A stretch of 64,000 bases of DNA, taken from assembly GCF_003390395.1 (NCBI RefSeq), contig NZ_QUOV01000001.1, positions 434,001 through 498,000 of the forward strand, in the 5' to 3' direction. Origin of the DNA: Thalassotalea euphylliae (GTDB taxonomy: Bacteria > Pseudomonadota > Gammaproteobacteria > Enterobacterales > Alteromonadaceae). The notes beneath the pieces were generated by a model. The model made no database searches. It was given only the letters and a program-made list of their open reading frames with translations, and was not told the DNA's origin. This document shows, in pieces, positions 1-64,000 of the stretch (position 1 is the stretch's first letter; the number at the start of each line of letters is the position of its first letter). The translations under genes and the position numbers were made by a program.

Positions 1-1
1 G

Positions 2-742
2 GCAGAGCAAAACCAGCAAGAACGCCCGTGGTTCTTATGGCTTGCTTACGTGGCACCGCATTCGCCGTTTCATTTACCGCCAGCTGAACTCCACTCGCGC
101 TCACATTTAACTGGCACAGCATCAGATATCCAAAGCAACCGACGGGAATATTATTTGGCTGCTATTGAAGCGATGGACAGTGAAATTGGGCGGCTACTGG
201 CGTCGCTGCCAGAGGACGAGCGAGACAACACCTTAATTATTTATTTAGGGGATAACGGCACGCCAGGCGGTGTGATTGGTACGCGTGTTTTTAGCAGCAG
301 TCACAGTAAAAACTCGCTATACGAAGGTGGGGTTAGGGTGCCGATGCTTGCGGCTGGTTATGGCGTAGAACGTGAAAATCAGCGAGAAGATGCGCTCATT
401 AATAGTACGGATATTTTTGCCACTATCAGTCAGTTTGTTGGCGCTGCGAGTGAGCAGAGCACCGCTAATCAAATCAACAATAGTTATAGCTTTTACGCTT
501 TACTGAGCAGCGCTGAGCAGCCACTGCGCCAATTTAACTACACGGAATTTATTCGCGATAACGCAACGGGCTGGGCAGTGAGAAATCAAGATTACAAACT
601 GCTTGCTTTAGATGGTCAGCCACAAGCCTTATACCAGATAAGCCAAGACATCGATGAAACTGAAAATCTTATTAACGACGACGCTTTGTCGAGTATTGTG
701 GCGGAGCTTAATGCCGAAGGTGTGCGCATTCGCGGTGAGTAA
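2..742 (+). CDS. Sulfatase, C-terminal part (5' end outside window)
   Basis: The reading frame is open from the window edge, so the apparent GTG start at 50 is internal and the gene begins upstream. The visible 246 residues match the C-terminal half of a type I (formylglycine) sulfatase: a VAPHSPFHLP stretch, then LIIYLGDNGTPG, whose Asp-Asn pair supplies Ca ligands, then SKNSLYEGGVRVPML with the conserved Lys of the active site. The catalytic Cys/Ser motif would lie upstream and cannot be seen. Such enzymes hydrolyse sulfate esters, often on algal polysaccharides in marine bacteria; the substrate here is unknown. A perfect hairpin begins at the stop codon. Family call is firm, specificity is not. 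Confidence 0.85.
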   Translation, partial: AEQNQQERPWFLWLAYVAPHSPFHLPPAELHSRSHLTGTASDIQSNRREYYLAAIEAMDSEIGRLLASLPEDERDNTLIIYLGDNGTPGGVIGTRVFSSSHSKNSLYEGGVRVPMLAAGYGVERENQREDALINSTDIFATISQFVGAASEQSTANQINNSYSFYALLSSAEQPLRQFNYTEFIRDNATGWAVRNQDYKLLALDGQPQALYQISQDIDETENLINDDALSSIVAELNAEGVRIRGE

Positions 743-804
743 ATCAAGCAATCCTTGTTTGCTTGATTTGGTTGACAAGAGCAAGACCTGAGCGCTTGCT
801 CTTG
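741..804 (+). terminator. Two consecutive perfect hairpins after the sulfatase gene
   Basis: Hairpin 1 has an 11-bp stem, AAATCAAGCAA (741-751) with TTGCTTGATTT (759-769), and overlaps the TAA stop. Hairpin 2 has a 10-bp stem, CAAGAGCAAG (776-785) with CTTGCTCTTG (795-804). Neither is followed by a long T run, so termination is probable but not certain. Confidence 0.55.
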
Positions 805-941
805 GTTGCCTTACATGGCATTTGGTTTATCTGATTTCTACCTTACGTGATTTTTATCCAGCGCGACTTTTATCCTGCCCGACTTATACACGGCGCTGTT
901 TCCCCAAAAAACTTATAGATACCTTATAGCTATCCACTTTT

Positions 942-960
942 CCTCCATATTTTGTTGTTA
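942..960 (+). promoter_or_regulatory. 19-nt element upstream of a PEP-CTERM gene (copy 1)
   Basis: CCTCCATATTTTGTTGTTA ends 48 nt before the preferred start of the PEP-CTERM gene at 1009. An identical 19-nt copy lies at 2651-2669, before the related gene at 2861, and the flanking TATC...TTTTC is also alike. Seen directly. A role as regulator site or leader element is inference. Confidence 0.5.
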
Positions 961-1008
961 ATTTTAAGCCATCGGTTTTAGTAACAACTTTTTTGCAAGG
1001 AAATGGCG

Positions 1009-1776
1009 ATGACATCTAATACATCTCTAAAGGTGGTAAACAAGAAAGGTAACGCACTCAAACTAAGCTCATTTAGGTTAGCCTCATTTAAATTAGGCTT
1101 AGGCATTATGCTGAGTATTGCTAGTCTAGTTTCGCCAACCAGTTCTGCTGGGCTTATCAGCGACTATTCGCTTGATAGTGACTCCAATATTGTCACCGAC
1201 TCTGGCAATAACCTTGAATGGCTGCAATGGTCAGTTACAGATGGCATGTCTATCGATCAAGCGTTATCAACCTATGCTAATGATGGCTGGCAATTAGCGT
1301 CTGGTGCACAGATGGCTGAATTATTTAATGGATTTGAGCTTAGTTATGGCGAATTTGATTGGCAAGACGGAAAGTCTGAATCATATGAATCAGGTGCCGA
1401 TGGCGATCTGGAAAGCGCTGATGATCGAGAACTAATTCTGATCTCATTGTTTGGTGATACCCTAAATCGAAGTGGTTGGCAGTCTTCCGGTGCTCTATTT
1501 GGTGATGAGAATAGCGATATTTTTGGCTGGGCGTCTATTTATGACGACTGGTATATACCAGAACCTGGCCCTTTTCCTATTCCGTCTCCTTATAACCCCG
1601 GTAGTAGCAGTTTATTCTTTGACAACCGTCCTAATAGTATCGTTCGAAATGGCCTTGGTGTCGCACTTGTTCGCTCGACTGAATCAACCGCAGTTCCTGA
1701 GCCTGCGCCACTAGTGCTCGTTGCATTTGGGTTAATGGCTTTGGTTTGCACGCGCCGTGCAAAACCCTTGTCGTAA
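1009..1776 (+). CDS. PEP-CTERM sorting domain protein
   Basis: Exported protein of about 255 residues. There are two nearby ATGs: 1003 sits only 2 nt after the AAGGAA ribosome site, whereas 1009 (MTSNTSLK) has normal spacing and is preferred. The N-terminus is basic, followed by a hydrophobic segment around residues 25-45 ending near SSAG, consistent with a long signal peptide. The middle has a NLEWLQWSVTDGMSIDQA...GWQLASGAQMAELFNGF pattern that recurs, diverged, in the gene at 2861. The C-terminus has VPEPAP, a hydrophobic helix and a CTRR basic end, the tripartite signal for exosortase sorting. The stop lies 15 nt before the next gene, so the two are probably cotranscribed. Function of the exposed domain is unknown. 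Confidence 0.85.
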   Translation: MTSNTSLKVVNKKGNALKLSSFRLASFKLGLGIMLSIASLVSPTSSAGLISDYSLDSDSNIVTDSGNNLEWLQWSVTDGMSIDQALSTYANDGWQLASGAQMAELFNGFELSYGEFDWQDGKSESYESGADGDLESADDRELILISLFGDTLNRSGWQSSGALFGDENSDIFGWASIYDDWYIPEPGPFPIPSPYNPGSSSLFFDNRPNSIVRNGLGVALVRSTESTAVPEPAPLVLVAFGLMALVCTRRAKPLS

Positions 1777-1791
1777 ACTGAGGGTAAGCGT

Positions 1792-2442
1792 ATGACCAAG
1801 CTTGTTTTTTTATGCGCCTATTTATTGGCATTTGCTGTCAATGCCGGGCTAATGGTTAACACCACTGATTTTATTGATGAGTCAAACCTAACGCATTTTA
1901 ACGGCTTTGAAGGCTTTGGTAATACCTTTAAAAGCGGTAAAAACTATTACGAAGAAGATGGAATTCAAGTGCGCCAAATTTTCGCTCAACCGGGCAATGA
2001 TATTGCACTGGGTTTTAGCTTAGAAGGTGAACGCTCTTGGTATCCCAATGGTGGGGATTATGGCTATACCGAAATTACTATGGCAAGTGGCGCTGAATTT
2101 ACTGCCTTAGAGTTTCTTTTTCTTGGCCCCAACTTAAATAATCTGGCGGTGCATTACAGCCTTTGGAATGACGGTCAAGTCGTATTTGAAGGTGCGCTCG
2201 ACATTGGCAAAAAAGAGCGAGGTGTGTTGGGCTTTGAAGGTGGCGGCTTTGATCAATTATTTGTCCGCTCAGGTCATCGCGCTGCCTCTATTTTTGATCG
2301 CTCAAGCAATGGCTTAAACATTGATAGTATTCAAGTGATAAGTGCGACACCAACACCAGTACCTGAGCCTAGTTCTATTGCGGTTTTTGTGCTCGCGTTA
2401 GCGGCGTTAAGGTTGTGGAAAGTAAATTCTGTTCATCAATAG
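1792..2442 (+). CDS. PEP-CTERM sorting domain protein
   Basis: 216 residues with an N-terminal signal peptide (hydrophobic residues 3-15, cleavage likely after VNA). The body is rich in beta-type sequence with many Gly and aromatic residues, as in carbohydrate-binding-like beta-sandwich domains of this class, but no named domain was recognised. The C-terminus carries TPVPEPSS, a hydrophobic helix and a short basic end (RLWKVN), the PEP-CTERM exosortase signal. AGGG at 1781-1784 is a well-placed ribosome site 7 nt before ATG. It follows the gene at 1009 by 15 nt and is probably in its operon. Its sequence is unrelated to the two other PEP-CTERM proteins nearby. Confidence 0.82.
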   Translation: MTKLVFLCAYLLAFAVNAGLMVNTTDFIDESNLTHFNGFEGFGNTFKSGKNYYEEDGIQVRQIFAQPGNDIALGFSLEGERSWYPNGGDYGYTEITMASGAEFTALEFLFLGPNLNNLAVHYSLWNDGQVVFEGALDIGKKERGVLGFEGGGFDQLFVRSGHRAASIFDRSSNGLNIDSIQVISATPTPVPEPSSIAVFVLALAALRLWKVNSVHQ

Positions 2443-2860
2443 GTTACCAAGCCTTTAAGCCGCTAAACCTTTTGGTTTAGCCACTAAGAGCAAATCTCTA
2501 AATCATAGGTCTAGTAGCTACTTTACCTGTTAGCTATTAGGCCAGAGTTAAGCTAATGGCTGAGCCATTAAGGCACCGCCATTCCCTCTTATAAACATTT
2601 CTTCTCGAAAGCATTTTTAGACTTAAATCAGTGAGTTTATCTCCATTTTCCCTCCATATTTTGTTGTTAGCCTGTATTTGTCAGATTAGGTCTGCGCCGC
2701 AATCATTGCATAGCTAGTCACTCGCCACTTTATCGCTTGCAGTACTAGTCGATTGGACCGCTAGCCAAAAAGCAGGAAGTGATTAGGCGCTTTTGATCTG
2801 ACTATTGGATGCAGTTGTTTGGTGTAGTTATTATATGTGGTTAGTAAATAAGGAATTTTT
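2443..2860. other. Intergenic region between PEP-CTERM genes
   Basis: No gene seen on either strand. It holds a hairpin GCTAAACC/GGTTTAGC (2462-2481, 4-nt loop) shortly after the upstream stop, a second small inverted repeat TAATGGC/GCCATTA near 2556-2572, and copy 2 of the 19-nt element. About 190 nt lie between that element and the next start. Confidence 0.5.
2651..2669 (+). promoter_or_regulatory. 19-nt element upstream of a PEP-CTERM gene (copy 2)
   Basis: Identical to 942-960 (CCTCCATATTTTGTTGTTA) and in the same orientation relative to its gene. The distance to the start codon (about 190 nt) is larger than for copy 1 (48 nt), so a site acting on transcription is more plausible than a ribosome-proximal one. 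Confidence 0.5.
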
Positions 2861-3652
2861 ATGAATTTTTTGAAGTCAGTAGCATTAGTCGGTACGATTT
2901 TTCTCGCTGGTCTATCAGTCAGCTCACAAGCGGCGATGATAGGCGTTGACAATAATTTTGAAGACAACGGCTTAACCGTTCTTGAATATCGAAGTGATGG
3001 CAGTATTTGGGAGTGGTTAGATCTGTCTGTTACCAATGGTATTTCCTATAACAGCCTTGTCGCCGACTTGAACGATGATGGACGATTAAACAATTCTTCT
3101 AGTTTGTTGACCACAAATAGTGGAGCGTTGAATGACGTGCTAAGTCTCTCGCCAGACTTAAGTAGTGGTTGGTCAACAGTGGCCAGTTCAGAACTTGCGG
3201 GCTTATTTGGAACGTTTTTTGGTCTCACTTTAGCTGGTGATGAGCAAGTAACGATAGGAAATGGCGCAAGCGATCTCACTGAGCAGTTTATTCTTGCCTT
3301 TGGTGACACTGTGCATGAGGCATCGGAAGATAGCGGTGCCACTATTAATGACGTAAACCCAAATTTGCCCAATATAGGTGAAACGCGCGGATATACAAAT
3401 AATGCCGTGGGTAATCGTGGCAGATTTAGATCTCCTTTTGTATTGGATGGACAAACTAGTTTTCAGTTCAGCGATAACGTTACCGATATTCTCTCATTTA
3501 ATGCGACCAATACTGCGCAATTTGCTAATGCCACAGTAGGGACATGGTTAGTTCGTGAAGTGGCAACGATCCCGACACCAAGCATGTTGAGCCTCTTTGC
3601 ACTGGCGCTGGCAGGGCTATTTATTCGACGTAAAAAAGGTGTTCGCCATTAA
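2861..3652 (+). CDS. PEP-CTERM-like sorting domain protein (PTP variant)
   Basis: 263 residues. The signal peptide is clear (MNFLKSVALVGTIFLAGLS, cleavage likely after SQA). The region IWEWLDLSVTNGISYNSLV...GWSTVASSELAGLFGTFFGL parallels the WLQWSVTDGMSIDQA...AELFNGF region of the gene at 1009, so the two are paralogous. The C-terminus has a hydrophobic helix and a strong basic end (RRKKGVRH), but the sorting motif reads IPTPSM, with Thr in place of the usual Glu of Pro-Glu-Pro. Such variants occur in the family; whether this one is processed is unknown. AAGGA lies 6-10 nt before ATG. Confidence 0.78.
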   Translation: MNFLKSVALVGTIFLAGLSVSSQAAMIGVDNNFEDNGLTVLEYRSDGSIWEWLDLSVTNGISYNSLVADLNDDGRLNNSSSLLTTNSGALNDVLSLSPDLSSGWSTVASSELAGLFGTFFGLTLAGDEQVTIGNGASDLTEQFILAFGDTVHEASEDSGATINDVNPNLPNIGETRGYTNNAVGNRGRFRSPFVLDGQTSFQFSDNVTDILSFNATNTAQFANATVGTWLVREVATIPTPSMLSLFALALAGLFIRRKKGVRH

Positions 3653-3694
3653 AAATGCATTTGCCGACAAACATGCATTCGCTGTAATAAACGT

Positions 3695-5725
3695 TTAAAC
3701 AGTCGATTTTCGTTTGCGATGTGATGTTTTTCGGCGCTTTTTATACGCTGGCTTTTGTGGACTTTTCAGCCCTTGCAATGAGCTGGGTAAATGCTGGCTA
3801 AGCAAATTAATTAAGCCGTGCAATGAACCTTCTATGGGCTGCATAAATTGCCCATAGCTACAGGCTTTATCGGCAATCTGGTTAAGGGATAATTCCCAGC
3901 GTGCGGTCATATCAGGCTGAGTACAATCGTTAGGTAAGGCATCAATTAAGCCTTTTCCTGCATCGGTTGCATGAATTTGTTTGCCTTGGCGCTGTAAAAA
4001 GCCCCGTTTAAATAGCAGGTCGATAATTCCTGCGCGGGTTGCTTCAGTGCCCAGACCGTCGGTTTCTTTTAAAATGGCTTTAAGCGATTTGTCGGTGACA
4101 AAGCGGGCAATCCCTGTCATGGCAGCAAGCAAAGATGCATCGGTAAAATGCTTTGGTGGCTCGGTTTGTTTTTCCCGTAAATGCCCCTGTTGGCAAAATA
4201 AGGTTTGCCCTTGAGTTAAGTTTGCGAGGGCAGGGTTGTTATTTTGCTGTTCACCGTCATCTGCTTTGTTACTGTTAGATTTAGCTTGCTCTGCTTTCGT
4301 GCTTCCTCCTTTGCTATTTGGGGAGGGAGTAAACAGCGATTTCCAACCTAGTTGTGACACTATATTAGTGCTAGCAGTAAATAACCCGCCGGCAATTGAA
4401 AAACTCGCTTTAATCTGCTGATAGCAATAAGCAGGAAAAAACTGCGCCGCATATTGGCGGCAAATCAGTTGATAAACATTTTTCTCAAAGTTGTTTAAAT
4501 TAAGCTTAGCTGGCGATTTGGTGGTAGGGATAATCGCGTGATGAGCGCCAACTTTGCTGTCTTGCCAAGCGCGGCTTTTGCGCTTGGGATCGGCATCGCT
4601 TAACTGCTTTGCCAGCGGCAGTTGGCTGTCTTTTAGCATGGCAAGTATTTGCGGTGCTTGGCTAAAATGCTCAGTGGGTAAATAACGGCAATCTGATCTT
4701 GGGTAAGTGATCAGCTTGTGTTTTTCATACAGTGCCTGACAAACGTCTAACACCAATTTAGCATTCATGGCATAGCGCTTTGCCGCATCAATTTGCAGGG
4801 CCGATAAATTATACGGCAGTGGTGCGTTTTGTTGTTTGTCTTGCTTTGTCAGCTCAGTGACTTTCGCTGGTTGCTGGTGAATGCGGCTCACCACATTTTC
4901 AGCCAGCGCTTTTACTACTACTCGCCCGTCTTCATCTTGGTATGGTTGGCAGGCTTCACTTGGTTGCCATTTGGCCATGATATTTGGCGCAGATGTGGCT
5001 TGGCTATCAGTGTTCTGGTTAGGCGTGCTCTGGTTGAGTGATAATTCGGCTTCCACTTCATAAAAAGGCTTACTAACAAAGTTGGCAATTTCGCGATCGC
5101 GATTGACCACTAGCCCCAACACGGGGGTTTGTACTCTGCCGACCGACAATACCCCTTGATAGCCCGCTTTGCCTCCTTGAATCGTCAGTGCTCGGGTCAG
5201 GTTAATGCCATAAAGCCAATCGGCGCGGCTGCGGGCTAACGCCGAAACAGAAAGCGGCATATAGGCTTGATTAGATTTCAATTGGCTAAGGGCTTTTTTC
5301 ACTGCGGCTGGGTTTAAGTCGCTAATTAATAGGCGTTTCACCGCTGAGGTTTTTGTTTTAGAAAGCTTTAAATAGTTAAGTACTTCATCGACCAACAACT
5401 GGCCTTCACGATCAGGGTCGCCCGCGTGAATAACTTCATTTGCTTTTTTCAGCCAATTACGGATTACGGTAAGTTGGCTTTTGGTTTTGTACTTAGGTTT
5501 TAACTGCCAACTCTCTGGAATGATCGGCAAGTGTTCAAGCTGCCATTTCTTATAGTGCTCACCATAAGCTTCAGGCTCAGCTTGTTCCAAAATATGACCA
5601 ATGCACCAAGTGACAATATCGCCGTTGCCTACTTGAATATAACCTTGCTGTTTCTTATGCGGTTTGGGGAGCACATCTGCGATGGCTCGTCCTAGGCTAG
5701 GTTTTTCGGCGATATACAGCTTCAT
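3695..5725 (-). CDS. topB: DNA topoisomerase III (type IA)
   Basis: 676 residues, close to the family length. It relaxes negatively supercoiled DNA and decatenates single-stranded regions through a 5'-phosphotyrosine intermediate. Visible: Toprim start MKLYIAEKPS with the catalytic Glu7 and Lys8, the metal site HAGDPDREGQ (residues 100-109), SVGRVQTPVLG (about 194-204), and the active-site Tyr341 in LITYPRSD. The motif DGLGTEATRAGII is near the C-terminal end. Two low-complexity Asn/Gln/Ser-rich inserts (about 232-248 and 475-500) and a very basic tail (KKRRKTSHRKRK) differ from the core. It stands alone, convergent with the PEP-CTERM gene. Confidence 0.95.
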   Translation of the reverse strand: MKLYIAEKPSLGRAIADVLPKPHKKQQGYIQVGNGDIVTWCIGHILEQAEPEAYGEHYKKWQLEHLPIIPESWQLKPKYKTKSQLTVIRNWLKKANEVIHAGDPDREGQLLVDEVLNYLKLSKTKTSAVKRLLISDLNPAAVKKALSQLKSNQAYMPLSVSALARSRADWLYGINLTRALTIQGGKAGYQGVLSVGRVQTPVLGLVVNRDREIANFVSKPFYEVEAELSLNQSTPNQNTDSQATSAPNIMAKWQPSEACQPYQDEDGRVVVKALAENVVSRIHQQPAKVTELTKQDKQQNAPLPYNLSALQIDAAKRYAMNAKLVLDVCQALYEKHKLITYPRSDCRYLPTEHFSQAPQILAMLKDSQLPLAKQLSDADPKRKSRAWQDSKVGAHHAIIPTTKSPAKLNLNNFEKNVYQLICRQYAAQFFPAYCYQQIKASFSIAGGLFTASTNIVSQLGWKSLFTPSPNSKGGSTKAEQAKSNSNKADDGEQQNNNPALANLTQGQTLFCQQGHLREKQTEPPKHFTDASLLAAMTGIARFVTDKSLKAILKETDGLGTEATRAGIIDLLFKRGFLQRQGKQIHATDAGKGLIDALPNDCTQPDMTARWELSLNQIADKACSYGQFMQPIEGSLHGLINLLSQHLPSSLQGLKSPQKPAYKKRRKTSHRKRKSTV

Positions 5726-5937
5726 TAAGTGAAATTAAATAAGTGCTAACAGAGTGATAAAGCGAGTGTAACTTGATACTGGTTAAATATCCAGTTACCA
5801 AGGCGCTAGCAAGAATAGTTATCGGTAATCAATAAGCTATTAATAGTAAAGTAATAAATTATGAGCTGCAGTGTAATAAATTTTTGTGTTCGCTGACTGA
5901 TAGGGAATACTTATAAAAATTATTCAAGGATGAAGCG

Positions 5938-7014
5938 ATGCGAACCCCTGTTAGAAAAAGACTGCAATTCTTATTGACAGCCATAGTGGTGTTTACCGCA
6001 GGCTTTCAGTTATTGCCAGAGCAGTTAGCATTCAGCTCAACATTAACTATTGAAAACCTAGTCGCCATGTCGCCGCTATTACTGGCGGTATTTGGTTATT
6101 TTATTTTTTTACCCGTGCTTTATTGGTTTTGGGTGATTAAGGCGGGTCAACAAAAACCATGGAAAATGTTTCTGATCTTTTCATTAAGCGCACTGTGCGC
6201 CCGCTACAGTTTTCCCAGCAATATTGCTGAATATTTTGAGTTTATTACCTATTTGCGCTATCCGATTATCGGTGTCTTGCTGATTATCGAATTGTATTTG
6301 ATGGTGACCATAGTAAAAGGCTTATGGCGAGCGAGAAAACTAAGTGGCGATCCGCGCGTTCATGCGTTTAATCAGTACCAAGATGATGACAAGAAGCTAA
6401 CGCTGGCTGTGCCATTTGCATGGGAGCCAGCTAGTTGGTACTACGCTATTCCAAAATTCTCACGTAACCACGCAAAGGCGCTGGCGCAGTTACAGGTAAA
6501 CTCGACGCAGCGTTGGCATTGGCTGTTATTGCTCACAGGCTGTGTCGTGCTTGGCACAAGCTGTTATTGGTTATTGGCAGGCTGGAGCGAGCTTGTGGCT
6601 ATTATTGTTGCTAGTTTTTTCTTCTATAGCGTTATTTTTAGTACGGCAAATCATCGTATCGCAAGGCATTATTCTGTTTACTTGTTAGGAGACAAACTAG
6701 TGGTTAATGCTGCCTTTTGGAGCTTTATTGCAATCGACACTAAAGCGATTGCAGAGGTTAATTTAGGGGATTTTCAGCAAACAGGCAATAAAGAGCAATT
6801 ATTGCTCGGTAAAGCGAAGGCTAAAGGTAGCGATAAGAGTAAAGCTGCCAATATTGAACTGGTGTTTAGCGAGCCACAAACTTATATGGCAATGATGGGA
6901 CAAATGCCAGAGCCCGTTAACAAACTTTGGCTTGCTGTCGATAAACCAGAACAACTAAAACAGCAATTGTCTGAAGCCTTGGTAGCGCCAATACACTTAG
7001 CAACTGCGAGCTAA
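5938..7014 (+). CDS. Integral membrane protein of unknown function
   Basis: 358 residues, not recognised. Hydrophobic segments suggest about six transmembrane helices: near residues 10-30, 42-68, 75-92 and 103-125, then after a soluble linker two more near 195-235. The last 120 residues look soluble and mixed alpha/beta. A Lys-rich stretch (GKAKAKGSDKSKAA) occurs near 285-300. An AAGGATGAAGCG ribosome region precedes the ATG. The gene is isolated and convergent with the diguanylate cyclase gene, and a GAGTATT/AATACTC hairpin (7056-7077) lies between them. Confidence 0.7.
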   Translation: MRTPVRKRLQFLLTAIVVFTAGFQLLPEQLAFSSTLTIENLVAMSPLLLAVFGYFIFLPVLYWFWVIKAGQQKPWKMFLIFSLSALCARYSFPSNIAEYFEFITYLRYPIIGVLLIIELYLMVTIVKGLWRARKLSGDPRVHAFNQYQDDDKKLTLAVPFAWEPASWYYAIPKFSRNHAKALAQLQVNSTQRWHWLLLLTGCVVLGTSCYWLLAGWSELVAIIVASFFFYSVIFSTANHRIARHYSVYLLGDKLVVNAAFWSFIAIDTKAIAEVNLGDFQQTGNKEQLLLGKAKAKGSDKSKAANIELVFSEPQTYMAMMGQMPEPVNKLWLAVDKPEQLKQQLSEALVAPIHLATAS

Positions 7015-7106
7015 CCCATATGATGCTAGCGCATTAATGCAGTGCTTAGCTGTTCGAGTATTGGGATTAAAATACTCACTTAAAAACGTTAATTTAAAAT
7101 CGTAGC

Positions 7107-8510
7107 TTAAAAAAGTGCACTAACTTGCACTTGGTCGCGGCCCAAACGTTTTGCTTGATATAGTGCTTTGTCAGCACGTTCAAATAATGGTGACCAAGTT
7201 TTATCTGTGCTCGATAGGGAAGCGGTACCAACACTAACCGTGATGTTTATTTGCTGTTGATCATTAATCACAAACGGGTGCTTAGCGCACTCTTCGACAA
7301 TACGTTCGGCGATAGTTAACGCTGCATCTGTGTTGGTAAATGGCGCAATAATGGCAAATTCTTCACCGCCAACTCGGGCAAAGGTGTCTTCCTCGCGCAC
7401 AAATTGTTTAATTAACAGGGTTAGTTGCATTAACACCTTATCGCCCACATCGTGACCATAGTTGTCATTCACTGCTTTAAAGTGGTCAATGTCGAAGAGG
7501 ATCAAGGATAAACGTTGCTGATGACGAACCGCCTTATTGTGCTCTTCCAGCATCATATTGTTAAAGTGACGCTTATTGAAAATTTTGGTCAAAGGGTCTG
7601 ATAGGGCCAAAGCGTGTAGCTTTTGGTTTTCTTCAAGTTGGTGCTGCAGCGATTGAATTAGGGCTTCTTTTTCCGAAATATCACGTATGGTCGCAAGTGC
7701 GATTTTCCCTGCTCTGGTCGGAATTAGGTTAAGCGTTACTTCAATGGTTAGTGGGCGGCCAGCATAATCGAGAATGGCCAGTGATTTTTTAAAAAGGCTG
7801 TCTCCGGTATAGCAAGGATCGAAATACTGTCTGAATGCTTGCTGGTATTTTTCCAGTTTAGCAAGTGGCACTAAACTAAAAACACTTAGCTGTTCTAGTT
7901 TGTTGCGAGGGCAGGCAAATAATTCTTCGGCTTGCTGGTTAGCTTTAATAATATTGCCACGGACATCCAGCTTTAAGTTAGCGTCTGGTGCCATTTCAAA
8001 TAGTCGCTCACTTTCTTCCAGTGCCAATTTAACTGACGCATAGGCATGATCGATTTTCTTAAGGCTTGTTCGGTAACGCGCTTCACTTTCTTTTAGTGCG
8101 GTAATATTGCTGTGGACACCAAGCATGCGATAGGGTTGGTTGTTGCTATTGCGAATGACGATGCCGCGACAGCGAATCCAAACGGTGGAACCATCTTTGT
8201 GACGATAGCGAACTTCTTGGTCGTAAGGATGGTTTGGATCATCGCAGTGCTTTTGAAAGTTTTCCAGTGCTAACTGCAAATCATCTTGGTTGATAATATC
8301 TTGCCACTCTGAAGCGCGGTGTGATTTTTTTGTCGGATCATAGCCAAGCTCAGTCCAAAATCGATCGCTCATCCATTCATTTTCGGGCTGCTCTAGATCC
8401 CAATACCACATGCCATCAGTGGCGCCAGATTGTAAAAATTCAAAAATCTTCGCATCTTCTTTTATTAGAGAATACAGTTCCTTTTTTAAATAATTTTCAC
8501 TTCTGGGCAT
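7107..8510 (-). CDS. Diguanylate cyclase with two PAS domains
   Basis: 467 residues, predicted cytoplasmic: no signal peptide or transmembrane helix. PAS domain 1 covers about residues 22-140 (the GMWYWDLE start and the RYRHKDGSTVWIRCRG end are typical of PAS_3 plus PAC), and PAS domain 2 about 168-280. A short coiled coil (281-302) leads to a GGDEF domain. The catalytic motif is GGEEF at 381-385 and is intact, so synthesis of c-di-GMP from two GTP is expected. RxxD at 372-375, five residues before it, is the inhibitory I-site. Asp340 in LILFDIDHFK is the metal ligand. No EAL domain is present. The signal sensed is unknown. Confidence 0.92.
   Translation of the reverse strand: MPRSENYLKKELYSLIKEDAKIFEFLQSGATDGMWYWDLEQPENEWMSDRFWTELGYDPTKKSHRASEWQDIINQDDLQLALENFQKHCDDPNHPYDQEVRYRHKDGSTVWIRCRGIVIRNSNNQPYRMLGVHSNITALKESEARYRTSLKKIDHAYASVKLALEESERLFEMAPDANLKLDVRGNIIKANQQAEELFACPRNKLEQLSVFSLVPLAKLEKYQQAFRQYFDPCYTGDSLFKKSLAILDYAGRPLTIEVTLNLIPTRAGKIALATIRDISEKEALIQSLQHQLEENQKLHALALSDPLTKIFNKRHFNNMMLEEHNKAVRHQQRLSLILFDIDHFKAVNDNYGHDVGDKVLMQLTLLIKQFVREEDTFARVGGEEFAIIAPFTNTDAALTIAERIVEECAKHPFVINDQQQINITVSVGTASLSSTDKTWSPLFERADKALYQAKRLGRDQVQVSALF
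7109..7132 (-). terminator. Intrinsic terminator overlapping the diguanylate cyclase stop codon
   Basis: On the minus strand AAGTGCA, a 6-nt loop, TGCACTT and then a run of Ts form a hairpin plus U-tract. The hairpin uses the last codons of the gene. Confidence 0.55.
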
Positions 8511-8689
8511 CGAGGTAACAAGCTATTAACAAAAAATTGCGCGGATTTTAACGAATTGCTTAACGCTTAACCAATGATAAATTGTAATTAATCGATATCG
8601 AGTTGGTATTAAAGTTAGTTCGCCTCACCTAAATGCGCGTACGGTATAAGTTATCGCCAGTTATGCTTGCTTTTTTAGCGCCAGCCTTG

Positions 8690-8905
8690 ATAATTGCCGC
8701 TCAAGGTAAGTGCTTGGGAATGGGGTGAAAATCCTCAACTGTACCCGCAACTGTAAACAGAGCAGCCTATTTGCCAAAAAATCGTTCATTTTGAGCGGCT
8801 AGAACTGGTAAACCACTGAGTGTTGAAGTGCTAATGCGATGAGCTAGCGAACAAACTTGGGAAGGTGTAGGTCGAGATGCTGTTAGTCAGGATACCGGTA
8901 TTTAC
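8690..8905 (+). promoter_or_regulatory. Cobalamin riboswitch upstream of the btuD-led operon
   Basis: The conserved core is readable: GGGAATGGGGTGAAAATCC, then the B12 box-like ACCCGCAACTGTAAA at about 8743-8757. A CCACTGAGTG segment near 8813 follows, then GGGAAGGTG with GAGATGCTGTTAGTCAGGATACC at the 3' side. GGTA at the start and TACC at the end can close the element. Cobalamin riboswitches repress uptake genes when B12 is plentiful. The first gene begins about 130 nt downstream, leaving room for an expression platform, but no clear U-tract terminator is seen there. Boundaries are approximate. Confidence 0.9.
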
Positions 8906-9037
8906 CACTTCATATTAACAAGTCGAGCGGGTTACTCGGGCATTGTCATTTCGGTCTAACTGGCCGGGCTTTGCTGTGCAACTGCGCCGACATTTGGCGG
9001 CTATCGTAACGATAGCTTGTTGATACTGGCTAAGGCT

Positions 9038-9907
9038 ATGCAGCGAGCAGCACAAGCAAACGCGACTATAACTTCAGATCCTAGTTTAAGTGGGCAACAG
9101 CTCGTGGTCACTGATCTGGGGTGGCAAACTGGTCGCAAAATTATTTTAAGCGAGATTAATTTTCACCTAAAACAAGGTGAATTTGTTGGCTTACTTGGCC
9201 CCAATGGCGCCGGTAAATCCAGCTTATTACGTTGTTTGTATCGCTATCACAGCCCTACGACTGGGCAAGTACATTATCAAGGCCAACTGCTCGACACCTA
9301 CAGCCAACAAGCCTACGCGCAACAAGTGGCGGTGGTATTACAAGAATCACCAAGCTTTTTTAACCTCTCGGTTGCTGATGTGGTGGAGTTAGGTTTATTA
9401 CCGCGCACCTCAATTTGGCATCGCACTAGCCGCAATGAACAGCAGCAAGTGCAACAAGCCCTAACGCAAGTGGCGATGCTTGATAAAGCGAAGCAGAGTT
9501 TTGATTCCCTTTCTGGTGGTGAGAAACAGCGCGTTTTGATTGCCCGCGCCATGGTGCAACAACCTAGCTTGCTGATCATGGATGAGCCCACTAGCCACCT
9601 TGATGTTAAATACCAAATTCAAATTATTAACTTAGCTAAATCGCTTGGTATTACGGTACTTGCCTCTTTTCATGATTTGAATTTAGCGAGCGCTATGTGC
9701 GATCGGTTACTAGTACTTAGCAATGGCAAACTAGTGGCCGATGGCGCGCCAAATCAAGTGCTCACTCAAGCGTTACTCGCCGAAGTGTTTGGCGTGAATG
9801 CCCAATTGCAGCCGCACCCCGAGCATGGCAGCCCGTTAATTACTTATCAATACCACTCAGAGCATAAATTAGAAAGCTCGGCAGAACTGGGGGCTGCGCA
9901 TGATTAG
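9038..9907 (+). CDS. btuD: Vitamin B12 ABC transporter, ATP-binding protein
   Basis: ATPase partner of a FecCD-type permease. Visible: Walker A GPNGAGKSS, Q-loop, signature LSGGEKQR, Walker B LLIMDEP with the catalytic Glu, D-loop and H-loop SFHDL, in normal order over about 250 residues, with a short C-terminal tail. The frame is open to a TTG at 9017. ATG 9038 is preferred, although its AAGG lies close, so the start is uncertain. It overlaps btuC by 8 nt, and with the riboswitch upstream and the binding protein downstream a B12 role is well supported. From sequence alone it could equally be an iron-siderophore ATPase; context decides. Confidence 0.88.
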   Translation: MQRAAQANATITSDPSLSGQQLVVTDLGWQTGRKIILSEINFHLKQGEFVGLLGPNGAGKSSLLRCLYRYHSPTTGQVHYQGQLLDTYSQQAYAQQVAVVLQESPSFFNLSVADVVELGLLPRTSIWHRTSRNEQQQVQQALTQVAMLDKAKQSFDSLSGGEKQRVLIARAMVQQPSLLIMDEPTSHLDVKYQIQIINLAKSLGITVLASFHDLNLASAMCDRLLVLSNGKLVADGAPNQVLTQALLAEVFGVNAQLQPHPEHGSPLITYQYHSEHKLESSAELGAAHD

Positions 9908-11012
9908 TCGTACCAAGAGCTCAACACTATGGTTTGTCGGGTTATTGAGTTTGTCATTGTTCTCGCTGGTGTCGGCCCTGTCTTTTGGCGCGGCGGAGAT
10001 TAGCCTTGAGCAAGCGTTTTATGCCGTTATTGGCGATGTTCAAGCTGCTGAGCCTACTGACTCCGTTTTACCCGCTGAGCAAGCCGTCGCAACAAGCGCT
10101 GCCTTAGCTGAGCAAATTATTTGGCAACTCCGTATGCCGCGCACGTTATTGGCCTTGATTGCCGGTGGCGGTCTTGGACTGGCCGGACTTATGCTGCAAA
10201 CCGTGACCCGCAATCCACTCGCTGATCCCTATTTATTTGGTATTTCGTCAGGGGCAACCGTTGGTGTCGTGCTTTTTATGACCTTTGCCGGCAGTGCACT
10301 TGCCACAGCACTTGGCCAAAGCGAGAGTTGGCTATCGCCGCTAGTGAATCAACTGAGCTTATCGTTTGCCGCTTTTATTGGTGCACTAGTTGCCATTGCG
10401 ATTTTGCTAGCAGTTGCAGGTTCAGCTATTGGTCGGCAGGTTGAGTCTATGCTGTTAGCGGGTGTCGCTTTGTCTTTCTTATTTAGCGCCATTACTAGCG
10501 TGACCTTATATTTTAGCGATCCACAGGCGATCAGCGCGGTGATCTTCTGGACCATGGGCAGCTTTGCTCGCGCCCAGTGGTTACAACTTATTTTGCCCTC
10601 GGTGTTATTGTTAACCACGTTAGCGGCGGTATTACTGTTTCGTCGTCAGCTTTCGGCCTTACTGTTAGGGGATGAAAGTGCGATTACTTTGGGCGTGAAT
10701 GTCGCAAAATTTCGCTTGGTTATGCTGCTGTTAAGTTCTTTGTTAACCGCAAGTTTAGTCGCCGTGTGCGGTGGTATTGGCTTTGTAGGCTTAATGATCC
10801 CGCACATTGTTCGGCTATTTGTTTCACAAGCGCAAGTGATTCACCCAATTGCTGTTTGTTTACTCGGTGGCGTGTTTATGGTCTGGGTTGATGTGATTGC
10901 CCGCACCTTGTTATCTCACCAAGAATTACCGCTCGGTATTATCACAGGGCTACTGGGTAGTGGCTTTTTCTTGTCGTTAATGGTGGTGCGCTATCGCCGC
11001 CAAAGCCGCTAA
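9900..11012 (+). CDS. btuC: Vitamin B12 ABC transporter, permease
   Basis: 370 residues of the FecCD/BtuC family, with about ten transmembrane helices expected. Visible landmarks: RMPRTLLALIAGGGLGLAG near residue 80, the family motif TRNPLADPYLFGISSGA, and GGIGFVGLMIPHIVR near residue 296, which contacts the ATPase. The first hydrophobic segment (residues 10-30) is followed by a loop of about 35 residues rich in acidic residues and Ala before the RMPRT motif, somewhat longer than usual. It overlaps the ATPase gene by 8 nt, implying translational coupling. It moves corrinoids delivered by BtuF across the inner membrane. Confidence 0.9.
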   Translation: MISRTKSSTLWFVGLLSLSLFSLVSALSFGAAEISLEQAFYAVIGDVQAAEPTDSVLPAEQAVATSAALAEQIIWQLRMPRTLLALIAGGGLGLAGLMLQTVTRNPLADPYLFGISSGATVGVVLFMTFAGSALATALGQSESWLSPLVNQLSLSFAAFIGALVAIAILLAVAGSAIGRQVESMLLAGVALSFLFSAITSVTLYFSDPQAISAVIFWTMGSFARAQWLQLILPSVLLLTTLAAVLLFRRQLSALLLGDESAITLGVNVAKFRLVMLLLSSLLTASLVAVCGGIGFVGLMIPHIVRLFVSQAQVIHPIAVCLLGGVFMVWVDVIARTLLSHQELPLGIITGLLGSGFFLSLMVVRYRRQSR

Positions 11013-11033
11013 AAGTAACGAGAAGGTGCAATA

Positions 11034-12626
11034 ATGACTGGGAAAACTCGAGATACTATGCAAACCCTATCTATGCAAACCTTGATGATACAGGGCACCA
11101 CCTCTGATGCGGGTAAAAGCACGCTCGTTGCAGGTTTATGCCGCGCTTTGGCAAACCGTCAATTTAATACCGCACCATTTAAACCACAAAACATGGCACT
11201 TAATAGCGCGGTTGCGGCAATAGGAGAAAGTGACGAAGTCGGCGAGATTGGCCGTGCTCAAGCACTACAAGCAATAGCCGCAAAAGTGCCTGCGCAAGTG
11301 GACTTTAACCCGATTTTGCTGAAACCAAATTCCGATACGGGTGCGCAAGTAATAGTGCACGGCAAAGCGATTAATAATATGGAAGCGGCAGCTTACCAAG
11401 ACTATAAAAAAATCGCGATGGATGCAGTGCTCGACTCTTATCAACGACTGAGTGAGCAGTTCCAATATTTATTGGTGGAAGGGGCGGGCAGCCCAGCTGA
11501 GATTAATTTACGCGCAGGCGATATTGCCAATATGGGCTTTGCCGAAGCAGTCGATTGTCCAGTAATTATTATTGCCGATATCGACAAAGGTGGCGTGTTT
11601 GCTCATTTAGTGGGAACACTAGCTTTGCTATCGCCCACTGAACAAGCAAGGATCAAAGGCTTTGTGATTAATCGTTTTCGCGGTGATATTAGTTTGCTGC
11701 AATCTGGGCTTGATTGGCTTGAACAAGAAACCGGCAAGCCAGTACTTGGGGTTCTACCTTACCTGCATGACTTGGCACTAGATGCCGAAGATGCGTTAGC
11801 ACTTGCCAATGTTAATGACGCTAAAATTGAACAAATTAACATCGCGGTATTGCTAGTGCCGCATATTTCCAATCATACCGACTTTGATAGCCTGCGGTTA
11901 AATCCGTCGGTTAATCTTCATTATGTGCGGGTCGGGCAAGCCATTCCTGCCTGCGATTTGATTATTCTACCGGGCTCGAAAAACGTAATCGGTGATTACC
12001 AGTTTTTAGCCGCGCAAGGGTGGGCAGAGCAAATCAAGCAGCACTTACGCTATGGCGGTAAAGTACTGGGAATTTGTGGCGGTTTACAAATGCTGGGTGA
12101 TAAAATTTGCGATCCCCGTGGTATTGAATCAAGTGTTGCTGAGCAAAGTACCCTAGGTCTTGCCGACTTTACTACCGAGCTCACCGAAGAAAAGGCACTT
12201 GTGCAAGTTACTGCTGAGCTCTTGCTTGAGATTGAATTGGTTGAAAGAGAATTGCTCGAGAATAAATTAGCAGCAGAATCTATCGTTATTCAAGGCTATG
12301 AAATCCATTGTGGTATTAGCCAAGGAAGCGCAATGGCACAGCCCTTTGCCCGTTATCGCAATCAGCAAGGGCAATTAATTAGCGATGGCTTTATCTCAAG
12401 CGATGGGCAAGTGATCGGCACCTACTTACACGGTTTATTTGATAAACCTGCGCCAACCCAAGCAATTTTGCACTGGGTTAAACCACAGTCGGCAGTACCT
12501 GCCTTGGATTTAGATCAGCACCGCGAGCAAGAGCTAGAACGCTTGGCTACGGTTTGTGAACAGCATTTAAATATCGACAGATTATTAGACATAACACGGG
12601 AGTTTTATCGTCATGGCAATGAGTGA
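11034..12626 (+). CDS. cobQ: Cobyric acid synthase (adenosylcobyrinic acid a,c-diamide amidase)
   Basis: 530 residues (CobQ/CbiP). It amidates four carboxyl groups of adenosylcobyrinic acid a,c-diamide using glutamine and ATP. Visible: an N-terminal nucleotide-binding loop [10 protein letters not shown] near residue 22, the KPQNMALNS motif, and a C-terminal class I glutaminase domain with nucleophile Cys348 in [10 protein letters not shown] and catalytic His466 in YLHGLFD. AAGG 7 nt before ATG 11034 supports this start. It lies between transport genes and the adenosyltransferase. Other ring-building genes are absent here, so it may serve salvage of incomplete corrinoids or a pathway encoded elsewhere. 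Confidence 0.94.
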
Positions 12627-13233
12627 CATGGATAAATCGACAAATCGTTCGGAGAACCACCAAAAGCGCCAGCAACGACTGAAAGAAAAAGTTGATGAGC
12701 GTATTTCGGCAGCGCAAGAAGAACGCGGCATTTTGCAGGTTATCACCGGCAATGGTAAAGGTAAAACCACGGCTGGTTTTGGCACAGTAACACGTGCTGT
12801 GGGTCATGGCTTAAAAGCAGGTGTAGTGCAGTTTATCAAAGGGACTTGGGACTGTGGTGAGCGAAAGCTATTAGAAAAGTTTGATGTGCCGTTTGTCGTC
12901 ATGGCAACCGGTTTTACGTGGGAAACGCAAAATCGCGAAGCCGATATCGCGGCAGCGCAAACCGCGTGGCAAGGAGCTAAAGAAATGCTTGCCAACTCTG
13001 AGCTCGACATTGTTTTGCTTGATGAGCTGACCTATATGCTGAGCTATGATTATTTGCCGGTTGATGAAGTGATTGACTGTTTAGCCAATCGCCCTAAGCA
13101 TCAGTTTGTTGTGGTTACCGGACGTGCCGCCCATCGCAAATTGCTAGAATTGGCTGATACCGTTAGCGAAGTGAAAAACGTCAAACATGCATTCGATGCT
13201 GGCATTAAAGCCCAAGTTGGCTTTGATTACTAA
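12613..13233 (+). CDS. cobO: Cob(I)yrinic acid a,c-diamide adenosyltransferase
   Basis: 206 residues of the CobO/BtuR/CobA family, which transfers the 5'-deoxyadenosyl group from ATP to Co(I) corrinoids. The P-loop is [12 protein letters not shown] (about residues 44-55), followed by [18 protein letters not shown] and a DELTYML segment matching the family. The charged N-terminal 40 residues are typical of the helical lid. The start overlaps the cobQ end by 14 nt, and a GGGAG site lies about 10 nt upstream. Its position next to cobQ fits, because the cobQ substrate is adenosylated. The name btuR would be equally valid. Confidence 0.93.
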
Positions 13234-13248
13234 GCTATGTACTAAGTT

Positions 13249-14169
13249 ATGATTTTGTCGAAAAGCTCAATTACTAGCTACTTTCTTCTGCTGTTTGTAT
13301 TGCTAAATTGCTTTGCTGTGGAACAAGCAATGGCATTAGAAATAGCCGCAGAAAAAGTACCGGATGCCGCTAGTCTAGAAACCACGTCTGCGCCCAAACC
13401 TGCGCAGCGTATTGTTGCGCTTGCGCCGCATATTGTAGAAATGCTCTATGAAATTGGCGCCGGCGATCGCATTGTTGCAACAGTTGACTATGCCAACCAC
13501 CCAGAAGCGGCCAAGGCAATTCCGCGCATTGGCGGACACGCGGGGATTAGTATCGAAAAATTGCTTAGCTATCAGCCCGACTTAATCTTGTTTTGGCAAG
13601 GTGGCAATCAGGCACAAGACTTAGCCAAAATGCAAGAGCTGGGCTTAAACGTACAGCTTAGTGAGCCAAAAGCACTGGCTGATGTTGCCAAAGAGTTGGT
13701 GATGCTTGGCAAGCTTACCGGGCAAGAAGCATTAGCTCAGCAAAAAGCGGATCAGTTTATGACGCAACTGACCAACATCGAAGCGCAATATCAAGACAAA
13801 CAAGTATTGTCGGTGTTCTATCAGCTATGGTCTGCGCCTTTAATGACCATTAATCAAGACAGTTGGATCAACCAACTGGTGACCAGCTGCAATGCCAATA
13901 ATGTCTTTGCCAATGCACCAACCAAAACGCCGCAAGTTAGTGTTGAAAATGTCTTGGTGGCAATGCCAGATGTGATTGTTATCCCAGATGCCAGCAGTGC
14001 TAAAGGCAACAAGCAGCCGGATGCTGGCTGGCAACACTGGCCGCAAATTCCTGCGGTGAAAAAGCAGCAAATTATTCATACCAATGGTGATGTCATGCAT
14101 CGCTTTAGTAGCAATATGCTGGTGGGCTTGGCCGATATGTGCCAGCAACTCGATAGCTTTCGTGAATAG
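13249..14169 (+). CDS. btuF: Periplasmic vitamin B12-binding protein
   Basis: 306 residues with a signal peptide (hydrophobic core about residues 9-27, cleavage near AMA). The mature part is a cluster A-III periplasmic binding domain: QRIVALAPHIVEMLYEIGAGDRIV at the start, PDLILFWQGGN in the first lobe, a long linking helix, and DVIVIPDAS in the second lobe. It presents cobalamin to BtuCD. It is the last gene of the riboswitch-led operon, 15 nt after cobO. Sequence alone cannot exclude a haem or siderophore ligand, but both flanking riboswitches argue for B12. Confidence 0.88.
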   Translation: MILSKSSITSYFLLLFVLLNCFAVEQAMALEIAAEKVPDAASLETTSAPKPAQRIVALAPHIVEMLYEIGAGDRIVATVDYANHPEAAKAIPRIGGHAGISIEKLLSYQPDLILFWQGGNQAQDLAKMQELGLNVQLSEPKALADVAKELVMLGKLTGQEALAQQKADQFMTQLTNIEAQYQDKQVLSVFYQLWSAPLMTINQDSWINQLVTSCNANNVFANAPTKTPQVSVENVLVAMPDVIVIPDASSAKGNKQPDAGWQHWPQIPAVKKQQIIHTNGDVMHRFSSNMLVGLADMCQQLDSFRE

Positions 14170-14261
14170 CGTATAGCAAGCACATTGCTGATAAAGAAAT
14201 TTCGCGTTAACGCTAGAGAAATCATCGCTAGAAAAGTTAACGCCGTTTAGCCAACGTTATT

Positions 14262-14395
14262 AGGCTACATAGCAGGGTTATTTAGGGGAAGCTGATGAGA
14301 GTTCAGCGCTGCCCCCGCAACGGTAATATGGCCGCTCTGAATAGTTAAACATTAGCTGTGAGCCATAAAGCCCGATTACCTAAATAGCTTTAATT
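14262..14395 (+). promoter_or_regulatory. Cobalamin riboswitch upstream of btuB
   Basis: The core GGGGAAGCTGATGAGAGTTC is followed by AGCGCTGCCCCCGCAACGGT (the B12-box region, about 14305-14323) and by TGAGCCATAAAGCCCGATTACC at the 3' side. TATTTAGG and ACCTAAATA at the ends can pair as the closing stem (P1). It is shorter than the element at 8690. The btuB ATG is about 65 nt downstream with GAGG close before it, consistent with control of translation. Confidence 0.92.
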
Positions 14396-14461
14396 TAATA
14401 AAGACTTAATAAAGTCACTAATGCAGTACTTGGTGCGGTGGGCATCAATAATTGAGGACAT

Positions 14462-16318
14462 ATGAACATAAAACACTTATCCAAATTAGCAGTGGCTATC
14501 GGCGCTGCAATCACTGTAAATGCCAACGTTTACGCCCAAGCTCCTTCTGTCGCTGATGAAGAAGTTATTACCGTAACTGGCAGTCGCTCGCCGGTCAACA
14601 TCGATACCGCGCTTGCTAGCGTGGTTGTGATCACGCGTGAAGATATTGCTCGAATTCAGCCAAAATCACTTGATGATGTGCTTGATACCATTCCGGGTAT
14701 TGATATCACTAACCAAGGTGGTCGTGGTCAAAATTCATCGCTGTTCTTGCGTGGCACAAACTCAAACCAAACGTTAGTGCTGATTGATGGCATTCGTGTT
14801 AGCTCTGCTAGCTTGGGTTCAACCAACACGCAAATTATTGCACCTGAACTGATTGATCGTATTGAAGTAGTGAAAGGGCCTCGTGCCGCGATTTGGGGTT
14901 CTGATGCCATTGGTGGCGTGATTCAAATTTTCACTCGCCAACTTGAAGGTAGCGAATATATTGCTGGTGTCACAGTGGGTGCTGATGATTATCGCCAGTA
15001 CAAAGCAGGCGCAGGCATCGCACATCCAGACGGCAAGGGCCATACCAGCATTACCTTGAACCGTGAGAAAAGCGATGGCTTTGACGTGTTAAAAACTGCT
15101 GAAGATGACAACGATGGCTACGAATATGACTCGGTCGCGATCAAAGGTCAGCAGCAAGTTAACAGCCAACTAGCAATTGACTGGTTAGCGCGAGCCGATC
15201 AAGGTGATAATGAATATGACAATGCATTTGGTGGTGCCAACGAAGCAGAAACTCGTAACCACGCTTGGTTAGTACGTGGTACTTACAGCCAAATTATTGG
15301 TCATGTACAAAACCACACCACTTTGTCTGTTGGTCAAAATCGTGACTACTCGGAAAATTACCTTGATGGTACCGATGTTTTCACAACGGTATTTGAAACA
15401 CGCCGTGATCAGTTTTCGCTAGTAAACCATGCGCAAGTTTTCCCATTTTTACAGTTCAACTTAGGCTTTGACTACTACAACGAGCAACTCAACAGTACGA
15501 CTGATTTTGCCGAAGACGAGCGCGATGTGACAGCGTTTTACGCTCATAGCTTGTACAGCAAAGATGACTTAACGGTTGAAGCGGCGATTCGCCATGACGA
15601 TGTTGAAAATGTTGACTCAGAAACCACTTACAACGCAGGCATTGGCTATCAAATCAATGAAGATACACGCATTGCGCTAAATGCAGGCAGTGGCTTTAAA
15701 GCGCCAAGCTTTAACGACTTATACTTCCCAGCCAGCCAGTTCTCCTCAGGTAACCCAGATCTGCAATCGGAAACTTCAGATACGATTGAGTTAGTGTTCG
15801 AAACGAACTACGCCAACGTTGATATGGCGTTTAACCTGTATCAAACAGATGTCGATAACCTGATTGTTTGGCTGCCGGATGCAAATTTCTTCTTCCAGCC
15901 TACCAATGTGAATGAAGCAGAAATGTCAGGTATCGAGTTTACCGCGAAGTATCAAGGTTTTGGTGGTAACCACCAGATTAATGCGGGTTATGTTGATGCT
16001 GAAGACAAAGCGACGGGCGAGCAGTTAATTCGCCGTGCTAAAGATCAATTTAGCTACCAGTTCGACACTAATATTGGCGATTTATCGCTTTATGTGGAAT
16101 ACCAATATCGCGGCGAGCGTGAAGACAATGTGTTTGGTGTTGGTCGTGTAAAACTAGACAGCTACCACCTAGTTAACTTAACGGCTAGTTACCCTGTAAC
16201 GCCAAACCTTTCAGTTGAATCGCGTATTACTAACGCGTTCAACGAAAACTACGAAACGGCAGTAAATTACAATACCCAAGATCGCGCTGCGTATATTGGT
16301 ATAAATTACGCAATGTAG
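14462..16318 (+). CDS. btuB: TonB-dependent outer membrane cobalamin receptor
   Basis: 618 residues, close to E. coli BtuB. The signal peptide is residues 1-26 (cleavage after VYA). A TonB box-like EEVITVT follows at about 34-40, then a plug domain with SLDDVLDTIPGIDI, SSLFLRGTNSNQTLVLIDG and RIEVVKGPRAAIWGSDAIGGVI. The 22-strand barrel occupies the rest and ends in an aromatic-containing strand (AAYIGINYAM). The upstream cobalamin riboswitch makes the substrate nearly certain. A strong terminator follows. Confidence 0.95.
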   Translation: MNIKHLSKLAVAIGAAITVNANVYAQAPSVADEEVITVTGSRSPVNIDTALASVVVITREDIARIQPKSLDDVLDTIPGIDITNQGGRGQNSSLFLRGTNSNQTLVLIDGIRVSSASLGSTNTQIIAPELIDRIEVVKGPRAAIWGSDAIGGVIQIFTRQLEGSEYIAGVTVGADDYRQYKAGAGIAHPDGKGHTSITLNREKSDGFDVLKTAEDDNDGYEYDSVAIKGQQQVNSQLAIDWLARADQGDNEYDNAFGGANEAETRNHAWLVRGTYSQIIGHVQNHTTLSVGQNRDYSENYLDGTDVFTTVFETRRDQFSLVNHAQVFPFLQFNLGFDYYNEQLNSTTDFAEDERDVTAFYAHSLYSKDDLTVEAAIRHDDVENVDSETTYNAGIGYQINEDTRIALNAGSGFKAPSFNDLYFPASQFSSGNPDLQSETSDTIELVFETNYANVDMAFNLYQTDVDNLIVWLPDANFFFQPTNVNEAEMSGIEFTAKYQGFGGNHQINAGYVDAEDKATGEQLIRRAKDQFSYQFDTNIGDLSLYVEYQYRGEREDNVFGVGRVKLDSYHLVNLTASYPVTPNLSVESRITNAFNENYETAVNYNTQDRAAYIGINYAM

Positions 16319-16349
16319 CGAGTTAACTACCGATAAGGTATTTCGACAC

Positions 16350-16379
16350 AAAAAGTGAGGGCTAGCCCTCACTTTTTTT
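16350..16379. terminator. Strong bidirectional intrinsic terminator
   Basis: AAAAAGTGAGGGC paired with GCCCTCACTTTTT, a near-perfect stem with almost no loop, lies between convergent btuB and cioB. A run on the left and T run on the right make it active in both directions. Confidence 0.85.
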
Positions 16380-16411
16380 ATTTCTAGAAATTGCCTACTT
16401 AGTAGTAACCC

Positions 16412-17437
16412 CTAATAGTTTAACTGACTGGTTTTACCCCAAAACACTTTATACGCAAAAATCGTGTAGCCAATAATCACAGGCAACACTATCACTGCGC
16501 CCCAGAAAATCACTAAGAGTGACGCTGGCGCACTGGCTGCTTCAAAAATCGTCAGTTGGTTTGGCACGATATACGGATAGAAACTGTAGGCTAAGCCACA
16601 AAAACACAAAGTGAAAATAATGATGGCGCAAACAAACGGGTACCAACAGCCAAAATCATCTGCCATCGGCACTTTGCGTAAGTAAAGCTCAACGGTGACA
16701 AACATAAAGCCAAACAGCATCACTAATGGGATCAAGATAAACACTTGCGGAAAGCCTAACCATTTGTCGGCAATAACAGGATCAATGGACAGGTTGGCGA
16801 TACAAACTGCGATGATCCCTAATGCCATAAAGCGGTTCGACCAAATCGCCCATTTTGCCGAACGTTTTTGTAAATCACCTTCGGTTTTCATCACCAACCA
16901 AGCCGCGCCAACATAGCAGTAACCAGCGGTGACACAAATCGCAGAGAGTAGGGCGAACAAGGTTGCCGCAGTACTGGTATCAAACGCGGTTACATAGCGG
17001 CCTAGCATATAACCTTGGCACAGGGTAGCGATAAGTGAGCCGGCTTTAAACGCCAAATCCCATTTATGCTTGTCTTTACTCGGCGCTTTGGTGCGAAAAT
17101 CAAAAGATACACCGCGTAAAATCAAGCCAAATAGCATGAATGCCGTGGGCAAATACAAGGCTTGCAGCACAATCGAATGGGCTTTGGGAAATGCGATCAA
17201 CATTAAGCCAATCGCTAACACTAACCAAGTTTCATTGGCATCCCAAAACGGGCCAATTGAATAGATCATTTTATCGCGCGCGGCTTGATTGGCGGCCGCT
17301 TTGTCGGTGGGTAGCAATACGCCGACGCCTAAGTCGTAGCCATCTAAAATGGCGTACACCAGAAACGACAAGCCCATTAGTGCAATAAACACCATAGGTA
17401 ACCAGTTTACTGTTGAGCTCTCTGTAACAAACTCCAT
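16412..17437 (-). CDS. cioB: Cytochrome bd-type (cyanide-insensitive) quinol oxidase subunit II
   Basis: About 341 residues, the length of CioB rather than the ~379 of E. coli CydB. The family start (FIALMGLSFLVYAILDGYDLGVGVLLP) and an FWDANETWLVLA motif in helix 2 are present. Eight to nine transmembrane helices are expected. ATG 17437 is chosen over the in-frame GTG at 17440, because AAGGAG at 17444-17449 gives 6-nt spacing to it. The gene lies 44 nt after cioA, so the two form an operon. No CydX-like small gene is visible in the 30 nt before the terminator. Confidence 0.9.
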   Translation of the reverse strand: MEFVTESSTVNWLPMVFIALMGLSFLVYAILDGYDLGVGVLLPTDKAAANQAARDKMIYSIGPFWDANETWLVLAIGLMLIAFPKAHSIVLQALYLPTAFMLFGLILRGVSFDFRTKAPSKDKHKWDLAFKAGSLIATLCQGYMLGRYVTAFDTSTAATLFALLSAICVTAGYCYVGAAWLVMKTEGDLQKRSAKWAIWSNRFMALGIIAVCIANLSIDPVIADKWLGFPQVFILIPLVMLFGFMFVTVELYLRKVPMADDFGCWYPFVCAIIIFTLCFCGLAYSFYPYIVPNQLTIFEAASAPASLLVIFWGAVIVLPVIIGYTIFAYKVFWGKTSQLNY

Positions 17438-17481
17438 CACAAACTCCTTTACAACTTTTTCAAACTAAAACGTATGGTGAA

Positions 17482-18930
17482 TTATTGGGCGCTTATTGGC
17501 TCGCTTAGTGTTTCGCTTGGCGATTCGGTCGTGCTATCTGCTTGTTGCATATCTGCCAATTTAGGGTTTGTCGCTTCAAGCTTAACGGCACGATCTGCCA
17601 TCACAAACAAGGTTTTAATATAGGCAATTAATAAGAAGCCATAAACCAGCAAATATAAGGTAAGTGACAAGGCGATATTTTCTGGGGCGATGCCTGTGGC
17701 AGCTTCTTTAGTGGTCAGTACACCTGACACTAGATAAGGTTGGCGGCCAATTTCTGTGACATACCAGCCGGCAAGTGTTGCTAGCCAGCCAGAAAAGGTC
17801 ATGGCCACGGTAGTTTTTAATAGCCATGTTGGGTAGCGTTTTTTATAAACAAACTGATAACTGGCGAGCCAAGCGATGGCTAACATTAATAGCCCGATGC
17901 CAATCATTAAGCGAAAGCTGTAAAACACTGGGGCGACGGGAGGATGTTCACCCTTAAATTCATCTAGGCCACGAATTTCACCGTCAATTTCATGCGTTAG
18001 AATCAGGCTAGCTAAATTTGGTATGGCCACTTCAAAATGATTGGTGCGCGCTGTTTCATCTGGCACGGCAAATAACAGTAGTGGGGCGCCGCGTTCAGTT
18101 TGCCATACCCCTTCCATCGCAGCGACTTTCCCTGGCTGGTGTTCAAAGGTATTCAAGCCATGTAAATCACCGACAAAAGCTTGCAGTGGCATTAATATAG
18201 CAGCCAGTAGCACAGAAAAGTTAAGTGCATATTTTACTGACGACTTTTGATCCCCTTTAACCAAGCGATAAGCGGAAATACCAGCAATCAAAAAGGCTGC
18301 GGTCAGTGCCGAAGCTAGTAGCATATGGGCAAGGCGATAAGGCATGGAAGGGTTAAATACCACTTCATACCAGCTGGTTACGTGGGCTACGCCGTCGATC
18401 ATTTCAAAACCTGCGGGCGTTTGCATCCAAGAGTTGAGTACTAAAATCCAGAAGGCCGATAGGCTAGTGCCAACAGCGACTAGCACAGTTGCTATGGTGT
18501 GTACGCGATTCGAGACTCTGTCCATGCCAAAGAGCATGATCGACAAGAAGGAGGCTTCCAAAAAGAAGGCGGTCATTACTTCATAGCCCAGTAAAGGGCC
18601 TGCAATATTGCCGACTTTTTCCATATAGCCGGGCCAGTTAGTACCAAATTGAAAAGACATAGTAATGCCGCTGACCACGCCAATGGCGAATGTTAGCGCA
18701 AAGATCCGCACCCAAAACCGATATACCCGCAGCCAAGCGTCATCTTGGGTACGGTTGTAGCGCCATTTGAAGAAAACAAGAATCCAACAAAGGGCGATAT
18801 TGATGGTTGGAAATAAGATATGAAAACTGATGTTGGCGGCAAATTGAATTCGCGACAACATTAGGCCAGTTTCAGCAGCCAAATCGATAAAGGCCAGATT
18901 GATATAGGCAAGTGGACTAAAAGCAAACAT
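17482..18930 (-). CDS. cioA: Cytochrome bd-type (cyanide-insensitive) quinol oxidase subunit I
   Basis: About 482 residues. It oxidises quinol and reduces oxygen to water without proton pumping. The haem-ligand His37 is in SFHILFP and a second His in YRLAHMLLAS. The quinol loop has the conserved Lys and Glu in GKVAAMEGVW but is short, as in CioA and unlike E. coli CydA. GWYVTEIGRQP is the conserved C-terminal motif. AAGGAGGT ends 4 nt before ATG 18930; an in-frame GTG at 18936 lies inside that site and is rejected. The N-terminus is about 15 residues longer than usual before SRIQF. Confidence 0.92.
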   Translation of the reverse strand: MFAFSPLAYINLAFIDLAAETGLMLSRIQFAANISFHILFPTINIALCWILVFFKWRYNRTQDDAWLRVYRFWVRIFALTFAIGVVSGITMSFQFGTNWPGYMEKVGNIAGPLLGYEVMTAFFLEASFLSIMLFGMDRVSNRVHTIATVLVAVGTSLSAFWILVLNSWMQTPAGFEMIDGVAHVTSWYEVVFNPSMPYRLAHMLLASALTAAFLIAGISAYRLVKGDQKSSVKYALNFSVLLAAILMPLQAFVGDLHGLNTFEHQPGKVAAMEGVWQTERGAPLLLFAVPDETARTNHFEVAIPNLASLILTHEIDGEIRGLDEFKGEHPPVAPVFYSFRLMIGIGLLMLAIAWLASYQFVYKKRYPTWLLKTTVAMTFSGWLATLAGWYVTEIGRQPYLVSGVLTTKEAATGIAPENIALSLTLYLLVYGFLLIAYIKTLFVMADRAVKLEATNPKLADMQQADSTTESPSETLSEPISAQ

Positions 18931-19399
18931 AAGCACCTCCTTGGGCGCATTAGCTAAACGAATTCTTTTCAGCTTGACCGAGCCAACACCTAATAAGGTA
19001 TGAACATGAAGTATCTAGGCTAGGCGAACACCATGCGAACTACTAAGCGAAGTACCATGCGAACTACTATGCAAATTAGGCATGCCAAAACACATTAGCG
19101 GCACACAGTCCGACTTTGTTCTATCATCAGCCTACGATACAGGCTCACATGCTCTGCTTGGTTGTTCGGCAACGCTGATCGCTACGAATCAGCTTTGCTG
19201 TGATAAAGATCATAACCCTGTCTAAACTGGGAAAAAGGGGGAGATGATCATTATCGGAATTAGTTTGTTTGCGCTTCTTAGCTTGTGTTTTGAGCTTATG
19301 TTTTGAGCCTTTGTTTTAAGCAAATGCTTTTGGTGTTAGCAGCTTGTGCGCTAGTTTTCGATGCTTTATCTACTTAGCAATTGTTTGCCCATTACGCGC
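18931..19399. other. Intergenic region upstream of cioAB
   Basis: No gene seen. It holds a 16-bp direct repeat ACCATGCGAACTACTA at 19030-19045 and 19054-19069 (24-bp period), and an FNR/CRP-like palindrome at 19200-19213. It presumably contains the cioA promoter, but no convincing -35/-10 pair was identified. Confidence 0.5.
19200..19213 (-). promoter_or_regulatory. Possible FNR/CRP-family binding site upstream of cioA
   Basis: GTGATAAAGATCAT has the TGAT-N4-ATCA core of FNR sites, with the outer base of each half differing from TTGAT-N4-ATCAA. It is about 270 bp upstream of cioA. No -10 element is at the expected class II distance, so the role is uncertain. Confidence 0.35.
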
Positions 19400-19951
19400 T
19401 TAGGCTTTTTTATTGGGTAATAGCTTGTCTTTCATATCAATGAGTTTGCCGATACCTTCGCCGAGTTTAAGCAGTGCGGCCAGTTTGTCTGATGACATGC
19501 CCTGCAACTCATTTGACCAAAGGGTGACCATTTCCATCAGATCATGCATTTCCTGCACACGTTTTTGTACATAGCGATCAGCGTCGTTACCGGGCTCTTG
19601 TAGTAGGGCATCACGCATCATTGATAAGGTAGGATCAAGCTCACGTTTACGGCGTTCAACTACCAAAGTACGGGCAATTTCCCAAACATCGCTAGGCGCA
19701 GAGAAATACTCTTTTCTATCGCCGGGAATATGCTGTAACTTGATCAAGTTCCACGATTTAAGCTCTTTTAAACCCATAGAAACATTAGATCGTGAGATTT
19801 GTAGGCACTCACTAATTTGGTCGGCATTGAGTGGTGCTTCGGTCAACACAATCAGGGCATACATTTGACCTAGGGTGCGATTTAACCCCCATTTCGAGCC
19901 CATTTCACCAAAGTGAAGAATTAACGATTGAGTCATTGATGACACTTTCAT
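19400..19951 (-). CDS. GbsR/MarR-type transcriptional regulator
   Basis: 183 residues. A winged helix-turn-helix occupies about residues 10-80: LNRTLGQMYALIVLTEAPLN, then ISECLQISRSNVSMGLKEL as recognition region, and a wing with LQHIPGDRKEYF. This matches the GbsR branch of the MarR superfamily. The C-terminal half is helical and probably dimerises. It is encoded upstream of cioAB on the same strand with about 470 nt between, so it is a candidate local regulator of the oxidase. That link is inference from position. A CGGAG site lies about 10 nt before ATG. Confidence 0.82.
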   Translation of the reverse strand: MKVSSMTQSLILHFGEMGSKWGLNRTLGQMYALIVLTEAPLNADQISECLQISRSNVSMGLKELKSWNLIKLQHIPGDRKEYFSAPSDVWEIARTLVVERRKRELDPTLSMMRDALLQEPGNDADRYVQKRVQEMHDLMEMVTLWSNELQGMSSDKLAALLKLGEGIGKLIDMKDKLLPNKKA

Positions 19952-20110
19952 TAGCCGCTACTCCGCAGTTTTCTGATTAACCATGCAACACTATTTATTG
20001 GAATCCTTTTGCATAACTGGGTGACAGTTCCCCGTATCTATGCTGCCAACATTTTTCAGTGTTTATCAGTTTCTGAATTTTCAGTAATTTCTGAAAATTG
20101 TAAAGGTAAT
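19952..20110. other. Upstream region of the GbsR-like gene
   Basis: AT-rich with no gene seen. It contains TTTCAGTAATTTCTGAAAA (20081-20099), an imperfect inverted repeat that could be a regulator site. Confidence 0.35.
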
Positions 20111-20124
20111 TTGATATAAGTCAA
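20111..20124 (+). promoter_or_regulatory. FNR/ANR-type binding site at a class II promoter
   Basis: TTGATATAAGTCAA matches the FNR consensus TTGAT-N4-ATCAA at 9 of 10 bases (G for A in the second half). Its centre (20117.5) is exactly 29.5 bp before the first base of a TATGAT -10 hexamer at 20147-20152. That places the start of transcription at A20159 with the FNR site at -41.5, the textbook arrangement for FNR activation. Confidence 0.75.
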
Positions 20125-20158
20125 TAAAATGTTTTATCAAAAGGGTTATGATGGACTT

Positions 20159-20236
20159 ATCGGGTGTGCTGGAAGTCTACACCAGCCACCCCGACGGGGC
20201 GTTTTTAGGCTCAGCTTTATGGCTGAGCCTTTTTTT
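20159..20236 (+). ncRNA. Candidate FNR-dependent small RNA (about 78 nt)
   Basis: The predicted transcript starts at A20159 under the FNR-type promoter and ends in a strong intrinsic terminator. It has two stem-loops. The first, at 20162-20191, pairs GGGTG and GCTGG with CCAGC and CACCC around a 9-nt loop (AAGTCTACA) with one bulged T. A linker CGACGGGGCGTTTTT follows. The second is the terminator, AGGCTCAGC with GCTGAGCCT and seven Ts. No gene follows on this strand. A 37-codon frame could begin at 20148/20151, but its start lies within the -10 element, outside the predicted RNA. By analogy with E. coli FnrS it may repress genes under low oxygen; no sequence relation to FnrS is claimed. Confidence 0.65.
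20207..20236 (+). terminator. Intrinsic terminator of the candidate sRNA
   Basis: Stem AGGCTCAGC (20207-20215) with GCTGAGCCT (20222-20230), a 6-nt loop, and T7 ending at 20236. Confidence 0.85.
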
Positions 20237-20352
20237 ATGCCCAAGCCTTTTTTATGCTTAAATCTAGCAGAGTAGGTTGATTAAGCGTATTCTCACTATC
20301 ACGCTAAGCTCATCGATATATACCTTTGCTGGATGCTTTTTTTGTGGGAGTA

Positions 20353-20835
20353 CTAACTTTTATGTTTACTCGTGTCGTGATATTGCCACAGTACATTTAA
20401 TACCTTCCATTGCCCATGTTCGTTCTGGTACAAATGCATGTAGTCAATCCAATCGTCAACGGTGAGCTTGACCGATGCGACACGCTGATCAATATCGAAA
20501 ATTTCAATGTCGACGCGAGGGTTAGCTGAAAACTTATCCCCTTGCTGGTTATACCAACTGGCAAGCTCCACCATAAAATCACGGCTAGTTTCCATGATTT
20601 TCTCTTGGTTATTTTTATCCTGCCAGTAGGTACGCTTTGCCAGTGATTTATCTAATCCTCGCGCCATCAATTCAGGCTTAACTTGGATCTGTGACTCAAT
20701 ATAATCAAGCACGGCGCGTTTAACTGCTTGCTCGTTTGATAGATCTGTGCCGGTTGTTGGATAGGCTATCGCATAGGCACTAAGTAAAGCTAATGCTAGC
20801 AGTGTGCCAGCTAGCCAAGTAAATTGTTGAGCCAT
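20353..20835 (-). CDS. Secreted NTF2-like / lumazine-binding-like protein
   Basis: 160 residues. The N-terminal hydrophobic segment (residues 7-25) is a signal peptide or anchor. The remainder has the features of an NTF2-like fold as in the putative lumazine-binding family: an AVKRAVLDYIES helix near residue 38, a RTYW segment, MVELASWYN, and C-terminal strands VDIEIFDIDQRVASVKLTVDDWIDYMHL and QWKVLNVLW. These proteins often lack known catalysis. It lies 83 nt after the beta-propeller gene on the same strand, suggesting an operon. Function is not known. Confidence 0.7.
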   Translation of the reverse strand: MAQQFTWLAGTLLALALLSAYAIAYPTTGTDLSNEQAVKRAVLDYIESQIQVKPELMARGLDKSLAKRTYWQDKNNQEKIMETSRDFMVELASWYNQQGDKFSANPRVDIEIFDIDQRVASVKLTVDDWIDYMHLYQNEHGQWKVLNVLWQYHDTSKHKS

Positions 20836-20918
20836 AATGGCTTCCTTGTCTTGTTATGAGGCTGCCTCAAGATTAGCGTCTTTTGCTGTGTCTTTACCCA
20901 CAAATGTTTTGCTAAATG

Positions 20919-21914
20919 TTAACGGCTCAGCGTAAATGGTGAGTAGCCAATACCGTCAGGGCCATCACCCGCTGGCAATTCGAACAACACCTTACCGCTG
21001 GGCACTTGAATTACGTACACTTTATTTTTGTCATATGCAGACATAAACAAAGTACGCTGATCTGGGGCGAAAATTACGCCGTTTGGTGTGGTTTTTTCTG
21101 GAAACTGCACTCGCTTAATCCGTGCTTTACTCTCAACTTCAATAATATCGAGTGTGTTTTGGCGAAAATCTGGGATGACGGCATATTTCTCATCTTGGCT
21201 TAATAAAACGCGGTAAGGAAAGGTGTAATCTTTCCATTGTTTGATTTGTTTACCTGTTTTAGTGTCAAAGATGGTAACCAATCCGTCTTGGTTACTGCCC
21301 ACCCAAAGCTCACTGCCACTGGCATTAATAGTGATTGCTTCTGGTGTTTTTGGCATGGGGATTTGTCTTAACAGCTTATTGCTTGGAATAGACAGCTCAG
21401 AAACCGTATTCGATACCATATTGGTTGTATAAACTTTATCGGTTGCGCCGTTTAGTGCCACCATGTGCGAGCCTTTTTGCTCAGTATTAAGCGCTTGTGT
21501 GATTTTGCCACTAATAATATCGGCAATGACCACCGCATCCGCGCCTTCTGCTGATACTGCAACACGTCGTTGATCAGCAAGAAATAAAATGCCGTGCGGC
21601 CTTGGGTAGTCGCTTAAATCTATTGTTCTGACTTTTTGGGCGTTTGCGATATCAAACACCGACAAGCTATTGCCACCGACATAATCTGTGACTACTGCCC
21701 ATTTACCATCTTTTGTTATCGCCACTTCATGAGGACCTTTGCCTGTGGCTCTAGCCGCGACTATTTGTCGACTCGCCAGATCGATAAAGCTCATGTCATC
21801 GCCTCTTTTGTTAACGACGACCAAAGTGCCAGTAGGAGAAGAAGACTTTGCAAAAGCAATTGAGGAATAAATTAAAATGAATAAAGAGCTGAGGAGTAAA
21901 GTAAGATAACGCAC
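20919..21914 (-). CDS. Secreted YncE-like beta-propeller protein
   Basis: 331 residues with a signal peptide (residues 1-22, cleavage near AFA). The mature part is built of about seven blades of roughly 40 residues. Examples are TLVVVNKRGDDMSFIDLASRQIVAARATG, AVVTDYVGGNSLSVFDIANAQKVRTI and TLFMSAYDKNKVYVIQVPSGKVLFELPAG (strand pairs with D-x-x-S-G/Q turns). This is the YVTN/YncE repeat pattern. Such proteins are periplasmic and bind varied ligands; no active site is evident. First gene of a probable two-gene operon with the NTF2-like gene. Confidence 0.8.
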   Translation of the reverse strand: MRYLTLLLSSLFILIYSSIAFAKSSSPTGTLVVVNKRGDDMSFIDLASRQIVAARATGKGPHEVAITKDGKWAVVTDYVGGNSLSVFDIANAQKVRTIDLSDYPRPHGILFLADQRRVAVSAEGADAVVIADIISGKITQALNTEQKGSHMVALNGATDKVYTTNMVSNTVSELSIPSNKLLRQIPMPKTPEAITINASGSELWVGSNQDGLVTIFDTKTGKQIKQWKDYTFPYRVLLSQDEKYAVIPDFRQNTLDIIEVESKARIKRVQFPEKTTPNGVIFAPDQRTLFMSAYDKNKVYVIQVPSGKVLFELPAGDGPDGIGYSPFTLSR

Positions 21915-22096
21915 GCTATTTTCCGCCTTTATTATTGAATTTTTTGGGGTAGTTGTTCTTTAACTAGCATAGCGCCGAGCTTGGTTTTTGCGAGTAAAAA
22001 ATGTTAATCGATAATTGTCTGAAGATTGCGTAACAACTTAAACAGCTATTTGATAACCTAACCCTTATATTAGTTTAATCAAAGTGACCTCTACCT

Positions 22097-22453
22097 ATGA
22101 AAAAGTTCCAGCTAATGCTGTTAATTGTTGGACTGCTTTTCCAATTACCTGCACTTTCAGCGTCCTCTATCGCAGGCATTTGGCAGCATGCAGATAAACT
22201 GGCAGTCATTGAATTTGATCTCGATAAAGGTATTGGTACGGTTAAATCGCACCAGACTCATCCTCAAAATGAAGGGCAGTTGGTGATCCGTAAGATCACT
22301 AAGGCTAGCCAACAAGAAAATTTGTGGCTTGGGGAAATATACGATGCTTCACGTGGCATCTTTGTTGCGATAAGTATTAAAAAAGAGCAGCGAAAGGTGT
22401 TTGTTTATGATGCATCAGGTAAGCAAATTTTGGCGTTAAAAAGAGGTCGATAG
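22097..22453 (+). CDS. Small secreted DUF2147-like protein
   Basis: 118 residues with a clear signal peptide (MKKFQLMLLIVGLLFQLPALS, cleavage near ALSA). The mature domain starts SSIAGIWQHADKLAVIEFDLDKGIGTV, then has GEIYDASRGIFVAISIKKEQRKVFVYD, a lipocalin-like order seen in DUF2147 proteins, although the usual C-terminal W-R motif is weak. Function unknown. It is divergent from the beta-propeller gene, with a 180-nt shared upstream region. Confidence 0.65.
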   Translation: MKKFQLMLLIVGLLFQLPALSASSIAGIWQHADKLAVIEFDLDKGIGTVKSHQTHPQNEGQLVIRKITKASQQENLWLGEIYDASRGIFVAISIKKEQRKVFVYDASGKQILALKRGR

Positions 22454-22523
22454 TGCTTGTTACTGGCCATTCGAGGTAGCGGTTTTAGTTGCCGCTATCT
22501 CAAATTTGATGGTAGTTCGAAAG

Positions 22524-23390
22524 TTACGCGTGTTTGCTGAGCCAATCAGTTGCTAGTGGCCAAAGTTTTTGTGACTGGCGACTGAAAAACTTCATATGAC
22601 CAATTTCAGAAAGATCGTGATCTTTAGGATCTAACGTGAGTGTTTGCGCTGGCATTTGGCTAAAAACAGAGATCATGTCAGCAACGTTTTCGTTAATGGC
22701 AATGTAATCATCCACCGCATTTACCCACATCGAGGGCATGGCTAGTTCATCATACCAGTGCTGGTGAACGGTGCGCCCAAACGCCATTTTGACGTAGCCA
22801 CTGCCGTTACACCAGTGTCGCCATTGTCTCGCTACCTGTTTAGGTAAAGGCTCACCCATGCCGACAAGCTGTGACTTTGTATGACCAAACAACAAGTTAT
22901 TCAAAGGAATAAAGAAGTTCATAAAAAAGTGAGCTTTGAACTTATTGATCAGGCTCATGTTTGCCAAACAACCAGACGAGCAGGCAAAGTTAAAAACTGA
23001 ACTTAGTTGGTGGGCGTTGGGCATCAGGCCTATTAATTGTCCACCTGCGCTATGGCCAACGAGGTGGTATTTAGCATCAGGAAATTGTGCCTTGAGATGT
23101 TCGAAAGCTGCGGTTAAGTCTTTTTCTCCCCAAGACTGCAAAGTGACGGTGTTATCGGTGAGTAAACCTTGATTTGAGTCGCCTATACCGCGGTTTTCAA
23201 AGGTTAATACACCATAGCCATTGTCGCTGAGATAGCTGGCAAAGCTGGCGTAGAATTGTCGCTTAATACCTGTTGCTGGGCCAATTAATACCGCTCCTTT
23301 GAGCTCGCTACTTGGCCGAAAAAGAGTTGCTGCCAATGTTATTTGGTCTGAGCAAACGATGGTTTGCTCGTTAATCTGAGTTTGATTCAT
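22524..23390 (-). CDS. Alpha/beta hydrolase (serine aminopeptidase S33-like)
   Basis: 288 residues, no signal peptide, probably cytoplasmic. The nucleophile elbow is GHSAGG (Ser at about residue 114). YGVLTFENRGIGDS is the preceding strand-turn seen in YqiA/S33-like hydrolases. The acid is probably Asp in VNAVDDYIAIN near residue 218, and the His lies in KDHDLSEIGHMKFF. An LIGPATGI segment near residue 36 could form the oxyanion hole. A long hydrophobic lid region (about 140-165) may define a lipophilic substrate pocket. Substrate unknown. Isolated gene. Confidence 0.8.
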   Translation of the reverse strand: MNQTQINEQTIVCSDQITLAATLFRPSSELKGAVLIGPATGIKRQFYASFASYLSDNGYGVLTFENRGIGDSNQGLLTDNTVTLQSWGEKDLTAAFEHLKAQFPDAKYHLVGHSAGGQLIGLMPNAHQLSSVFNFACSSGCLANMSLINKFKAHFFMNFFIPLNNLLFGHTKSQLVGMGEPLPKQVARQWRHWCNGSGYVKMAFGRTVHQHWYDELAMPSMWVNAVDDYIAINENVADMISVFSQMPAQTLTLDPKDHDLSEIGHMKFFSRQSQKLWPLATDWLSKHA

Positions 23391-23719
23391 TGTTGTTTTT
23401 GCCAGCTTTATCGAGCTGCTCTGTACCGCATAGATATGCTAGCGCTGGATTCGTTAACTTTAATGGATAAGTTAGAATTTAACTGGTCGTACCAGAAAGT
23501 CAAGTTTGAGAGTGATTCAGCCAAATAGGTCCCCCCAAGCTAATACGCTCTTGAGCATTGAATGATGAAAACACTACCAATAATCTTCATACTGAACTAA
23601 ATTAAAGTTGTTACTCTATGGAACTACATTTGGTAACAAAATATTTTGGCTAATATGAAAGAGATTCCTGTAAAGCAGGGTCTACAAAAAAACATATATT
23701 TAATAGGGTTATTGACGTA
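23391..23719. other. Intergenic region upstream of the DinB-like gene
   Basis: No gene seen on either strand. It contains the divergent upstream regions of the hydrolase and DinB-like genes. An inverted repeat TTGTTAC (23607-23613) / GTAACAA (23632-23638) could be a regulator site. Confidence 0.35.
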
Positions 23720-24232
23720 GTGCAGCGCGATTTTGTGGCAACGGTACAACAAGGTATCGACTTTCTTTCTGGTTTAACTCAAACACAGTACACATCTGTT
23801 CCTGATGGTTTCTTAAGTGCTATTGGTGGTCACATCCGCCATGTTATTGATCACTTTGTTGCTTTGGAATTTGCACTTGAAAGTTCTGTGGTCAATTATG
23901 AGCTACGTCAACGCAATAGCCCAATTGAACGTGACTTAGCGGAAGCGCTAGCGCGCCTTGAGCAACTAAAAACATGGTTGTTGGCGTTACCTGATAGTGT
24001 TTTTACCCAAACGGTGGAAGTGCAGGCTGATGTCGGTATTGGCAGTGACAATGTGATGTCGGTTACCAGCACGTTGGGTCGCGAGCTCATGTTTGCCTGT
24101 AGTCATGCGATTCACCACTATGCAACCATGAAAGCTATTCATCTGTGTTTCGGTGGTGAAACTTCAGAGCAGTTTGGTATTGCACCATCAACAGCAACCT
24201 TCTTACGTCAGCAAAATAACGCGCAATCATAA
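23720..24232 (+). CDS. DinB-family putative metal-dependent protein
   Basis: 170 residues of a four-helix bundle type. Metal-binding His positions are visible: GGHIRHVIDHF near residue 36 and CSHAIHHYATMKA near residue 132, the arrangement of DinB/YfiT-like enzymes, some of which transfer thiols or act as metal-dependent hydrolases. The start is GTG at 23720; an in-frame ATT lies 9 nt upstream, nearer an AGGG. It precedes the NRDE gene by 12 nt, so the two are cotranscribed. Catalytic activity unproven. Confidence 0.72.
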   Translation: MQRDFVATVQQGIDFLSGLTQTQYTSVPDGFLSAIGGHIRHVIDHFVALEFALESSVVNYELRQRNSPIERDLAEALARLEQLKTWLLALPDSVFTQTVEVQADVGIGSDNVMSVTSTLGRELMFACSHAIHHYATMKAIHLCFGGETSEQFGIAPSTATFLRQQNNAQS

Positions 24233-24244
24233 GGTGCCAGTCAG

Positions 24245-25030
24245 TTGTGTACATTAACTTGGCAACTTGAGCCCAGCGGTTATCAAGTTTTCTTTAATCG
24301 TGACGAACAGCGCAGTCGCGCTATCGCTAAGCCTGTGGCTTTTAATGCGTCGTTACATGCTGCTTACCCTATCGATCCGCAAGGTGGTGGGACTTGGATT
24401 GCACTAACTCAAGCTGGCAGTACGCTTTGTTTGTTGAATAATTACCAAGCGCAAGCCACTCATCAGCCTGCTAACCCAATTAGTCGTGGCGAAGTGATTT
24501 TACGTTTGATCGCCAAACTTAATGATGATGTTGATGGTACCTATGAAGAGCACGGTGATATTACTCACTTGGTAAAAACCTTACCGTTGACCCGATTTGC
24601 GCCTTTTATTGTGTGCTTTTTTCCCGCTCATTTAAATCAGCATCAAGGGCAAATTCAGCAACTTCAATGGGATGGTCAGCACTTAACCCGCTTACCTGTG
24701 ACCATGCCGTTAACCTCATCTGGCTTTAATATCAGTGCGGTTAGCGCCGCACGTTATTTGTATTTTGCCGAGCTAATGCCGCAAAACACAGAAGATTTTC
24801 TGGCTTATCACGCGAGTCACCAGCCTCAGCGCAGTGCTTTTTCTGTTTGCATGCACCGTGAAGACGCGCATACGGTGAGTTTTAGTCATGTGCAAGTAGG
24901 CGAGGGTGAACAGTTATTCAATTACTATCAAGGTAGCCCTTGTCAAAGCCTGAACAATCGCGATGCGCTAACGCAGCTTAAGCAAGAGAGACTGGTACAA
25001 GAGAATCTAACGCAGTTGCAATATGCTTAA
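24245..25030 (+). CDS. NRDE (TANGO2-like) family protein
   Basis: 261 residues. The name-giving motif appears as FNRDEQRSR near residue 18, followed by GGGTWIALTQAGSTLCLLNNY. The start is TTG, directly followed by Cys2, placing Cys at the mature N-terminus as expected for the Ntn-hydrolase-like family. AAGGTG lies about 8 nt before TTG. TANGO2 homologues have been linked to haem handling and Golgi organisation in eukaryotes; the bacterial role is unsettled. Cotranscribed with the DinB-like gene and followed by a strong hairpin. Confidence 0.85.
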   Translation: MCTLTWQLEPSGYQVFFNRDEQRSRAIAKPVAFNASLHAAYPIDPQGGGTWIALTQAGSTLCLLNNYQAQATHQPANPISRGEVILRLIAKLNDDVDGTYEEHGDITHLVKTLPLTRFAPFIVCFFPAHLNQHQGQIQQLQWDGQHLTRLPVTMPLTSSGFNISAVSAARYLYFAELMPQNTEDFLAYHASHQPQRSAFSVCMHREDAHTVSFSHVQVGEGEQLFNYYQGSPCQSLNNRDALTQLKQERLVQENLTQLQYA

Positions 25031-25061
25031 CTGTGCTTTTTCATTTCTTTATTAATGACTA

Positions 25062-25084
25062 GCGCGCAATACTGGGTTGCGCGC
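25062..25084. terminator. GC-rich hairpin terminator between convergent genes
   Basis: Perfect 8-bp stem GCGCGCAA (25062-25069) with TTGCGCGC (25077-25084) and a 7-nt loop, placed between the NRDE gene and the convergent acyltransferase gene. There is no immediate long T run. Confidence 0.6.
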
Positions 25085-25123
25085 CGTTATAATCCTTTCT
25101 TTTATATTGGCGTTCGCGGCAAT

Positions 25124-26959
25124 CTATTTACGAAAATCTAAATATTCTTTGTAGTCTTTGCCGAGATATAGCTTAAGTAGCTTTTCTGGCGTATCAGGCA
25201 AGTGCACGCTAAGTAACAAGCCTGGAGTGTTGGCAAAGTTCGGGTCGATGCCAACACAATGAAATTTAGCACCTAGCTGGTGGTATTGTTTAACCAGTAC
25301 AGGCAGGCCTTTACCATCAGGTTCAATTTGGCTGACTAGCCAATCTAATACATCAATATCACTACCATATTGCGCTAAATATTGACTAAGTTCATAAGGT
25401 ATTTGATGCTGAAACGGCTTTTTCGCAGCAACTCCTTGGCGATATTCAGGCTTAACTAAAAACTGATCAATTAGCATGACACTGAGCGGTTGATATTGGG
25501 TGCTCAGTGATACTGTGCCGTACAGCGTACGGTATTGCGGAAATTGTTTGGCAAAAGCACCGATGCCTTTGAATAGTAGTAACAGACCATGAAAACTTTT
25601 TTGCTGCTCAGCAATCAAAAATGAGCGACCCATTTCTAAACAAGGTGACTGCTGATTGATAAACTCGCTATTAAAGTTAAACATTTTTGCAAGGTAAATA
25701 CCGCCAGCGTCTTGCTCAGCTAGCAGTTTGTCTGATTGTCCCATACGGTAGGCACCAACCACTTGCTTGGTTTGGTGATCAAAAATGAACAGGTGCACAT
25801 AGCTATCGTCAAAGTCATCACCATCTTGCGGCGCGCCGCTGCCTTCATCGACTAAGCGGAAGTTCTCTTCTCTTAATCGTCTAATTTCTTCAATAACATT
25901 GGGTACTTGCGTGCGCTTGGCATAATAAGTACTTAAAGTTTTAAAGCTTGCCAATTGTTGCGATTCAGGTAACTGAGTAACCTCTTCATTCAGTAAATCA
26001 GGTGAAATTGCTGGCGCAATAGGCTGCATTTCTGGGTTAACACGCTCTGGCCAGTGCTGAACAAGCTCAGGATCTTGCAAGTACGTTAGCAGGCGAGTGA
26101 GATCAGTAATGTGTTGATCCGATTTATTGTTAAGCGCTTTATGTGTCATGTTGTTGATTGCTTTACCGATAGTAATGGGAATTTTCTTACCTTGGCTGTG
26201 GATCATTTCTCTGATCAACATGAGCAGACGGAAACGAAAATATATTAAGCCAAGGCGATAAAAAATAGGTCTATTTTGTCCGCTGATATGTACTGGCAAT
26301 ACTGGACACTGGCATTTTTTCGCCAACATGGCGACCATTCGATGCCACTCGTGATCGCTGACTGGGCTGTGCTTATCTTTCGGGTAGCTTACCCGTCCAG
26401 CAGGGAACAGCACTACCATGCCATCATTTTTAAGGTGCTTCAAACAGGCCTTTAGTGATTGGCTATTGCCTTTTGCATTCGATTTTAGCGGATTTGTAAA
26501 AATGAAATAAGGCGCGAGTTCTGGAAATATCGACAACCCTCTGTTTGCCAGTATTTGCACATCGGGTCTTACTTTATTTAACAAGTGCGCCAAAGCAACG
26601 CCTTCAATTCCGCCAAACGCATGGTTAGCAACAACAATGGCAGGGCCGGTTTTGGGAAGTCGCTCCAGCGAACCGTCTGGCACTTGTAATTCAAGCTCAA
26701 AGGTGTCGATAAACTTTTCTGTAAACTCAGCCTTGTTTAGCCCTTGAAACTCATGGCGTTGATACATCTTATCAAGCTGCTTCAGGCCAACAAGGCGATC
26801 AAGTAAAGGGGCGAACCAATATACTGGCTTGAGCCAGCCTTTATTGGCGATAACATTGCGAATCGATAGATGGTAGCGACTATCTGTTTGTTTGAGATTG
26901 TTGTTTACTAGAGTGTGCTTTGCTGACATACGTAATGCTTGGGTGAGGTTGCGCCTCAA
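25124..26959 (-). CDS. OlsF-like bifunctional acyltransferase (PlsC + GNAT)
   Basis: 611 residues from a TTG start; ATG at 26929 (MSAKHTLV) would give 601 and may be the true start. The N-terminal half is a lysophospholipid acyltransferase: VVANHAFGGIEG (catalytic His113), LPKTGPAIVV before it, and FPAGRVS at about 185-191. The C-terminal half (about 340-600) resembles an acyl-homoserine-lactone-synthase-like/OlsB N-acyltransferase, with FIFDHQTKQVVGAYRMG and CLEMGRSFL. In OlsF proteins the C-terminal domain acylates ornithine and the N-terminal domain adds the second chain, making ornithine lipid. Predicted peripheral inner-membrane enzyme. Confidence 0.8.
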   Translation of the reverse strand: MRRNLTQALRMSAKHTLVNNNLKQTDSRYHLSIRNVIANKGWLKPVYWFAPLLDRLVGLKQLDKMYQRHEFQGLNKAEFTEKFIDTFELELQVPDGSLERLPKTGPAIVVANHAFGGIEGVALAHLLNKVRPDVQILANRGLSIFPELAPYFIFTNPLKSNAKGNSQSLKACLKHLKNDGMVVLFPAGRVSYPKDKHSPVSDHEWHRMVAMLAKKCQCPVLPVHISGQNRPIFYRLGLIYFRFRLLMLIREMIHSQGKKIPITIGKAINNMTHKALNNKSDQHITDLTRLLTYLQDPELVQHWPERVNPEMQPIAPAISPDLLNEEVTQLPESQQLASFKTLSTYYAKRTQVPNVIEEIRRLREENFRLVDEGSGAPQDGDDFDDSYVHLFIFDHQTKQVVGAYRMGQSDKLLAEQDAGGIYLAKMFNFNSEFINQQSPCLEMGRSFLIAEQQKSFHGLLLLFKGIGAFAKQFPQYRTLYGTVSLSTQYQPLSVMLIDQFLVKPEYRQGVAAKKPFQHQIPYELSQYLAQYGSDIDVLDWLVSQIEPDGKGLPVLVKQYHQLGAKFHCVGIDPNFANTPGLLLSVHLPDTPEKLLKLYLGKDYKEYLDFRK

Positions 26960-27312
26960 TGCTCTTTCAATTAAAACTTGCTATGGTGCAGAAGAACCTT
27001 GTTTATAGCAAAACTATTCAAACTAATCAGAATTATTATTGATGAAAGCCACATAAATCCTTTATTTACTGTGCCTAGCGATGTTGAAGCAATAGACTAG
27101 GGTTGTCACTTTTTAAGTAACAGATTGATATTAATTGATATTTAATTTTTTTTTGATGTGGATAAGTGTTAGCTGGTTAAACTGCTGGCATTAACTGGTA
27201 TGTATCAAATCGAGATCTTAAATCAGCTGAGCTATTGCTTTTTAATATCCAGCTGGGGTTATATATGAAATAATTAATATATCGGACGTTAAGTTAACTA
27301 AGCGAAATTGAA
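26960..27312. other. Divergent intergenic region before the ArsC-ArsR gene
   Basis: AT-rich, no gene seen. It includes a T9 run near 27150 and the upstream regions of two divergent genes. An ArsR operator is likely here but none could be assigned. Confidence 0.35.
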
Positions 27313-28128
27313 GTGAGTCAAACTACTACATCTAACCCCAAGCAGCGTGTGTTGTTTTTATGCACTGGCAATTCAGCGCGCTCGCAAATGGCGGAAGCTA
27401 TTTTGCGCACCAAAGCAGGTGATTATTTTGAAGTCTTCAGCGCTGGTACGCACCCTGACGGCGTTGACGAGCGCACTTTGGCGACACTGACTAAATTTGG
27501 CTTAAGCACTGATAATTTGCAGTCAAAGTCAATCGAGGATATTGAATCGCTAGCGTTTGATTATGTGATCACCTTATGTGATCAGGCGATGCAGGAGTGC
27601 CGCTCATTTGATACCGATGGCGAGCAAATAGCTTGGGACTTCCCTGATCCTAAGTCGCGCCAAGGCGTTGAGCCGTTTACTACAACCTATACCGAATTAA
27701 CTAATCGTATTGAGATGTTTTTAAAGCTTAACGGCGAGCAGGGCAGTGAGCTGGAAGTTGATAAAGCACAGCAAATGACGCTTGAACCCATCGTTTTTTA
27801 CAAATGCCTAACCGATGATATTCGCTTAAAAACCTTATTACTCACTAACTACTTTGGTGAAATTTGCGTGTGCGAGTTAATGGAAGCTTTAGACGAAGAA
27901 AGCCAGCCGAAAGTCTCACGTAACTTGGCAGTGCTTAAAAAAGCTGGCGTGTTGACGACACGTAAAAATGGTCAATGGGTGTTTTATCGTATCAACCCTG
28001 AATTGCCGCTCTGGGCGAAGCAGGTGGTTAGCCAAACCTTGGAAAACAATGTTGAGCTGATTAAGCCTGATCTCACCCGTTTAGTCACCATGGATAACCG
28101 ACCAGATAAAGCGAGCTTCTGCTGTTAA
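27313..28128 (+). CDS. Arsenate reductase fused to an ArsR-family regulator
   Basis: 271 residues in two domains. Residues 12-140 are a low-molecular-weight phosphatase-type arsenate reductase: LFLCTGNSARSQ with nucleophile Cys17, the Asp loop DFPDP at about 109-113, and Cys89 and Cys96 seven residues apart, as in thioredoxin-coupled ArsC. Residues about 155-260 are an ArsR winged helix with the As(III)-binding CVCEL (Cys185, Cys187) and recognition helix QPKVSRNLAVLKKAG. The C-terminus ends in Cys-Cys. Start is GTG. One chain could thus reduce arsenate and sense the product. No arsenite exporter gene is adjacent. Confidence 0.88.
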   Translation: MSQTTTSNPKQRVLFLCTGNSARSQMAEAILRTKAGDYFEVFSAGTHPDGVDERTLATLTKFGLSTDNLQSKSIEDIESLAFDYVITLCDQAMQECRSFDTDGEQIAWDFPDPKSRQGVEPFTTTYTELTNRIEMFLKLNGEQGSELEVDKAQQMTLEPIVFYKCLTDDIRLKTLLLTNYFGEICVCELMEALDEESQPKVSRNLAVLKKAGVLTTRKNGQWVFYRINPELPLWAKQVVSQTLENNVELIKPDLTRLVTMDNRPDKASFCC

Positions 28129-28158
28129 GCCAGCCAGAGTGCTTAGCAGCTCAATTGC

Positions 28159-29040
28159 TTAGCTATCTGCATTTAAATAAGCGTCTATCTCTCGCTTAAT
28201 AAAAGCGACGCGATTCGCCGCTTGCGCTCGTCTATGGTGGCAAATATAAACCTGCTCTGAGACAGAGTTTTCAAGGTGATGAATACGGATCGCGCTCTGC
28301 TCACTAAATGCGGATGCTGCGTGTAGCGGCAATACAGTAAAGCCTAAGCCCAGCGCAACGGGCGTTAAAATTAAGCTAATTTGGTTAGACTTACCTCGTA
28401 TCGAAAACTGACTGATATGCTCAAACTCGCCAAAGTTAGCGGGCAGTAATAGCTGGGCATGATGCTGAGCATCTGGGTGGTCAATAAAGCCTAACGTTTG
28501 TAACACTTGCCAATCTGGAGCTTCGAATTGGCTAGGCGTCACTAAGACAATCGGCTCTTGGGTTAATGGTTGCGCGATAATATCACTGCCAATGGGCAGG
28601 GCGGTCATTAAACCAATATCTAACTGATGTTCAGTCAGTGCCTGTTCAATGCCACGATTTGATGAAAACTGATAATCAATACTTAATTCTGTGTGTGCTT
28701 TTTGAATCGACAAGAGGTAAGGGTACAGTTTTAGCCCCAAGCTGCCGGGCGACATTATCGAGACCTTACCTTGGTAATGGCTATCCTCAGTAAAGCTCGT
28801 TGATAGGGCGTTCGCATCGGTTAATAGTTGTTGCCCTTGTTGATAAAGCTGCTCGCCATTTTGGGTTAGGTAAAAACTTTTTCCTTCGCGAATAATCAGC
28901 TGAGCTTTTAGCGACTGCTCCAGCTTTTTGATCTGTTGGCTAACCCCAGATTGGGTCATAAACAAACGCTCTGCGGTCTGGGTAAAATGCCCAACCTCAA
29001 CAAGCGTGCAAAACGTTCTTAGCAAGTTCAGATTAATCAT
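28159..29040 (-). CDS. LysR-family transcriptional regulator
   Basis: 293 residues. The N-terminal winged helix-turn-helix is typical (LRTFCTLVEVGHFTQTAERLFMTQSGVSQQIKKLE), followed by a linker helix and a periplasmic-binding-like effector domain from about residue 90 (GKVSIMSPGSLGLKLYP, IGLMTALP). It is divergent from the VOC gene with 128 nt between starts, so it probably controls that gene and itself. Effector unknown. Confidence 0.87.
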   Translation of the reverse strand: MINLNLLRTFCTLVEVGHFTQTAERLFMTQSGVSQQIKKLEQSLKAQLIIREGKSFYLTQNGEQLYQQGQQLLTDANALSTSFTEDSHYQGKVSIMSPGSLGLKLYPYLLSIQKAHTELSIDYQFSSNRGIEQALTEHQLDIGLMTALPIGSDIIAQPLTQEPIVLVTPSQFEAPDWQVLQTLGFIDHPDAQHHAQLLLPANFGEFEHISQFSIRGKSNQISLILTPVALGLGFTVLPLHAASAFSEQSAIRIHHLENSVSEQVYICHHRRAQAANRVAFIKREIDAYLNADS

Positions 29041-29168
29041 TACAAAATGTACTCAATATCATTAAAAATGATAATTTTTTGTCTGTGATTATAGCCTCTA
29101 TACTTTTTCCTACCAGTTAATTGTTATCAGTTAGTAGCTAGCTACTCATTTAGACAGAGGACAAGATC

Positions 29169-29669
29169 ATGGCAAATGCCTACCCAAGAACGTTTTCACA
29201 TATTGGTATTTCAGTGCCAGATGTTGAAGCTGCTGTTAAGTTTTACACTGAAGTACTCGGTTGGTACTTAATTATGGAGCCAACGGAGATCGTTGAAGAC
29301 GACAGCCCAATTGGTGAAATGTGTACTGATGTGTTTGGTGCCAATTGGAAAAAGTTTCGTATTGCCCATATGGCAACTGGCGATCGTATTGGTGTTGAGT
29401 TATTTGAGTTCGTTAATCATGAAACGCCTGACAATAACTTTGAGTACTGGAAAACGGGTGTTTTCCACTTCTGTGTTCAAGATCCTAATTTAGAAGAATT
29501 GGTCGAAAAAATTGTTGCTGCCGGTGGTAAAAAGCGCATGGCTGAGCCACGTTACTACTATCCGGGTGAAAAGCCTTACCGCATGATCTATATGGAAGAT
29601 CCGTTTGGTAATATCTTAGAAATTTACAGCCATAGCTATGAGTTAACTTACTCGGCAGGTGCTTATTAA
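29169..29669 (+). CDS. VOC (glyoxalase/dioxygenase superfamily) protein
   Basis: 166 residues with two beta-alpha-beta-beta-beta modules. Likely metal ligands follow the glyoxalase pattern: His in FSHIGISV, Glu in VELFEF, His in VFHFCV and Glu in NILEIYSH. The conserved DPFGN turn precedes the last. It could be a glyoxalase I-like lyase or a fosfomycin/aromatic-type VOC enzyme; the length exceeds simple GloA (about 130) by about 30 residues. The divergent LysR gene suggests inducible expression by a small metabolite. A terminator pair follows. Confidence 0.82.
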   Translation: MANAYPRTFSHIGISVPDVEAAVKFYTEVLGWYLIMEPTEIVEDDSPIGEMCTDVFGANWKKFRIAHMATGDRIGVELFEFVNHETPDNNFEYWKTGVFHFCVQDPNLEELVEKIVAAGGKKRMAEPRYYYPGEKPYRMIYMEDPFGNILEIYSHSYELTYSAGAY

Positions 29670-29705
29670 ATTTATCGCTAAACAAGACGATATCGAAAGT
29701 TAGTT

Positions 29706-29767
29706 AAAGGCCACGTTACGATATGCGGCCTTTTCTAGTTCTTTCAGCACAAAAAGAGTGTGCTTTT
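29706..29767. terminator. Two hairpins between the VOC gene and convergent rhodanese gene
   Basis: Hairpin 1: AAAGGCC (29706-29712) with GGCCTTTT (29727-29734). Hairpin 2: AGCACA (29746-29751) with TGTGCT (29759-29764) followed by T4. Together they can stop transcription from both sides. Confidence 0.65.
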
Positions 29768-29778
29768 ATTCGCTTTAA

Positions 29779-30174
29779 TTAACCCGCTTCTAATTCAAAT
29801 CCTTCATCAAGCCAGCCAGTAATGCCTCCGGCCATAAGTTTTACTGATCTGCCAATCTGCGCCAGTCTGACTGCTGCTTTTGCGGCGCCATTACAATGTG
29901 GGCCGGCACAGTAGACAACAAACAAGGTTTCTTGCGGCCATTGTTGCATTTTACCCTCGACAATTTTGCCATAGGGCAAATGCACTGCGCCTTTAATATG
30001 ACCTTGTTGAAACAGTGCCTCATTGCGCACGTCTAATAGCACAAAGCCTGGCTCTGCTTGTTGCAGGGCAAAATGCGTATCCCAACAATCGGTTTCAAAA
30101 CTAAACATTGCTTGAAAATGTGCTAAGGCTTGTTCGCTGTTTGCCGCTGGTATTTGGGTAACTGGGTTGGTCAT
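29779..30174 (-). CDS. Single-domain rhodanese-like sulfurtransferase
   Basis: 131 residues with one rhodanese domain: FVLLDVRNEALFQQGHIKGAVHLPYGKI, then the active-site loop around Cys in VVYCAGPHCNGAAKAA, and GGITGWLDEGFE at the end. It transfers sulfane sulfur in the cytoplasm (no signal peptide). It is divergent from the FtrA-like regulator gene, a neighbourhood seen elsewhere and suggestive of joint regulation. Confidence 0.88.
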   Translation of the reverse strand: MTNPVTQIPAANSEQALAHFQAMFSFETDCWDTHFALQQAEPGFVLLDVRNEALFQQGHIKGAVHLPYGKIVEGKMQQWPQETLFVVYCAGPHCNGAAKAAVRLAQIGRSVKLMAGGITGWLDEGFELEAG

Positions 30175-30339
30175 TGCTATCTCCTATTGTTTTTAATTTT
30201 TTCAGCGCTGTTATGACGATTCTATGGTGAAATTTTATTCGACAAAATTGGCGTAATTGCCAATAATCGATTAAATGCCGCCAAAGTTAATAAGTGTTGA
30301 AACGATTAACCGAGGGTCAAATCTGGAGCGCTGAAAATA

Positions 30340-31392
30340 ATGGAAGATTGCGAAATCACTAATTTGCACAATACTGGCGAAACGCTCAAAGCGAGCTCTA
30401 AAACTAAGCGCCAACAAAAACGTATCGCCGCTTTAGTTTACGATGGTTTATGTCTGTTTGAGTTTGGCTGTGTGGCTGAAGTTTTTGGCTTAGCGCGCCC
30501 AGAGCTGGGGGAGGACTGGTTACGCCATGGTTATCGTTTTGATACTTTTTCGTTTGATGGTAATAGTGTTAATACTCAGTATCACGCGCAAATTCAGCCT
30601 AGTTTACAAGCCGATGAGTGGCACGAGTTGGATACGCTGATTATTCCCGGCTGGTGCGGCGCAGAGCAGCCTGTGCCACAAGCGCTTATTGCCATTATTC
30701 AACAGGCCCACAATGCTGGTATTCGCTTGGTTTCGATATGCTCAGGCGTATTTGTATTAGCGGCAGCAGGTGTGCTTGATGGCAAAATGGCAACAACTCA
30801 CTGGCGCTATGCTGAAATTTTGCGAGCAAAATACCCCAAAATTACCGTAAATACCGACGTGCTTTATGTGGATAACGGCTCAGTGCTAACTTCGGCGGGC
30901 AGTGCGGCGGGTTTAGATTTATGTTTACACTTGGTTAGGCAAGACTATGGTCAGCAGGTTGCCAATACCATTGCTAGACGTTTAGTGATCCCACCTGTTC
31001 GTGAAGGCAGCCAAGCGCAGTTTATTGAACAACCGCTAGCGCGCAGCAATCGCCAAGCGATCACGCCTTTACTCACCCATTTACAGGCAAACCTAATCAA
31101 GGCTCATACTAATGCCGAACTTGCTGATTTTATGCATATGAGCGAGCGCAGCTTGCTGCGTCACTTTAAAGCGGCAACAGGTACGACACCCGCGGAATGG
31201 TTAATTGAACAACGACTTCAATTGGCAAAAACCTTGTTGGAAGAAAGTCAGTTTTCGCTTGACGCTGTTGCGGAGCAAAGCGGTTTAGGCACAGCCATGA
31301 CCTTGCGTCATCATTTTCGCCATCGACTTAATATTTCACCTAGCGCCTATCGCAAAAGATTTAGTATTCAGCTAGATAAAACAATAAGTTAA
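30340..31392 (+). CDS. ftrA: FtrA/GlxA-type AraC transcriptional regulator
   Basis: 350 residues. The N-terminal DJ-1/PfpI-like domain spans about residues 28-210: IAALVYDGLCLFEFGCVAEVFGLARPE, LIIPGWCG, and the elbow Cys in LVSICSGVFVLAAAG. The C-terminal AraC DNA-binding domain has two helix-turn-helix units (NAELADFMHMSERSLLRHFKAATG and LDAVAEQSGLGTAMTLRHHFRHRL). It matches FtrA-type regulators and lies divergent from a rhodanese gene. The 30 residues before the first domain are charged and not conserved-looking; an internal start is possible. Confidence 0.85.
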   Translation: MEDCEITNLHNTGETLKASSKTKRQQKRIAALVYDGLCLFEFGCVAEVFGLARPELGEDWLRHGYRFDTFSFDGNSVNTQYHAQIQPSLQADEWHELDTLIIPGWCGAEQPVPQALIAIIQQAHNAGIRLVSICSGVFVLAAAGVLDGKMATTHWRYAEILRAKYPKITVNTDVLYVDNGSVLTSAGSAAGLDLCLHLVRQDYGQQVANTIARRLVIPPVREGSQAQFIEQPLARSNRQAITPLLTHLQANLIKAHTNAELADFMHMSERSLLRHFKAATGTTPAEWLIEQRLQLAKTLLEESQFSLDAVAEQSGLGTAMTLRHHFRHRLNISPSAYRKRFSIQLDKTIS

Positions 31393-31473
31393 TAGCAGCT
31401 GCTAGCGAATTAGTACTTGAAATTTAAACGGCTGATACCAACCTCTACCGTTAAACGTTCAAGGATTTATTTT

Positions 31474-32463
31474 ATGAGTCGCTCGATGTTTAAGCGAATG
31501 ATTAACCTAGTATGGAAGCTATTGTTAGTACTTGCTGTGTTCTGGCAGACCTTTGTAATAGCTGCTGAGCAACAAGTAAACTCTTTTCAACAACAAGCTG
31601 TTGTTGAAGCGTTAAGCCAAGTAATTACCCAGAATTATCCAGACAAAGAAGCGGCAAACAAAATGGCTTTGGCGCTAAAAGGGATAACTTGGCAAGCGTC
31701 TTACCAAGCGCCGACAAACCGAGAGGAGTTGCTTGAATTACTGCGTCAAACAATAGCCTCTGCAAACCATGATAGTTACGTGGCATTAAGTGTTCATGAG
31801 CAAAAGGGTTTAAGCATACTTTCCAATCATTCAATGCTCGCTTCAGACAATTCAACAATTAACGCTGAACAGGCATACATAAATCAAGACGGCATTGGCT
31901 ATTTTAAACTCAATAACTTTGATTCTGGTGCTCAAGCAACTTTAGCCATTGATAAAGCAATGCAAACCCTGCAAAAGAGCTGTGCACTGATACTCGACTT
32001 TAGCACGCTAGATGGTGGCGATATTGAAACGGCTGAATATCTGCTGAGTTACTTTTTTGCATCTGAGCACAGCTTTGGTGGCTTAGTGAATGAAAGCAGA
32101 AACGAACAACTAGCCTTAGCGAACAATAAAACAATTGGTGACCAGCGATTTAGCGAGCAAGTCCCTGTGGTTTTGCTAACATCGCCTTTTATGCAAGCCA
32201 GTGGTGAGTTTTTTGCCTATCAAATAAAGCAACGGCCACAAACCGCATTGATTGGTCGCTCAACTATGGGCGTCGCCACATGGTTAAAAACTTTCAACTT
32301 ACCGCTTGGCCTGCAAATAGTACTACCGGTTGCCTACTACCAAGATAGCAATGGCGAAAATTGGCAGCAGATTGGAGTAACGCCGGATATTGATATCGCG
32401 ATTGAAGATAGCTTGGCTGAGGCACAGCGCTTAACAACGCAGTGGTGTAACGCTTCAAATTAA
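31474..32463 (+). CDS. S41-family peptidase-like exported protein
   Basis: 329 residues from ATG 31474, which follows AAGGA with good spacing; the longer frame from 31417 is less likely. A hydrophobic signal segment (residues 9-31, ending FVIAAE) precedes a helical region and then a tail-specific-protease-like core. The core includes GYFKLNNFDSG, ALILDFSTLDGGD, VVLLTSPFMQASGEFFAYQIK (candidate catalytic Ser in ASGEF), ALIGRSTMG, and GVTPDI. This resembles the IRBP-like S41 branch without a PDZ domain. The usual GG after the catalytic strand is altered (IGRSTMGVA), so activity is uncertain. Probable periplasmic. Confidence 0.72.
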   Translation: MSRSMFKRMINLVWKLLLVLAVFWQTFVIAAEQQVNSFQQQAVVEALSQVITQNYPDKEAANKMALALKGITWQASYQAPTNREELLELLRQTIASANHDSYVALSVHEQKGLSILSNHSMLASDNSTINAEQAYINQDGIGYFKLNNFDSGAQATLAIDKAMQTLQKSCALILDFSTLDGGDIETAEYLLSYFFASEHSFGGLVNESRNEQLALANNKTIGDQRFSEQVPVVLLTSPFMQASGEFFAYQIKQRPQTALIGRSTMGVATWLKTFNLPLGLQIVLPVAYYQDSNGENWQQIGVTPDIDIAIEDSLAEAQRLTTQWCNASN

Positions 32464-32494
32464 TGAGTCACTACAAGCTGATATAAAACAAATA

Positions 32495-33037
32495 CTAAAG
32501 CGCCTTTTTCCGCTTAAACTTTTTAATAATCACTTGCTGCTGATAGCGTTTAAGTTCGTCAAATGAGGCTTTGGTAATGTCCTCAATGGCGGTGCGGTAG
32601 CTGATATCACGCAGTAGCTCGATGTTGTAGGGGCATTTATCAATCAGTGATTTGATGCTGTCTAGTGAGTCGGTTTGGTTGGCGATTTGCTGATGAAATA
32701 GGGCTTCGGCAAAGGTGGTTGGGGTTACAGCAATTAAGTAATTAGCATCAGGTTTTAACATTTCAGGGAAGTAACTAGACAATGCTAACACTCGTTTTGG
32801 ATCGGGGAAGTGAACCTCAATTTCACCATTGACCATGACCTTTCCCGTTTTTTGTTTAAAGCCTTGTTGATGGAAAAAGGTTTGCAGGTAGTCCCGTTGG
32901 CCGCGCGATAAAATATCGTAGTCGTTACGGACAAACCAGTTGTCATCATAAATGGTCACTAGCGATAAACCCGATTGTGCGTACATGTGTTTGTCTTGCA
33001 AAATCGGGTAGATCTCGGTGATATCGACGGTGTTCAT
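32495..33037 (-). CDS. Hypothetical protein
   Basis: 180 residues, not recognised. No signal peptide or membrane segment. Mixed alpha/beta sequence with a VRNDYDILSRGQRDYLQTFFHQQGF segment near residues 32-56 and a very basic C-terminus (KKFKRKKAL). It lies 76 nt upstream of the pseudouridine synthase gene on the same strand reading order, so the two might be cotranscribed (this gene downstream). No function proposed. Confidence 0.6.
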   Translation of the reverse strand: MNTVDITEIYPILQDKHMYAQSGLSLVTIYDDNWFVRNDYDILSRGQRDYLQTFFHQQGFKQKTGKVMVNGEIEVHFPDPKRVLALSSYFPEMLKPDANYLIAVTPTTFAEALFHQQIANQTDSLDSIKSLIDKCPYNIELLRDISYRTAIEDITKASFDELKRYQQQVIIKKFKRKKAL

Positions 33038-33113
33038 TCTAATAAGTTTAATGCGGTATAACTGACATGTTAGTTGTTAATACCAATTTGCTTCACGGAA
33101 AGATCAAAGCAAA

Positions 33114-34949
33114 TTAAAACTCAGGCGCTACCTCAAAGTGCAGTCGCTGCTGCGAGATCGGGTGTAAAAAGCTCAGGTGTTGGGCGTGCAGGTGTAAACG
33201 CTTGTCGCTAGTGCCGTAAAGCTTATCGCCAACAATGGGGATATTTAATCCGTCTGGGTGTGCGCAGTGCACCCGTAGTTGGTGCGTGCGGCCAGTGACA
33301 GGGGTGAGCTTTACTCGCGTGCGGGTATCAGTGCCATGTTCTTCATAACCCAACAATTGCCAAAGCGTTTCAGCTCGTTTGCCATCAGTAAAACAGACTT
33401 TCTGGCGCGGTCTGTCGTCAATATCCAGAATCAGTGGTAAGTGAATTTCACCGCTTGCTTGTTTGGTTGGTTGGTTACTTAGCTGCTTGCTCGGTTGCTT
33501 GCTTAGTTCGCTGTTAGCTAAATTATCATTAGCTACTTCTTTATTTGTTAGTTTCCCTTCAAGCAATGCGACGTACTGTTTTTGCACTACCTTATTAATA
33601 AACTGTTTTTGCAGATGCTTGTGAGCTCGTTCGTTCAGCGCTAATACCAGTAAGCCAGAAGTTGCCATATCCAAGCGATGTAAGACTAAACCACCAGTTG
33701 CCTCGGGAAATTGCGCTTGAATACGTGTTGCCACTGAATCGGCAATGGTAACACCTGGCACCGATAGCAAACCCGCAGGTTTGTTGACCACCACCAAATG
33801 TTCATCTTGATAGACAATAGGTAGCGGCTTTTCTGCACCAGGGTTGATCAGTAGAGGGTTATCATCTAGCGCTAGCCCTTGCAGCATAAAGGTTAAAATA
33901 GGTTGGCATTTACCTTGGCATGCTGGGTAGTAGTGGCCGTGTTTGCGAATTTCTGAGCTAGGTTGTTGGCCCCACCAAAACTCCGCCATACACACGGGCG
34001 TTAGCTGATGTTCAAAGGCATATTGCAGCAATTTGGGCGCGGCACAATCACCGCTGCCTGCCGGTGGTGTTGGCGATTTCGTTTCAGCAAACAAGCTGAT
34101 GAGATCAGCATACTCACCTTTGCTGTTGAGCATCTTGTATTGCTTAAATAACCGCTTTTGCAGCATGTTTGACAGCTTACGACGAGCTTTCTTTAACGCG
34201 GCGATTTTGTCTAGCTTTACTTGTAAAGCGGAATTGGCGAGCTCAATGCGTTGTTGCCAATAAGCTTTTAGCGCGGCTAGCGCTTTTTTATCACTAACAC
34301 TTTGGCGTGAAAGCTCAATACTCACTTGTTTAGCTTGCGCAGGCGATAATGTGCCTTGCGTTAGTTGCGCTTCTATATGCTGGCGCTGTTGTTTACGTTG
34401 CTGACGATTATCTCTGTGTTGTTGTTGTAATTGGCCAATTTGCCAATCAGCGGCGGCTTGTTCGGAATCTGCGGTTAGCTGCAACATCTTAACGACTTTG
34501 GTGGCACAAAGCGCCGCGATTTTAGCATTTATTTCGTTTACTTCCCGCTGCTTATCCACAAAGAATTCATCTTGGCGTTCGGCATCAAAAACCGGCGGCA
34601 CAAAGTTGATTGATGGTGAGTTTTCTATGCCTCGCTCTGTACCAGATTCCTTAACTAGCTCTTTACCCGAGAAGGCTGCCAGAAAACCTAGCTGATCTTG
34701 GTGATTTCTGACCACCAATACTCCATACATTTTACCTGCTTGTTCACTGGCAAGCGGATGAGTATCGCTTAGGGCGCTTTGCAGTTGCTGCGCCGCTAAT
34801 ATCGCTAATTGATGTGGTTGATAGCAAAATGGATAAGTGAACTTTTTCGGCGGCGCTATCGTACCGAGCAAAGGTTGAAAGGGAATAAAGTAGCTAGGCT
34901 TAACAGACAAAGGAAATGCTCGCTCATTGATAACACTGCAAAGCACCAT
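33114..34949 (-). CDS. RluA-family pseudouridine synthase with long N-terminal extension
   Basis: 611 residues. The C-terminal 230 residues are a complete RluA-type catalytic domain: VVNKPAGLLSVPG, catalytic Asp in LHRLDMATSGLLVLA, and GRTHQLRVHCAH near the end. It isomerises uridine to pseudouridine in rRNA or tRNA. The first about 370 residues are an extension with a Gln/Lys-rich coiled coil (about 150-270) and a Cys/His-containing segment (CMAEFWWG...HGHYYPACQGKC) that might bind metal. An additional low-complexity insert (KQPSKQLSNQPTKQ) lies within the catalytic domain. RNA target unknown. Confidence 0.87.
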   Translation of the reverse strand: MVLCSVINERAFPLSVKPSYFIPFQPLLGTIAPPKKFTYPFCYQPHQLAILAAQQLQSALSDTHPLASEQAGKMYGVLVVRNHQDQLGFLAAFSGKELVKESGTERGIENSPSINFVPPVFDAERQDEFFVDKQREVNEINAKIAALCATKVVKMLQLTADSEQAAADWQIGQLQQQHRDNRQQRKQQRQHIEAQLTQGTLSPAQAKQVSIELSRQSVSDKKALAALKAYWQQRIELANSALQVKLDKIAALKKARRKLSNMLQKRLFKQYKMLNSKGEYADLISLFAETKSPTPPAGSGDCAAPKLLQYAFEHQLTPVCMAEFWWGQQPSSEIRKHGHYYPACQGKCQPILTFMLQGLALDDNPLLINPGAEKPLPIVYQDEHLVVVNKPAGLLSVPGVTIADSVATRIQAQFPEATGGLVLHRLDMATSGLLVLALNERAHKHLQKQFINKVVQKQYVALLEGKLTNKEVANDNLANSELSKQPSKQLSNQPTKQASGEIHLPLILDIDDRPRQKVCFTDGKRAETLWQLLGYEEHGTDTRTRVKLTPVTGRTHQLRVHCAHPDGLNIPIVGDKLYGTSDKRLHLHAQHLSFLHPISQQRLHFEVAPEF

Positions 34950-35219
34950 TTTACCTGCATCTACCGCAGAGATCAGCCGGCTTAATTTAATGCAGGCTTA
35001 ACGCTGGTTAAATAGTGGTCAGTAATTCGCTATCTTGTTAAAGTAATTGAAATTTCTAGCAGCTAGGCTGGTTGTTGAAATAAGGTTATGCGAATTTGAT
35101 GATGCTACTGGCGATAAGCCAAGCAGCGATAAGCTTACTAGCGATAACAAGAGCTATAAAAAGAATAATAACGCCGACATTCTGCGGCAAAAGAACAGAA
35201 AAGTGATATGGGAAGGGAT

Positions 35220-36104
35220 ATGCAACAGGCACAAGAAACAGCAGCAAGCGATTCAATGAAAGACAAAACCGTACTGATCACCGGTGCATCAGCCGGCGTA
35301 GGTGCTGAAGCAGCGCGCGTATTTGCGGCACAAGGCGCGAATTTGGTATTAATTGCCCGTGGTCAGCAGGCCTTGGATGAGATCACACAAGAATTAAGTG
35401 CTCAGGTGAAGGTGATGAGCCAAACATTGGATGTTAATGATCTGAGCCAATTTGAACCCTTGTTAGAAAGTGTGATGCAAGAATTTGGTCGTATCGATGT
35501 GCTGGTCAATAACGCGGGCTATCATCAACGTGGCGATGCCATTGGTATTGCGCCGGAAGATATTGCGCAAATGGTTGATGTGAACTTACGTGCACCACTG
35601 GTGTTTTCACGGCAAGTTATCCCTTATATGAAAGCCAATGGTGGTGGCGCGATTGTCAATATCGGCTCGCTTGCTGGTCGTATGCCTCTGCAAGGTGGAG
35701 CGGCTTATGGGGCGACCAAAGCGGGTTTACGCTCATTTACCTATGCACTGGGTGACGAGTTAAAGCCGTTTAATATTCATGTGGGCGTGGTGTCGCCAGG
35801 GCCAATTGATACAGGCTTTATTATGTCGAATATCGACCAAGTGGAGGATATTGTTTTTTCACAGGAAATGAGCAGCGCTCGACAAGTGGCTGACGCTGCA
35901 CTGACCGTGGCACAAGGCAAAGAGCGTGAAGTCTGTTTGCCCGCAAGTGGCGGCTTACTGACGACTATCTCGTATTTGTTTCCATGGCTGCGCACTAAGT
36001 TACGACCAGCTATGTATCGCAAAGGCGCGAAACTCAAAGCAAAGTATAAAGCTCGCAACCTAGCGCTTAAACAAGCACTTAAGCAAGCCAATAAGCAGGC
36101 CTAG
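35220..36104 (+). CDS. Short-chain dehydrogenase/reductase (SDR)
   Basis: About 294 residues of the classical SDR type. Visible: cofactor motif TGASAGVG, LVNNAG, catalytic Ser in VNIGSLAGRM, YGATK (Tyr-x-x-x-Lys) and SPGPIDT. An Arg at the end of strand 2 (LIARG) suggests NADP. ATG 35220 is preferred because GGGAAGGG lies 4-8 nt before it; the upstream ATG at 35208 lacks such a site. The C-terminus is unusual: a Lys/Ala/Gln-rich helix (KLKAKYKARNLALKQALKQANK) that may associate with membranes. Substrate unknown. Confidence 0.87.
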   Translation: MQQAQETAASDSMKDKTVLITGASAGVGAEAARVFAAQGANLVLIARGQQALDEITQELSAQVKVMSQTLDVNDLSQFEPLLESVMQEFGRIDVLVNNAGYHQRGDAIGIAPEDIAQMVDVNLRAPLVFSRQVIPYMKANGGGAIVNIGSLAGRMPLQGGAAYGATKAGLRSFTYALGDELKPFNIHVGVVSPGPIDTGFIMSNIDQVEDIVFSQEMSSARQVADAALTVAQGKEREVCLPASGGLLTTISYLFPWLRTKLRPAMYRKGAKLKAKYKARNLALKQALKQANKQA

Positions 36105-36109
36105 CCACA

Positions 36110-36859
36110 TCAGCTAGCTGCAGCTTTCTTACTAAACACAAATTCGACGATAGCAAGGTTAATCGCAATTCCTAACAGGCGATCATATTGATGATGAAGC
36201 GAGGCGGCTGTTGAGAAGAGTTGGTCAAACGAACTAAACATTAGCATCACCACCAGCCCAGTAAATATTGGGGTGACAGCTGCTAAAATTATCGCGACAG
36301 CGCGCGCCATCCAACGTTGATGTCGCGTGATATTGCGATTAACGATATGCCAAACAGCCATCAAGAAACATAAACAGATAGCAAAGCTCATGATTATTAA
36401 TATGAAGTAGCGTGCGCCTTGCTCGTCTGGTGTTAGTTGCTGGTGCATCCAAATACCCGAAAGCGCCATCACACAACCCGCAATAACGGCAATGCGACCA
36501 GCGACTTTATGCCAACTAACATATTGCTGGCGTAACCTTGGCGAAAATTGCCAAGGCATGGTTAGGAAAAACAAAATACCTGATCCACCGTGAACATAAA
36601 CTGCTGCGGGTGCATCAAAATAGGCGCTGTTGATCATGGCGGCAAGTTCCGGATTGTTACCTGCGATAGCAACAATGAGCAAAATAAATATCGCCGGAAT
36701 CGCGGGAATGGCAGTGAGTAATGCTAACGTACTTACGACTGGCCAATTAAATGGAATAGTCGCTTTGTTTTTTTGGGCGATTGGGTTTTGGTTGATTGAT
36801 TTACGGCTATTTGGTTTCTGGCAGCTCGCTTGCCTAGTTGCTGTTAATGCTTGTCTCAT
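36110..36859 (-). CDS. DUF2306 membrane protein
   Basis: 249 residues with about six or seven transmembrane helices. His residues in VYVHGGSGILFFLTMPWQFSP, VSWHKVAGRIAV and ITRHQRWMARA are in the pattern of DUF2306, a family resembling cytochrome b561-like four-helix haem proteins; haem binding is inference. A hydrophilic N-terminus of about 35 residues precedes helix 1, so a shorter start is possible. It is convergent with the SDR gene (5 nt apart) and divergent from the membrane AraC regulator gene. Confidence 0.72.
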   Translation of the reverse strand: MRQALTATRQASCQKPNSRKSINQNPIAQKNKATIPFNWPVVSTLALLTAIPAIPAIFILLIVAIAGNNPELAAMINSAYFDAPAAVYVHGGSGILFFLTMPWQFSPRLRQQYVSWHKVAGRIAVIAGCVMALSGIWMHQQLTPDEQGARYFILIIMSFAICLCFLMAVWHIVNRNITRHQRWMARAVAIILAAVTPIFTGLVVMLMFSSFDQLFSTAASLHHQYDRLLGIAINLAIVEFVFSKKAAAS

Positions 36860-37110
36860 TATTTTCCCGCTTTCTATCAGTGAATCGGTTAGGCTGTTTA
36901 TTTACCTAACGGATATATTTCGCTAGGGTGAATTTGATTATCGAGAAAACGACGTGTTTAGGCGTCCGAATGGGTTGGCGCGAACGGCTAAATACTTATT
37001 TTTTGCGCTTGTGACAAAGGAAACGTACTAGCCAGTAGGATCGGACACTCACGATTCACTAACAGAATAGACTGTCAGAGTGGTTGATTTTAAAGGGAGA
37101 AGTAGAGTTT

Positions 37111-38313
37111 ATGGTTGCAGGATCCGGAGTATTTGCTCTAAACCTTATCACGCTAACGGTGATTGTTTTTAGCGCCCATTTATTATTGTTGCGGGCAACA
37201 AAGTTGCAAGCCTATTTGCCATTAGCCGTCTGTTTAATCTCTGTTGGCGTGGTATTAAGTCAACCTGTGCTGGCCAGTTTAGCAACGCCTTGGCGGGTCA
37301 GTTTTTTAATATTATCACTACCCGCGCTGATGCTGATTGCCCCGAGTTTTTGGTGCTATGTTTGTGGCATTACCGCCCAGTCGCCATGGCAGTTTAAACA
37401 ACTCTCTAAGGTACATTTTCTGCCTTTTGCTATTGCTGGCGTGGTTGCATTGACTGCGCTGTTAATGCCCAGTGAAATCCAATATCAACTATTGGTTTTG
37501 GGGGATGATAGCCTGCTTACCAGCTTATCTACACCCATGCAATGGCTGGTTGGTGGCACCTTAATTGTGACCTTTTTGCTGGTCATTGCTTGGGTAATTC
37601 AATCAGGCTATTACGTTTATCAAGTTGTTGGTCGGTTACATCAGTATCGCCGCCATCTAAAGGATTTATTTGCCAGCACTGAAGAAAAGGAAGCACGCTG
37701 GTTAACTTGGTTATTGTTGGCGATTGGCGTTGTTTGGGCTTTAACAGCAATTAGCTTGTTGATTGATAATCTGCTGTTCTCCTTTCACTTTGATGGCTTG
37801 ATAAGCGGCGCTGTCACCTTAGTGATGGTGTGGAGTGTTGCCCTGTGGGGGCTGCGTCAAAAGCCGGGTTTTGAAGAGCTTTACACGAGCCAAATGGAAG
37901 TTGAACAAGTATTAACAAGCAGTGAGCAGCAAACTAAATACCAACGTTCAGCATTAAGTAGTGAGCAGGCAAATACAATTGCTACTAAAATTGAACAGGC
38001 GATGCAGCAAGACCAGCTATATTTAGATTCGTCGTTATCCCTGCAAAAGCTGGCCAGTCATATTCATACTTCGCCTAACTATATTTCCCAAACCCTTAAT
38101 GAATCCTTGGGTGCGAACTTTTTCGATTATGTAAATCGACATCGTATAGAAGCGGCCAAGCAGACATTACAACAATCCAATGATACCGTTGTTGATATCG
38201 CCATGGCGGTTGGTTTTAATGCCAAATCCTCCTTCTATACCGCCTTTAAAAAAGAGACTCAGCAAACTCCAAGTCAATATCGAAAATCAGTGCATGTTGA
38301 AGCCGCTAATTAG
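37111..38313 (+). CDS. Membrane-anchored AraC-family regulator
   Basis: About 400 residues. ATG 37111 is preferred over TTG 37084; AAGGGAGAAG precedes it. The N-terminal 250 residues contain about seven hydrophobic helices (residues 5-25, 32-50, 55-75, 100-118, 145-170, 208-228, 236-252). The C-terminal 100 residues are an AraC DNA-binding domain: LSLQKLASHIHTSPNYISQTLNESLG and VVDIAMAVGFNAKSSFYTAFKKETQQTPSQYRK. It belongs to the class of 7TM-like receptors fused to an AraC domain, probably sensing an outside or membrane signal. It is divergent from the DUF2306 gene, a plausible target. Confidence 0.85.
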   Translation: MVAGSGVFALNLITLTVIVFSAHLLLLRATKLQAYLPLAVCLISVGVVLSQPVLASLATPWRVSFLILSLPALMLIAPSFWCYVCGITAQSPWQFKQLSKVHFLPFAIAGVVALTALLMPSEIQYQLLVLGDDSLLTSLSTPMQWLVGGTLIVTFLLVIAWVIQSGYYVYQVVGRLHQYRRHLKDLFASTEEKEARWLTWLLLAIGVVWALTAISLLIDNLLFSFHFDGLISGAVTLVMVWSVALWGLRQKPGFEELYTSQMEVEQVLTSSEQQTKYQRSALSSEQANTIATKIEQAMQQDQLYLDSSLSLQKLASHIHTSPNYISQTLNESLGANFFDYVNRHRIEAAKQTLQQSNDTVVDIAMAVGFNAKSSFYTAFKKETQQTPSQYRKSVHVEAAN

Positions 38314-38346
38314 TTAACCTTTAACTTTCTTTATGAACAACACCCA

Positions 38347-39276
38347 CTAACTAGTAACTTTATCAACGCTTAATCTCTGACGATAGTTATCGAGAACAGA
38401 TGGCATATGGGTGATTAAGCCGCCCAGTAAAATTAACGTTAGTGCCGCCGCCATTTCGATTGACCAGGTAGCCATGGCAAAGATAGCTAATAGCAGTGAC
38501 GCGCAAAGCGGGGTAAAAAAGCTCAGGCTGGCTAAAAGGCGATGATTACCCTTGGAAAGGCCATATTCCCATAGATAAAACGAACCACCCAGCGGACCTA
38601 AGCCAATCAGCAATAAGTAGAGCCACTTTACTGTAGTGAGCTGTTCGATATTGATGGCAGGCTCAAATAATAGGTGACAAATTGCTGCAAGCAGAGCAAC
38701 CGCGAGTGACAACCAACCAATGTCTGCAGTATTACTCTTGCCTTTTGATAGATAAGCGGAATAACTTGCCCAAATAATAGCTGCGCCTAATGCCAGTAAA
38801 TAGCCGACAAGGTCTTGCTGTGTGAATGTCGCTTGTCCGCCAGACAGCAGAACGACAATACCGATAAAGGCGGTGATACCGCCTGACAAGGCAAATAGTC
38901 GCTGTCCACGTTGAGCTAGAAGCAATGTCAGCAATAACGGCCATAAATAGTTAATTAACGTGACTTCCAATACAGGTGCAAACTGCAATGCGAAAAAGTA
39001 GCAGAAGTGATAGCCAAACAAACCTACTATGCCGAACAGCCATTGCTTAACGGTTAACTTGGGGCTGGCAAACCAATGTTTTTCTTGTTGATAGCGCCAT
39101 AGTAGCGACAGACCAAATGAAACAAAGAAAGCACAACTTAAAATAAAAAAGGCGGGAATATTGGTAGTTTTAGCCGCCAGTAATGCTAAAGATGACCACA
39201 TGAACAGTGCTAGGGAGCCTAAAATACTTGCCATAAGGTGTATGTGACTTAGTGAGAAGGTGATAAAAGTGGTCAT
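38347..39276 (-). CDS. EamA/DMT-family transporter, YddG-like
   Basis: About 309 residues from ATG 39276; a TTG at 39312 gives 321 and has no better ribosome site. Ten transmembrane helices in two EamA repeats. The segment YFFALQFAPVLEVTLINYLWPLLLTLLL is typical of the YddG branch (aromatic amino acid export), and GPLGGSFYLWEYGLSKGNHRLLASLSFFTPL is the corresponding repeat-2 motif. Inner membrane exporter; substrate inferred only from branch resemblance. Convergent with the AraC gene. Confidence 0.82.
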   Translation of the reverse strand: MTTFITFSLSHIHLMASILGSLALFMWSSLALLAAKTTNIPAFFILSCAFFVSFGLSLLWRYQQEKHWFASPKLTVKQWLFGIVGLFGYHFCYFFALQFAPVLEVTLINYLWPLLLTLLLAQRGQRLFALSGGITAFIGIVVLLSGGQATFTQQDLVGYLLALGAAIIWASYSAYLSKGKSNTADIGWLSLAVALLAAICHLLFEPAINIEQLTTVKWLYLLLIGLGPLGGSFYLWEYGLSKGNHRLLASLSFFTPLCASLLLAIFAMATWSIEMAAALTLILLGGLITHMPSVLDNYRQRLSVDKVTS

Positions 39277-39583
39277 TAGTGTACTGGATTTAGCGAGATA
39301 TAATGTGCCCAAAAGCCGGTTTATTGTTTGATTTAGCTTTAATTCAGCTTTAATTTTCTTAAAATTTTGTTAGGTGAAGTCAACATATTTGTATAGTGTT
39401 GAATCTTTCAGCAGTTGCTAAATCTAGTCGTTGATATTTGCCAACCTGATATTGACAAGTTCAGACTTTACCTTGAAGATTAGTCGCCTAATCAATTGCT
39501 TAAGAATGTCTATTAAATTTTAAGGTAGATAGCGGTTGATCGTATATATCAATTAGTTTTCAATTTTTTAGTAGGGGTCAAGG

Positions 39584-42001
39584 ATGACGGGTCGTACCTA
39601 TTTTCATTCTAGTATTGTATCTATTTCTCTCTTTTTACTAACGGCTTGTGGTGGAGGTTCGGATTCGTCTGGCGAGTCTGTGCAAACTCAAACGGTCGTA
39701 ACACCTAGCACGAAGACATACAGCGTCACGGTTATAGATGGCTATCTTAAATTTGCAACGGTTTGGTTAGATGTTAATGGCAACGGTGTCAAAGATGACG
39801 ATGAGCCGAGCGCGATATCGCAAGACAGGGGAATTGCCAATCTGGAGGTGCCAAGCAATATTAATCCTGAAAATCACAGCGTCCTAGCATATGCAGAAGC
39901 AGGAAGAACTTTTGATGAGTCACTTAACACGACAATTAGTCAGAGTTATGTTCTAGCTACACCTAAAGGGGAAACAGTTGTTACGCCAATAACAACACTC
40001 ATCTATATCCAAGCAAATGAGTCAGCAAGCATTGAAACTGCCAAATCGCAAGTCGGGCTTGCATTGAATATGGTAGCCGAAAACCTGTACCAAGACTTTA
40101 TTGCTAACAAACATACCGGGCTGACTAACGCAGCGGCAGATCTAGTTAGGTTATCGATTATGCCGACAAGTGAACAAGAGCTATCAGAAATGCTTGTAGC
40201 CCCAAGCATGGTCATTGAATTAGTAAAGACATACGCGAAAATTGCGGCGAGCGGCGAAAATGGTACGCGCGTAATTCGAGATAGTAAGCAACAACTTGCC
40301 GGTGATACGGATCTAGATGGTATTGCAGATACAGATGATAGTGATATCGACGGCGATAATGTCACCAATGATCAAGATGCTTTCCCTTATTTAGCTTCTG
40401 AGTGGCAAGACCTAGATGGTGATGGAATTGGTAACAATAGCGATAGCGATATAGATGGCGACAACGTAGAGAATAGCAGAGATAAATTTCCGTTAGATGG
40501 TGGCGAATCTGAAGATTTAGATGGCGATGGTATAGGAGATAATAGTGACTCTGATATTGATGGAGATGGTATTAATAATGAGCAGGATAATGATCCTTTT
40601 GAGGCTGACTTTAATACCTTAAAAAACCCAGGAAACGTTATTGTTGATGAGACATTAGCTGGCAGTATAGTGCGTAACGAGTGGCAGTATTTCACTGTTG
40701 AAGCGCCAGCAGAGGTAATGCTCAATATTCAATTGTCGAACTTAAGCGATGATGTAGATCTGTACGTTGGTGAATCAGAATTTCCAACTAAATTTGACTA
40801 CTTATGTCGTTCTAATATGAGTAGCAGCACAGATGAGCACTGCAGTATTAGAACTGAAAGTGCCGCCACCTACAAAATTGGTTTACTAGCGCGAGCTAAT
40901 TCGAACTTTAGCTTGTCTGCCACAACAGCTGAAGTTGTTTATAAGAGGGCCTTGCTGTTGCTACACGGACTCGCTTCTGGTCCTGATACTTGGAACGGCA
41001 TGATTAATGACGACAGCTTTTTCAACGGTTTATGCCATACCTTGACGTTTGATGAAGAGCCGCTTTCCGTGCTTGGTACGAACAATGATGGTATTAGTTG
41101 TTTCAATCTAGAGTTTGGAGCACTTGATAGAGGTTCTCAATATTCTGCCACTGGCCTAGACGGTAAAACATGTAATAGTGTGTTGGGGTGCGATGGAGAT
41201 TATACTACTTTTGAAGGGTTAGGCTTTGAGGTCGAAGCGGCAATTACCCGTATTACTGAGTATTTAGGACAAGATGTTGAGATCTTTTTATTTGGCCATA
41301 GCCGAGGTGGCCTTGCGGCACGCTCATATCTTCAACATTCTGATACCCGCTTGAAGAGCCTTGTTAAGGGCTTTGCCACTACAGGTACGCCACACCAAGG
41401 TTCGCCACTGGGACGTTTTTATCAATATATGCAGGATAATTGTGTACCGGAAAGTCTTTATCGCCAAGATGGCAGTAAATGCGAGGATAATTGGGAGTTA
41501 GTAGAGCTATTAGATGGCACTCGTGAGTTTTTCGGATATCCAGTAGGTGAATATCTATTGGATCTGCAAGCACCTAGTATTCACTTTCTTTCGCCAGAGT
41601 CAGAAGCAATAAATCGTTCCAATGAAACTTTAGCTGAGTTAAATGAATTGATAATTGGTCAATTAGCTTACGAGGGTACTAGATTTGGATTATTGGCAAA
41701 AGATGTAGTTTTCTTGTTTGACTACGATTTGTACCGTTACCAAATTGGGATAGGCGACCACCCACATCCAGACACATTACGTTATGTTGAAAATGGTCAG
41801 AGTCGAGAATTTTATGTTGGCGATGGCATTGTCCCCGCCTTTAGTCAAAAATTAAGCTTATTGTTAGCGCTAGAGGGGATAGACATAAACCGAGCCAGAA
41901 CCCAAACCGCTGAAAATATCTTACATACGGAAGAAACACAGCAAGTGTCAGATATCCACTGGTTATTTGAAGGCTTGTTTCAAGCGTTGGAATGGAACTA
42001 A
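39584..42001 (+). CDS. Lipase-like lipoprotein with calcium-binding repeats and PPC domain
   Basis: 805 residues. The lipobox LTAC gives a lipidated Cys at residue 22, with a Gly/Ser linker after it. Residues about 45-230 are a beta-rich then helical domain of unknown type. Residues 240-340 contain thrombospondin type 3-like Asp repeats (repeated DLDGDGIGDNSDSDIDGD). About 355-455 resembles a pre-peptidase C-terminal (PPC) domain (WQYFTVEAPAEVMLNIQLSN, DDVDLYVG). From about 458 an alpha/beta hydrolase follows: LLLLHGLASGPDTW (oxyanion region) and FGHSRGGLAARSYL with the nucleophile Ser, as in triacylglycerol lipases. Likely surface-exposed and Ca-dependent. The next gene starts 5 nt later. 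Confidence 0.82.
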   Translation: MTGRTYFHSSIVSISLFLLTACGGGSDSSGESVQTQTVVTPSTKTYSVTVIDGYLKFATVWLDVNGNGVKDDDEPSAISQDRGIANLEVPSNINPENHSVLAYAEAGRTFDESLNTTISQSYVLATPKGETVVTPITTLIYIQANESASIETAKSQVGLALNMVAENLYQDFIANKHTGLTNAAADLVRLSIMPTSEQELSEMLVAPSMVIELVKTYAKIAASGENGTRVIRDSKQQLAGDTDLDGIADTDDSDIDGDNVTNDQDAFPYLASEWQDLDGDGIGNNSDSDIDGDNVENSRDKFPLDGGESEDLDGDGIGDNSDSDIDGDGINNEQDNDPFEADFNTLKNPGNVIVDETLAGSIVRNEWQYFTVEAPAEVMLNIQLSNLSDDVDLYVGESEFPTKFDYLCRSNMSSSTDEHCSIRTESAATYKIGLLARANSNFSLSATTAEVVYKRALLLLHGLASGPDTWNGMINDDSFFNGLCHTLTFDEEPLSVLGTNNDGISCFNLEFGALDRGSQYSATGLDGKTCNSVLGCDGDYTTFEGLGFEVEAAITRITEYLGQDVEIFLFGHSRGGLAARSYLQHSDTRLKSLVKGFATTGTPHQGSPLGRFYQYMQDNCVPESLYRQDGSKCEDNWELVELLDGTREFFGYPVGEYLLDLQAPSIHFLSPESEAINRSNETLAELNELIIGQLAYEGTRFGLLAKDVVFLFDYDLYRYQIGIGDHPHPDTLRYVENGQSREFYVGDGIVPAFSQKLSLLLALEGIDINRARTQTAENILHTEETQQVSDIHWLFEGLFQALEWN

Positions 42002-42006
42002 TCTTG

Positions 42007-43062
42007 ATGACTAGAGTAGTTGTTGTTCTAGCTGTTTTGCTGGCAGCCATCTCGGCTGCCTGGTTTTTTACTTATCAGGCCGGTAGCGCTGAGGTGACAG
42101 AAATCACTATGCCGGATGATACTCCAATTATCGGTCATAAAACGGTAAGTGGTGGCGGTACAGTGGCAGAAAACACAGTTAACCCCAAAACTAAGCTTGC
42201 GAAAACAAAGCACCCAAAGAAGCCAGAAACTGGCGAACAAGGTAAGAGTTTAACCAGTGACGATGCACTGGGCATTCTGACAGAACTCTTGGACAATATT
42301 GCCTCTGGAACAGCAGTAGATATTGCTTCAGAAACATCACTTATTGCGTATTTAAAAGAAACGAGTGGCAAGCGAGCGTTAACGTATCTGGTAGAGCGAC
42401 TTAAAGCACTCGATTTAGGTGCGGCTTATGGCAATAGAGTTATTGAGTATGGGCTAAGCTTACTAGCTGCTGTTAAGTCTACAGGTTCTACAGAGCTAAT
42501 GCTTGAGATCATTCGTGAGCAAAATTGGCAAGGCTCGGACGCTATCTATTTAGCAAAAAAATCTATCACAAAAGTGAATCGCCAAGGAAATTACACTGCA
42601 CTTATGCAACAAACTTTTGAAGAGATAGATGGAAAAAGTCCGTTTCTAGATGAGTTGGCTAGCTCAATTGCTAAAAATGCTCAACAGGAGCAGGTCAAAT
42701 TTTTATTTAACTATGTAGATGAGCAGGCATCAGCCAAGGGAAACTCTGCAACTAATGCATTAAAAGCAATACAGACAGAGTCGCTTGTACCTGTTATTAG
42801 CCAATACTTAGTGGGGAATTCGAAGCCCAAAACCAATGCTGCACTCAATACGTTGGCGAATATGGGGCAATATGAGGCGGTTTCGATATTGATCTCTTGG
42901 AGCGCGGGGCAACCAAAAGCAAACACAGCTCAGATAGCGGGGTTATTTGATATTGCTACCCGTCGAAGCCCCTCTGCTGTAAGAGCCATAGAAAAAGAAG
43001 TTAACTACCACAGCTTTGTTAGTGCTGATATCAAAAATTTATTATTGAGCTACCTTGATTAA
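42007..43062 (+). CDS. Membrane-anchored helical (HEAT-like) protein, partner of the lipase gene
   Basis: About 351 residues from ATG 42007; a longer frame from 41992 overlaps the lipase stop but has no ribosome site. One N-terminal transmembrane helix (residues 3-23) is followed by a Lys/Thr/Pro linker to about residue 75, and then by an all-helical domain. Paired helices such as SVKSTGSTELMLEIIREQNW and TNAALNTLANMGQYEAVSILISW suggest HEAT-like repeats. Size and topology (one anchor plus helical periplasmic domain, immediately after a lipase) recall lipase-specific foldases, but their RxxFDY motif is absent. Function inferred from position only. Confidence 0.7.
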   Translation: MTRVVVVLAVLLAAISAAWFFTYQAGSAEVTEITMPDDTPIIGHKTVSGGGTVAENTVNPKTKLAKTKHPKKPETGEQGKSLTSDDALGILTELLDNIASGTAVDIASETSLIAYLKETSGKRALTYLVERLKALDLGAAYGNRVIEYGLSLLAAVKSTGSTELMLEIIREQNWQGSDAIYLAKKSITKVNRQGNYTALMQQTFEEIDGKSPFLDELASSIAKNAQQEQVKFLFNYVDEQASAKGNSATNALKAIQTESLVPVISQYLVGNSKPKTNAALNTLANMGQYEAVSILISWSAGQPKANTAQIAGLFDIATRRSPSAVRAIEKEVNYHSFVSADIKNLLLSYLD

Positions 43063-43085
43063 GGTTCTAACCCTAACCCATTAGT

Positions 43086-43838
43086 TTATCGCTGGGTAAA
43101 TGCTTTAGGAGATTGGCCATAAACTTGTTTAAAGCGCCGACTAAACGCAGAAGCGTTTTGATAACCCACTTGCTCTGCTACTAGGCTGATGGGTAAATCG
43201 GTATAGCTGAGCAGGGCTTTTGCTTTTTCCATTCTTAGATTCGTTAAATACTGTTGCGGGCTGGTACCAAGTTGTTGGTGAAATACTGCTTTAAATTGAC
43301 TCAAGCTTAAATGCGCTTGCTTGGCAAGGTCACTTAGGGTAAGTGGATTGGCAAGTTGTGTTGCCATGGTCTCAAGCACTGGCGCAAGTCGCTTATCGAT
43401 TGCATGTGTGCTGGTTTGCGTAGCAAGTAGTGACCAAAATAACGGCGTTAGCGTATCGGATACGGCATCAAATTCAGGTTGAGCAAGCTGCTTTTCTACA
43501 TACTGAATAAAGGCGTAAAAAGCGTCAGAAATACTAACATAGTGCTGATACTGTGGCAGATATTTGCTGGGCAAGTCGGTGAGATCGGCAACTAAGAAAC
43601 GAGCACATTCATCGGCAGCAAAACTATGTAACTCACCTTGATAGATAATCGCACAACACTTTGGCCCAATAGTTTGTTTGTCGTTTGCGATGTCTAATTC
43701 AATATTGCCGTGCAGCGGCAGCACTAACTGGTGATGATTGTGGTGATGCTGACTAAGCTGTCGCGTATACGAGCGAATCGATAACGCTATGCCTAGGTTG
43801 CTGCTGACGCTTAGCTGACTTGTATTGTCTGAAGGCAA
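43086..43838 (-). CDS. AraC-family regulator with cupin-like sensor domain
   Basis: 250 residues. The N-terminal part has a His-rich start (QLSQHHHNHHQLVLPLHGNIELDI) and GELHSFAADE, as in cupin sensor domains. The C-terminal AraC domain is complete: LTLSDLAKQAHLSLSQFKAVFHQQLG and ISLVAEQVGYQNASAFSRRFKQVYGQSPKAF. It is cytoplasmic. It ends 23 nt from the convergent HEAT-like gene. Target unknown; a transporter or efflux gene is often the target in this group. Confidence 0.83.
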   Translation of the reverse strand: MPSDNTSQLSVSSNLGIALSIRSYTRQLSQHHHNHHQLVLPLHGNIELDIANDKQTIGPKCCAIIYQGELHSFAADECARFLVADLTDLPSKYLPQYQHYVSISDAFYAFIQYVEKQLAQPEFDAVSDTLTPLFWSLLATQTSTHAIDKRLAPVLETMATQLANPLTLSDLAKQAHLSLSQFKAVFHQQLGTSPQQYLTNLRMEKAKALLSYTDLPISLVAEQVGYQNASAFSRRFKQVYGQSPKAFTQR

Positions 43839-44013
43839 ATTAATATGAATACTAATAATGTGAATAGTTAATTGATAGCGTTAACCATAACTATTAGCGG
43901 GTTTTATGACAACCTCGCGTTCTACTTAGAACACTGCTACTAATACCAAGGCAACTAGCACCTAAACCATCAGCACAGAAGCCACTAACTCCAGAGCCAA
44001 GCAGGCTATTGAA
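43839..44013. other. Spacer between the AraC gene and the FMN reductase terminator
   Basis: No gene seen; it presumably holds the AraC promoter. Nothing further is recognisable. Confidence 0.3.
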
Positions 44014-44050
44014 AACAAAAAAACAGCAGCCAATCGACTACTGTTTTCTA
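44014..44050 (-). terminator. Intrinsic terminator of the FMN reductase gene
   Basis: Read on the minus strand: AAAACAGTAG, 8-nt loop, CTGCTGTTTT with one mismatch, then continuing Ts (TTTTTTTG). It lies 84 nt beyond the stop codon. Confidence 0.75.
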
Positions 44051-44130
44051 GGGGGCTCTGTTTTTGCTATTTGCTTTCACTGTCTGTTTTCGAGAGTAGC
44101 TAAGTAACAGCGTTATTTATACCATTCAAT

Positions 44131-44658
44131 CTATTCGGTCAGCTGCGCTACGGCAGTTTTTAACTGATCATCTAATTCAGCATTGGTTAACTTCTGCGTT
44201 TCCATATCAAAGTTATCGTAAAAACTTGGAATAGATAACGATGCTTTTACGTCGGCAGCAAAGTACTGTGCTGAATTGGTTGCAGCTGCTAGCACGCTGG
44301 CGGCACCACCAGGGCCTGGAGACGTTGCCAAATACACGACAGGTTTATTTTGAAAAACTTTTTGGTCTATGCGTGAAGTCCAGTCAAATAAATTTTTATA
44401 GGCAGCGGTGTAAGTACCATTGTGCTCTGCAAAAGAGATAATAATCGCGTCTGCTTCACCGAGTTTAGCGAAGAAATCTTTTGCTGCTTGTGGCTGGCCT
44501 AATTCTTCCTCTCTGTCTTGGCTAAATAACGGCATTTCGTAATCATTAATATCAAGCAACTCGAACTCGGCGCCTGTGACTAGTGATGCGGCGTAGTTGG
44601 CCAAGGTTTTGTTGATTGACTTGGTACTGCTGCTGGCGGCAAAGGCTAAAACTTTCAT
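44131..44658 (-). CDS. NAD(P)H-dependent FMN reductase (flavodoxin-like)
   Basis: 175 residues, flavodoxin-like fold of the NADPH-dependent FMN reductase/azoreductase family. Visible: VLAFAASSSTKSINKTLA (FMN phosphate loop), DYEMPLFSQDREEE, and ADAIIISFAEHNGTYTAAYKNLFDW, where the usual PEYN is replaced by AEHN, then TSPGPGGA. It may reduce quinones, azo compounds or flavins. Divergent from a LysR gene (160 nt between starts), and close to a TetR-OYE pair, so a role in electrophile or quinone defence is plausible. Confidence 0.85.
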   Translation of the reverse strand: MKVLAFAASSSTKSINKTLANYAASLVTGAEFELLDINDYEMPLFSQDREEELGQPQAAKDFFAKLGEADAIIISFAEHNGTYTAAYKNLFDWTSRIDQKVFQNKPVVYLATSPGPGGAASVLAAATNSAQYFAADVKASLSIPSFYDNFDMETQKLTNAELDDQLKTAVAQLTE

Positions 44659-44818
44659 ATTGAATCCTCAATTTTCTGTTGCTGTTACCTGCTGCTATTC
44701 GCTAGCAGCAGCTGGGTAAATTTATGGTTAGCGATTGAGTTAATCACTAACTTGAAATGCATTCTATATTGTTTATATTTGATTATTAATCACGTAAAAG
44801 TTTAAAAACTATTTCCTA

Positions 44819-45769
44819 ATGACTTCTAATAGCGCGACAAATTCTTCATTAAGTAGCACCGCAAATACCAAGTTATTTGATGGTGTGGTGGTATTTACCC
44901 AATTAATTAACAGCGGCAGTTTTACCGCTGCTGCCGAAGCAACCGGCCACTCGACTTCTTATATCAGTAAAGAAATTAACAAGCTGGAGGCGCGACTTGG
45001 GGTTAGATTAATTAATCGCACTACGCGTTCGCTAGGCCTAACGCCGGAAGGCAAACTCTATTACGAACAATGCGTGCAACTTGTTCAAGATGGTGAGCAA
45101 GCATTAGGCTTGATGCATCAGCATGATATGGTGCCACGCGGTACGCTAAGAATTAGCTGTCCAGTTGCGTTGTCGAACGATTATTTGCAGCCAATTTTGT
45201 CCCGCTTCATGGCCAAGTATCCGCAGGTAGAGCTGCTACTCGATCTCAATGATCGCAAAGTGGATGTAATTCAAGATGGCTTCGATGCGGTGATCCGCGC
45301 CACCCATCAACTGGAAGAGTCCAGTTTAATTTGCCGAAAAATTATGTCAGGTAAGGCATATACGGTTGCTTCACACGACTATGTGCAGCAGCGCGGCGAG
45401 CCTCAGCATCCGGACGAACTAAAACATCATCGTTGCCTGTGCTACTCCAACTTAAAACAGCCAACCCGTTGGCAGTATCTAGATAAAGAGGGGCAAACCT
45501 TCTCGGTGGATGTTAACCCCAGCATGATGTGCAACAACTCAGACATGGAATTGGCAATGGCGCTAGATGGTCATGGTATCTGTCGATTGCCAGCCTTTAC
45601 CATGCAATCGGCGCTAGATGAGGGCAAACTCGCGATATTATTTCCAGACTATCCACAAGCTGATGTTGATGTTTATGTGGTTTATCCATCGCGCAAACAT
45701 TTGTCGCCGAAAGTGCGCGCTTTTATTGATATGCTGGTGGATTGCAGCTCGGTTCACTCGCTGCCTTAA
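44819..45769 (+). CDS. LysR-family transcriptional regulator
   Basis: 316 residues with a Ser/Thr/Asn-rich N-terminal extension of about 17 residues before the helix-turn-helix (FDGVVVFTQLINSGSFTAAAEATGHSTSYISKEINKLE). The effector domain starts at about residue 108 (GTLRISCPVALSNDYLQP) and has CRKIMSGKAYTVASHDY and DGHGICRLPAF, as in the common CrgA-like group. Divergent from the FMN reductase gene, which it probably controls. No convincing ribosome site, so the start could be a few codons later. Confidence 0.86.
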   Translation: MTSNSATNSSLSSTANTKLFDGVVVFTQLINSGSFTAAAEATGHSTSYISKEINKLEARLGVRLINRTTRSLGLTPEGKLYYEQCVQLVQDGEQALGLMHQHDMVPRGTLRISCPVALSNDYLQPILSRFMAKYPQVELLLDLNDRKVDVIQDGFDAVIRATHQLEESSLICRKIMSGKAYTVASHDYVQQRGEPQHPDELKHHRCLCYSNLKQPTRWQYLDKEGQTFSVDVNPSMMCNNSDMELAMALDGHGICRLPAFTMQSALDEGKLAILFPDYPQADVDVYVVYPSRKHLSPKVRAFIDMLVDCSSVHSLP

Positions 45770-45824
45770 TCACTACTCTGTCTTTACTTTTACGGATTTA
45801 GCCTGCTGAATAAAATTTATACTT

Positions 45825-45850
45825 GATAACTTACCTTGAGGTAAGTTATC
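45825..45850. promoter_or_regulatory. Perfect palindromic operator at the TetR gene
   Basis: Arms GATAACTTACCT (45825-45836) and AGGTAAGTTATC (45839-45850) are exact reverse complements with a 2-bp spacer. It ends 8 nt before the TetR ATG and covers the upstream alternative start. A diverged copy lies in front of the OYE gene at 46485-46508. It fits autorepression by TetR. Confidence 0.85.
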
Positions 45851-45858
45851 GTAATTTT

Positions 45859-46470
45859 ATGCAAACACGTTCCAAAAATCGCAAAGAGCAAATTATCTCA
45901 GTGGCTATGGATTTATTACAAACCCATGGTTTTGAGAATTTTAGCTATTTAGATATCGCCAATCGTCTTGCCATTACCAAGGCCAGTATTCATCATCATT
46001 TTCCAAAAAAAGAAGATCTTGGCGTGGCGCTATGTCAGGCCATTCAAGACTGGCACGAAGTGGAATTTCGCAAAATTTTACTGGCAAATATCAGTGCGCA
46101 GCAAAAGCTTGATACCTACATTAATGCCAATCTTCGCTATGCCTGTGGTAAGAATAAAATTTGCCCATTAAGTAGCTTGCAAGTAGATATCGCCTCCTTG
46201 CCAACGGCGATGCAGCCGGGATTAAAAGCGCTGGACGAACACGAGCTGGATTTTATTACCCAAGTGCTGGCGCAGGGCAGGCAACAAGGCGAGTTTAATT
46301 TTGCGGGTGAGACTAAAGGGCAAGCCATGGTGGTTGTCTTAGCTTGCAAGGCTGCGCTGCAATATTCACGCGTGCATGGCGATGATATTTTTGAACAAAC
46401 CATGGCGCAAATTATGACGCTACTTGGCGTAACATCAATTGCCCAAACGGGCTTACAGCAAACCGGTTAA
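45859..46470 (+). CDS. TetR-family regulator
   Basis: About 203 residues from ATG 45859 (MQTRSKNRKEQ); the longer frame from 45823 would read through the palindrome and is rejected. The DNA-binding region is MDLLQTHGFENFSYLDIANRLAITKASIHHHFPKKEDLG. The C-terminal part has a conserved Cys pair region (YACGKNKICPLSSLQVD), two or three Cys that may react with electrophiles as in NemR-type repressors (inference). The operator palindrome before its own gene and the degenerate copy before the OYE gene give a simple repression circuit. Confidence 0.88.
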   Translation: MQTRSKNRKEQIISVAMDLLQTHGFENFSYLDIANRLAITKASIHHHFPKKEDLGVALCQAIQDWHEVEFRKILLANISAQQKLDTYINANLRYACGKNKICPLSSLQVDIASLPTAMQPGLKALDEHELDFITQVLAQGRQQGEFNFAGETKGQAMVVVLACKAALQYSRVHGDDIFEQTMAQIMTLLGVTSIAQTGLQQTG

Positions 46471-46484
46471 AAAATTTTACCCTG

Positions 46485-46508
46485 CTAACTTACCTTTAGG
46501 TTAGTTAA
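46485..46508. promoter_or_regulatory. Second TetR-type operator, upstream of the OYE gene
   Basis: AACTTACCT (46487-46495) and AGGTTAGTT (46498-46506) repeat the centre of the palindrome at 45825-45850 with one base changed. A further half-site AGGTTAGTTAG follows at 46510-46520. It lies about 150 nt before the OYE start. Confidence 0.7.
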
Positions 46509-46653
46509 GAGGTTAGTTAGCTGGTTTACGGCGTAGTTTAAGGCGCAACAAGAAGAATAATAGTGAATTACATTGGATGCTCGCAAGTTGCCAATGAACA
46601 TCACTCAGTATTACTAACAGGTATATAAATTAAAAACAAAGGAAGCAAACATA

Positions 46654-47760
46654 ATGAGCAATGCACAACTTTTTGAACAAGTGTCATTAGGGCCATTAAC
46701 CCTAGCAAACCGCACCGTAATGGCGCCGATGACCCGTACTTTTTCACCTGGCAATGTGCCAAATGACTTGGTGGTTGAATACTATCGTCGCCGCGCTCAA
46801 GGTGGTGTCGGTCTCATTATTACCGAAGGTACTTGTGTTGGTCACAAGGCAGCTTCTGGTTATCCGAATGTGCCGTTTATTGCCGGTGATGAAGCATTGG
46901 CAGGGTGGAAAAAAGTGGTTGATGCGGTACATGCTGAAGGCGGTAAAATTGCCCCGCAACTATGGCATGTTGGCGCCATTCGCAAGCCGGGCGTAGAGCC
47001 AGGTGGTGATTTACCGGGTTATGGTCCGTCTGGTATGGCATTCCCAGGCAAACAAACGGGTCATGAAATGACGCAAGCGGACATTGACGAAGTGATCCAA
47101 TCCTTTGTACAAGCGGCAGTCGATGCCAAAGCCATTGGTTTTGACGCAGTTGAAATTCACGGTGCACATGGCTACTTAATTGATCAATTCTTCTGGGAAG
47201 GTACCAACCAACGCACTGATGAGTACGGCGGCGACTTAGCGGCGCGCTCTAAATTTGCAATTGAATTAGTCACTAAGATGCGCGCAGCTGTCGGTGATGA
47301 CTACCCAATTATCTTCCGTTGGTCGCAGTGGAAGCAACAAGATTACAGCGCACGTTTAGTGGAGACACCTGAAGCACTAGAAGCCTTCTTAAAGCCATTA
47401 GCTGATGCCGGTGTTGATATTTTCCACTGTTCACAACGCCGCTTCTGGGAACCGGAGTTTGAAGGTAGCGAATTAAACCTTGCCGGTTGGGTGAAAAAAG
47501 TCACAGGTAAACCAACCATTACTGTTGGTAGTGTTGGCTTAAACCAAGACTTCCTGCCAGAAGATGGTACTAGCAATTTTAAAGATGCAGAAACTGTTAG
47601 CTTAGATAACCTACTAGATCGCATCGGTAAGCAGGAATTTGACTTAGTTGCGGTTGGCCGTGCCTTAATCTCTAACCCAGACTGGGTAAACAAAGTGAAA
47701 GCTGGCGAATTCGACAGCCTGAAAGCTTTTGATAAAGCCCAGTTGGCAGAATTAGTCTAG
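46654..47760 (+). CDS. Old yellow enzyme-family NADH:flavin oxidoreductase
   Basis: 368 residues forming an FMN-binding TIM barrel. Visible: LANRTVMAPMTRTFS at the start, GLIITEGTCVG, APQLWHVG, the substrate-binding His pair and strand VEIHGAHGYLIDQFFW, NQRTDEYGG, and FMN-phosphate residues VAVGRALISNPDW. It reduces activated C=C bonds (enals, maleimides, nitro compounds) with NAD(P)H. The neighbouring TetR gene and repeated palindrome make it functionally like E. coli nemRA, though orthology to nemA is not claimed. AAAGGAAG lies 7 nt before ATG. A clear terminator follows. Confidence 0.92.
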   Translation: MSNAQLFEQVSLGPLTLANRTVMAPMTRTFSPGNVPNDLVVEYYRRRAQGGVGLIITEGTCVGHKAASGYPNVPFIAGDEALAGWKKVVDAVHAEGGKIAPQLWHVGAIRKPGVEPGGDLPGYGPSGMAFPGKQTGHEMTQADIDEVIQSFVQAAVDAKAIGFDAVEIHGAHGYLIDQFFWEGTNQRTDEYGGDLAARSKFAIELVTKMRAAVGDDYPIIFRWSQWKQQDYSARLVETPEALEAFLKPLADAGVDIFHCSQRRFWEPEFEGSELNLAGWVKKVTGKPTITVGSVGLNQDFLPEDGTSNFKDAETVSLDNLLDRIGKQEFDLVAVGRALISNPDWVNKVKAGEFDSLKAFDKAQLAELV

Positions 47761-47840
47761 CGGAACTAGTGTAGCAAAATTAGTCTAGCTCATTTGGCTT
47801 CGCAAAACTCGTTTAGCCATAATCTTGAATTGGTTTAGTG

Positions 47841-47868
47841 AAGGGTTAAGCAATGCTTAACCCTTTTT
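47841..47868 (+). terminator. Intrinsic terminator after the OYE gene
   Basis: Perfect stem AAGGGTTAAGC (47841-47851) with GCTTAACCCTT (47855-47865), 3-nt loop and T tail. Confidence 0.88.
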
Positions 47869-48035
47869 ATTCTACTAAACAAAATCATGTGGTTATTGGC
47901 AGTAAGAGGCTGAATAAAGCCTCATAACTTTACTTTTTTGGGGACACAGTTTATTTTGGTTGTTTAAAGCAACATCGACGAATTAGTCGACTTTGATAGC
48001 TTAACAAGCCTTTGCAAATTACACGGAAGTACGGA

Positions 48036-48830
48036 ATGAAAAGGGATAGTTTACTGGTCGTCCTAATGACCATTGTATTGTTTAGCACTAGCATTTTTAC
48101 GGTTAATGCTAATGTGCTTTCTGCCTGCCAAACCGATCTATGTATCGACTACTTTAAGCAATATAAAAAAGCGGCTAAGCGCGGTCATGCGCAAGCAATG
48201 GCGATGCTGGGTGAATTTTATTACCAAGGTTATGGTGTGAATCAAGATAAAGTCATGGCTTTAAAATATTATGAACTTGCAGCAAAGAAGGGGATAACTT
48301 CTGCGCAATACAAAGCAGGCTTAGTCTATCTAACCAATCAAGACTATTCGAATCACAAAAAAGCAATTCACTGGTTAACCAAGGCAGCAAAAGCTGACTA
48401 CAAAGAAGCGAACTATTTATTGGGCCGAATTTATTTGTCGAATGAATTTGGCCTCAAAGATTTAGACAAAGCAGATCAATTTCTTACACATGCCTACAAA
48501 CAGAAACACAAGGACTTACCTAAAATATTGGCAGCACTAGCGAGCCGCTATCCAGAAGACTTTTCAACTAAATTTCCTCTGCTCGATAGAGCCTATAGCC
48601 TGCAACCTTTAGTGGCTAACGGTGAGACACTAACTTGGCCTATCACGGCTAATGTTGAAGTGATAGAAGTGACGGGTTATGCACCGGAATCATTGTTTGA
48701 AGCACAACTTAACAGCTACCGAAAACCAATAAAAAGCTTAGGCAGCAGGCTGAACGGTCATTCCTGTGCCGATACGGCAGGCTGTTATCAAGTTAATAAT
48801 ATGCAAGAGCTAGGTGACTTTCTGTTTTAA
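48036..48830 (+). CDS. Exported SEL1-repeat protein
   Basis: About 264 residues from ATG 48036 (MKRDSLLV), which follows GGAAG; the TTG at 48012 is rejected. The signal peptide is residues 1-28 (cleavage near VNA). SEL1-like repeats occur at about residues 44-150: AAKRGHAQAMAMLGEFYYQGYGVNQDK, AAKKGITSAQYKAGLVYL and AAKADYKEANYLLGRIYL. The C-terminal 90 residues are a non-repeat domain with four Cys in total in the protein, which may form disulfides. Likely a periplasmic scaffold for protein interactions. Isolated gene. Confidence 0.8.
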   Translation: MKRDSLLVVLMTIVLFSTSIFTVNANVLSACQTDLCIDYFKQYKKAAKRGHAQAMAMLGEFYYQGYGVNQDKVMALKYYELAAKKGITSAQYKAGLVYLTNQDYSNHKKAIHWLTKAAKADYKEANYLLGRIYLSNEFGLKDLDKADQFLTHAYKQKHKDLPKILAALASRYPEDFSTKFPLLDRAYSLQPLVANGETLTWPITANVEVIEVTGYAPESLFEAQLNSYRKPIKSLGSRLNGHSCADTAGCYQVNNMQELGDFLF

Positions 48831-49218
48831 GCGGCTCTCGCTTTGTTTTCTTGTTTTATTCTATTGTTTTATTCTACTGCTTTAATGTCTAGTGACTAAA
48901 TAACGGGTGATTATAATGTTAATGATTGCCCAACCACCTCCCTTGATCACTTTACTTGCGTATTCAGTGAAGAGTTTTGCTGTTTTAAGGCTAGTTTAAT
49001 AACACTCGCACCAAATCGGTACCAAAGTACTAACTTTAGTAACTTAGACTATACTGAAATCCGTCTTATCAGTCCTGACAGTGAAATAATTAACAATAAA
49101 GCCTCTTCGTGGGACTAATACCAAGCTAGTCCCCGTGCCATAAATACATACGACCCGACTGCGGTATTGTCGCTTCCAGTATTTCAAATTGGAGAGCAAG
49201 CAGGGAAAAGGGATCGCC
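48831..49218. other. Intergenic region before the giant RTX gene
   Basis: No gene seen. A hairpin GGGACTA (49111-49117) / TAGTCCC (49127-49133) with a 9-nt loop lies about 85 nt before the RTX start and may be a leader structure. No riboswitch class was matched. Confidence 0.45.
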
Positions 49219-52200
49219 ATGAATAACCGCCTTGAGTCCGCTTTAACTAAACCAGCCATGAAACTAACAGTGTTAGTTTTTTTCTTTCTTTTATTAATTG
49301 TTAACTTGAACGCCGCCCGTGCGCAAGCCGTTGGGCCAGCAGATATTGTTGGTACCAATGGCAATGATGTGCTCAGCGGCGACAGCACCGACAATATTAT
49401 CGACGGTTTGCAAGGAAACGATCAAATCAACGGCAATGGGGGGAATGATATTTTAATCGGTGGTTTAGGGAGTGACACGCTTAATGGTGGTGAAGGTATT
49501 GATACGGTGAGTTATCACAACGACATAGCCGCTGTAAGTGTGAACTTAGCGACAGGTGTTGGAGGAAATGCCTTTGGTCAGGATGCGTTAATTAGCATTG
49601 AAAATATTGTCGGCAGTATGTTTAACGATGCTTTGGTTGGTAATAGTCAAACCAATCGAATTTATGGCTTAGCAGGCGATGACGCATTTAGTTATTCACC
49701 AGGCAGTGATTTTCTCGATGGCGGAGAGGGAATTGATACCGTTAATTATTCAGCAGCAGCTGAAAGTGTGAATGCTAACTTGTTTAATCAGCAAGCAATT
49801 GTTGGCTCAACTACAGATACCATTGTGGCAATTGAAAATGTTATCGGCACTAATGGCGATGATGTTCTTGGCGGTGACAATGGCAATAATGTGCTGCTTG
49901 GGCTAGCGGGTAATGATGTGTTTCTCGGCTCACGTGGGCAAGATGTTATTGATGGTGGGCAAGGGATTGATACGCTGACATTTGCCAGTTACTTCGAGCC
50001 GTTTCTCGTGACAGGTTTGACGATTGATCTTTTTGCAGGCACCGCGACAGGTTTTGAGGTAGATACTGCCTTTACCGGTATAGAGCGAGCTACTGGCAGC
50101 ATCTATAACGACACCATAACCGGTAATTTGGGAAATAATTTGCTGAATGGCGGCGCGGGTAACGATGTCCTTGATGGGTTGGCGGGTAATAATTTCCTCG
50201 ATGGTGGTAGCGGTAACGATCAACTTACGGGCGGCAGCGGTCGTGATGAGTTACGCGGTGGTATTGGCAACGATCAGTTAAATGGTGGAGAGGGGCAAGA
50301 GAGGCTGTTCGGTGGCGAGGGAAACGACATCTTGTCCGGTGGTTTAGGCAATGACGTACTCGATGGGGGAGAAGGCGAAGATACGGCAAGTTTTCAGTAT
50401 TCAAGAGTAGGTGTCGACATCAATCTATTGACGAATGTTACCGTTGGCGATGTTGGCGACTTTAGCGACTTTATATCGATAGAAAATATTATTGGCAGTA
50501 ATTTTGATGATGTGATTTACGGCGATAACCTTCGCAACCGACTGTTTGGCGAGGATGGCAACGATACGATTATTGGCGGGTTAGAGCGCGATGAAATTGA
50601 TGGTGGTGGTGGAATTGACACCGCCAGTTATATCGATGCCTTGGCCAGCGTAACGGTAGACCTTTCAACTAGTAGAGCAAGTGGCGCAGATGGCCCAGAC
50701 GTCCTGATTTCGATTGAAAATGTTACGGGATCTGATTTTGCTGACACCTTAGTCGGCGACCAACACAACAATGTTTTAACGGGCGGGCGTCATGGCGATA
50801 CTTTGGATGGTGGCGACGGCGAAGATACCGCTAATTATGCTCAAGCAAGCGGCGGGGTGGATGTCAACTTAAGCACTGGTCAATCATTTGGTGCGGATGG
50901 CAGCGATACCTTAATTTCAATAGAAAACCTTGCTGGCAGTGATTTTAACGATAACTTAACGGGTGATAGTGGTAACAATAAACTGCTGGGCGGTGCCGGT
51001 AATGACGTTTTACAAGGTAACTTGGGAGATGACCTATTAATAGGCGGCACAGGCAATGACACCGCGCGCTATGCCGATGCCAGCGACAGTGTCACTGTTA
51101 ACCTAGCAGCAGGTACTGCCAGTGGTGCAGATGGCAATGATACCTTATTGCAGATTGAGAATGTTATTGGCTCAAGCCACGACGATACCCTTATTGGTAA
51201 CGCGAATAATAACCAGCTGTTAGGTGGACAAGGCAATGATATCTTGGCCGGACAAGGAGGAGAAAATCTCTTAAATGGTGGTGATGGCTTTGATATAGCC
51301 TCTTATCAAATGTCAGATAACGCCGTGCTTGTCGATCTGCTCTTGGGTCAGGCCAATACTGAAGGCACCAGTAACGATACCTTGGTCTCGATAGAGGGTG
51401 TATTGGGCTCACAATTTGACGATGTTCTGATTGGCGACAATGGTAACAACCTACTAGAAGGATTGGGTGGCAATGATTTATTGATTGGTCGCGCAGGCAA
51501 TAATGCATTAGTTGGCGGCAGCGGCAATGACACTGCCAGTTATGTTGGCGCGACCAGCGGCGTACTCGTCAATCTAGCGATTGGCGAAGCGACTAACGGT
51601 GATGGTCGCGATTCCTTAACTAGCATCGAAAATGTCAGTGGTAGCCAATATAACGATATTTTAATTGGTGATGCGGGTCGCAACAGCTTATTTGGCGATG
51701 CTGGTGATGATTTGCTCATCGGTGGTGGTGGCAGCGACATTTTCAGTGGTGGCGATGGCTTAGATACAGTGAGTTATCAGCAAACGGTTAATAGCGTGGT
51801 CGTCAATCTCGCTGATGGCACGGCGCAAACCGCGACAGGTATTGATTTACTGGTCGAGGTTGAAAACGTCATTGGCACGGCGCAAAACGATATTTTAATC
51901 GGCAACAACCAAGATAATGTGCTTACTGGCGGCCTAGGTGACGATGTGATTAATGGTGGCGCAGGTACAGACACGGCAAGTTACCAACAAGCCAGTGGCA
52001 GTGTGAGCGTTAATCTAGCAAGCTTTAGCGCAACGGGTGCCGCTGGTAATGACAGTTTAGTGCTGATAGAGAATGTGATTGGCTCTGCTCACAATGACAT
52101 CTTGATTGGTGATAGCCAAAACAATGTGCTTACTGGCGGCCAAGGCAATGATGTGATAAACGGCGGCAGCGGCGCAGATACTGCAGACTATCAAGATGCT

Positions 52201-55200
52201 GTTGGTAGCGTGAATGTGAATTTAACGGCTGGCACAGCTTCAGGCGGCGCGGGCAATGACGCCTTAATTGCCATTGAAAATATCACAGGTTCAGATTTTG
52301 ACGATAGCTTGGTTGGCAACAGTCAAGACAATATCTTACAGGGTAATCTGGGCAATGATGTGCTCAACGGTCTTGCTGGTAACGATACGGTTTCCTATAT
52401 CGATGCTGCTGGTGGCGTGAATGTAAATTTAACCACCGGGCAAGCCGCTGGCGCGGATGGCAATGACACCTTAATTTCTATTGAGAATATTATTGGCAGC
52501 CAGCACAACGATACGCTGATTGGCAATGATCAAGACAACACGCTAATTGCAGGCGAAGGCAACAATATGCTCGAAGGTGGTCGTGGCAATGATGTTTTAC
52601 TGGGCGGCTCAGGCATTGACACCGCAAGCTATGAGCATGCAGCTGGCGCAGTTTTGATTAACCTAGCCAGCAATACAGCAACAGGTGCAGATGGCAATGA
52701 CACCTTAGTGCAAATTGACAATGTTATTGGCTCTGCGCATAACGACATCTTAATTGGTGATGCCACTAACAATGTGCTCTCTGGTGGAATGGGTAACGAT
52801 ATTTTAGTTGGCGGTGCAGGCATTAACACGCTTGATGGCGGTGCAGGCAGTGATACCGTGAGCTATAGCAATAACGATGGGCAAGTCACTGCAGATTTAG
52901 TCACAGGTGTGGTTACTACTGCCAATAGTGTCGACTTGCTGACGAATATTGAAGGGCTGGTCGGCTCGAAAAATAATGACACTTTATTGGGGGATGATGC
53001 TGACAACGTGTTTGATGGCAGAGATGGCGATGATCTGTTGATGGGGCGTGGTGGCAACGATACGTTATCAGGTGGCTTGGGTAATGATACTGCCAGCTAT
53101 GAATTTGCCAATGGCGGTGTTGTCGCGAATCTATCGACAGGACAAGCGAGCGGCGCAGATGGTACAGACACGTTAAGCTCAATCGAAAACCTCATTGGTA
53201 GTCAACATAACGACCAGCTAACGGGCAATACTGCAAACAACCTGCTAGTTGGCGGCGATGGCGATGACATGCTCACTGGTGGTCTCGGCAACGACAGTTT
53301 AATTGGTGGTACTGGCAATGACACCGCCAACTATAGTTCGGCCACAGGCAGTGTTGTTGTCGACTTGGTTGGTAACCTTGCACAAGGCGCAGATGGCACT
53401 GACTTACTGAGCAGTATTGAAAACATTGTCGGCTCAGCTCATAACGATGTGTTGTTGGGAAATGATGGCGATAACCTACTTACTGGTGGTCTCGGGAACG
53501 ACAGTTTAGTTGGCGGTGCTGGCAATGACACCGCGAGCTACCAAGACAGTATCGGTGGTGTTGCTGTTGATTTAGCCAATAATAACGCGACCGGCGCTGC
53601 GGGTAATGACACCTTAGTACAAATCGAAAATGTTATTGGTTCAGCGCATAACGATAAGCTTATTGGCGATAGTCTGGCCAATACGCTCACTGGCGGACTC
53701 GGCAACGACATTTTAGATGGTGGCGATGGTATTGATACCGCTAGCTATCTTGAGGCAGGCACTGGTGTTACGGTTGATTTGTCCACTGGGCAATCATCAG
53801 GTGGGTCGGGTAATGATACCCTCTCGGCCATTGAAAATATTACTGGCTCGAATTTCAATGATCAGCTTAGTGGTGATGGACTAGACAATATGCTGACAGG
53901 GGGACTTGGCGATGACGTGCTCAATGGTCAAGGTGGCATTGATACAGCCAGTTATGCCGATGCCAAGGCAAGTGTCGCAGTGAATTTAGCGTTAGGTAAT
54001 GCATCAGGTGGTGCAGGCAATGACACCTTGATAGCGATTGAAAATATTGTTGGCAGTGAGCACAGCGATAGCTTGCATGGTGACAGTGGCGATAATCGAC
54101 TGGATGGCGGCGCTGGCAATGATGTATTACAAGGTGCGCAGGGTAATGATGTATTGGTCGGGGGGCTTGGCACGGACACGGCGAGCTACGCTAATGCTGA
54201 CGGAGCTGTTGTCGTTAATTTAGCTAACGGCTTGGCTTCTGGCACCGATGGCAGTGATACCTTATTTTCAATTGAAAATGTCGTCGGTTCAGCCTTTGAT
54301 GATCAATTAACCGGTAACGGCGCCAGCAATGTGCTGCGCGGTGGTTTAGGGTCGAATGTGTTAGACGGCGGCGCAGGCATTGATGAAGCTAATTATGACT
54401 GGAGCACTAGTGGCGTTGAGATTGACCTGCAAGCAAAAACAGCAATGGGTACAGGCTTTTCTGATCAGCTGGTAAGTATTGAAACCGCACGAGGAAGTGA
54501 GCATAACGACATATTGCGTGCAGGGCTGAACAGTAATCTTGTCGGGGGCAAAGGAAATGACGAGCTTTACAGTGGTACTTGCATTAATAGCCTCGATGGA
54601 GGCGAAGGAAATGACGTTATTAACATCCAGCTTAATGCGGGCGATGAGAGTACCAGTAAGGCTGCCGGCGATGAAGGGAATGATTGGCTCAAACTGACCA
54701 GCGATGCTGGTGCTGTTATTAATCTCACATCTGGCGAAATCACTATAGATAACTCACTTCGCTACAACGTTAATACCATTGAAAACGTCCAAGCAACGGC
54801 TTTTGCCGATGAGATTGTCGGCAATGAACAAGACAATACCTTGATGGGCATGGCAGGTAATGACCGCCTGATAGCAACGGCAGGTAACGATATGCTGGAT
54901 GGCGGCGAAGGCAATGACTGGCTCGATTACTCTGGAGTAAATAACAGTGCCAACAGTGATAATACTGCTAACGATCAGGGGGTATTTGTTAGCTTAGCGA
55001 GCGGCCAAGTTATAAAAAATAGTGGTGTCGACACTGTTATTAACGTTGAAAATGTTAAAGGCACAGCGCAAAACGACACTTTAATTGGCGATCAAGGCAA
55101 TAATCAATTACTTGGCATGGCTGGTAATGACACGCTAATTGGTGGTGCTGGCGATGATTTACTCGAAGGTGGCGAAGGTAATAATCAACTTGATGGCGGT

Positions 55201-57177
55201 AGTGATCAAGATACGGTTAGCTACGCGTGGTCAAACATCGGCGTGACTGCGGATCTGTCAACCAGTCAAGCGCATGCAGAACATCTAAGTGATAATTATC
55301 AAAGCATTGAAAATCTTATGGGATCGCAATCAGGTGATACTTTAATTGGCGATAGTCAAGCCAACAGGCTTAGCGGTTTAGCGGGTAATGATACCTTGCA
55401 AGGTATGGCGGGTGATGATTGGTTAAGTGGTGGCAGTGGCAATGATCACTTGCAAGGCGGCACGGGAAGTGACGTGTTACTTGGTGGCAGTGGCGACAAT
55501 ATACTTGACGGTGGTGAGGGAGTTGACTGGGTAAGTTATGCGAACTCGGACGAGAGCACCCATGTCGACCTACTAAATCGTGGCGGTGGCGGCGTTAACA
55601 GTAATGATGTGTTGATAGCCATTGAAAATATTCGTGGCTCTAGATTTGATGACACACTTATTGGCGACAATACCGATAATCACTTAGCCGGTTTAGGCGG
55701 TGATGACATGCTTTATGGTGGGCGCGGTAACGATACTTTAAATGGTGGCTCGGGTATAAATATCATAGATGGTGGCGAGGGCAGCGATTGGGTGATCTAT
55801 GTTGATGCAACCAGCGCAGCAAGCGTCACATTAAATGAGAATGAAGTCAGCTTTGGCAATGCCGGCGGTCGCTCAGATTTATTGACGGATATTGAAAATA
55901 TCAGAGGCTCTGCATTTAATGATCGACTAACAGGGAATGATCAAGACAATATTTTTGAGGGATTATCAGGTATCGATACATTAAATGGTGGCGGTGGTCG
56001 CAACATACTTTACGGCGGTGAAGGCAACGATAGGTACGTTGTTGAACTTGGCCGCGAAGGGCAACATACCATCCGCGACAGTGCTGGAGAGGATAATCTA
56101 TTGCTTTATAGCCCAACTGTTGCCCTGAGCAACCTCGCAGCAACTTACACACAGCAACAAGGATTGTTACTCGAATTTAATGACCAAGATAGTGCCTTAA
56201 TAGAAAATCAATATTCAGGTGCAGGTTCCGTGATTAATTCCTTGTCAATGTCTAATAACAATCAAGGAGTGATAGCATTAAATGTAAGCTTTGAGCAGTT
56301 GATTACCGCTGGCGAGTTTGATCAATATGCGATTGCAGGCGATTTTGCGACGAGTAGCCAACTTGCTAATTCCAGCCAACTGACAGTTGCAGGCAAATTG
56401 ACTAATCAGCATACTCTATCCAATGTCGGGCAACTAACAGTTAACAATGGCGGCAGTATTGATAATGTCGTGGGCACTCTGAATAACCAGCAAGGCGCTA
56501 CGATTGACTTTGCCAGTAGCAATACCTTATCAGGTATGCTGATCAACAACGGCGTGGTTCGTGTGAGTACCGACGATATTTTAGCGCTGACAGATACTAC
56601 GCTCTCAGGATCAGGTAGCTTTATTGGCCAAACGCTACTGACCAACGCGCAAATAAATGCAGGCAATAGCCCTGGATTGATGACATTTGGCGGCGATACG
56701 GTTTGGGACAATGTTGATTTGACGGTGGAGCTCAGCGTCGATGGTAATGGCGGCTTGATTCACGACACCATTAATATTCTTGGTAATTTAACCCTGCTGA
56801 GCGCGCTGGATATTGATTTTCAATTTCTGGGCGGCCTTGAATTACCTGATGTACTTGGGCAAACACTGGACTTCCTTAATATTAGTGGCGATGTGCTGGA
56901 CGATGCGGGCGAGCTAATCAATCTTAGCGAATTTGATGTCAATTTAGTCTCTGGCTGGGCAGGCCAGTGGGTCAACGATGTGAATGGTTGGCGTCTAGCG
57001 CTGACATTGGCACAACTGCCAACTGACGTGCCTGAGCCGAGTACTCTATTTTTGTTATTGATCTCAAGTGTTGGGTTAGTGCAAAAAAGAAAAGCTGCTA
57101 GGTTTTACTGCCTCCGATGGATTATCTTCAGCCGTTTGACACCGGACAAAAATTCAAGATTAAGTACTTTTCAGTAA
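49219..57177 (+). CDS. Giant RTX-type calcium-binding repeat protein with PEP-CTERM anchor
   Basis: About 2652 residues from ATG 49219 (AAAAGGG 5-11 nt before it; a TTG at 49189 is less likely). The signal peptide has hydrophobic core TVLVFFFLLLIVNL and cleavage near ARA. Some 25 modules of about 85-90 residues follow, each with DTASY...VxVNL, GADGNDTL, IENVIGS.HND.LIGD..NN and GGxGNDxL nonapeptides that bind Ca as beta-rolls. From about residue 2310 a non-RTX region with hydrophobic beta-helix-like repeats (LTVAGKLTNQ, LTVNNGGSI) follows. The end has VPEPST, a hydrophobic helix and QKRKAAR, a PEP-CTERM signal, then about 25 further residues. Sec export plus exosortase sorting, rather than type I secretion, is predicted. 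Probably a surface or matrix adhesin. Confidence 0.88.
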   Translation: MNNRLESALTKPAMKLTVLVFFFLLLIVNLNAARAQAVGPADIVGTNGNDVLSGDSTDNIIDGLQGNDQINGNGGNDILIGGLGSDTLNGGEGIDTVSYHNDIAAVSVNLATGVGGNAFGQDALISIENIVGSMFNDALVGNSQTNRIYGLAGDDAFSYSPGSDFLDGGEGIDTVNYSAAAESVNANLFNQQAIVGSTTDTIVAIENVIGTNGDDVLGGDNGNNVLLGLAGNDVFLGSRGQDVIDGGQGIDTLTFASYFEPFLVTGLTIDLFAGTATGFEVDTAFTGIERATGSIYNDTITGNLGNNLLNGGAGNDVLDGLAGNNFLDGGSGNDQLTGGSGRDELRGGIGNDQLNGGEGQERLFGGEGNDILSGGLGNDVLDGGEGEDTASFQYSRVGVDINLLTNVTVGDVGDFSDFISIENIIGSNFDDVIYGDNLRNRLFGEDGNDTIIGGLERDEIDGGGGIDTASYIDALASVTVDLSTSRASGADGPDVLISIENVTGSDFADTLVGDQHNNVLTGGRHGDTLDGGDGEDTANYAQASGGVDVNLSTGQSFGADGSDTLISIENLAGSDFNDNLTGDSGNNKLLGGAGNDVLQGNLGDDLLIGGTGNDTARYADASDSVTVNLAAGTASGADGNDTLLQIENVIGSSHDDTLIGNANNNQLLGGQGNDILAGQGGENLLNGGDGFDIASYQMSDNAVLVDLLLGQANTEGTSNDTLVSIEGVLGSQFDDVLIGDNGNNLLEGLGGNDLLIGRAGNNALVGGSGNDTASYVGATSGVLVNLAIGEATNGDGRDSLTSIENVSGSQYNDILIGDAGRNSLFGDAGDDLLIGGGGSDIFSGGDGLDTVSYQQTVNSVVVNLADGTAQTATGIDLLVEVENVIGTAQNDILIGNNQDNVLTGGLGDDVINGGAGTDTASYQQASGSVSVNLASFSATGAAGNDSLVLIENVIGSAHNDILIGDSQNNVLTGGQGNDVINGGSGADTADYQDAVGSVNVNLTAGTASGGAGNDALIAIENITGSDFDDSLVGNSQDNILQGNLGNDVLNGLAGNDTVSYIDAAGGVNVNLTTGQAAGADGNDTLISIENIIGSQHNDTLIGNDQDNTLIAGEGNNMLEGGRGNDVLLGGSGIDTASYEHAAGAVLINLASNTATGADGNDTLVQIDNVIGSAHNDILIGDATNNVLSGGMGNDILVGGAGINTLDGGAGSDTVSYSNNDGQVTADLVTGVVTTANSVDLLTNIEGLVGSKNNDTLLGDDADNVFDGRDGDDLLMGRGGNDTLSGGLGNDTASYEFANGGVVANLSTGQASGADGTDTLSSIENLIGSQHNDQLTGNTANNLLVGGDGDDMLTGGLGNDSLIGGTGNDTANYSSATGSVVVDLVGNLAQGADGTDLLSSIENIVGSAHNDVLLGNDGDNLLTGGLGNDSLVGGAGNDTASYQDSIGGVAVDLANNNATGAAGNDTLVQIENVIGSAHNDKLIGDSLANTLTGGLGNDILDGGDGIDTASYLEAGTGVTVDLSTGQSSGGSGNDTLSAIENITGSNFNDQLSGDGLDNMLTGGLGDDVLNGQGGIDTASYADAKASVAVNLALGNASGGAGNDTLIAIENIVGSEHSDSLHGDSGDNRLDGGAGNDVLQGAQGNDVLVGGLGTDTASYANADGAVVVNLANGLASGTDGSDTLFSIENVVGSAFDDQLTGNGASNVLRGGLGSNVLDGGAGIDEANYDWSTSGVEIDLQAKTAMGTGFSDQLVSIETARGSEHNDILRAGLNSNLVGGKGNDELYSGTCINSLDGGEGNDVINIQLNAGDESTSKAAGDEGNDWLKLTSDAGAVINLTSGEITIDNSLRYNVNTIENVQATAFADEIVGNEQDNTLMGMAGNDRLIATAGNDMLDGGEGNDWLDYSGVNNSANSDNTANDQGVFVSLASGQVIKNSGVDTVINVENVKGTAQNDTLIGDQGNNQLLGMAGNDTLIGGAGDDLLEGGEGNNQLDGGSDQDTVSYAWSNIGVTADLSTSQAHAEHLSDNYQSIENLMGSQSGDTLIGDSQANRLSGLAGNDTLQGMAGDDWLSGGSGNDHLQGGTGSDVLLGGSGDNILDGGEGVDWVSYANSDESTHVDLLNRGGGGVNSNDVLIAIENIRGSRFDDTLIGDNTDNHLAGLGGDDMLYGGRGNDTLNGGSGINIIDGGEGSDWVIYVDATSAASVTLNENEVSFGNAGGRSDLLTDIENIRGSAFNDRLTGNDQDNIFEGLSGIDTLNGGGGRNILYGGEGNDRYVVELGREGQHTIRDSAGEDNLLLYSPTVALSNLAATYTQQQGLLLEFNDQDSALIENQYSGAGSVINSLSMSNNNQGVIALNVSFEQLITAGEFDQYAIAGDFATSSQLANSSQLTVAGKLTNQHTLSNVGQLTVNNGGSIDNVVGTLNNQQGATIDFASSNTLSGMLINNGVVRVSTDDILALTDTTLSGSGSFIGQTLLTNAQINAGNSPGLMTFGGDTVWDNVDLTVELSVDGNGGLIHDTINILGNLTLLSALDIDFQFLGGLELPDVLGQTLDFLNISGDVLDDAGELINLSEFDVNLVSGWAGQWVNDVNGWRLALTLAQLPTDVPEPSTLFLLLISSVGLVQKRKAARFYCLRWIIFSRLTPDKNSRLSTFQ
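49330..56050 (+). repeat. Tandem modules encoding RTX repeats
   Basis: About 25 tandem modules of roughly 250-280 bp. The protein repeats are strongly conserved while DNA copies differ mainly at third positions, for example around 52079, 52728 and 53635 (variants of the codons for IGSAHNDxLIGD). This indicates older duplication and selection on protein sequence rather than recent copying. Confidence 0.8.
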
Positions 57178-57420
57178 CGCTTTGTCTAGTTGACTGCAAA
57201 GCCGTTTCTTTAACTAAATAAATCACTTATTCGTTTAAATGGAAGTACATTTTGTAAACGCAAGTTGTTGGATTATTCAACTTCACTTTCTCGTAATATT
57301 TTTCTAGTATGGTTCTGTTAACAAATGGTTAACACTGGACGGTGGTGTATCATTTCTATCAGAACAGCATCATGGCTCGGATAATAACGATAAAAATTAG
57401 AAGTATATTGGGGTGAAGGT
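57178..57420. other. Upstream region of phoD
   Basis: No gene seen. It contains GTTAAC spaced twice (GTTAACAAATGGTTAAC near 57317-57333). No Pho box could be recognised. Confidence 0.4.
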
Positions 57421-59154
57421 ATGAGTAATTTTACGCGTCGCGCGTTCATCAAAGCGTCAATGGCAGGCTTTGGTACAGCAGTAATTTCCACAGGATTAAT
57501 GGGGTGTTCGGATGATGACGATGAGGTACCTGTCTCACCGATTATACCAGTAGCTTTCAACCACGGTGTTGCTTCCGGTGACCCACTAGATAACGCCGTT
57601 ATTATTTGGACGCGCGTAACGCCTTTATCAGCAGTCGATAGCGTCAGTGTTAGCTGGCAAGTAGCCACTGATGCAGAGTTTAATGACTTAGTTCACAACG
57701 GTACAACCGAAGCTGAAGCTGGCTCTGACTTCACCGTAAAAATCGATCTTCAACAACTAGCCGCCAATACAAGGTACTATTACCGCTTTGTTTCTGGTGA
57801 AACTTTCTCTCCTGTTGGTATGACGAAAACCTTACCAGTGGGCTCAGTGGCACAAGTTAAATTAGCGGTATTTTCTTGCGCAAACTATCCTGCAGGTCAA
57901 TTCAATGCCTACCACAGCGCAGCAAAGCTTGATGACTTAGATGCGGTAGTACATTTGGGCGATTACATTTATGAATATGGCGATGGTGGTTTTGCCACGG
58001 AAAATGCTGAGGCCATTGGCCGAGCATTACCTGCCGACAATAATACCGAATGTATTACCTTAGAAGACTATCGCAAACGCTACGCGCTTTATCGTAGCGA
58101 CACAAGCTTGCAGCAATTACACCAGCAAGTACCTTTTATCACGGTTTGGGATGATCACGAGGTGACTAACGATGCGTGGCGTGATGGGGCAGAAAATCAC
58201 AATGAAGGGGAAGGCGATTACCAAGTACGCAAAGCGGCAGGTTTGCAGGCCTACTTTGAGTGGTTACCTATTCGCCCTATCGCGACCAGTGACTACGAGC
58301 GCATTTTCCGCAGTTTCCAATTTGGCGATTTAGTTAACTTACATATGCTAGATACACGTTTGCTTGCTCGCGATGAACAGCTTGATTATCAAAACTTTAT
58401 TGACCCAACAACGGGGCAGTTAGATGCGATTGGTTTTACTACGGCAATGAGCGCAAATCGCAGTTTGCTGGGGGCCGAACAAATTGGCTGGTTGCAATCG
58501 GGGTTAGTGGCGTCTTCTGCAACTTGGCAGGTACTAGGTCAACAGATATTGATGGGACGCATGAATGTTCCTGCTGAACTATTAGCAGGGTTTGCCAATC
58601 CATCACCCGCATTGTTGCAAACCTTTGGCGAACTGGCACAAATTAAAGGGCGTATAGCCGCTGGCGACCCGACGGTAACTGAGCAAGAGCGCGCGCGTGT
58701 TGCAATTGAAATTCCTTACAATCTAGATGCATGGGATGGCTATGCGGTTGAGCGTGAAGTGGTTTTAGGGACCGCAAAATCCCTAAATCACAACTTAGTA
58801 GTGCTAGCTGGAGACACCCACAATGCGTGGGCCAACAACCTAACCGACCAATCAGGAAGCAATGTTGGGGTTGAATTCGCCACCGCGGGTGTTAGCTCCC
58901 CGGGTTTAGAAACCTTTTTGAGTGTGCCAGAAAGCTTTGTTCCTCAGGCAGAACAAGCACTGCAAGTGCTAGTCAATGATTTGCAATATACTAATATCGC
59001 GAACCGCGGCTATATGGTAGTCACATTTACTGAACAAGCGGCAACGGCGCAGTGGGTACATTTAGATACGGTAGCCAGCACGAATTATCAGACACTTGAG
59101 GGGCGCAGCAATACCTTAACCGTAGCAGCAGGCACTAACGTTATTCAAAGCTAG
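57421..59154 (+). CDS. phoD: Alkaline phosphatase D / phosphodiesterase PhoD-like
   Basis: 577 residues. Tat signal TRRAFIK at residues 5-11 followed by LMGCS, so Cys29 could be lipidated (a Tat lipoprotein). An N-terminal PhoD domain (about 40-140, NHGVASGDPLDNAVIIWTRVTP) precedes the metallophosphatase domain. That has metal ligands in FSCANYPAGQFNAYHS, VVHLGDYIYEYG, VWDDHEVTNDAW and VVLAGDTHNAW. It releases phosphate from phosphomono- or diesters outside the inner membrane using Ca and Fe. GGGGTGAAGG lies directly before ATG. It follows the RTX gene by 243 nt and has its own terminator. Confidence 0.92.
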   Translation: MSNFTRRAFIKASMAGFGTAVISTGLMGCSDDDDEVPVSPIIPVAFNHGVASGDPLDNAVIIWTRVTPLSAVDSVSVSWQVATDAEFNDLVHNGTTEAEAGSDFTVKIDLQQLAANTRYYYRFVSGETFSPVGMTKTLPVGSVAQVKLAVFSCANYPAGQFNAYHSAAKLDDLDAVVHLGDYIYEYGDGGFATENAEAIGRALPADNNTECITLEDYRKRYALYRSDTSLQQLHQQVPFITVWDDHEVTNDAWRDGAENHNEGEGDYQVRKAAGLQAYFEWLPIRPIATSDYERIFRSFQFGDLVNLHMLDTRLLARDEQLDYQNFIDPTTGQLDAIGFTTAMSANRSLLGAEQIGWLQSGLVASSATWQVLGQQILMGRMNVPAELLAGFANPSPALLQTFGELAQIKGRIAAGDPTVTEQERARVAIEIPYNLDAWDGYAVEREVVLGTAKSLNHNLVVLAGDTHNAWANNLTDQSGSNVGVEFATAGVSSPGLETFLSVPESFVPQAEQALQVLVNDLQYTNIANRGYMVVTFTEQAATAQWVHLDTVASTNYQTLEGRSNTLTVAAGTNVIQS

Positions 59155-59179
59155 CTATTTAGCGTTACGGTTATCGATG

Positions 59180-59205
59180 AAATGCCAGTCGTTGACTGGC
59201 ATTTT
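59180..59205 (+). terminator. Intrinsic terminator after phoD
   Basis: Perfect 11-bp stem AAATGCCAGTC (59180-59190) with GACTGGCATTT (59194-59204), 3-nt loop, followed by Ts. Confidence 0.88.
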
Positions 59206-59264
59206 TGTTTGATGGTGAATAATCAGGGGATTATTCAATACAACGTTACTAACGCTACCCTGGA

Positions 59265-59639
59265 TTAGCGCTCTCCTTGAATTTCAAACGAATCACTTTT
59301 TAATCGCGCTTTTCCATCGCTTTCAACTACCCAATGCTCGCGATGTACTACGCCATAGGCTTTATTCATTTGCCAGCTTGAAGTCAGAATATAGCCACCA
59401 TCTTCAGCTACTTCCCATTTTACATTTGAGTAAACAACATCAGCAAAACCTTGGTCAATGATATTTTGCCAGCACTGTTGGATTGCTTCACGCCCTGTAA
59501 AAGTGCCAATCGGCTTAGCTTCCATTACACAATCTTGCGCATATTGCGCCGCACAGCCAGCAGCGTCTTGATTGTTAAATGCAGTTTGCCAAGCGTTAAT
59601 GCCAGCTTTACACAGTGCTAATGTTTCTTCATTTGTCAT
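59265..59639 (-). CDS. SnoaL/NTF2-like domain protein
   Basis: 124 residues, one NTF2-like fold, no signal peptide. An N-terminal helix AGINAWQTAFNNQDAAGCAAQYAQDCVMEAKPIGTFTG is typical of SnoaL-like ketosteroid-isomerase-type proteins, followed by GREAIQQCWQNIIDQGF and beta strands (YILTSSWQMN, GVVHREHWVV). Catalysis cannot be inferred. It is divergent from the LysR gene at 59823 with 183 nt between starts, so it may be that regulator's target. Confidence 0.8.
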   Translation of the reverse strand: MTNEETLALCKAGINAWQTAFNNQDAAGCAAQYAQDCVMEAKPIGTFTGREAIQQCWQNIIDQGFADVVYSNVKWEVAEDGGYILTSSWQMNKAYGVVHREHWVVESDGKARLKSDSFEIQGER

Positions 59640-59822
59640 CGTATTTCCCGTTGTTCTTGGGTTGAATCAGTTGGGGATATCATAAAGGCATCAATTGTTA
59701 TGAAAAACAAGGTTAATAGAATTGTGTGTTTGAAAATATGAAACAATAATAATTAACAAATAATTAAATACCGAAAGGTTGCAGCTAAGTGGATAGCAAA
59801 ATGCGTGAGAGGTTGCTAACAA

Positions 59823-60704
59823 GTGAATAAATTACGTCATATGTCGATATTTGCACATATCGTTGAATCAGGCTCAATTACTGAGACAGCAGCGACACTT
59901 GGCTTGTCGAAATCAGTGGTTAGCCAGCACCTTAGCGCGTTAGAAAACGACTTAGGTGTTCTCTTGATCAAACGGACAACACGCAAGCATACGCTAACTG
60001 ATGCAGGGCGTGCTTTTTATCACTCATGCCAAGAAATCAATAAGCTAACCGAGCATGCTTGGCAACAAGCGCAGGAATCATTAATTTGTCCACAAGGAAA
60101 AGTCAGGATAACCGCCCCAAATGCGTTAATGGATATCATCATTGCACCAGCAATTGGTGAGTTAATTCGCAAGCATCCGTTATTGGAACCAGAGTTGATT
60201 AGTTGTGATACCCCAGTTGATTTGTTGGCTGAAAACATTGATATCGCGATTAGAGTTGGTAGCTCTTCAATGAGTAATATTAAACAGCGAAGAATTGGTC
60301 AGTTTCGCGATGTGCTTTGTGGTAGTACAGAATTGCTACGTAAAAGTGATGCATCACAAGCAAAGTACATCGCAAATCATTGGCAAGGCCAGCAAATTGA
60401 GCACCGTTTTATCGATAAAAATGGTAAAACAGTAAGCTTTGAAGCAACTGCTCATTGTCGTGCAAACTCTTTCTATACCTGCCTTACCCTGCTCAAACAG
60501 GGAACTGGCATAGGGTTAATACCCGATTTTCATTTTTACCAATCAGCTCCGCAGTTACAGGAAGTTTTTCCAGACTTACAGCTTGAAGCGAATCCGGTTT
60601 ATGCCTTACATACTTATGACCGCTATTTACCTGCTGGTATCAAAGCCTGCATTGAAGCGATAGAGCAACAGCTTACCGACTGTTACACGGTACAAGGCTA
60701 CTAG
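59823..60704 (+). CDS. LysR-family transcriptional regulator
   Basis: 293 residues, GTG start. The helix-turn-helix is MSIFAHIVESGSITETAATLGLSKSVVSQHLSALE, and the effector domain begins at about residue 90 (GKVRITAPNALMDIIIAP), with DIAIRVGSS and GTGIGLIPDF. It belongs to the widespread group that regulates adjacent genes. Divergent from the SnoaL-like gene. Effector unknown. Confidence 0.87.
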   Translation: MNKLRHMSIFAHIVESGSITETAATLGLSKSVVSQHLSALENDLGVLLIKRTTRKHTLTDAGRAFYHSCQEINKLTEHAWQQAQESLICPQGKVRITAPNALMDIIIAPAIGELIRKHPLLEPELISCDTPVDLLAENIDIAIRVGSSSMSNIKQRRIGQFRDVLCGSTELLRKSDASQAKYIANHWQGQQIEHRFIDKNGKTVSFEATAHCRANSFYTCLTLLKQGTGIGLIPDFHFYQSAPQLQEVFPDLQLEANPVYALHTYDRYLPAGIKACIEAIEQQLTDCYTVQGY

Positions 60705-60834
60705 GCGCTAGCGAAAGCTAAATCTTCAATCGCGGGTTTATTTGCTAGGTCTGAATTACGTATAATAAGCAACCGCATCGGCGCAGGTAAGGTGCCGGTG
60801 TTTGTTTTGACTAAAAAGGCTCGCAATTAACTTG

Positions 60835-61824
60835 ATGATTTCTCATAAACTTTCTGTAGCACCTATGCTTGATTGGACAGATCGCCACTGTCGTTACTTC
60901 TATCGTTTACTTTCTGCCAGTACTGTACTTTACACCGAAATGGTGACCACAGGCGCTATTATCTTTGGTAAAGGTGATTATCTTGGTTTTAATGAAGAAG
61001 AGCATCCAGTGGTATTGCAGTTAGGTGGCAGTGACCCGCAAGCGATGGCTGAGTGTGCTAAACGTGCGGCCGCTTTGGGTTATGACGAAATTAACATTAA
61101 CGTAGGTTGTCCGTCTGATCGCGTACAAAATGGCCGTTTCGGTGCATGTTTAATGGCAGAGCCAGCGTTGGTCGCTGAATGCGTTAAGCAGATGAAAGAC
61201 GCCGCCGATATTCCGATCACGGTAAAATCTCGCATCGGTATTGACGATCAAGACAGTTATGAGTTCCTACACGAATTTATTTCGACAATTGAAACCTCAG
61301 GCTGTAATCACTTTATTATTCATGCTCGTAAAGCTTGGCTATCTGGCCTTAGCCCAAAACAAAACCGCGATATTCCACCGCTTGACTACAGTCGTGTTTA
61401 CCAAATTAAGCAAGACTTTAATCACTTAGAAATTTCTATTAACGGTGGTATCAAAACCTTTGATGAATCACTTGAGCATTTAAATCATATTGATGGTGTG
61501 ATGATTGGTCGTGAAATTTATCAAAACCCGTACCTGCTGGCGCAGGCAGACCAAGTGATTTACGGTCAAGATAAACCAATAGTCTCTCGTGCAGAAGTCA
61601 TTGAGAAAATGGCCTTGTATATTGATAAACATGTTGCTGGCGGTAATAAGGCTAAAGCCTCACACGTGACCCGCCATATGCTAGGGTTATGCAACGGTTT
61701 ACCGGGCGCTAAGCAGTTTCGTCGCTATTTAAGTGAAAATGCGATGTTAGCTGGCGAAACGGGTGATGTATTACGCCGCGCATTTGACCTCGTCAATGAA
61801 GATGCAGTCAGCATTGCTTCTTAA
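60835..61824 (+). CDS. dusA: tRNA-dihydrouridine(20/20a) synthase
   Basis: 329 residues from ATG 60835; the adjacent TTG at 60832 is an alternative. It reduces uridines 20 and 20a in the D-loop of tRNA using FMN and NADPH. Visible: LSVAPMLDWTDRHCRYFYRLLS, ININVGCPSDRVQNGRFGACLM with the catalytic Cys in the GRFGACLM segment, the FMN-binding HARKAWLSGLSPKQNR loop, ISINGGI and GVMIGREIYQNPYLL. Length and motifs are those of DusA rather than DusB or DusC. Isolated housekeeping gene. Confidence 0.95.
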   Translation: MISHKLSVAPMLDWTDRHCRYFYRLLSASTVLYTEMVTTGAIIFGKGDYLGFNEEEHPVVLQLGGSDPQAMAECAKRAAALGYDEININVGCPSDRVQNGRFGACLMAEPALVAECVKQMKDAADIPITVKSRIGIDDQDSYEFLHEFISTIETSGCNHFIIHARKAWLSGLSPKQNRDIPPLDYSRVYQIKQDFNHLEISINGGIKTFDESLEHLNHIDGVMIGREIYQNPYLLAQADQVIYGQDKPIVSRAEVIEKMALYIDKHVAGGNKAKASHVTRHMLGLCNGLPGAKQFRRYLSENAMLAGETGDVLRRAFDLVNEDAVSIAS

Positions 61825-62136
61825 AAAAGATTAATGAGAGCCATTTAGCTAGAGCGAAAGTGGCTCAAAGCTCACTGAATGACGAGTTTATCGTGAATAA
61901 TTAAATTAGCTAAATTTTGCACTAATAATTGGTGAATTTTACTAACATACACTGCAAATGTTAATGAGTCCACCTTAGCTTGTAACTAAGTTTAAAATTA
62001 AATTTCCTTAATTTACAATCACATAATATTTTTTTCATTGTCTGGCACAACCTTTGTAAAGGTAAATGCAACTTAACTAATAACGCAGTCGTTAGTTAAC
62101 TTTTTACTTAAACAAATGGATATATTGGAGCCGAAC
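61825..62136. other. Intergenic region before the small exported protein gene
   Basis: AT-rich, no gene seen. An imperfect inverted repeat AGCCA...TGGCT (about 61842-61865) follows the dusA stop and may act as a weak terminator. Promoter elements for the next gene must lie here but were not assigned. Confidence 0.4.
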
Positions 62137-62418
62137 ATGAAATCACTAACCACTACCTTAGCAGCCGTCAGTTTATTATTTGGTGCGAGCGCATTTGCGA
62201 CAGAAAACAATAACGCCGAGCAACTAGCTGCTGAGCTGATTAAGCAACAAAATGCACAAGTCAGTGAAACGGTTGCTAAGCAAGTAAACCAAGACATTCA
62301 GTTTACGCTACGAGCAATGCAGTTACCTGTAGTTGAATTAAACGACAGCATGCTGGCGAAGGCTGAGCAGGGCAAAGTGCCAAGCACAGCAGCTAGCAAC
62401 GCTAAATTCGCTGAATAG
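62137..62418 (+). CDS. Small exported protein of unknown function
   Basis: 94 residues from ATG 62137, with GGAG 6 nt upstream; the ATG at 62116 has no such site. The signal peptide is MKSLTTTLAAVSLLFGASAFA with cleavage after AFA. The mature peptide of about 73 residues is polar and helical (Ala/Gln/Glu-rich), without Cys. Not recognised. It lies 18 nt before a 54-codon membrane protein gene, forming a small operon. Confidence 0.72.
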   Translation: MKSLTTTLAAVSLLFGASAFATENNNAEQLAAELIKQQNAQVSETVAKQVNQDIQFTLRAMQLPVVELNDSMLAKAEQGKVPSTAASNAKFAE

Positions 62419-62436
62419 TCACGCAGGTAATTGCCT

Positions 62437-62601
62437 ATGTTTAGTTTAGCTACACTGTTTGCAATCATGATGGCACCAGCCATTGCAGCCTTGATGACAT
62501 CATTAGTTGTAAGACTATTTGAACAACGCACATTTGAGCAAAAGTTTGATACCGAACGCAGTTTGTTTCGGTCAGACTTGGCAAAATCTGAAGTAAGCTA
62601 G
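62437..62601 (+). CDS. Small single-span membrane protein (54 residues)
   Basis: A short frame running from ATG 62437 to TAG 62601. The first about 27 residues are hydrophobic (MFSLATLFAIMMAPAIAALM...), forming one transmembrane helix, then a charged tail rich in Arg, Glu and Phe, ending LAKSEVS. AGG lies 9 nt before ATG. The upstream gene ends 18 nt earlier and a terminator follows directly, so the two make a compact operon. Function unknown. Confidence 0.6.
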   Translation: MFSLATLFAIMMAPAIAALMTSLVVRLFEQRTFEQKFDTERSLFRSDLAKSEVS

Positions 62602-62653
62602 AATAAGGTATGTTTGTTACCTATTGGCAGCCTACCTTATTTAGCGCTTTTTT
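62602..62653 (+). terminator. Terminator after the small protein operon
   Basis: AATAAGGTA (62602-62610) pairs with TACCTTATT (62633-62641), and a T7 run ends at 62653. The loop is long (22 nt), so efficiency is uncertain. Confidence 0.6.
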
Positions 62654-62846
62654 TATTGGTTTTGCTTAATGTAATTCGCCCTCATTTTTCCATTTGGTAT
62701 CGTTCATCGCCTCCTAGGCAAACCCTCTATAAAACTCATTAGTTAATTTCTAACCAGCTTAGACACTTTATTACAGTATATTCGCCTGTACACTTTGGAA
62801 TAATTCGACTAGTTTGAAGTCAGTATTTTCCTATCTTCTGTTTATC

Positions 62847-63692
62847 ATGCATAGCAACACGCCATTGATCAGTGTTCACCAATTAAAATCAAAATTAAAC
62901 CAACAAAATCTGCTTATTCTTGATGCCAGTATGCCGCCTGTCGTGCCGCAAGAACGACCTCAAAATTGCTGGCCTAACACCATCATTCCCAATGCTAAAC
63001 GTATGGATATTGAGCAAGACTTTTGTGACCAATCAGCGAGTTTTCCGCACACCTTACCTTCTCCACAAGCATTTGAGGCGGCGATTCGCCAGCTTGGGAT
63101 AAATGGTGATGAGCATATCGTTGTTTATGATGATTTAGGGTTATTCTCTGCCGCACGTGCATGGTGGATGTTAACGTCGATGGGACATGAAAATGTGAGT
63201 GTGCTTGATGGTGGCTTGCCGGCATGGTTAGCAGCGGGTTTGCCCAGTGAAAAAGCGAATACTAATGGCATCGCCAAAGGTGAGTTTACGAGCCGTTTTA
63301 ATGCATCGATGTTTGTTAATTATCAGCAGGTAGCGACGTACTTGGCGGATAAAAGTCATGTGATACTTGATGCGAGAGCTAGTGCTCGCTTTTTAGGACA
63401 AACTCCAGAGCCTAGAGTAGGAGTTCGAAGCGGTCATATGCCAGGGGCGGTTTCGCTGCCCTATGCTCAGTTGATGCGCGATGGATTGCTATTGTCATCA
63501 GATGAGCTATCAAGGGAGTTTAAAGCGTTAAACCCTGATAATTTACCTATGATAACAACCTGTGGTTCGGGTATAACCGCCTGCATTTTGGCGTTAGCTG
63601 CAACGCTCGCTGGCTATCAGGATATTGCTGTTTATGATGGCTCGTGGGCAGAATGGGGCTCATTAACTGGCTTGCCAGTTACACCGGGTTAA
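62847..63692 (+). CDS. sseA: Two-domain sulfurtransferase (3-mercaptopyruvate sulfurtransferase-like)
   Basis: About 281 residues from ATG 62847; the frame is open to TTG 62814. It has two rhodanese domains: the inactive N-terminal one (LLILDASM...HIVVYDD...SVLDGGLPAWLAAG) and the active C-terminal one, whose loop CGSGITA matches the CGSG(V/I)TA of mercaptopyruvate sulfurtransferases, rather than the CRKG(V/I)T of thiosulfate-specific rhodaneses. It transfers sulfur from 3-mercaptopyruvate. No signal peptide is convincing, so it is cytoplasmic. Isolated gene. Confidence 0.88.
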   Translation: MHSNTPLISVHQLKSKLNQQNLLILDASMPPVVPQERPQNCWPNTIIPNAKRMDIEQDFCDQSASFPHTLPSPQAFEAAIRQLGINGDEHIVVYDDLGLFSAARAWWMLTSMGHENVSVLDGGLPAWLAAGLPSEKANTNGIAKGEFTSRFNASMFVNYQQVATYLADKSHVILDARASARFLGQTPEPRVGVRSGHMPGAVSLPYAQLMRDGLLLSSDELSREFKALNPDNLPMITTCGSGITACILALAATLAGYQDIAVYDGSWAEWGSLTGLPVTPG

Positions 63693-64000
63693 TCGGTTTA
63701 TGTTAGAGCCGAAAACTACAACAGGATAAAGTCCATTTAATGCTGGACAAATTACAGTGCTGTTTTTAACGGAACTTAAGTTTCACATCATCCAACGCTT
63801 AGCCACTTAATTTCATCCATCGTGTAACCACTTCATTGCTTGTCCAATTAACTGTTGCATGCGCCTTTGCGCTAAAACTTCATCAAGGGCTGATCGCTCT
63901 TTCCAAGTGTTGAATTAGCGTCTACTAACTGTGTTGCTATAGCTATCACACTGTTATACGTATCACACGCGCCGATAACGAATTTGCTTTTTATAGATAA
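63693..64000. other. Right-end region without an assigned gene
   Basis: No gene is supported. On the minus strand one frame is open from the window edge to a TAG near 63870, and a second short frame ends near 63820 with a protein-like run (RRMQQLIGQAMKWLHDG). They are in different frames and could be the 3' end of a gene lying outside the window, possibly frameshifted, or chance. Confidence 0.3.

Follow-up and report, generated by a model that had tools for sequence, protein, structure and literature searches.

The segment 20111..20236 of the window (the whole stretch of 64,000 nucleotides analyzed, G000:C1:434001-498000, from a genome of 4.36 Mb) probably contains a genus-level small RNA gene that is driven by a class II FNR promoter whose activator site also belongs to the divergent promoter of cydE-cydA-cydB. 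Comparison with related species makes a genuine gene for a non-coding, structured and terminated RNA likely, its transcription being predicted.

Promoter Architecture and Genomic Context

With regard to the promoter, an FNR-type site of sequence TTGATATAAGTCAA (20111..20124, no strand assigned) that deviates from TTGATNNNNATCAA by one mismatch is followed 22 nt downstream by a -10 box, TATGAT (20147..20152, plus strand). The center of the site is situated 41.5 bp before the predicted start A20159, and the predicted RNA of about 78 nt (20159..20236, plus strand) ends in a U-run. A sequence-only reading of the window had proposed this series of site, TATGAT, A20159 and terminator, and all of its coordinates were confirmed in the sequence. 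The RNA is conserved in two further genomes of the genus, G001 and G006, the -10 box reading TATGAT in G000 as well as in G006 and TATCAT in G001. The arrangement characteristic of FNR-activated small RNAs, i.e., a site centered at -41.5 together with a -10 box, is present in all three species, with the starts being predicted. The RNA promoter is absent from the list produced by a two-hexamer promoter scan because no -35 hexamer precedes TATGAT. In class II activator promoters the -35 hexamer is often missing.

Taken by itself, the FNR-type motif (at most one mismatch) occurs at chance level, with four instances in the window and 3.4 expected. A composite search for a site (at most one mismatch) combined with TAnnnT at a distance of 21-23 nt and a terminator within 150 nt found a single instance in the window; 150 random sequences generated from its dinucleotide frequencies contained no instance, and site and box without the terminator were encountered 0.38 times per random window.

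Downstream of the RNA lies a convergent gene for a lumazine-binding-like protein (20353..20835, minus strand), and the same neighbor is found in G001 and G006. In G002, the lumazine-binding-like gene (G002:C2:663148-663531) is found about 3 kb away, beyond the cyd genes, and the locus has therefore been rearranged within the genus. The terminator scan listed no minus-strand terminator between the lumazine-binding-like gene and cydE. A stretch of about 17 nt past the RNA terminator (20237-20253), which ends in a second T-run, is present in G000 and missing from G001. Elsewhere in the window, two cobalamin riboswitches occur on the plus strand (8677-8917, 54.8 bits, and 14245-14389, 35.9 bits), the latter just upstream of a gene at 14462 that was named by eye as TonB-dependent-receptor-like.

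Structure of the Predicted RNA

The 78-nt RNA folds with -36.0 kcal/mol compared to -22.0 ± 3.0 kcal/mol for 200 shuffled sequences (z -4.6), and the RNA of G006 folds with -29.8 compared to -22.6 ± 3.0 kcal/mol (z -2.4), with 4 of 200 shuffles being equally good. Three parts can be distinguished, all on the plus strand. Stem 1 (20162..20191) is formed by pairing of 20162-20166 with 20187-20191 and of 20168-20172 with 20182-20186 and carries a 9-nt loop, in which GUCUACA (20175-20181) is invariant in the three species; an accessibility calculation predicts this loop to be open. It is followed by the linker CGACGGGGCGUUUUU (20192..20206), a candidate seed that is partly open and does not vary among the three species as far as CGUUU, and by an intrinsic terminator (20207..20236) that consists of a 10-bp stem (20207-20216/20221-20230, six G-C pairs) and a U-run (20231-20236). 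In G006, this terminator stem comprises 8 bp, the two outermost pairs being missing. The sequence CACCCCGACGGGGCGUUU is invariant across the three RNA-bearing species.

The proposal of two stems with an intrinsic terminator was confirmed. The accompanying statement that the linker would stay single-stranded applies to its GGGG and U-run, which are mostly open, but not to GACG and CGUU, which can form a weak 4-bp hairpin. Features of an Hfq-dependent small RNA are present, namely a structured RNA, an intrinsic terminator and a U-rich flank, and an Hfq gene was found in the genome; a terminator stem flanked by U residues is a trait of Hfq-bound RNAs. Since a stable 5' stem whose loop contains 7 invariant nucleotides is combined with a linker rich in G and a terminator stem flanked by U residues, the molecule is most likely a base-pairing RNA that acts on mRNAs. 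A role as a CsrA decoy was considered and rejected, the GGA at the loop edge of G000 being missing in G006.

Distribution and Conservation

A covariance model constructed from the three sequences detected the RNA in three of the seven genomes of the genus (G000, G001, and G006) with scores of 97-112 bits. Among 118 genomes searched with the RNA model, under stricter filters with which weak matches may be lost, none beyond these three exceeded 33 bits; among 73 loci, which mostly contain cydE relatives, scores above 17 bits were confined to the three species. R1 model matches of 17-33 bits elsewhere were judged non-homologous, the seven best sharing mainly the terminator stem; the matches in L059 and L062 overlap tRNA genes, as does one of the four in L067. 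When 60 genomes were searched at the DNA level, 17 (G000 included) gave a match, which extended through the RNA only in G000, G001, and G006; the others matched the upstream block only, except for short terminator/tail matches in G025 and G055. Within the genus, G002 and G004 contain cydE and lack the RNA, and no cydE was detected in G003 and G005 at E 1e-20. A viral origin was rejected after the sequence pattern had not been found in viral contigs. The pattern was also not found in a genome-contig collection, which may leave out near records.

When G000 and G001 are compared, the RNA is identical at 80 of 80 positions (20157-20236) and the fourfold degenerate sites of cydE differ at 27 of 73; identity amounts to 16/22 in the 22-nt promoter spacer, 67/114 in the cydE leader and 98/116 downstream of the terminator. 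For G000 and G006, stem 1 plus linker agree at 41 of 48 positions, the leader at 47 of 117 and the downstream stretch at 49 of 125, with 38 of 65 fourfold sites of cydE changed. The distance between site and RNA is free of indels among the three species.

In G006, 18 of the 20 stem pairs are kept, and two pairs, one per helix, are changed on both sides. Over the three species, pairing is seen in all 58 stem cells that are occupied by letters on both sides (two gap cells set aside), compared to 22-59% of cells when the partners were slid as a control. The covariance alignment of relatives, which had been suggested together with the sequence-only reading, accordingly retains the stems with two double-sided changes; 58 of 500 column shuffles matched the observed covariation, which is not significant for three sequences of which two are identical in the RNA.

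These comparisons also bear on the idea that the locus is simply a terminator or inverted repeat, serving as the end of longer plus-strand transcripts antisense to cydE or as a DNA operator. A strong terminator alone would account for part of the picture, and terminator-like stems past the cydE promoter were seen by eye in some relatives lacking the RNA. The constraint, however, begins near the predicted start and spans stem 1, loop and linker, thus extending far past the terminator, and base changes in the stems preserve pairing, so that we consider this explanation very unlikely.

Least probable of all, and in our opinion hardly credible, is the conserved piece being a short protein-coding gene, i.e., the 37-aa frame 20148-20261. 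It is true that AAGGG precedes an ATG and that the frame is open in all three species. On the other hand, the ATG codons (20148 and 20151) lie upstream of the predicted transcript start. Of codons 1-19, five differ between G000 and G006 and four of these alter the residue (counted by eye), while the third bases of all seven fourfold codons that agree in their first two bases are unchanged (likewise by eye), the opposite of what is seen in cydE. Furthermore, a 2-nt gap in the terminator shifts the frame, and the three species diverge at the C-terminal end. The earlier statement that no convincing protein is encoded is in line with these observations: it is the stems and not a reading frame that are conserved.

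The Neighboring cydE-cydAB Module and the Shared FNR-Type Site

On the minus strand, the RNA is flanked by a gene for a cydE-type GbsR/MarR regulator of 183 aa (19400..19951; MarR_2) that is provided with an operator and located next to cydAB, encoding cytochrome bd subunits I (cydA, 17482..18930, with ATG at 18930 after GGAGG) and II (cydB, 16412..17440). The gap between cydE and cydA (18931-19399) measures about 470 nt, is longer than in G002 or G004 and holds a repeated piece, tagtagttcgcatggt. The opposing cydE promoter (20097..20124, minus strand) combines a -35 hexamer TTGACT (20124-20119), a spacing of 16 nt and a -10 hexamer TACAAT (20102-20097). Its TTGACT falls within the FNR-type site, which is therefore common to both predicted promoters, a fact that the sequence-only reading overlooked.

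In Alishewanella sp. WH16-1, a GbsR-type CydE represses cydAB, with TATTTCAGAAATTTCTGAAAGTTCA as site 1 of the footprint, and a second binding site of CydE is also reported (PMC6096048). The locus studied here likewise features a GbsR/MarR regulator beside cydAB and a footprint-type operator: the CydE-type operator TTTCAGAAATTACTGAAAATTCA (20074..20096, minus strand) matches the degenerate pattern built from the TATTTCAGAAATTTCTGAAAGTTCA footprint with zero mismatches. The two modules share the GbsR-type repressor, cydAB and the operator match at 20074-20096, and differ in the small RNA, which is predicted here and is not mentioned in the accessible portion of the Alishewanella report (PMC6096048).

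An FNR-type site with at most two mismatches is present in 50 of 105 distinct cydE upstream regions (114 loci), compared to 15% in shuffles; 34 of the regions have a site with at most one mismatch (shuffles 1.7%) and seven a perfect one. In this count G006 (L003) scored three mismatches, its 200-bp slice ending before the site that is seen in the alignment. Many of the regions without a site stem from Variovorax and other betaproteobacteria. Relatives lacking the RNA mostly have the site some 90-120 nt upstream of the codons for HFGEMG in cydE, and the leader in G000 and G001 is about 100 nt longer than in these relatives. Among 44 distinct sites from 60 loci (at most two mismatches, such that some two-mismatch sites may be chance matches), 38 exhibit TAnnnT at 7-9 nt on the cydE side. 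On the RNA side, TAnnnT at 21-23 nt accompanies six of the 44, comprising all three of the RNA-bearing and three of the 41 other sites. The FNR-type site has a broader distribution than the RNA and, most simply, would be older, while the plus-strand promoter looks like a local addition.

For the proposed control by FNR this has two consequences. The distance between site and RNA is kept in the three species, in agreement with the original proposal of an FNR-controlled small RNA; at the same time, the site extends to more genomes than the RNA, covers the -35 of cydE and belongs to cydE at least as much, so that control of the RNA by FNR is deduced from the position of the site. It could be argued that the motif serves cydE alone, be it through FNR or as a bare -35 element, and that the RNA is real and transcribed from its own -10 box under other control or constitutively. 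Such an explanation would fit with the retention of the motif in relatives lacking the RNA, its coincidence with TTGAC at -35 and its chance-level count in the window. We regard it as unlikely, given that the 22-nt distance between site and box is unchanged even though the spacer differs at 6 of 22 positions in G001 and in G006 each, that a box at this distance marks the RNA bearers (3/3 vs. 3/41) and that the scan shows no -35 hexamer before TATGAT. Weighing against a class II FNR promoter for the RNA are the -10 box TATCAT of G001, the absence of the RNA from G002 and G004 and the consideration that the motif may be kept just for cydE.

Proposed Mode of Action

An FNR gene is present in the genome (407.8 bits vs. 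a cut-off of 228), and the protein contains the cysteines in the arrangement HCQNCSISELC. A dimer centered at -41.5 occupies the class II activating position, while a dimer across a -35 region usually represses. For the shared-site promoter that we favor, the following sequence of events is inferred: at low oxygen, [4Fe-4S]-FNR would occupy 20111-20124 and, from position -41.5 on the plus strand, recruit RNA polymerase to TATGAT, giving rise to the RNA of about 78 nt that would end at the terminator. On the minus strand, the same dimer would lie over the -35 of cydE and lower transcription of cydE, with which cydAB would presumably be co-transcribed. The RNA, possibly bound by Hfq, would most likely pair with mRNAs via its linker and/or loop.

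A more far-reaching scenario is that one marine lineage has turned an old FNR site of cydE-cydAB into a two-way switch, which represses cydE and fires a lineage-born RNA that silences aerobic genes, possibly including cydA, such that a feed-forward loop results. We put this forward tentatively, as a possibility that is rather doubtful in its entirety.

Search for Targets

Repression of cydA by the RNA would involve pairing of GGGGCG with CGCCC just before the ribosome-binding site. The linker indeed forms its best duplex with cydA among 45 gene starts in the window (-18.8 kcal/mol), and cydA also ranks best for the first 50 nt of the RNA (-40.9 kcal/mol, the lowest of 225 shuffles being -40.8), a pairing that requires stem 1 to be open. 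All three species with the RNA carry CGCCC or CGCCU ahead of AAGGAGGTG, which is not the case for G002, G004, or G018. The linker duplex, on the other hand, falls short of the 1% shuffle level (-20.9 kcal/mol), G006 has a weaker site (CGCCU), and cydA drops to rank 48 (-7.7 kcal/mol) among 337 gene starts once accessibility is taken into account. Altogether, we consider cydA an improbable target.

For the accessibility scan, 337 home-made gene starts were taken from the window and from 20 further stretches of 20 kb (400 kb), which together amount to roughly one tenth of the genome. Rank 1 was assigned to a gene of family PF13500, which we take to be named bioD (L192:18410, minus strand), with -16.9 kcal/mol, the next best being -12.3 kcal/mol, and an uninterrupted 13-bp duplex spanning the start codon. 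This bioD-like gene was not accepted as a convincing target: the complementarity of G000 is kept in G001 and lost in G006.

Complements of the linker were also counted, with reversed sequences as controls. AAYGCCCCG occurs at 21 sites in G000 (control 33) and 47 sites in G006 (control 26), AYGCCCCGTY at 7 sites in G000 (control 18) and 19 in G006 (control 16), and ACGCCCCGTC at two, one and two sites in G000, G001, and G006 (controls 2, 4, and 4), respectively. A clear excess over the reversed control is found only in G006 and only for AAYGCCCCG. Complement loci shared by G000 and G006 according to blastn comprise, besides the RNA locus itself, three that lie within long genes, one antisense to a long gene and one in the terminator following a gene. 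The antisense site coincides with the start of a frame of 86 aa, and this frame was taken for chance. The shared complement at L230:1501 and L269:1254 constitutes, in both genomes, one arm of an ordinary terminator that follows a long gene. The blastn comparison of linker-complement sites between G000 and G006 provided no trusted shared gene start, and no convincing conserved target emerged among the gene starts and complement sites scanned.

Comparison With Known Low-Oxygen Small RNAs

Small RNAs under the control of FNR-type regulators are established in several bacteria. FnrS of Escherichia coli and relatives is activated by FNR and produced without oxygen; AniS of Neisseria is induced by FNR and PhrS of Pseudomonas by ANR, both also being low-oxygen small RNAs. 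The RNA described here resembles FnrS in FNR-type activation at low oxygen, which in our case is predicted. Its likeness to AniS and PhrS is one of description and consists in the predicted control by an FNR-type regulator, with no Rfam match at gathering score at the locus. Identity with FnrS or any other Rfam family was rejected, the covariance-model searches having given no fit: no family reaches its gathering score at the locus, and FnrS is neither among the two gathering matches of the window nor among the 15 Rfam matches up to E = 10 in 20050-20300. The RNA differs from FnrS in the lack of an Rfam match, and the targets of FnrS include sodA, sodB, and marA (PMC8595263).

In the open-licence literature searched, small RNAs controlled by FNR or by anaerobic conditions appear for other bacteria, and none that depends on FNR was found described for the Thalassotalea-like lineage. 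While the locus matches no Rfam family, its kind, the FNR-controlled small RNA, is already known elsewhere. To this kind, a candidate low-oxygen small RNA in the marine Thalassotalea-like lineage is added. Because the site accompanies cydE in many genera and the RNA was found in only three of the species searched, the locus may furthermore illustrate how new small RNA genes could emerge next to an activator site that is already in place.
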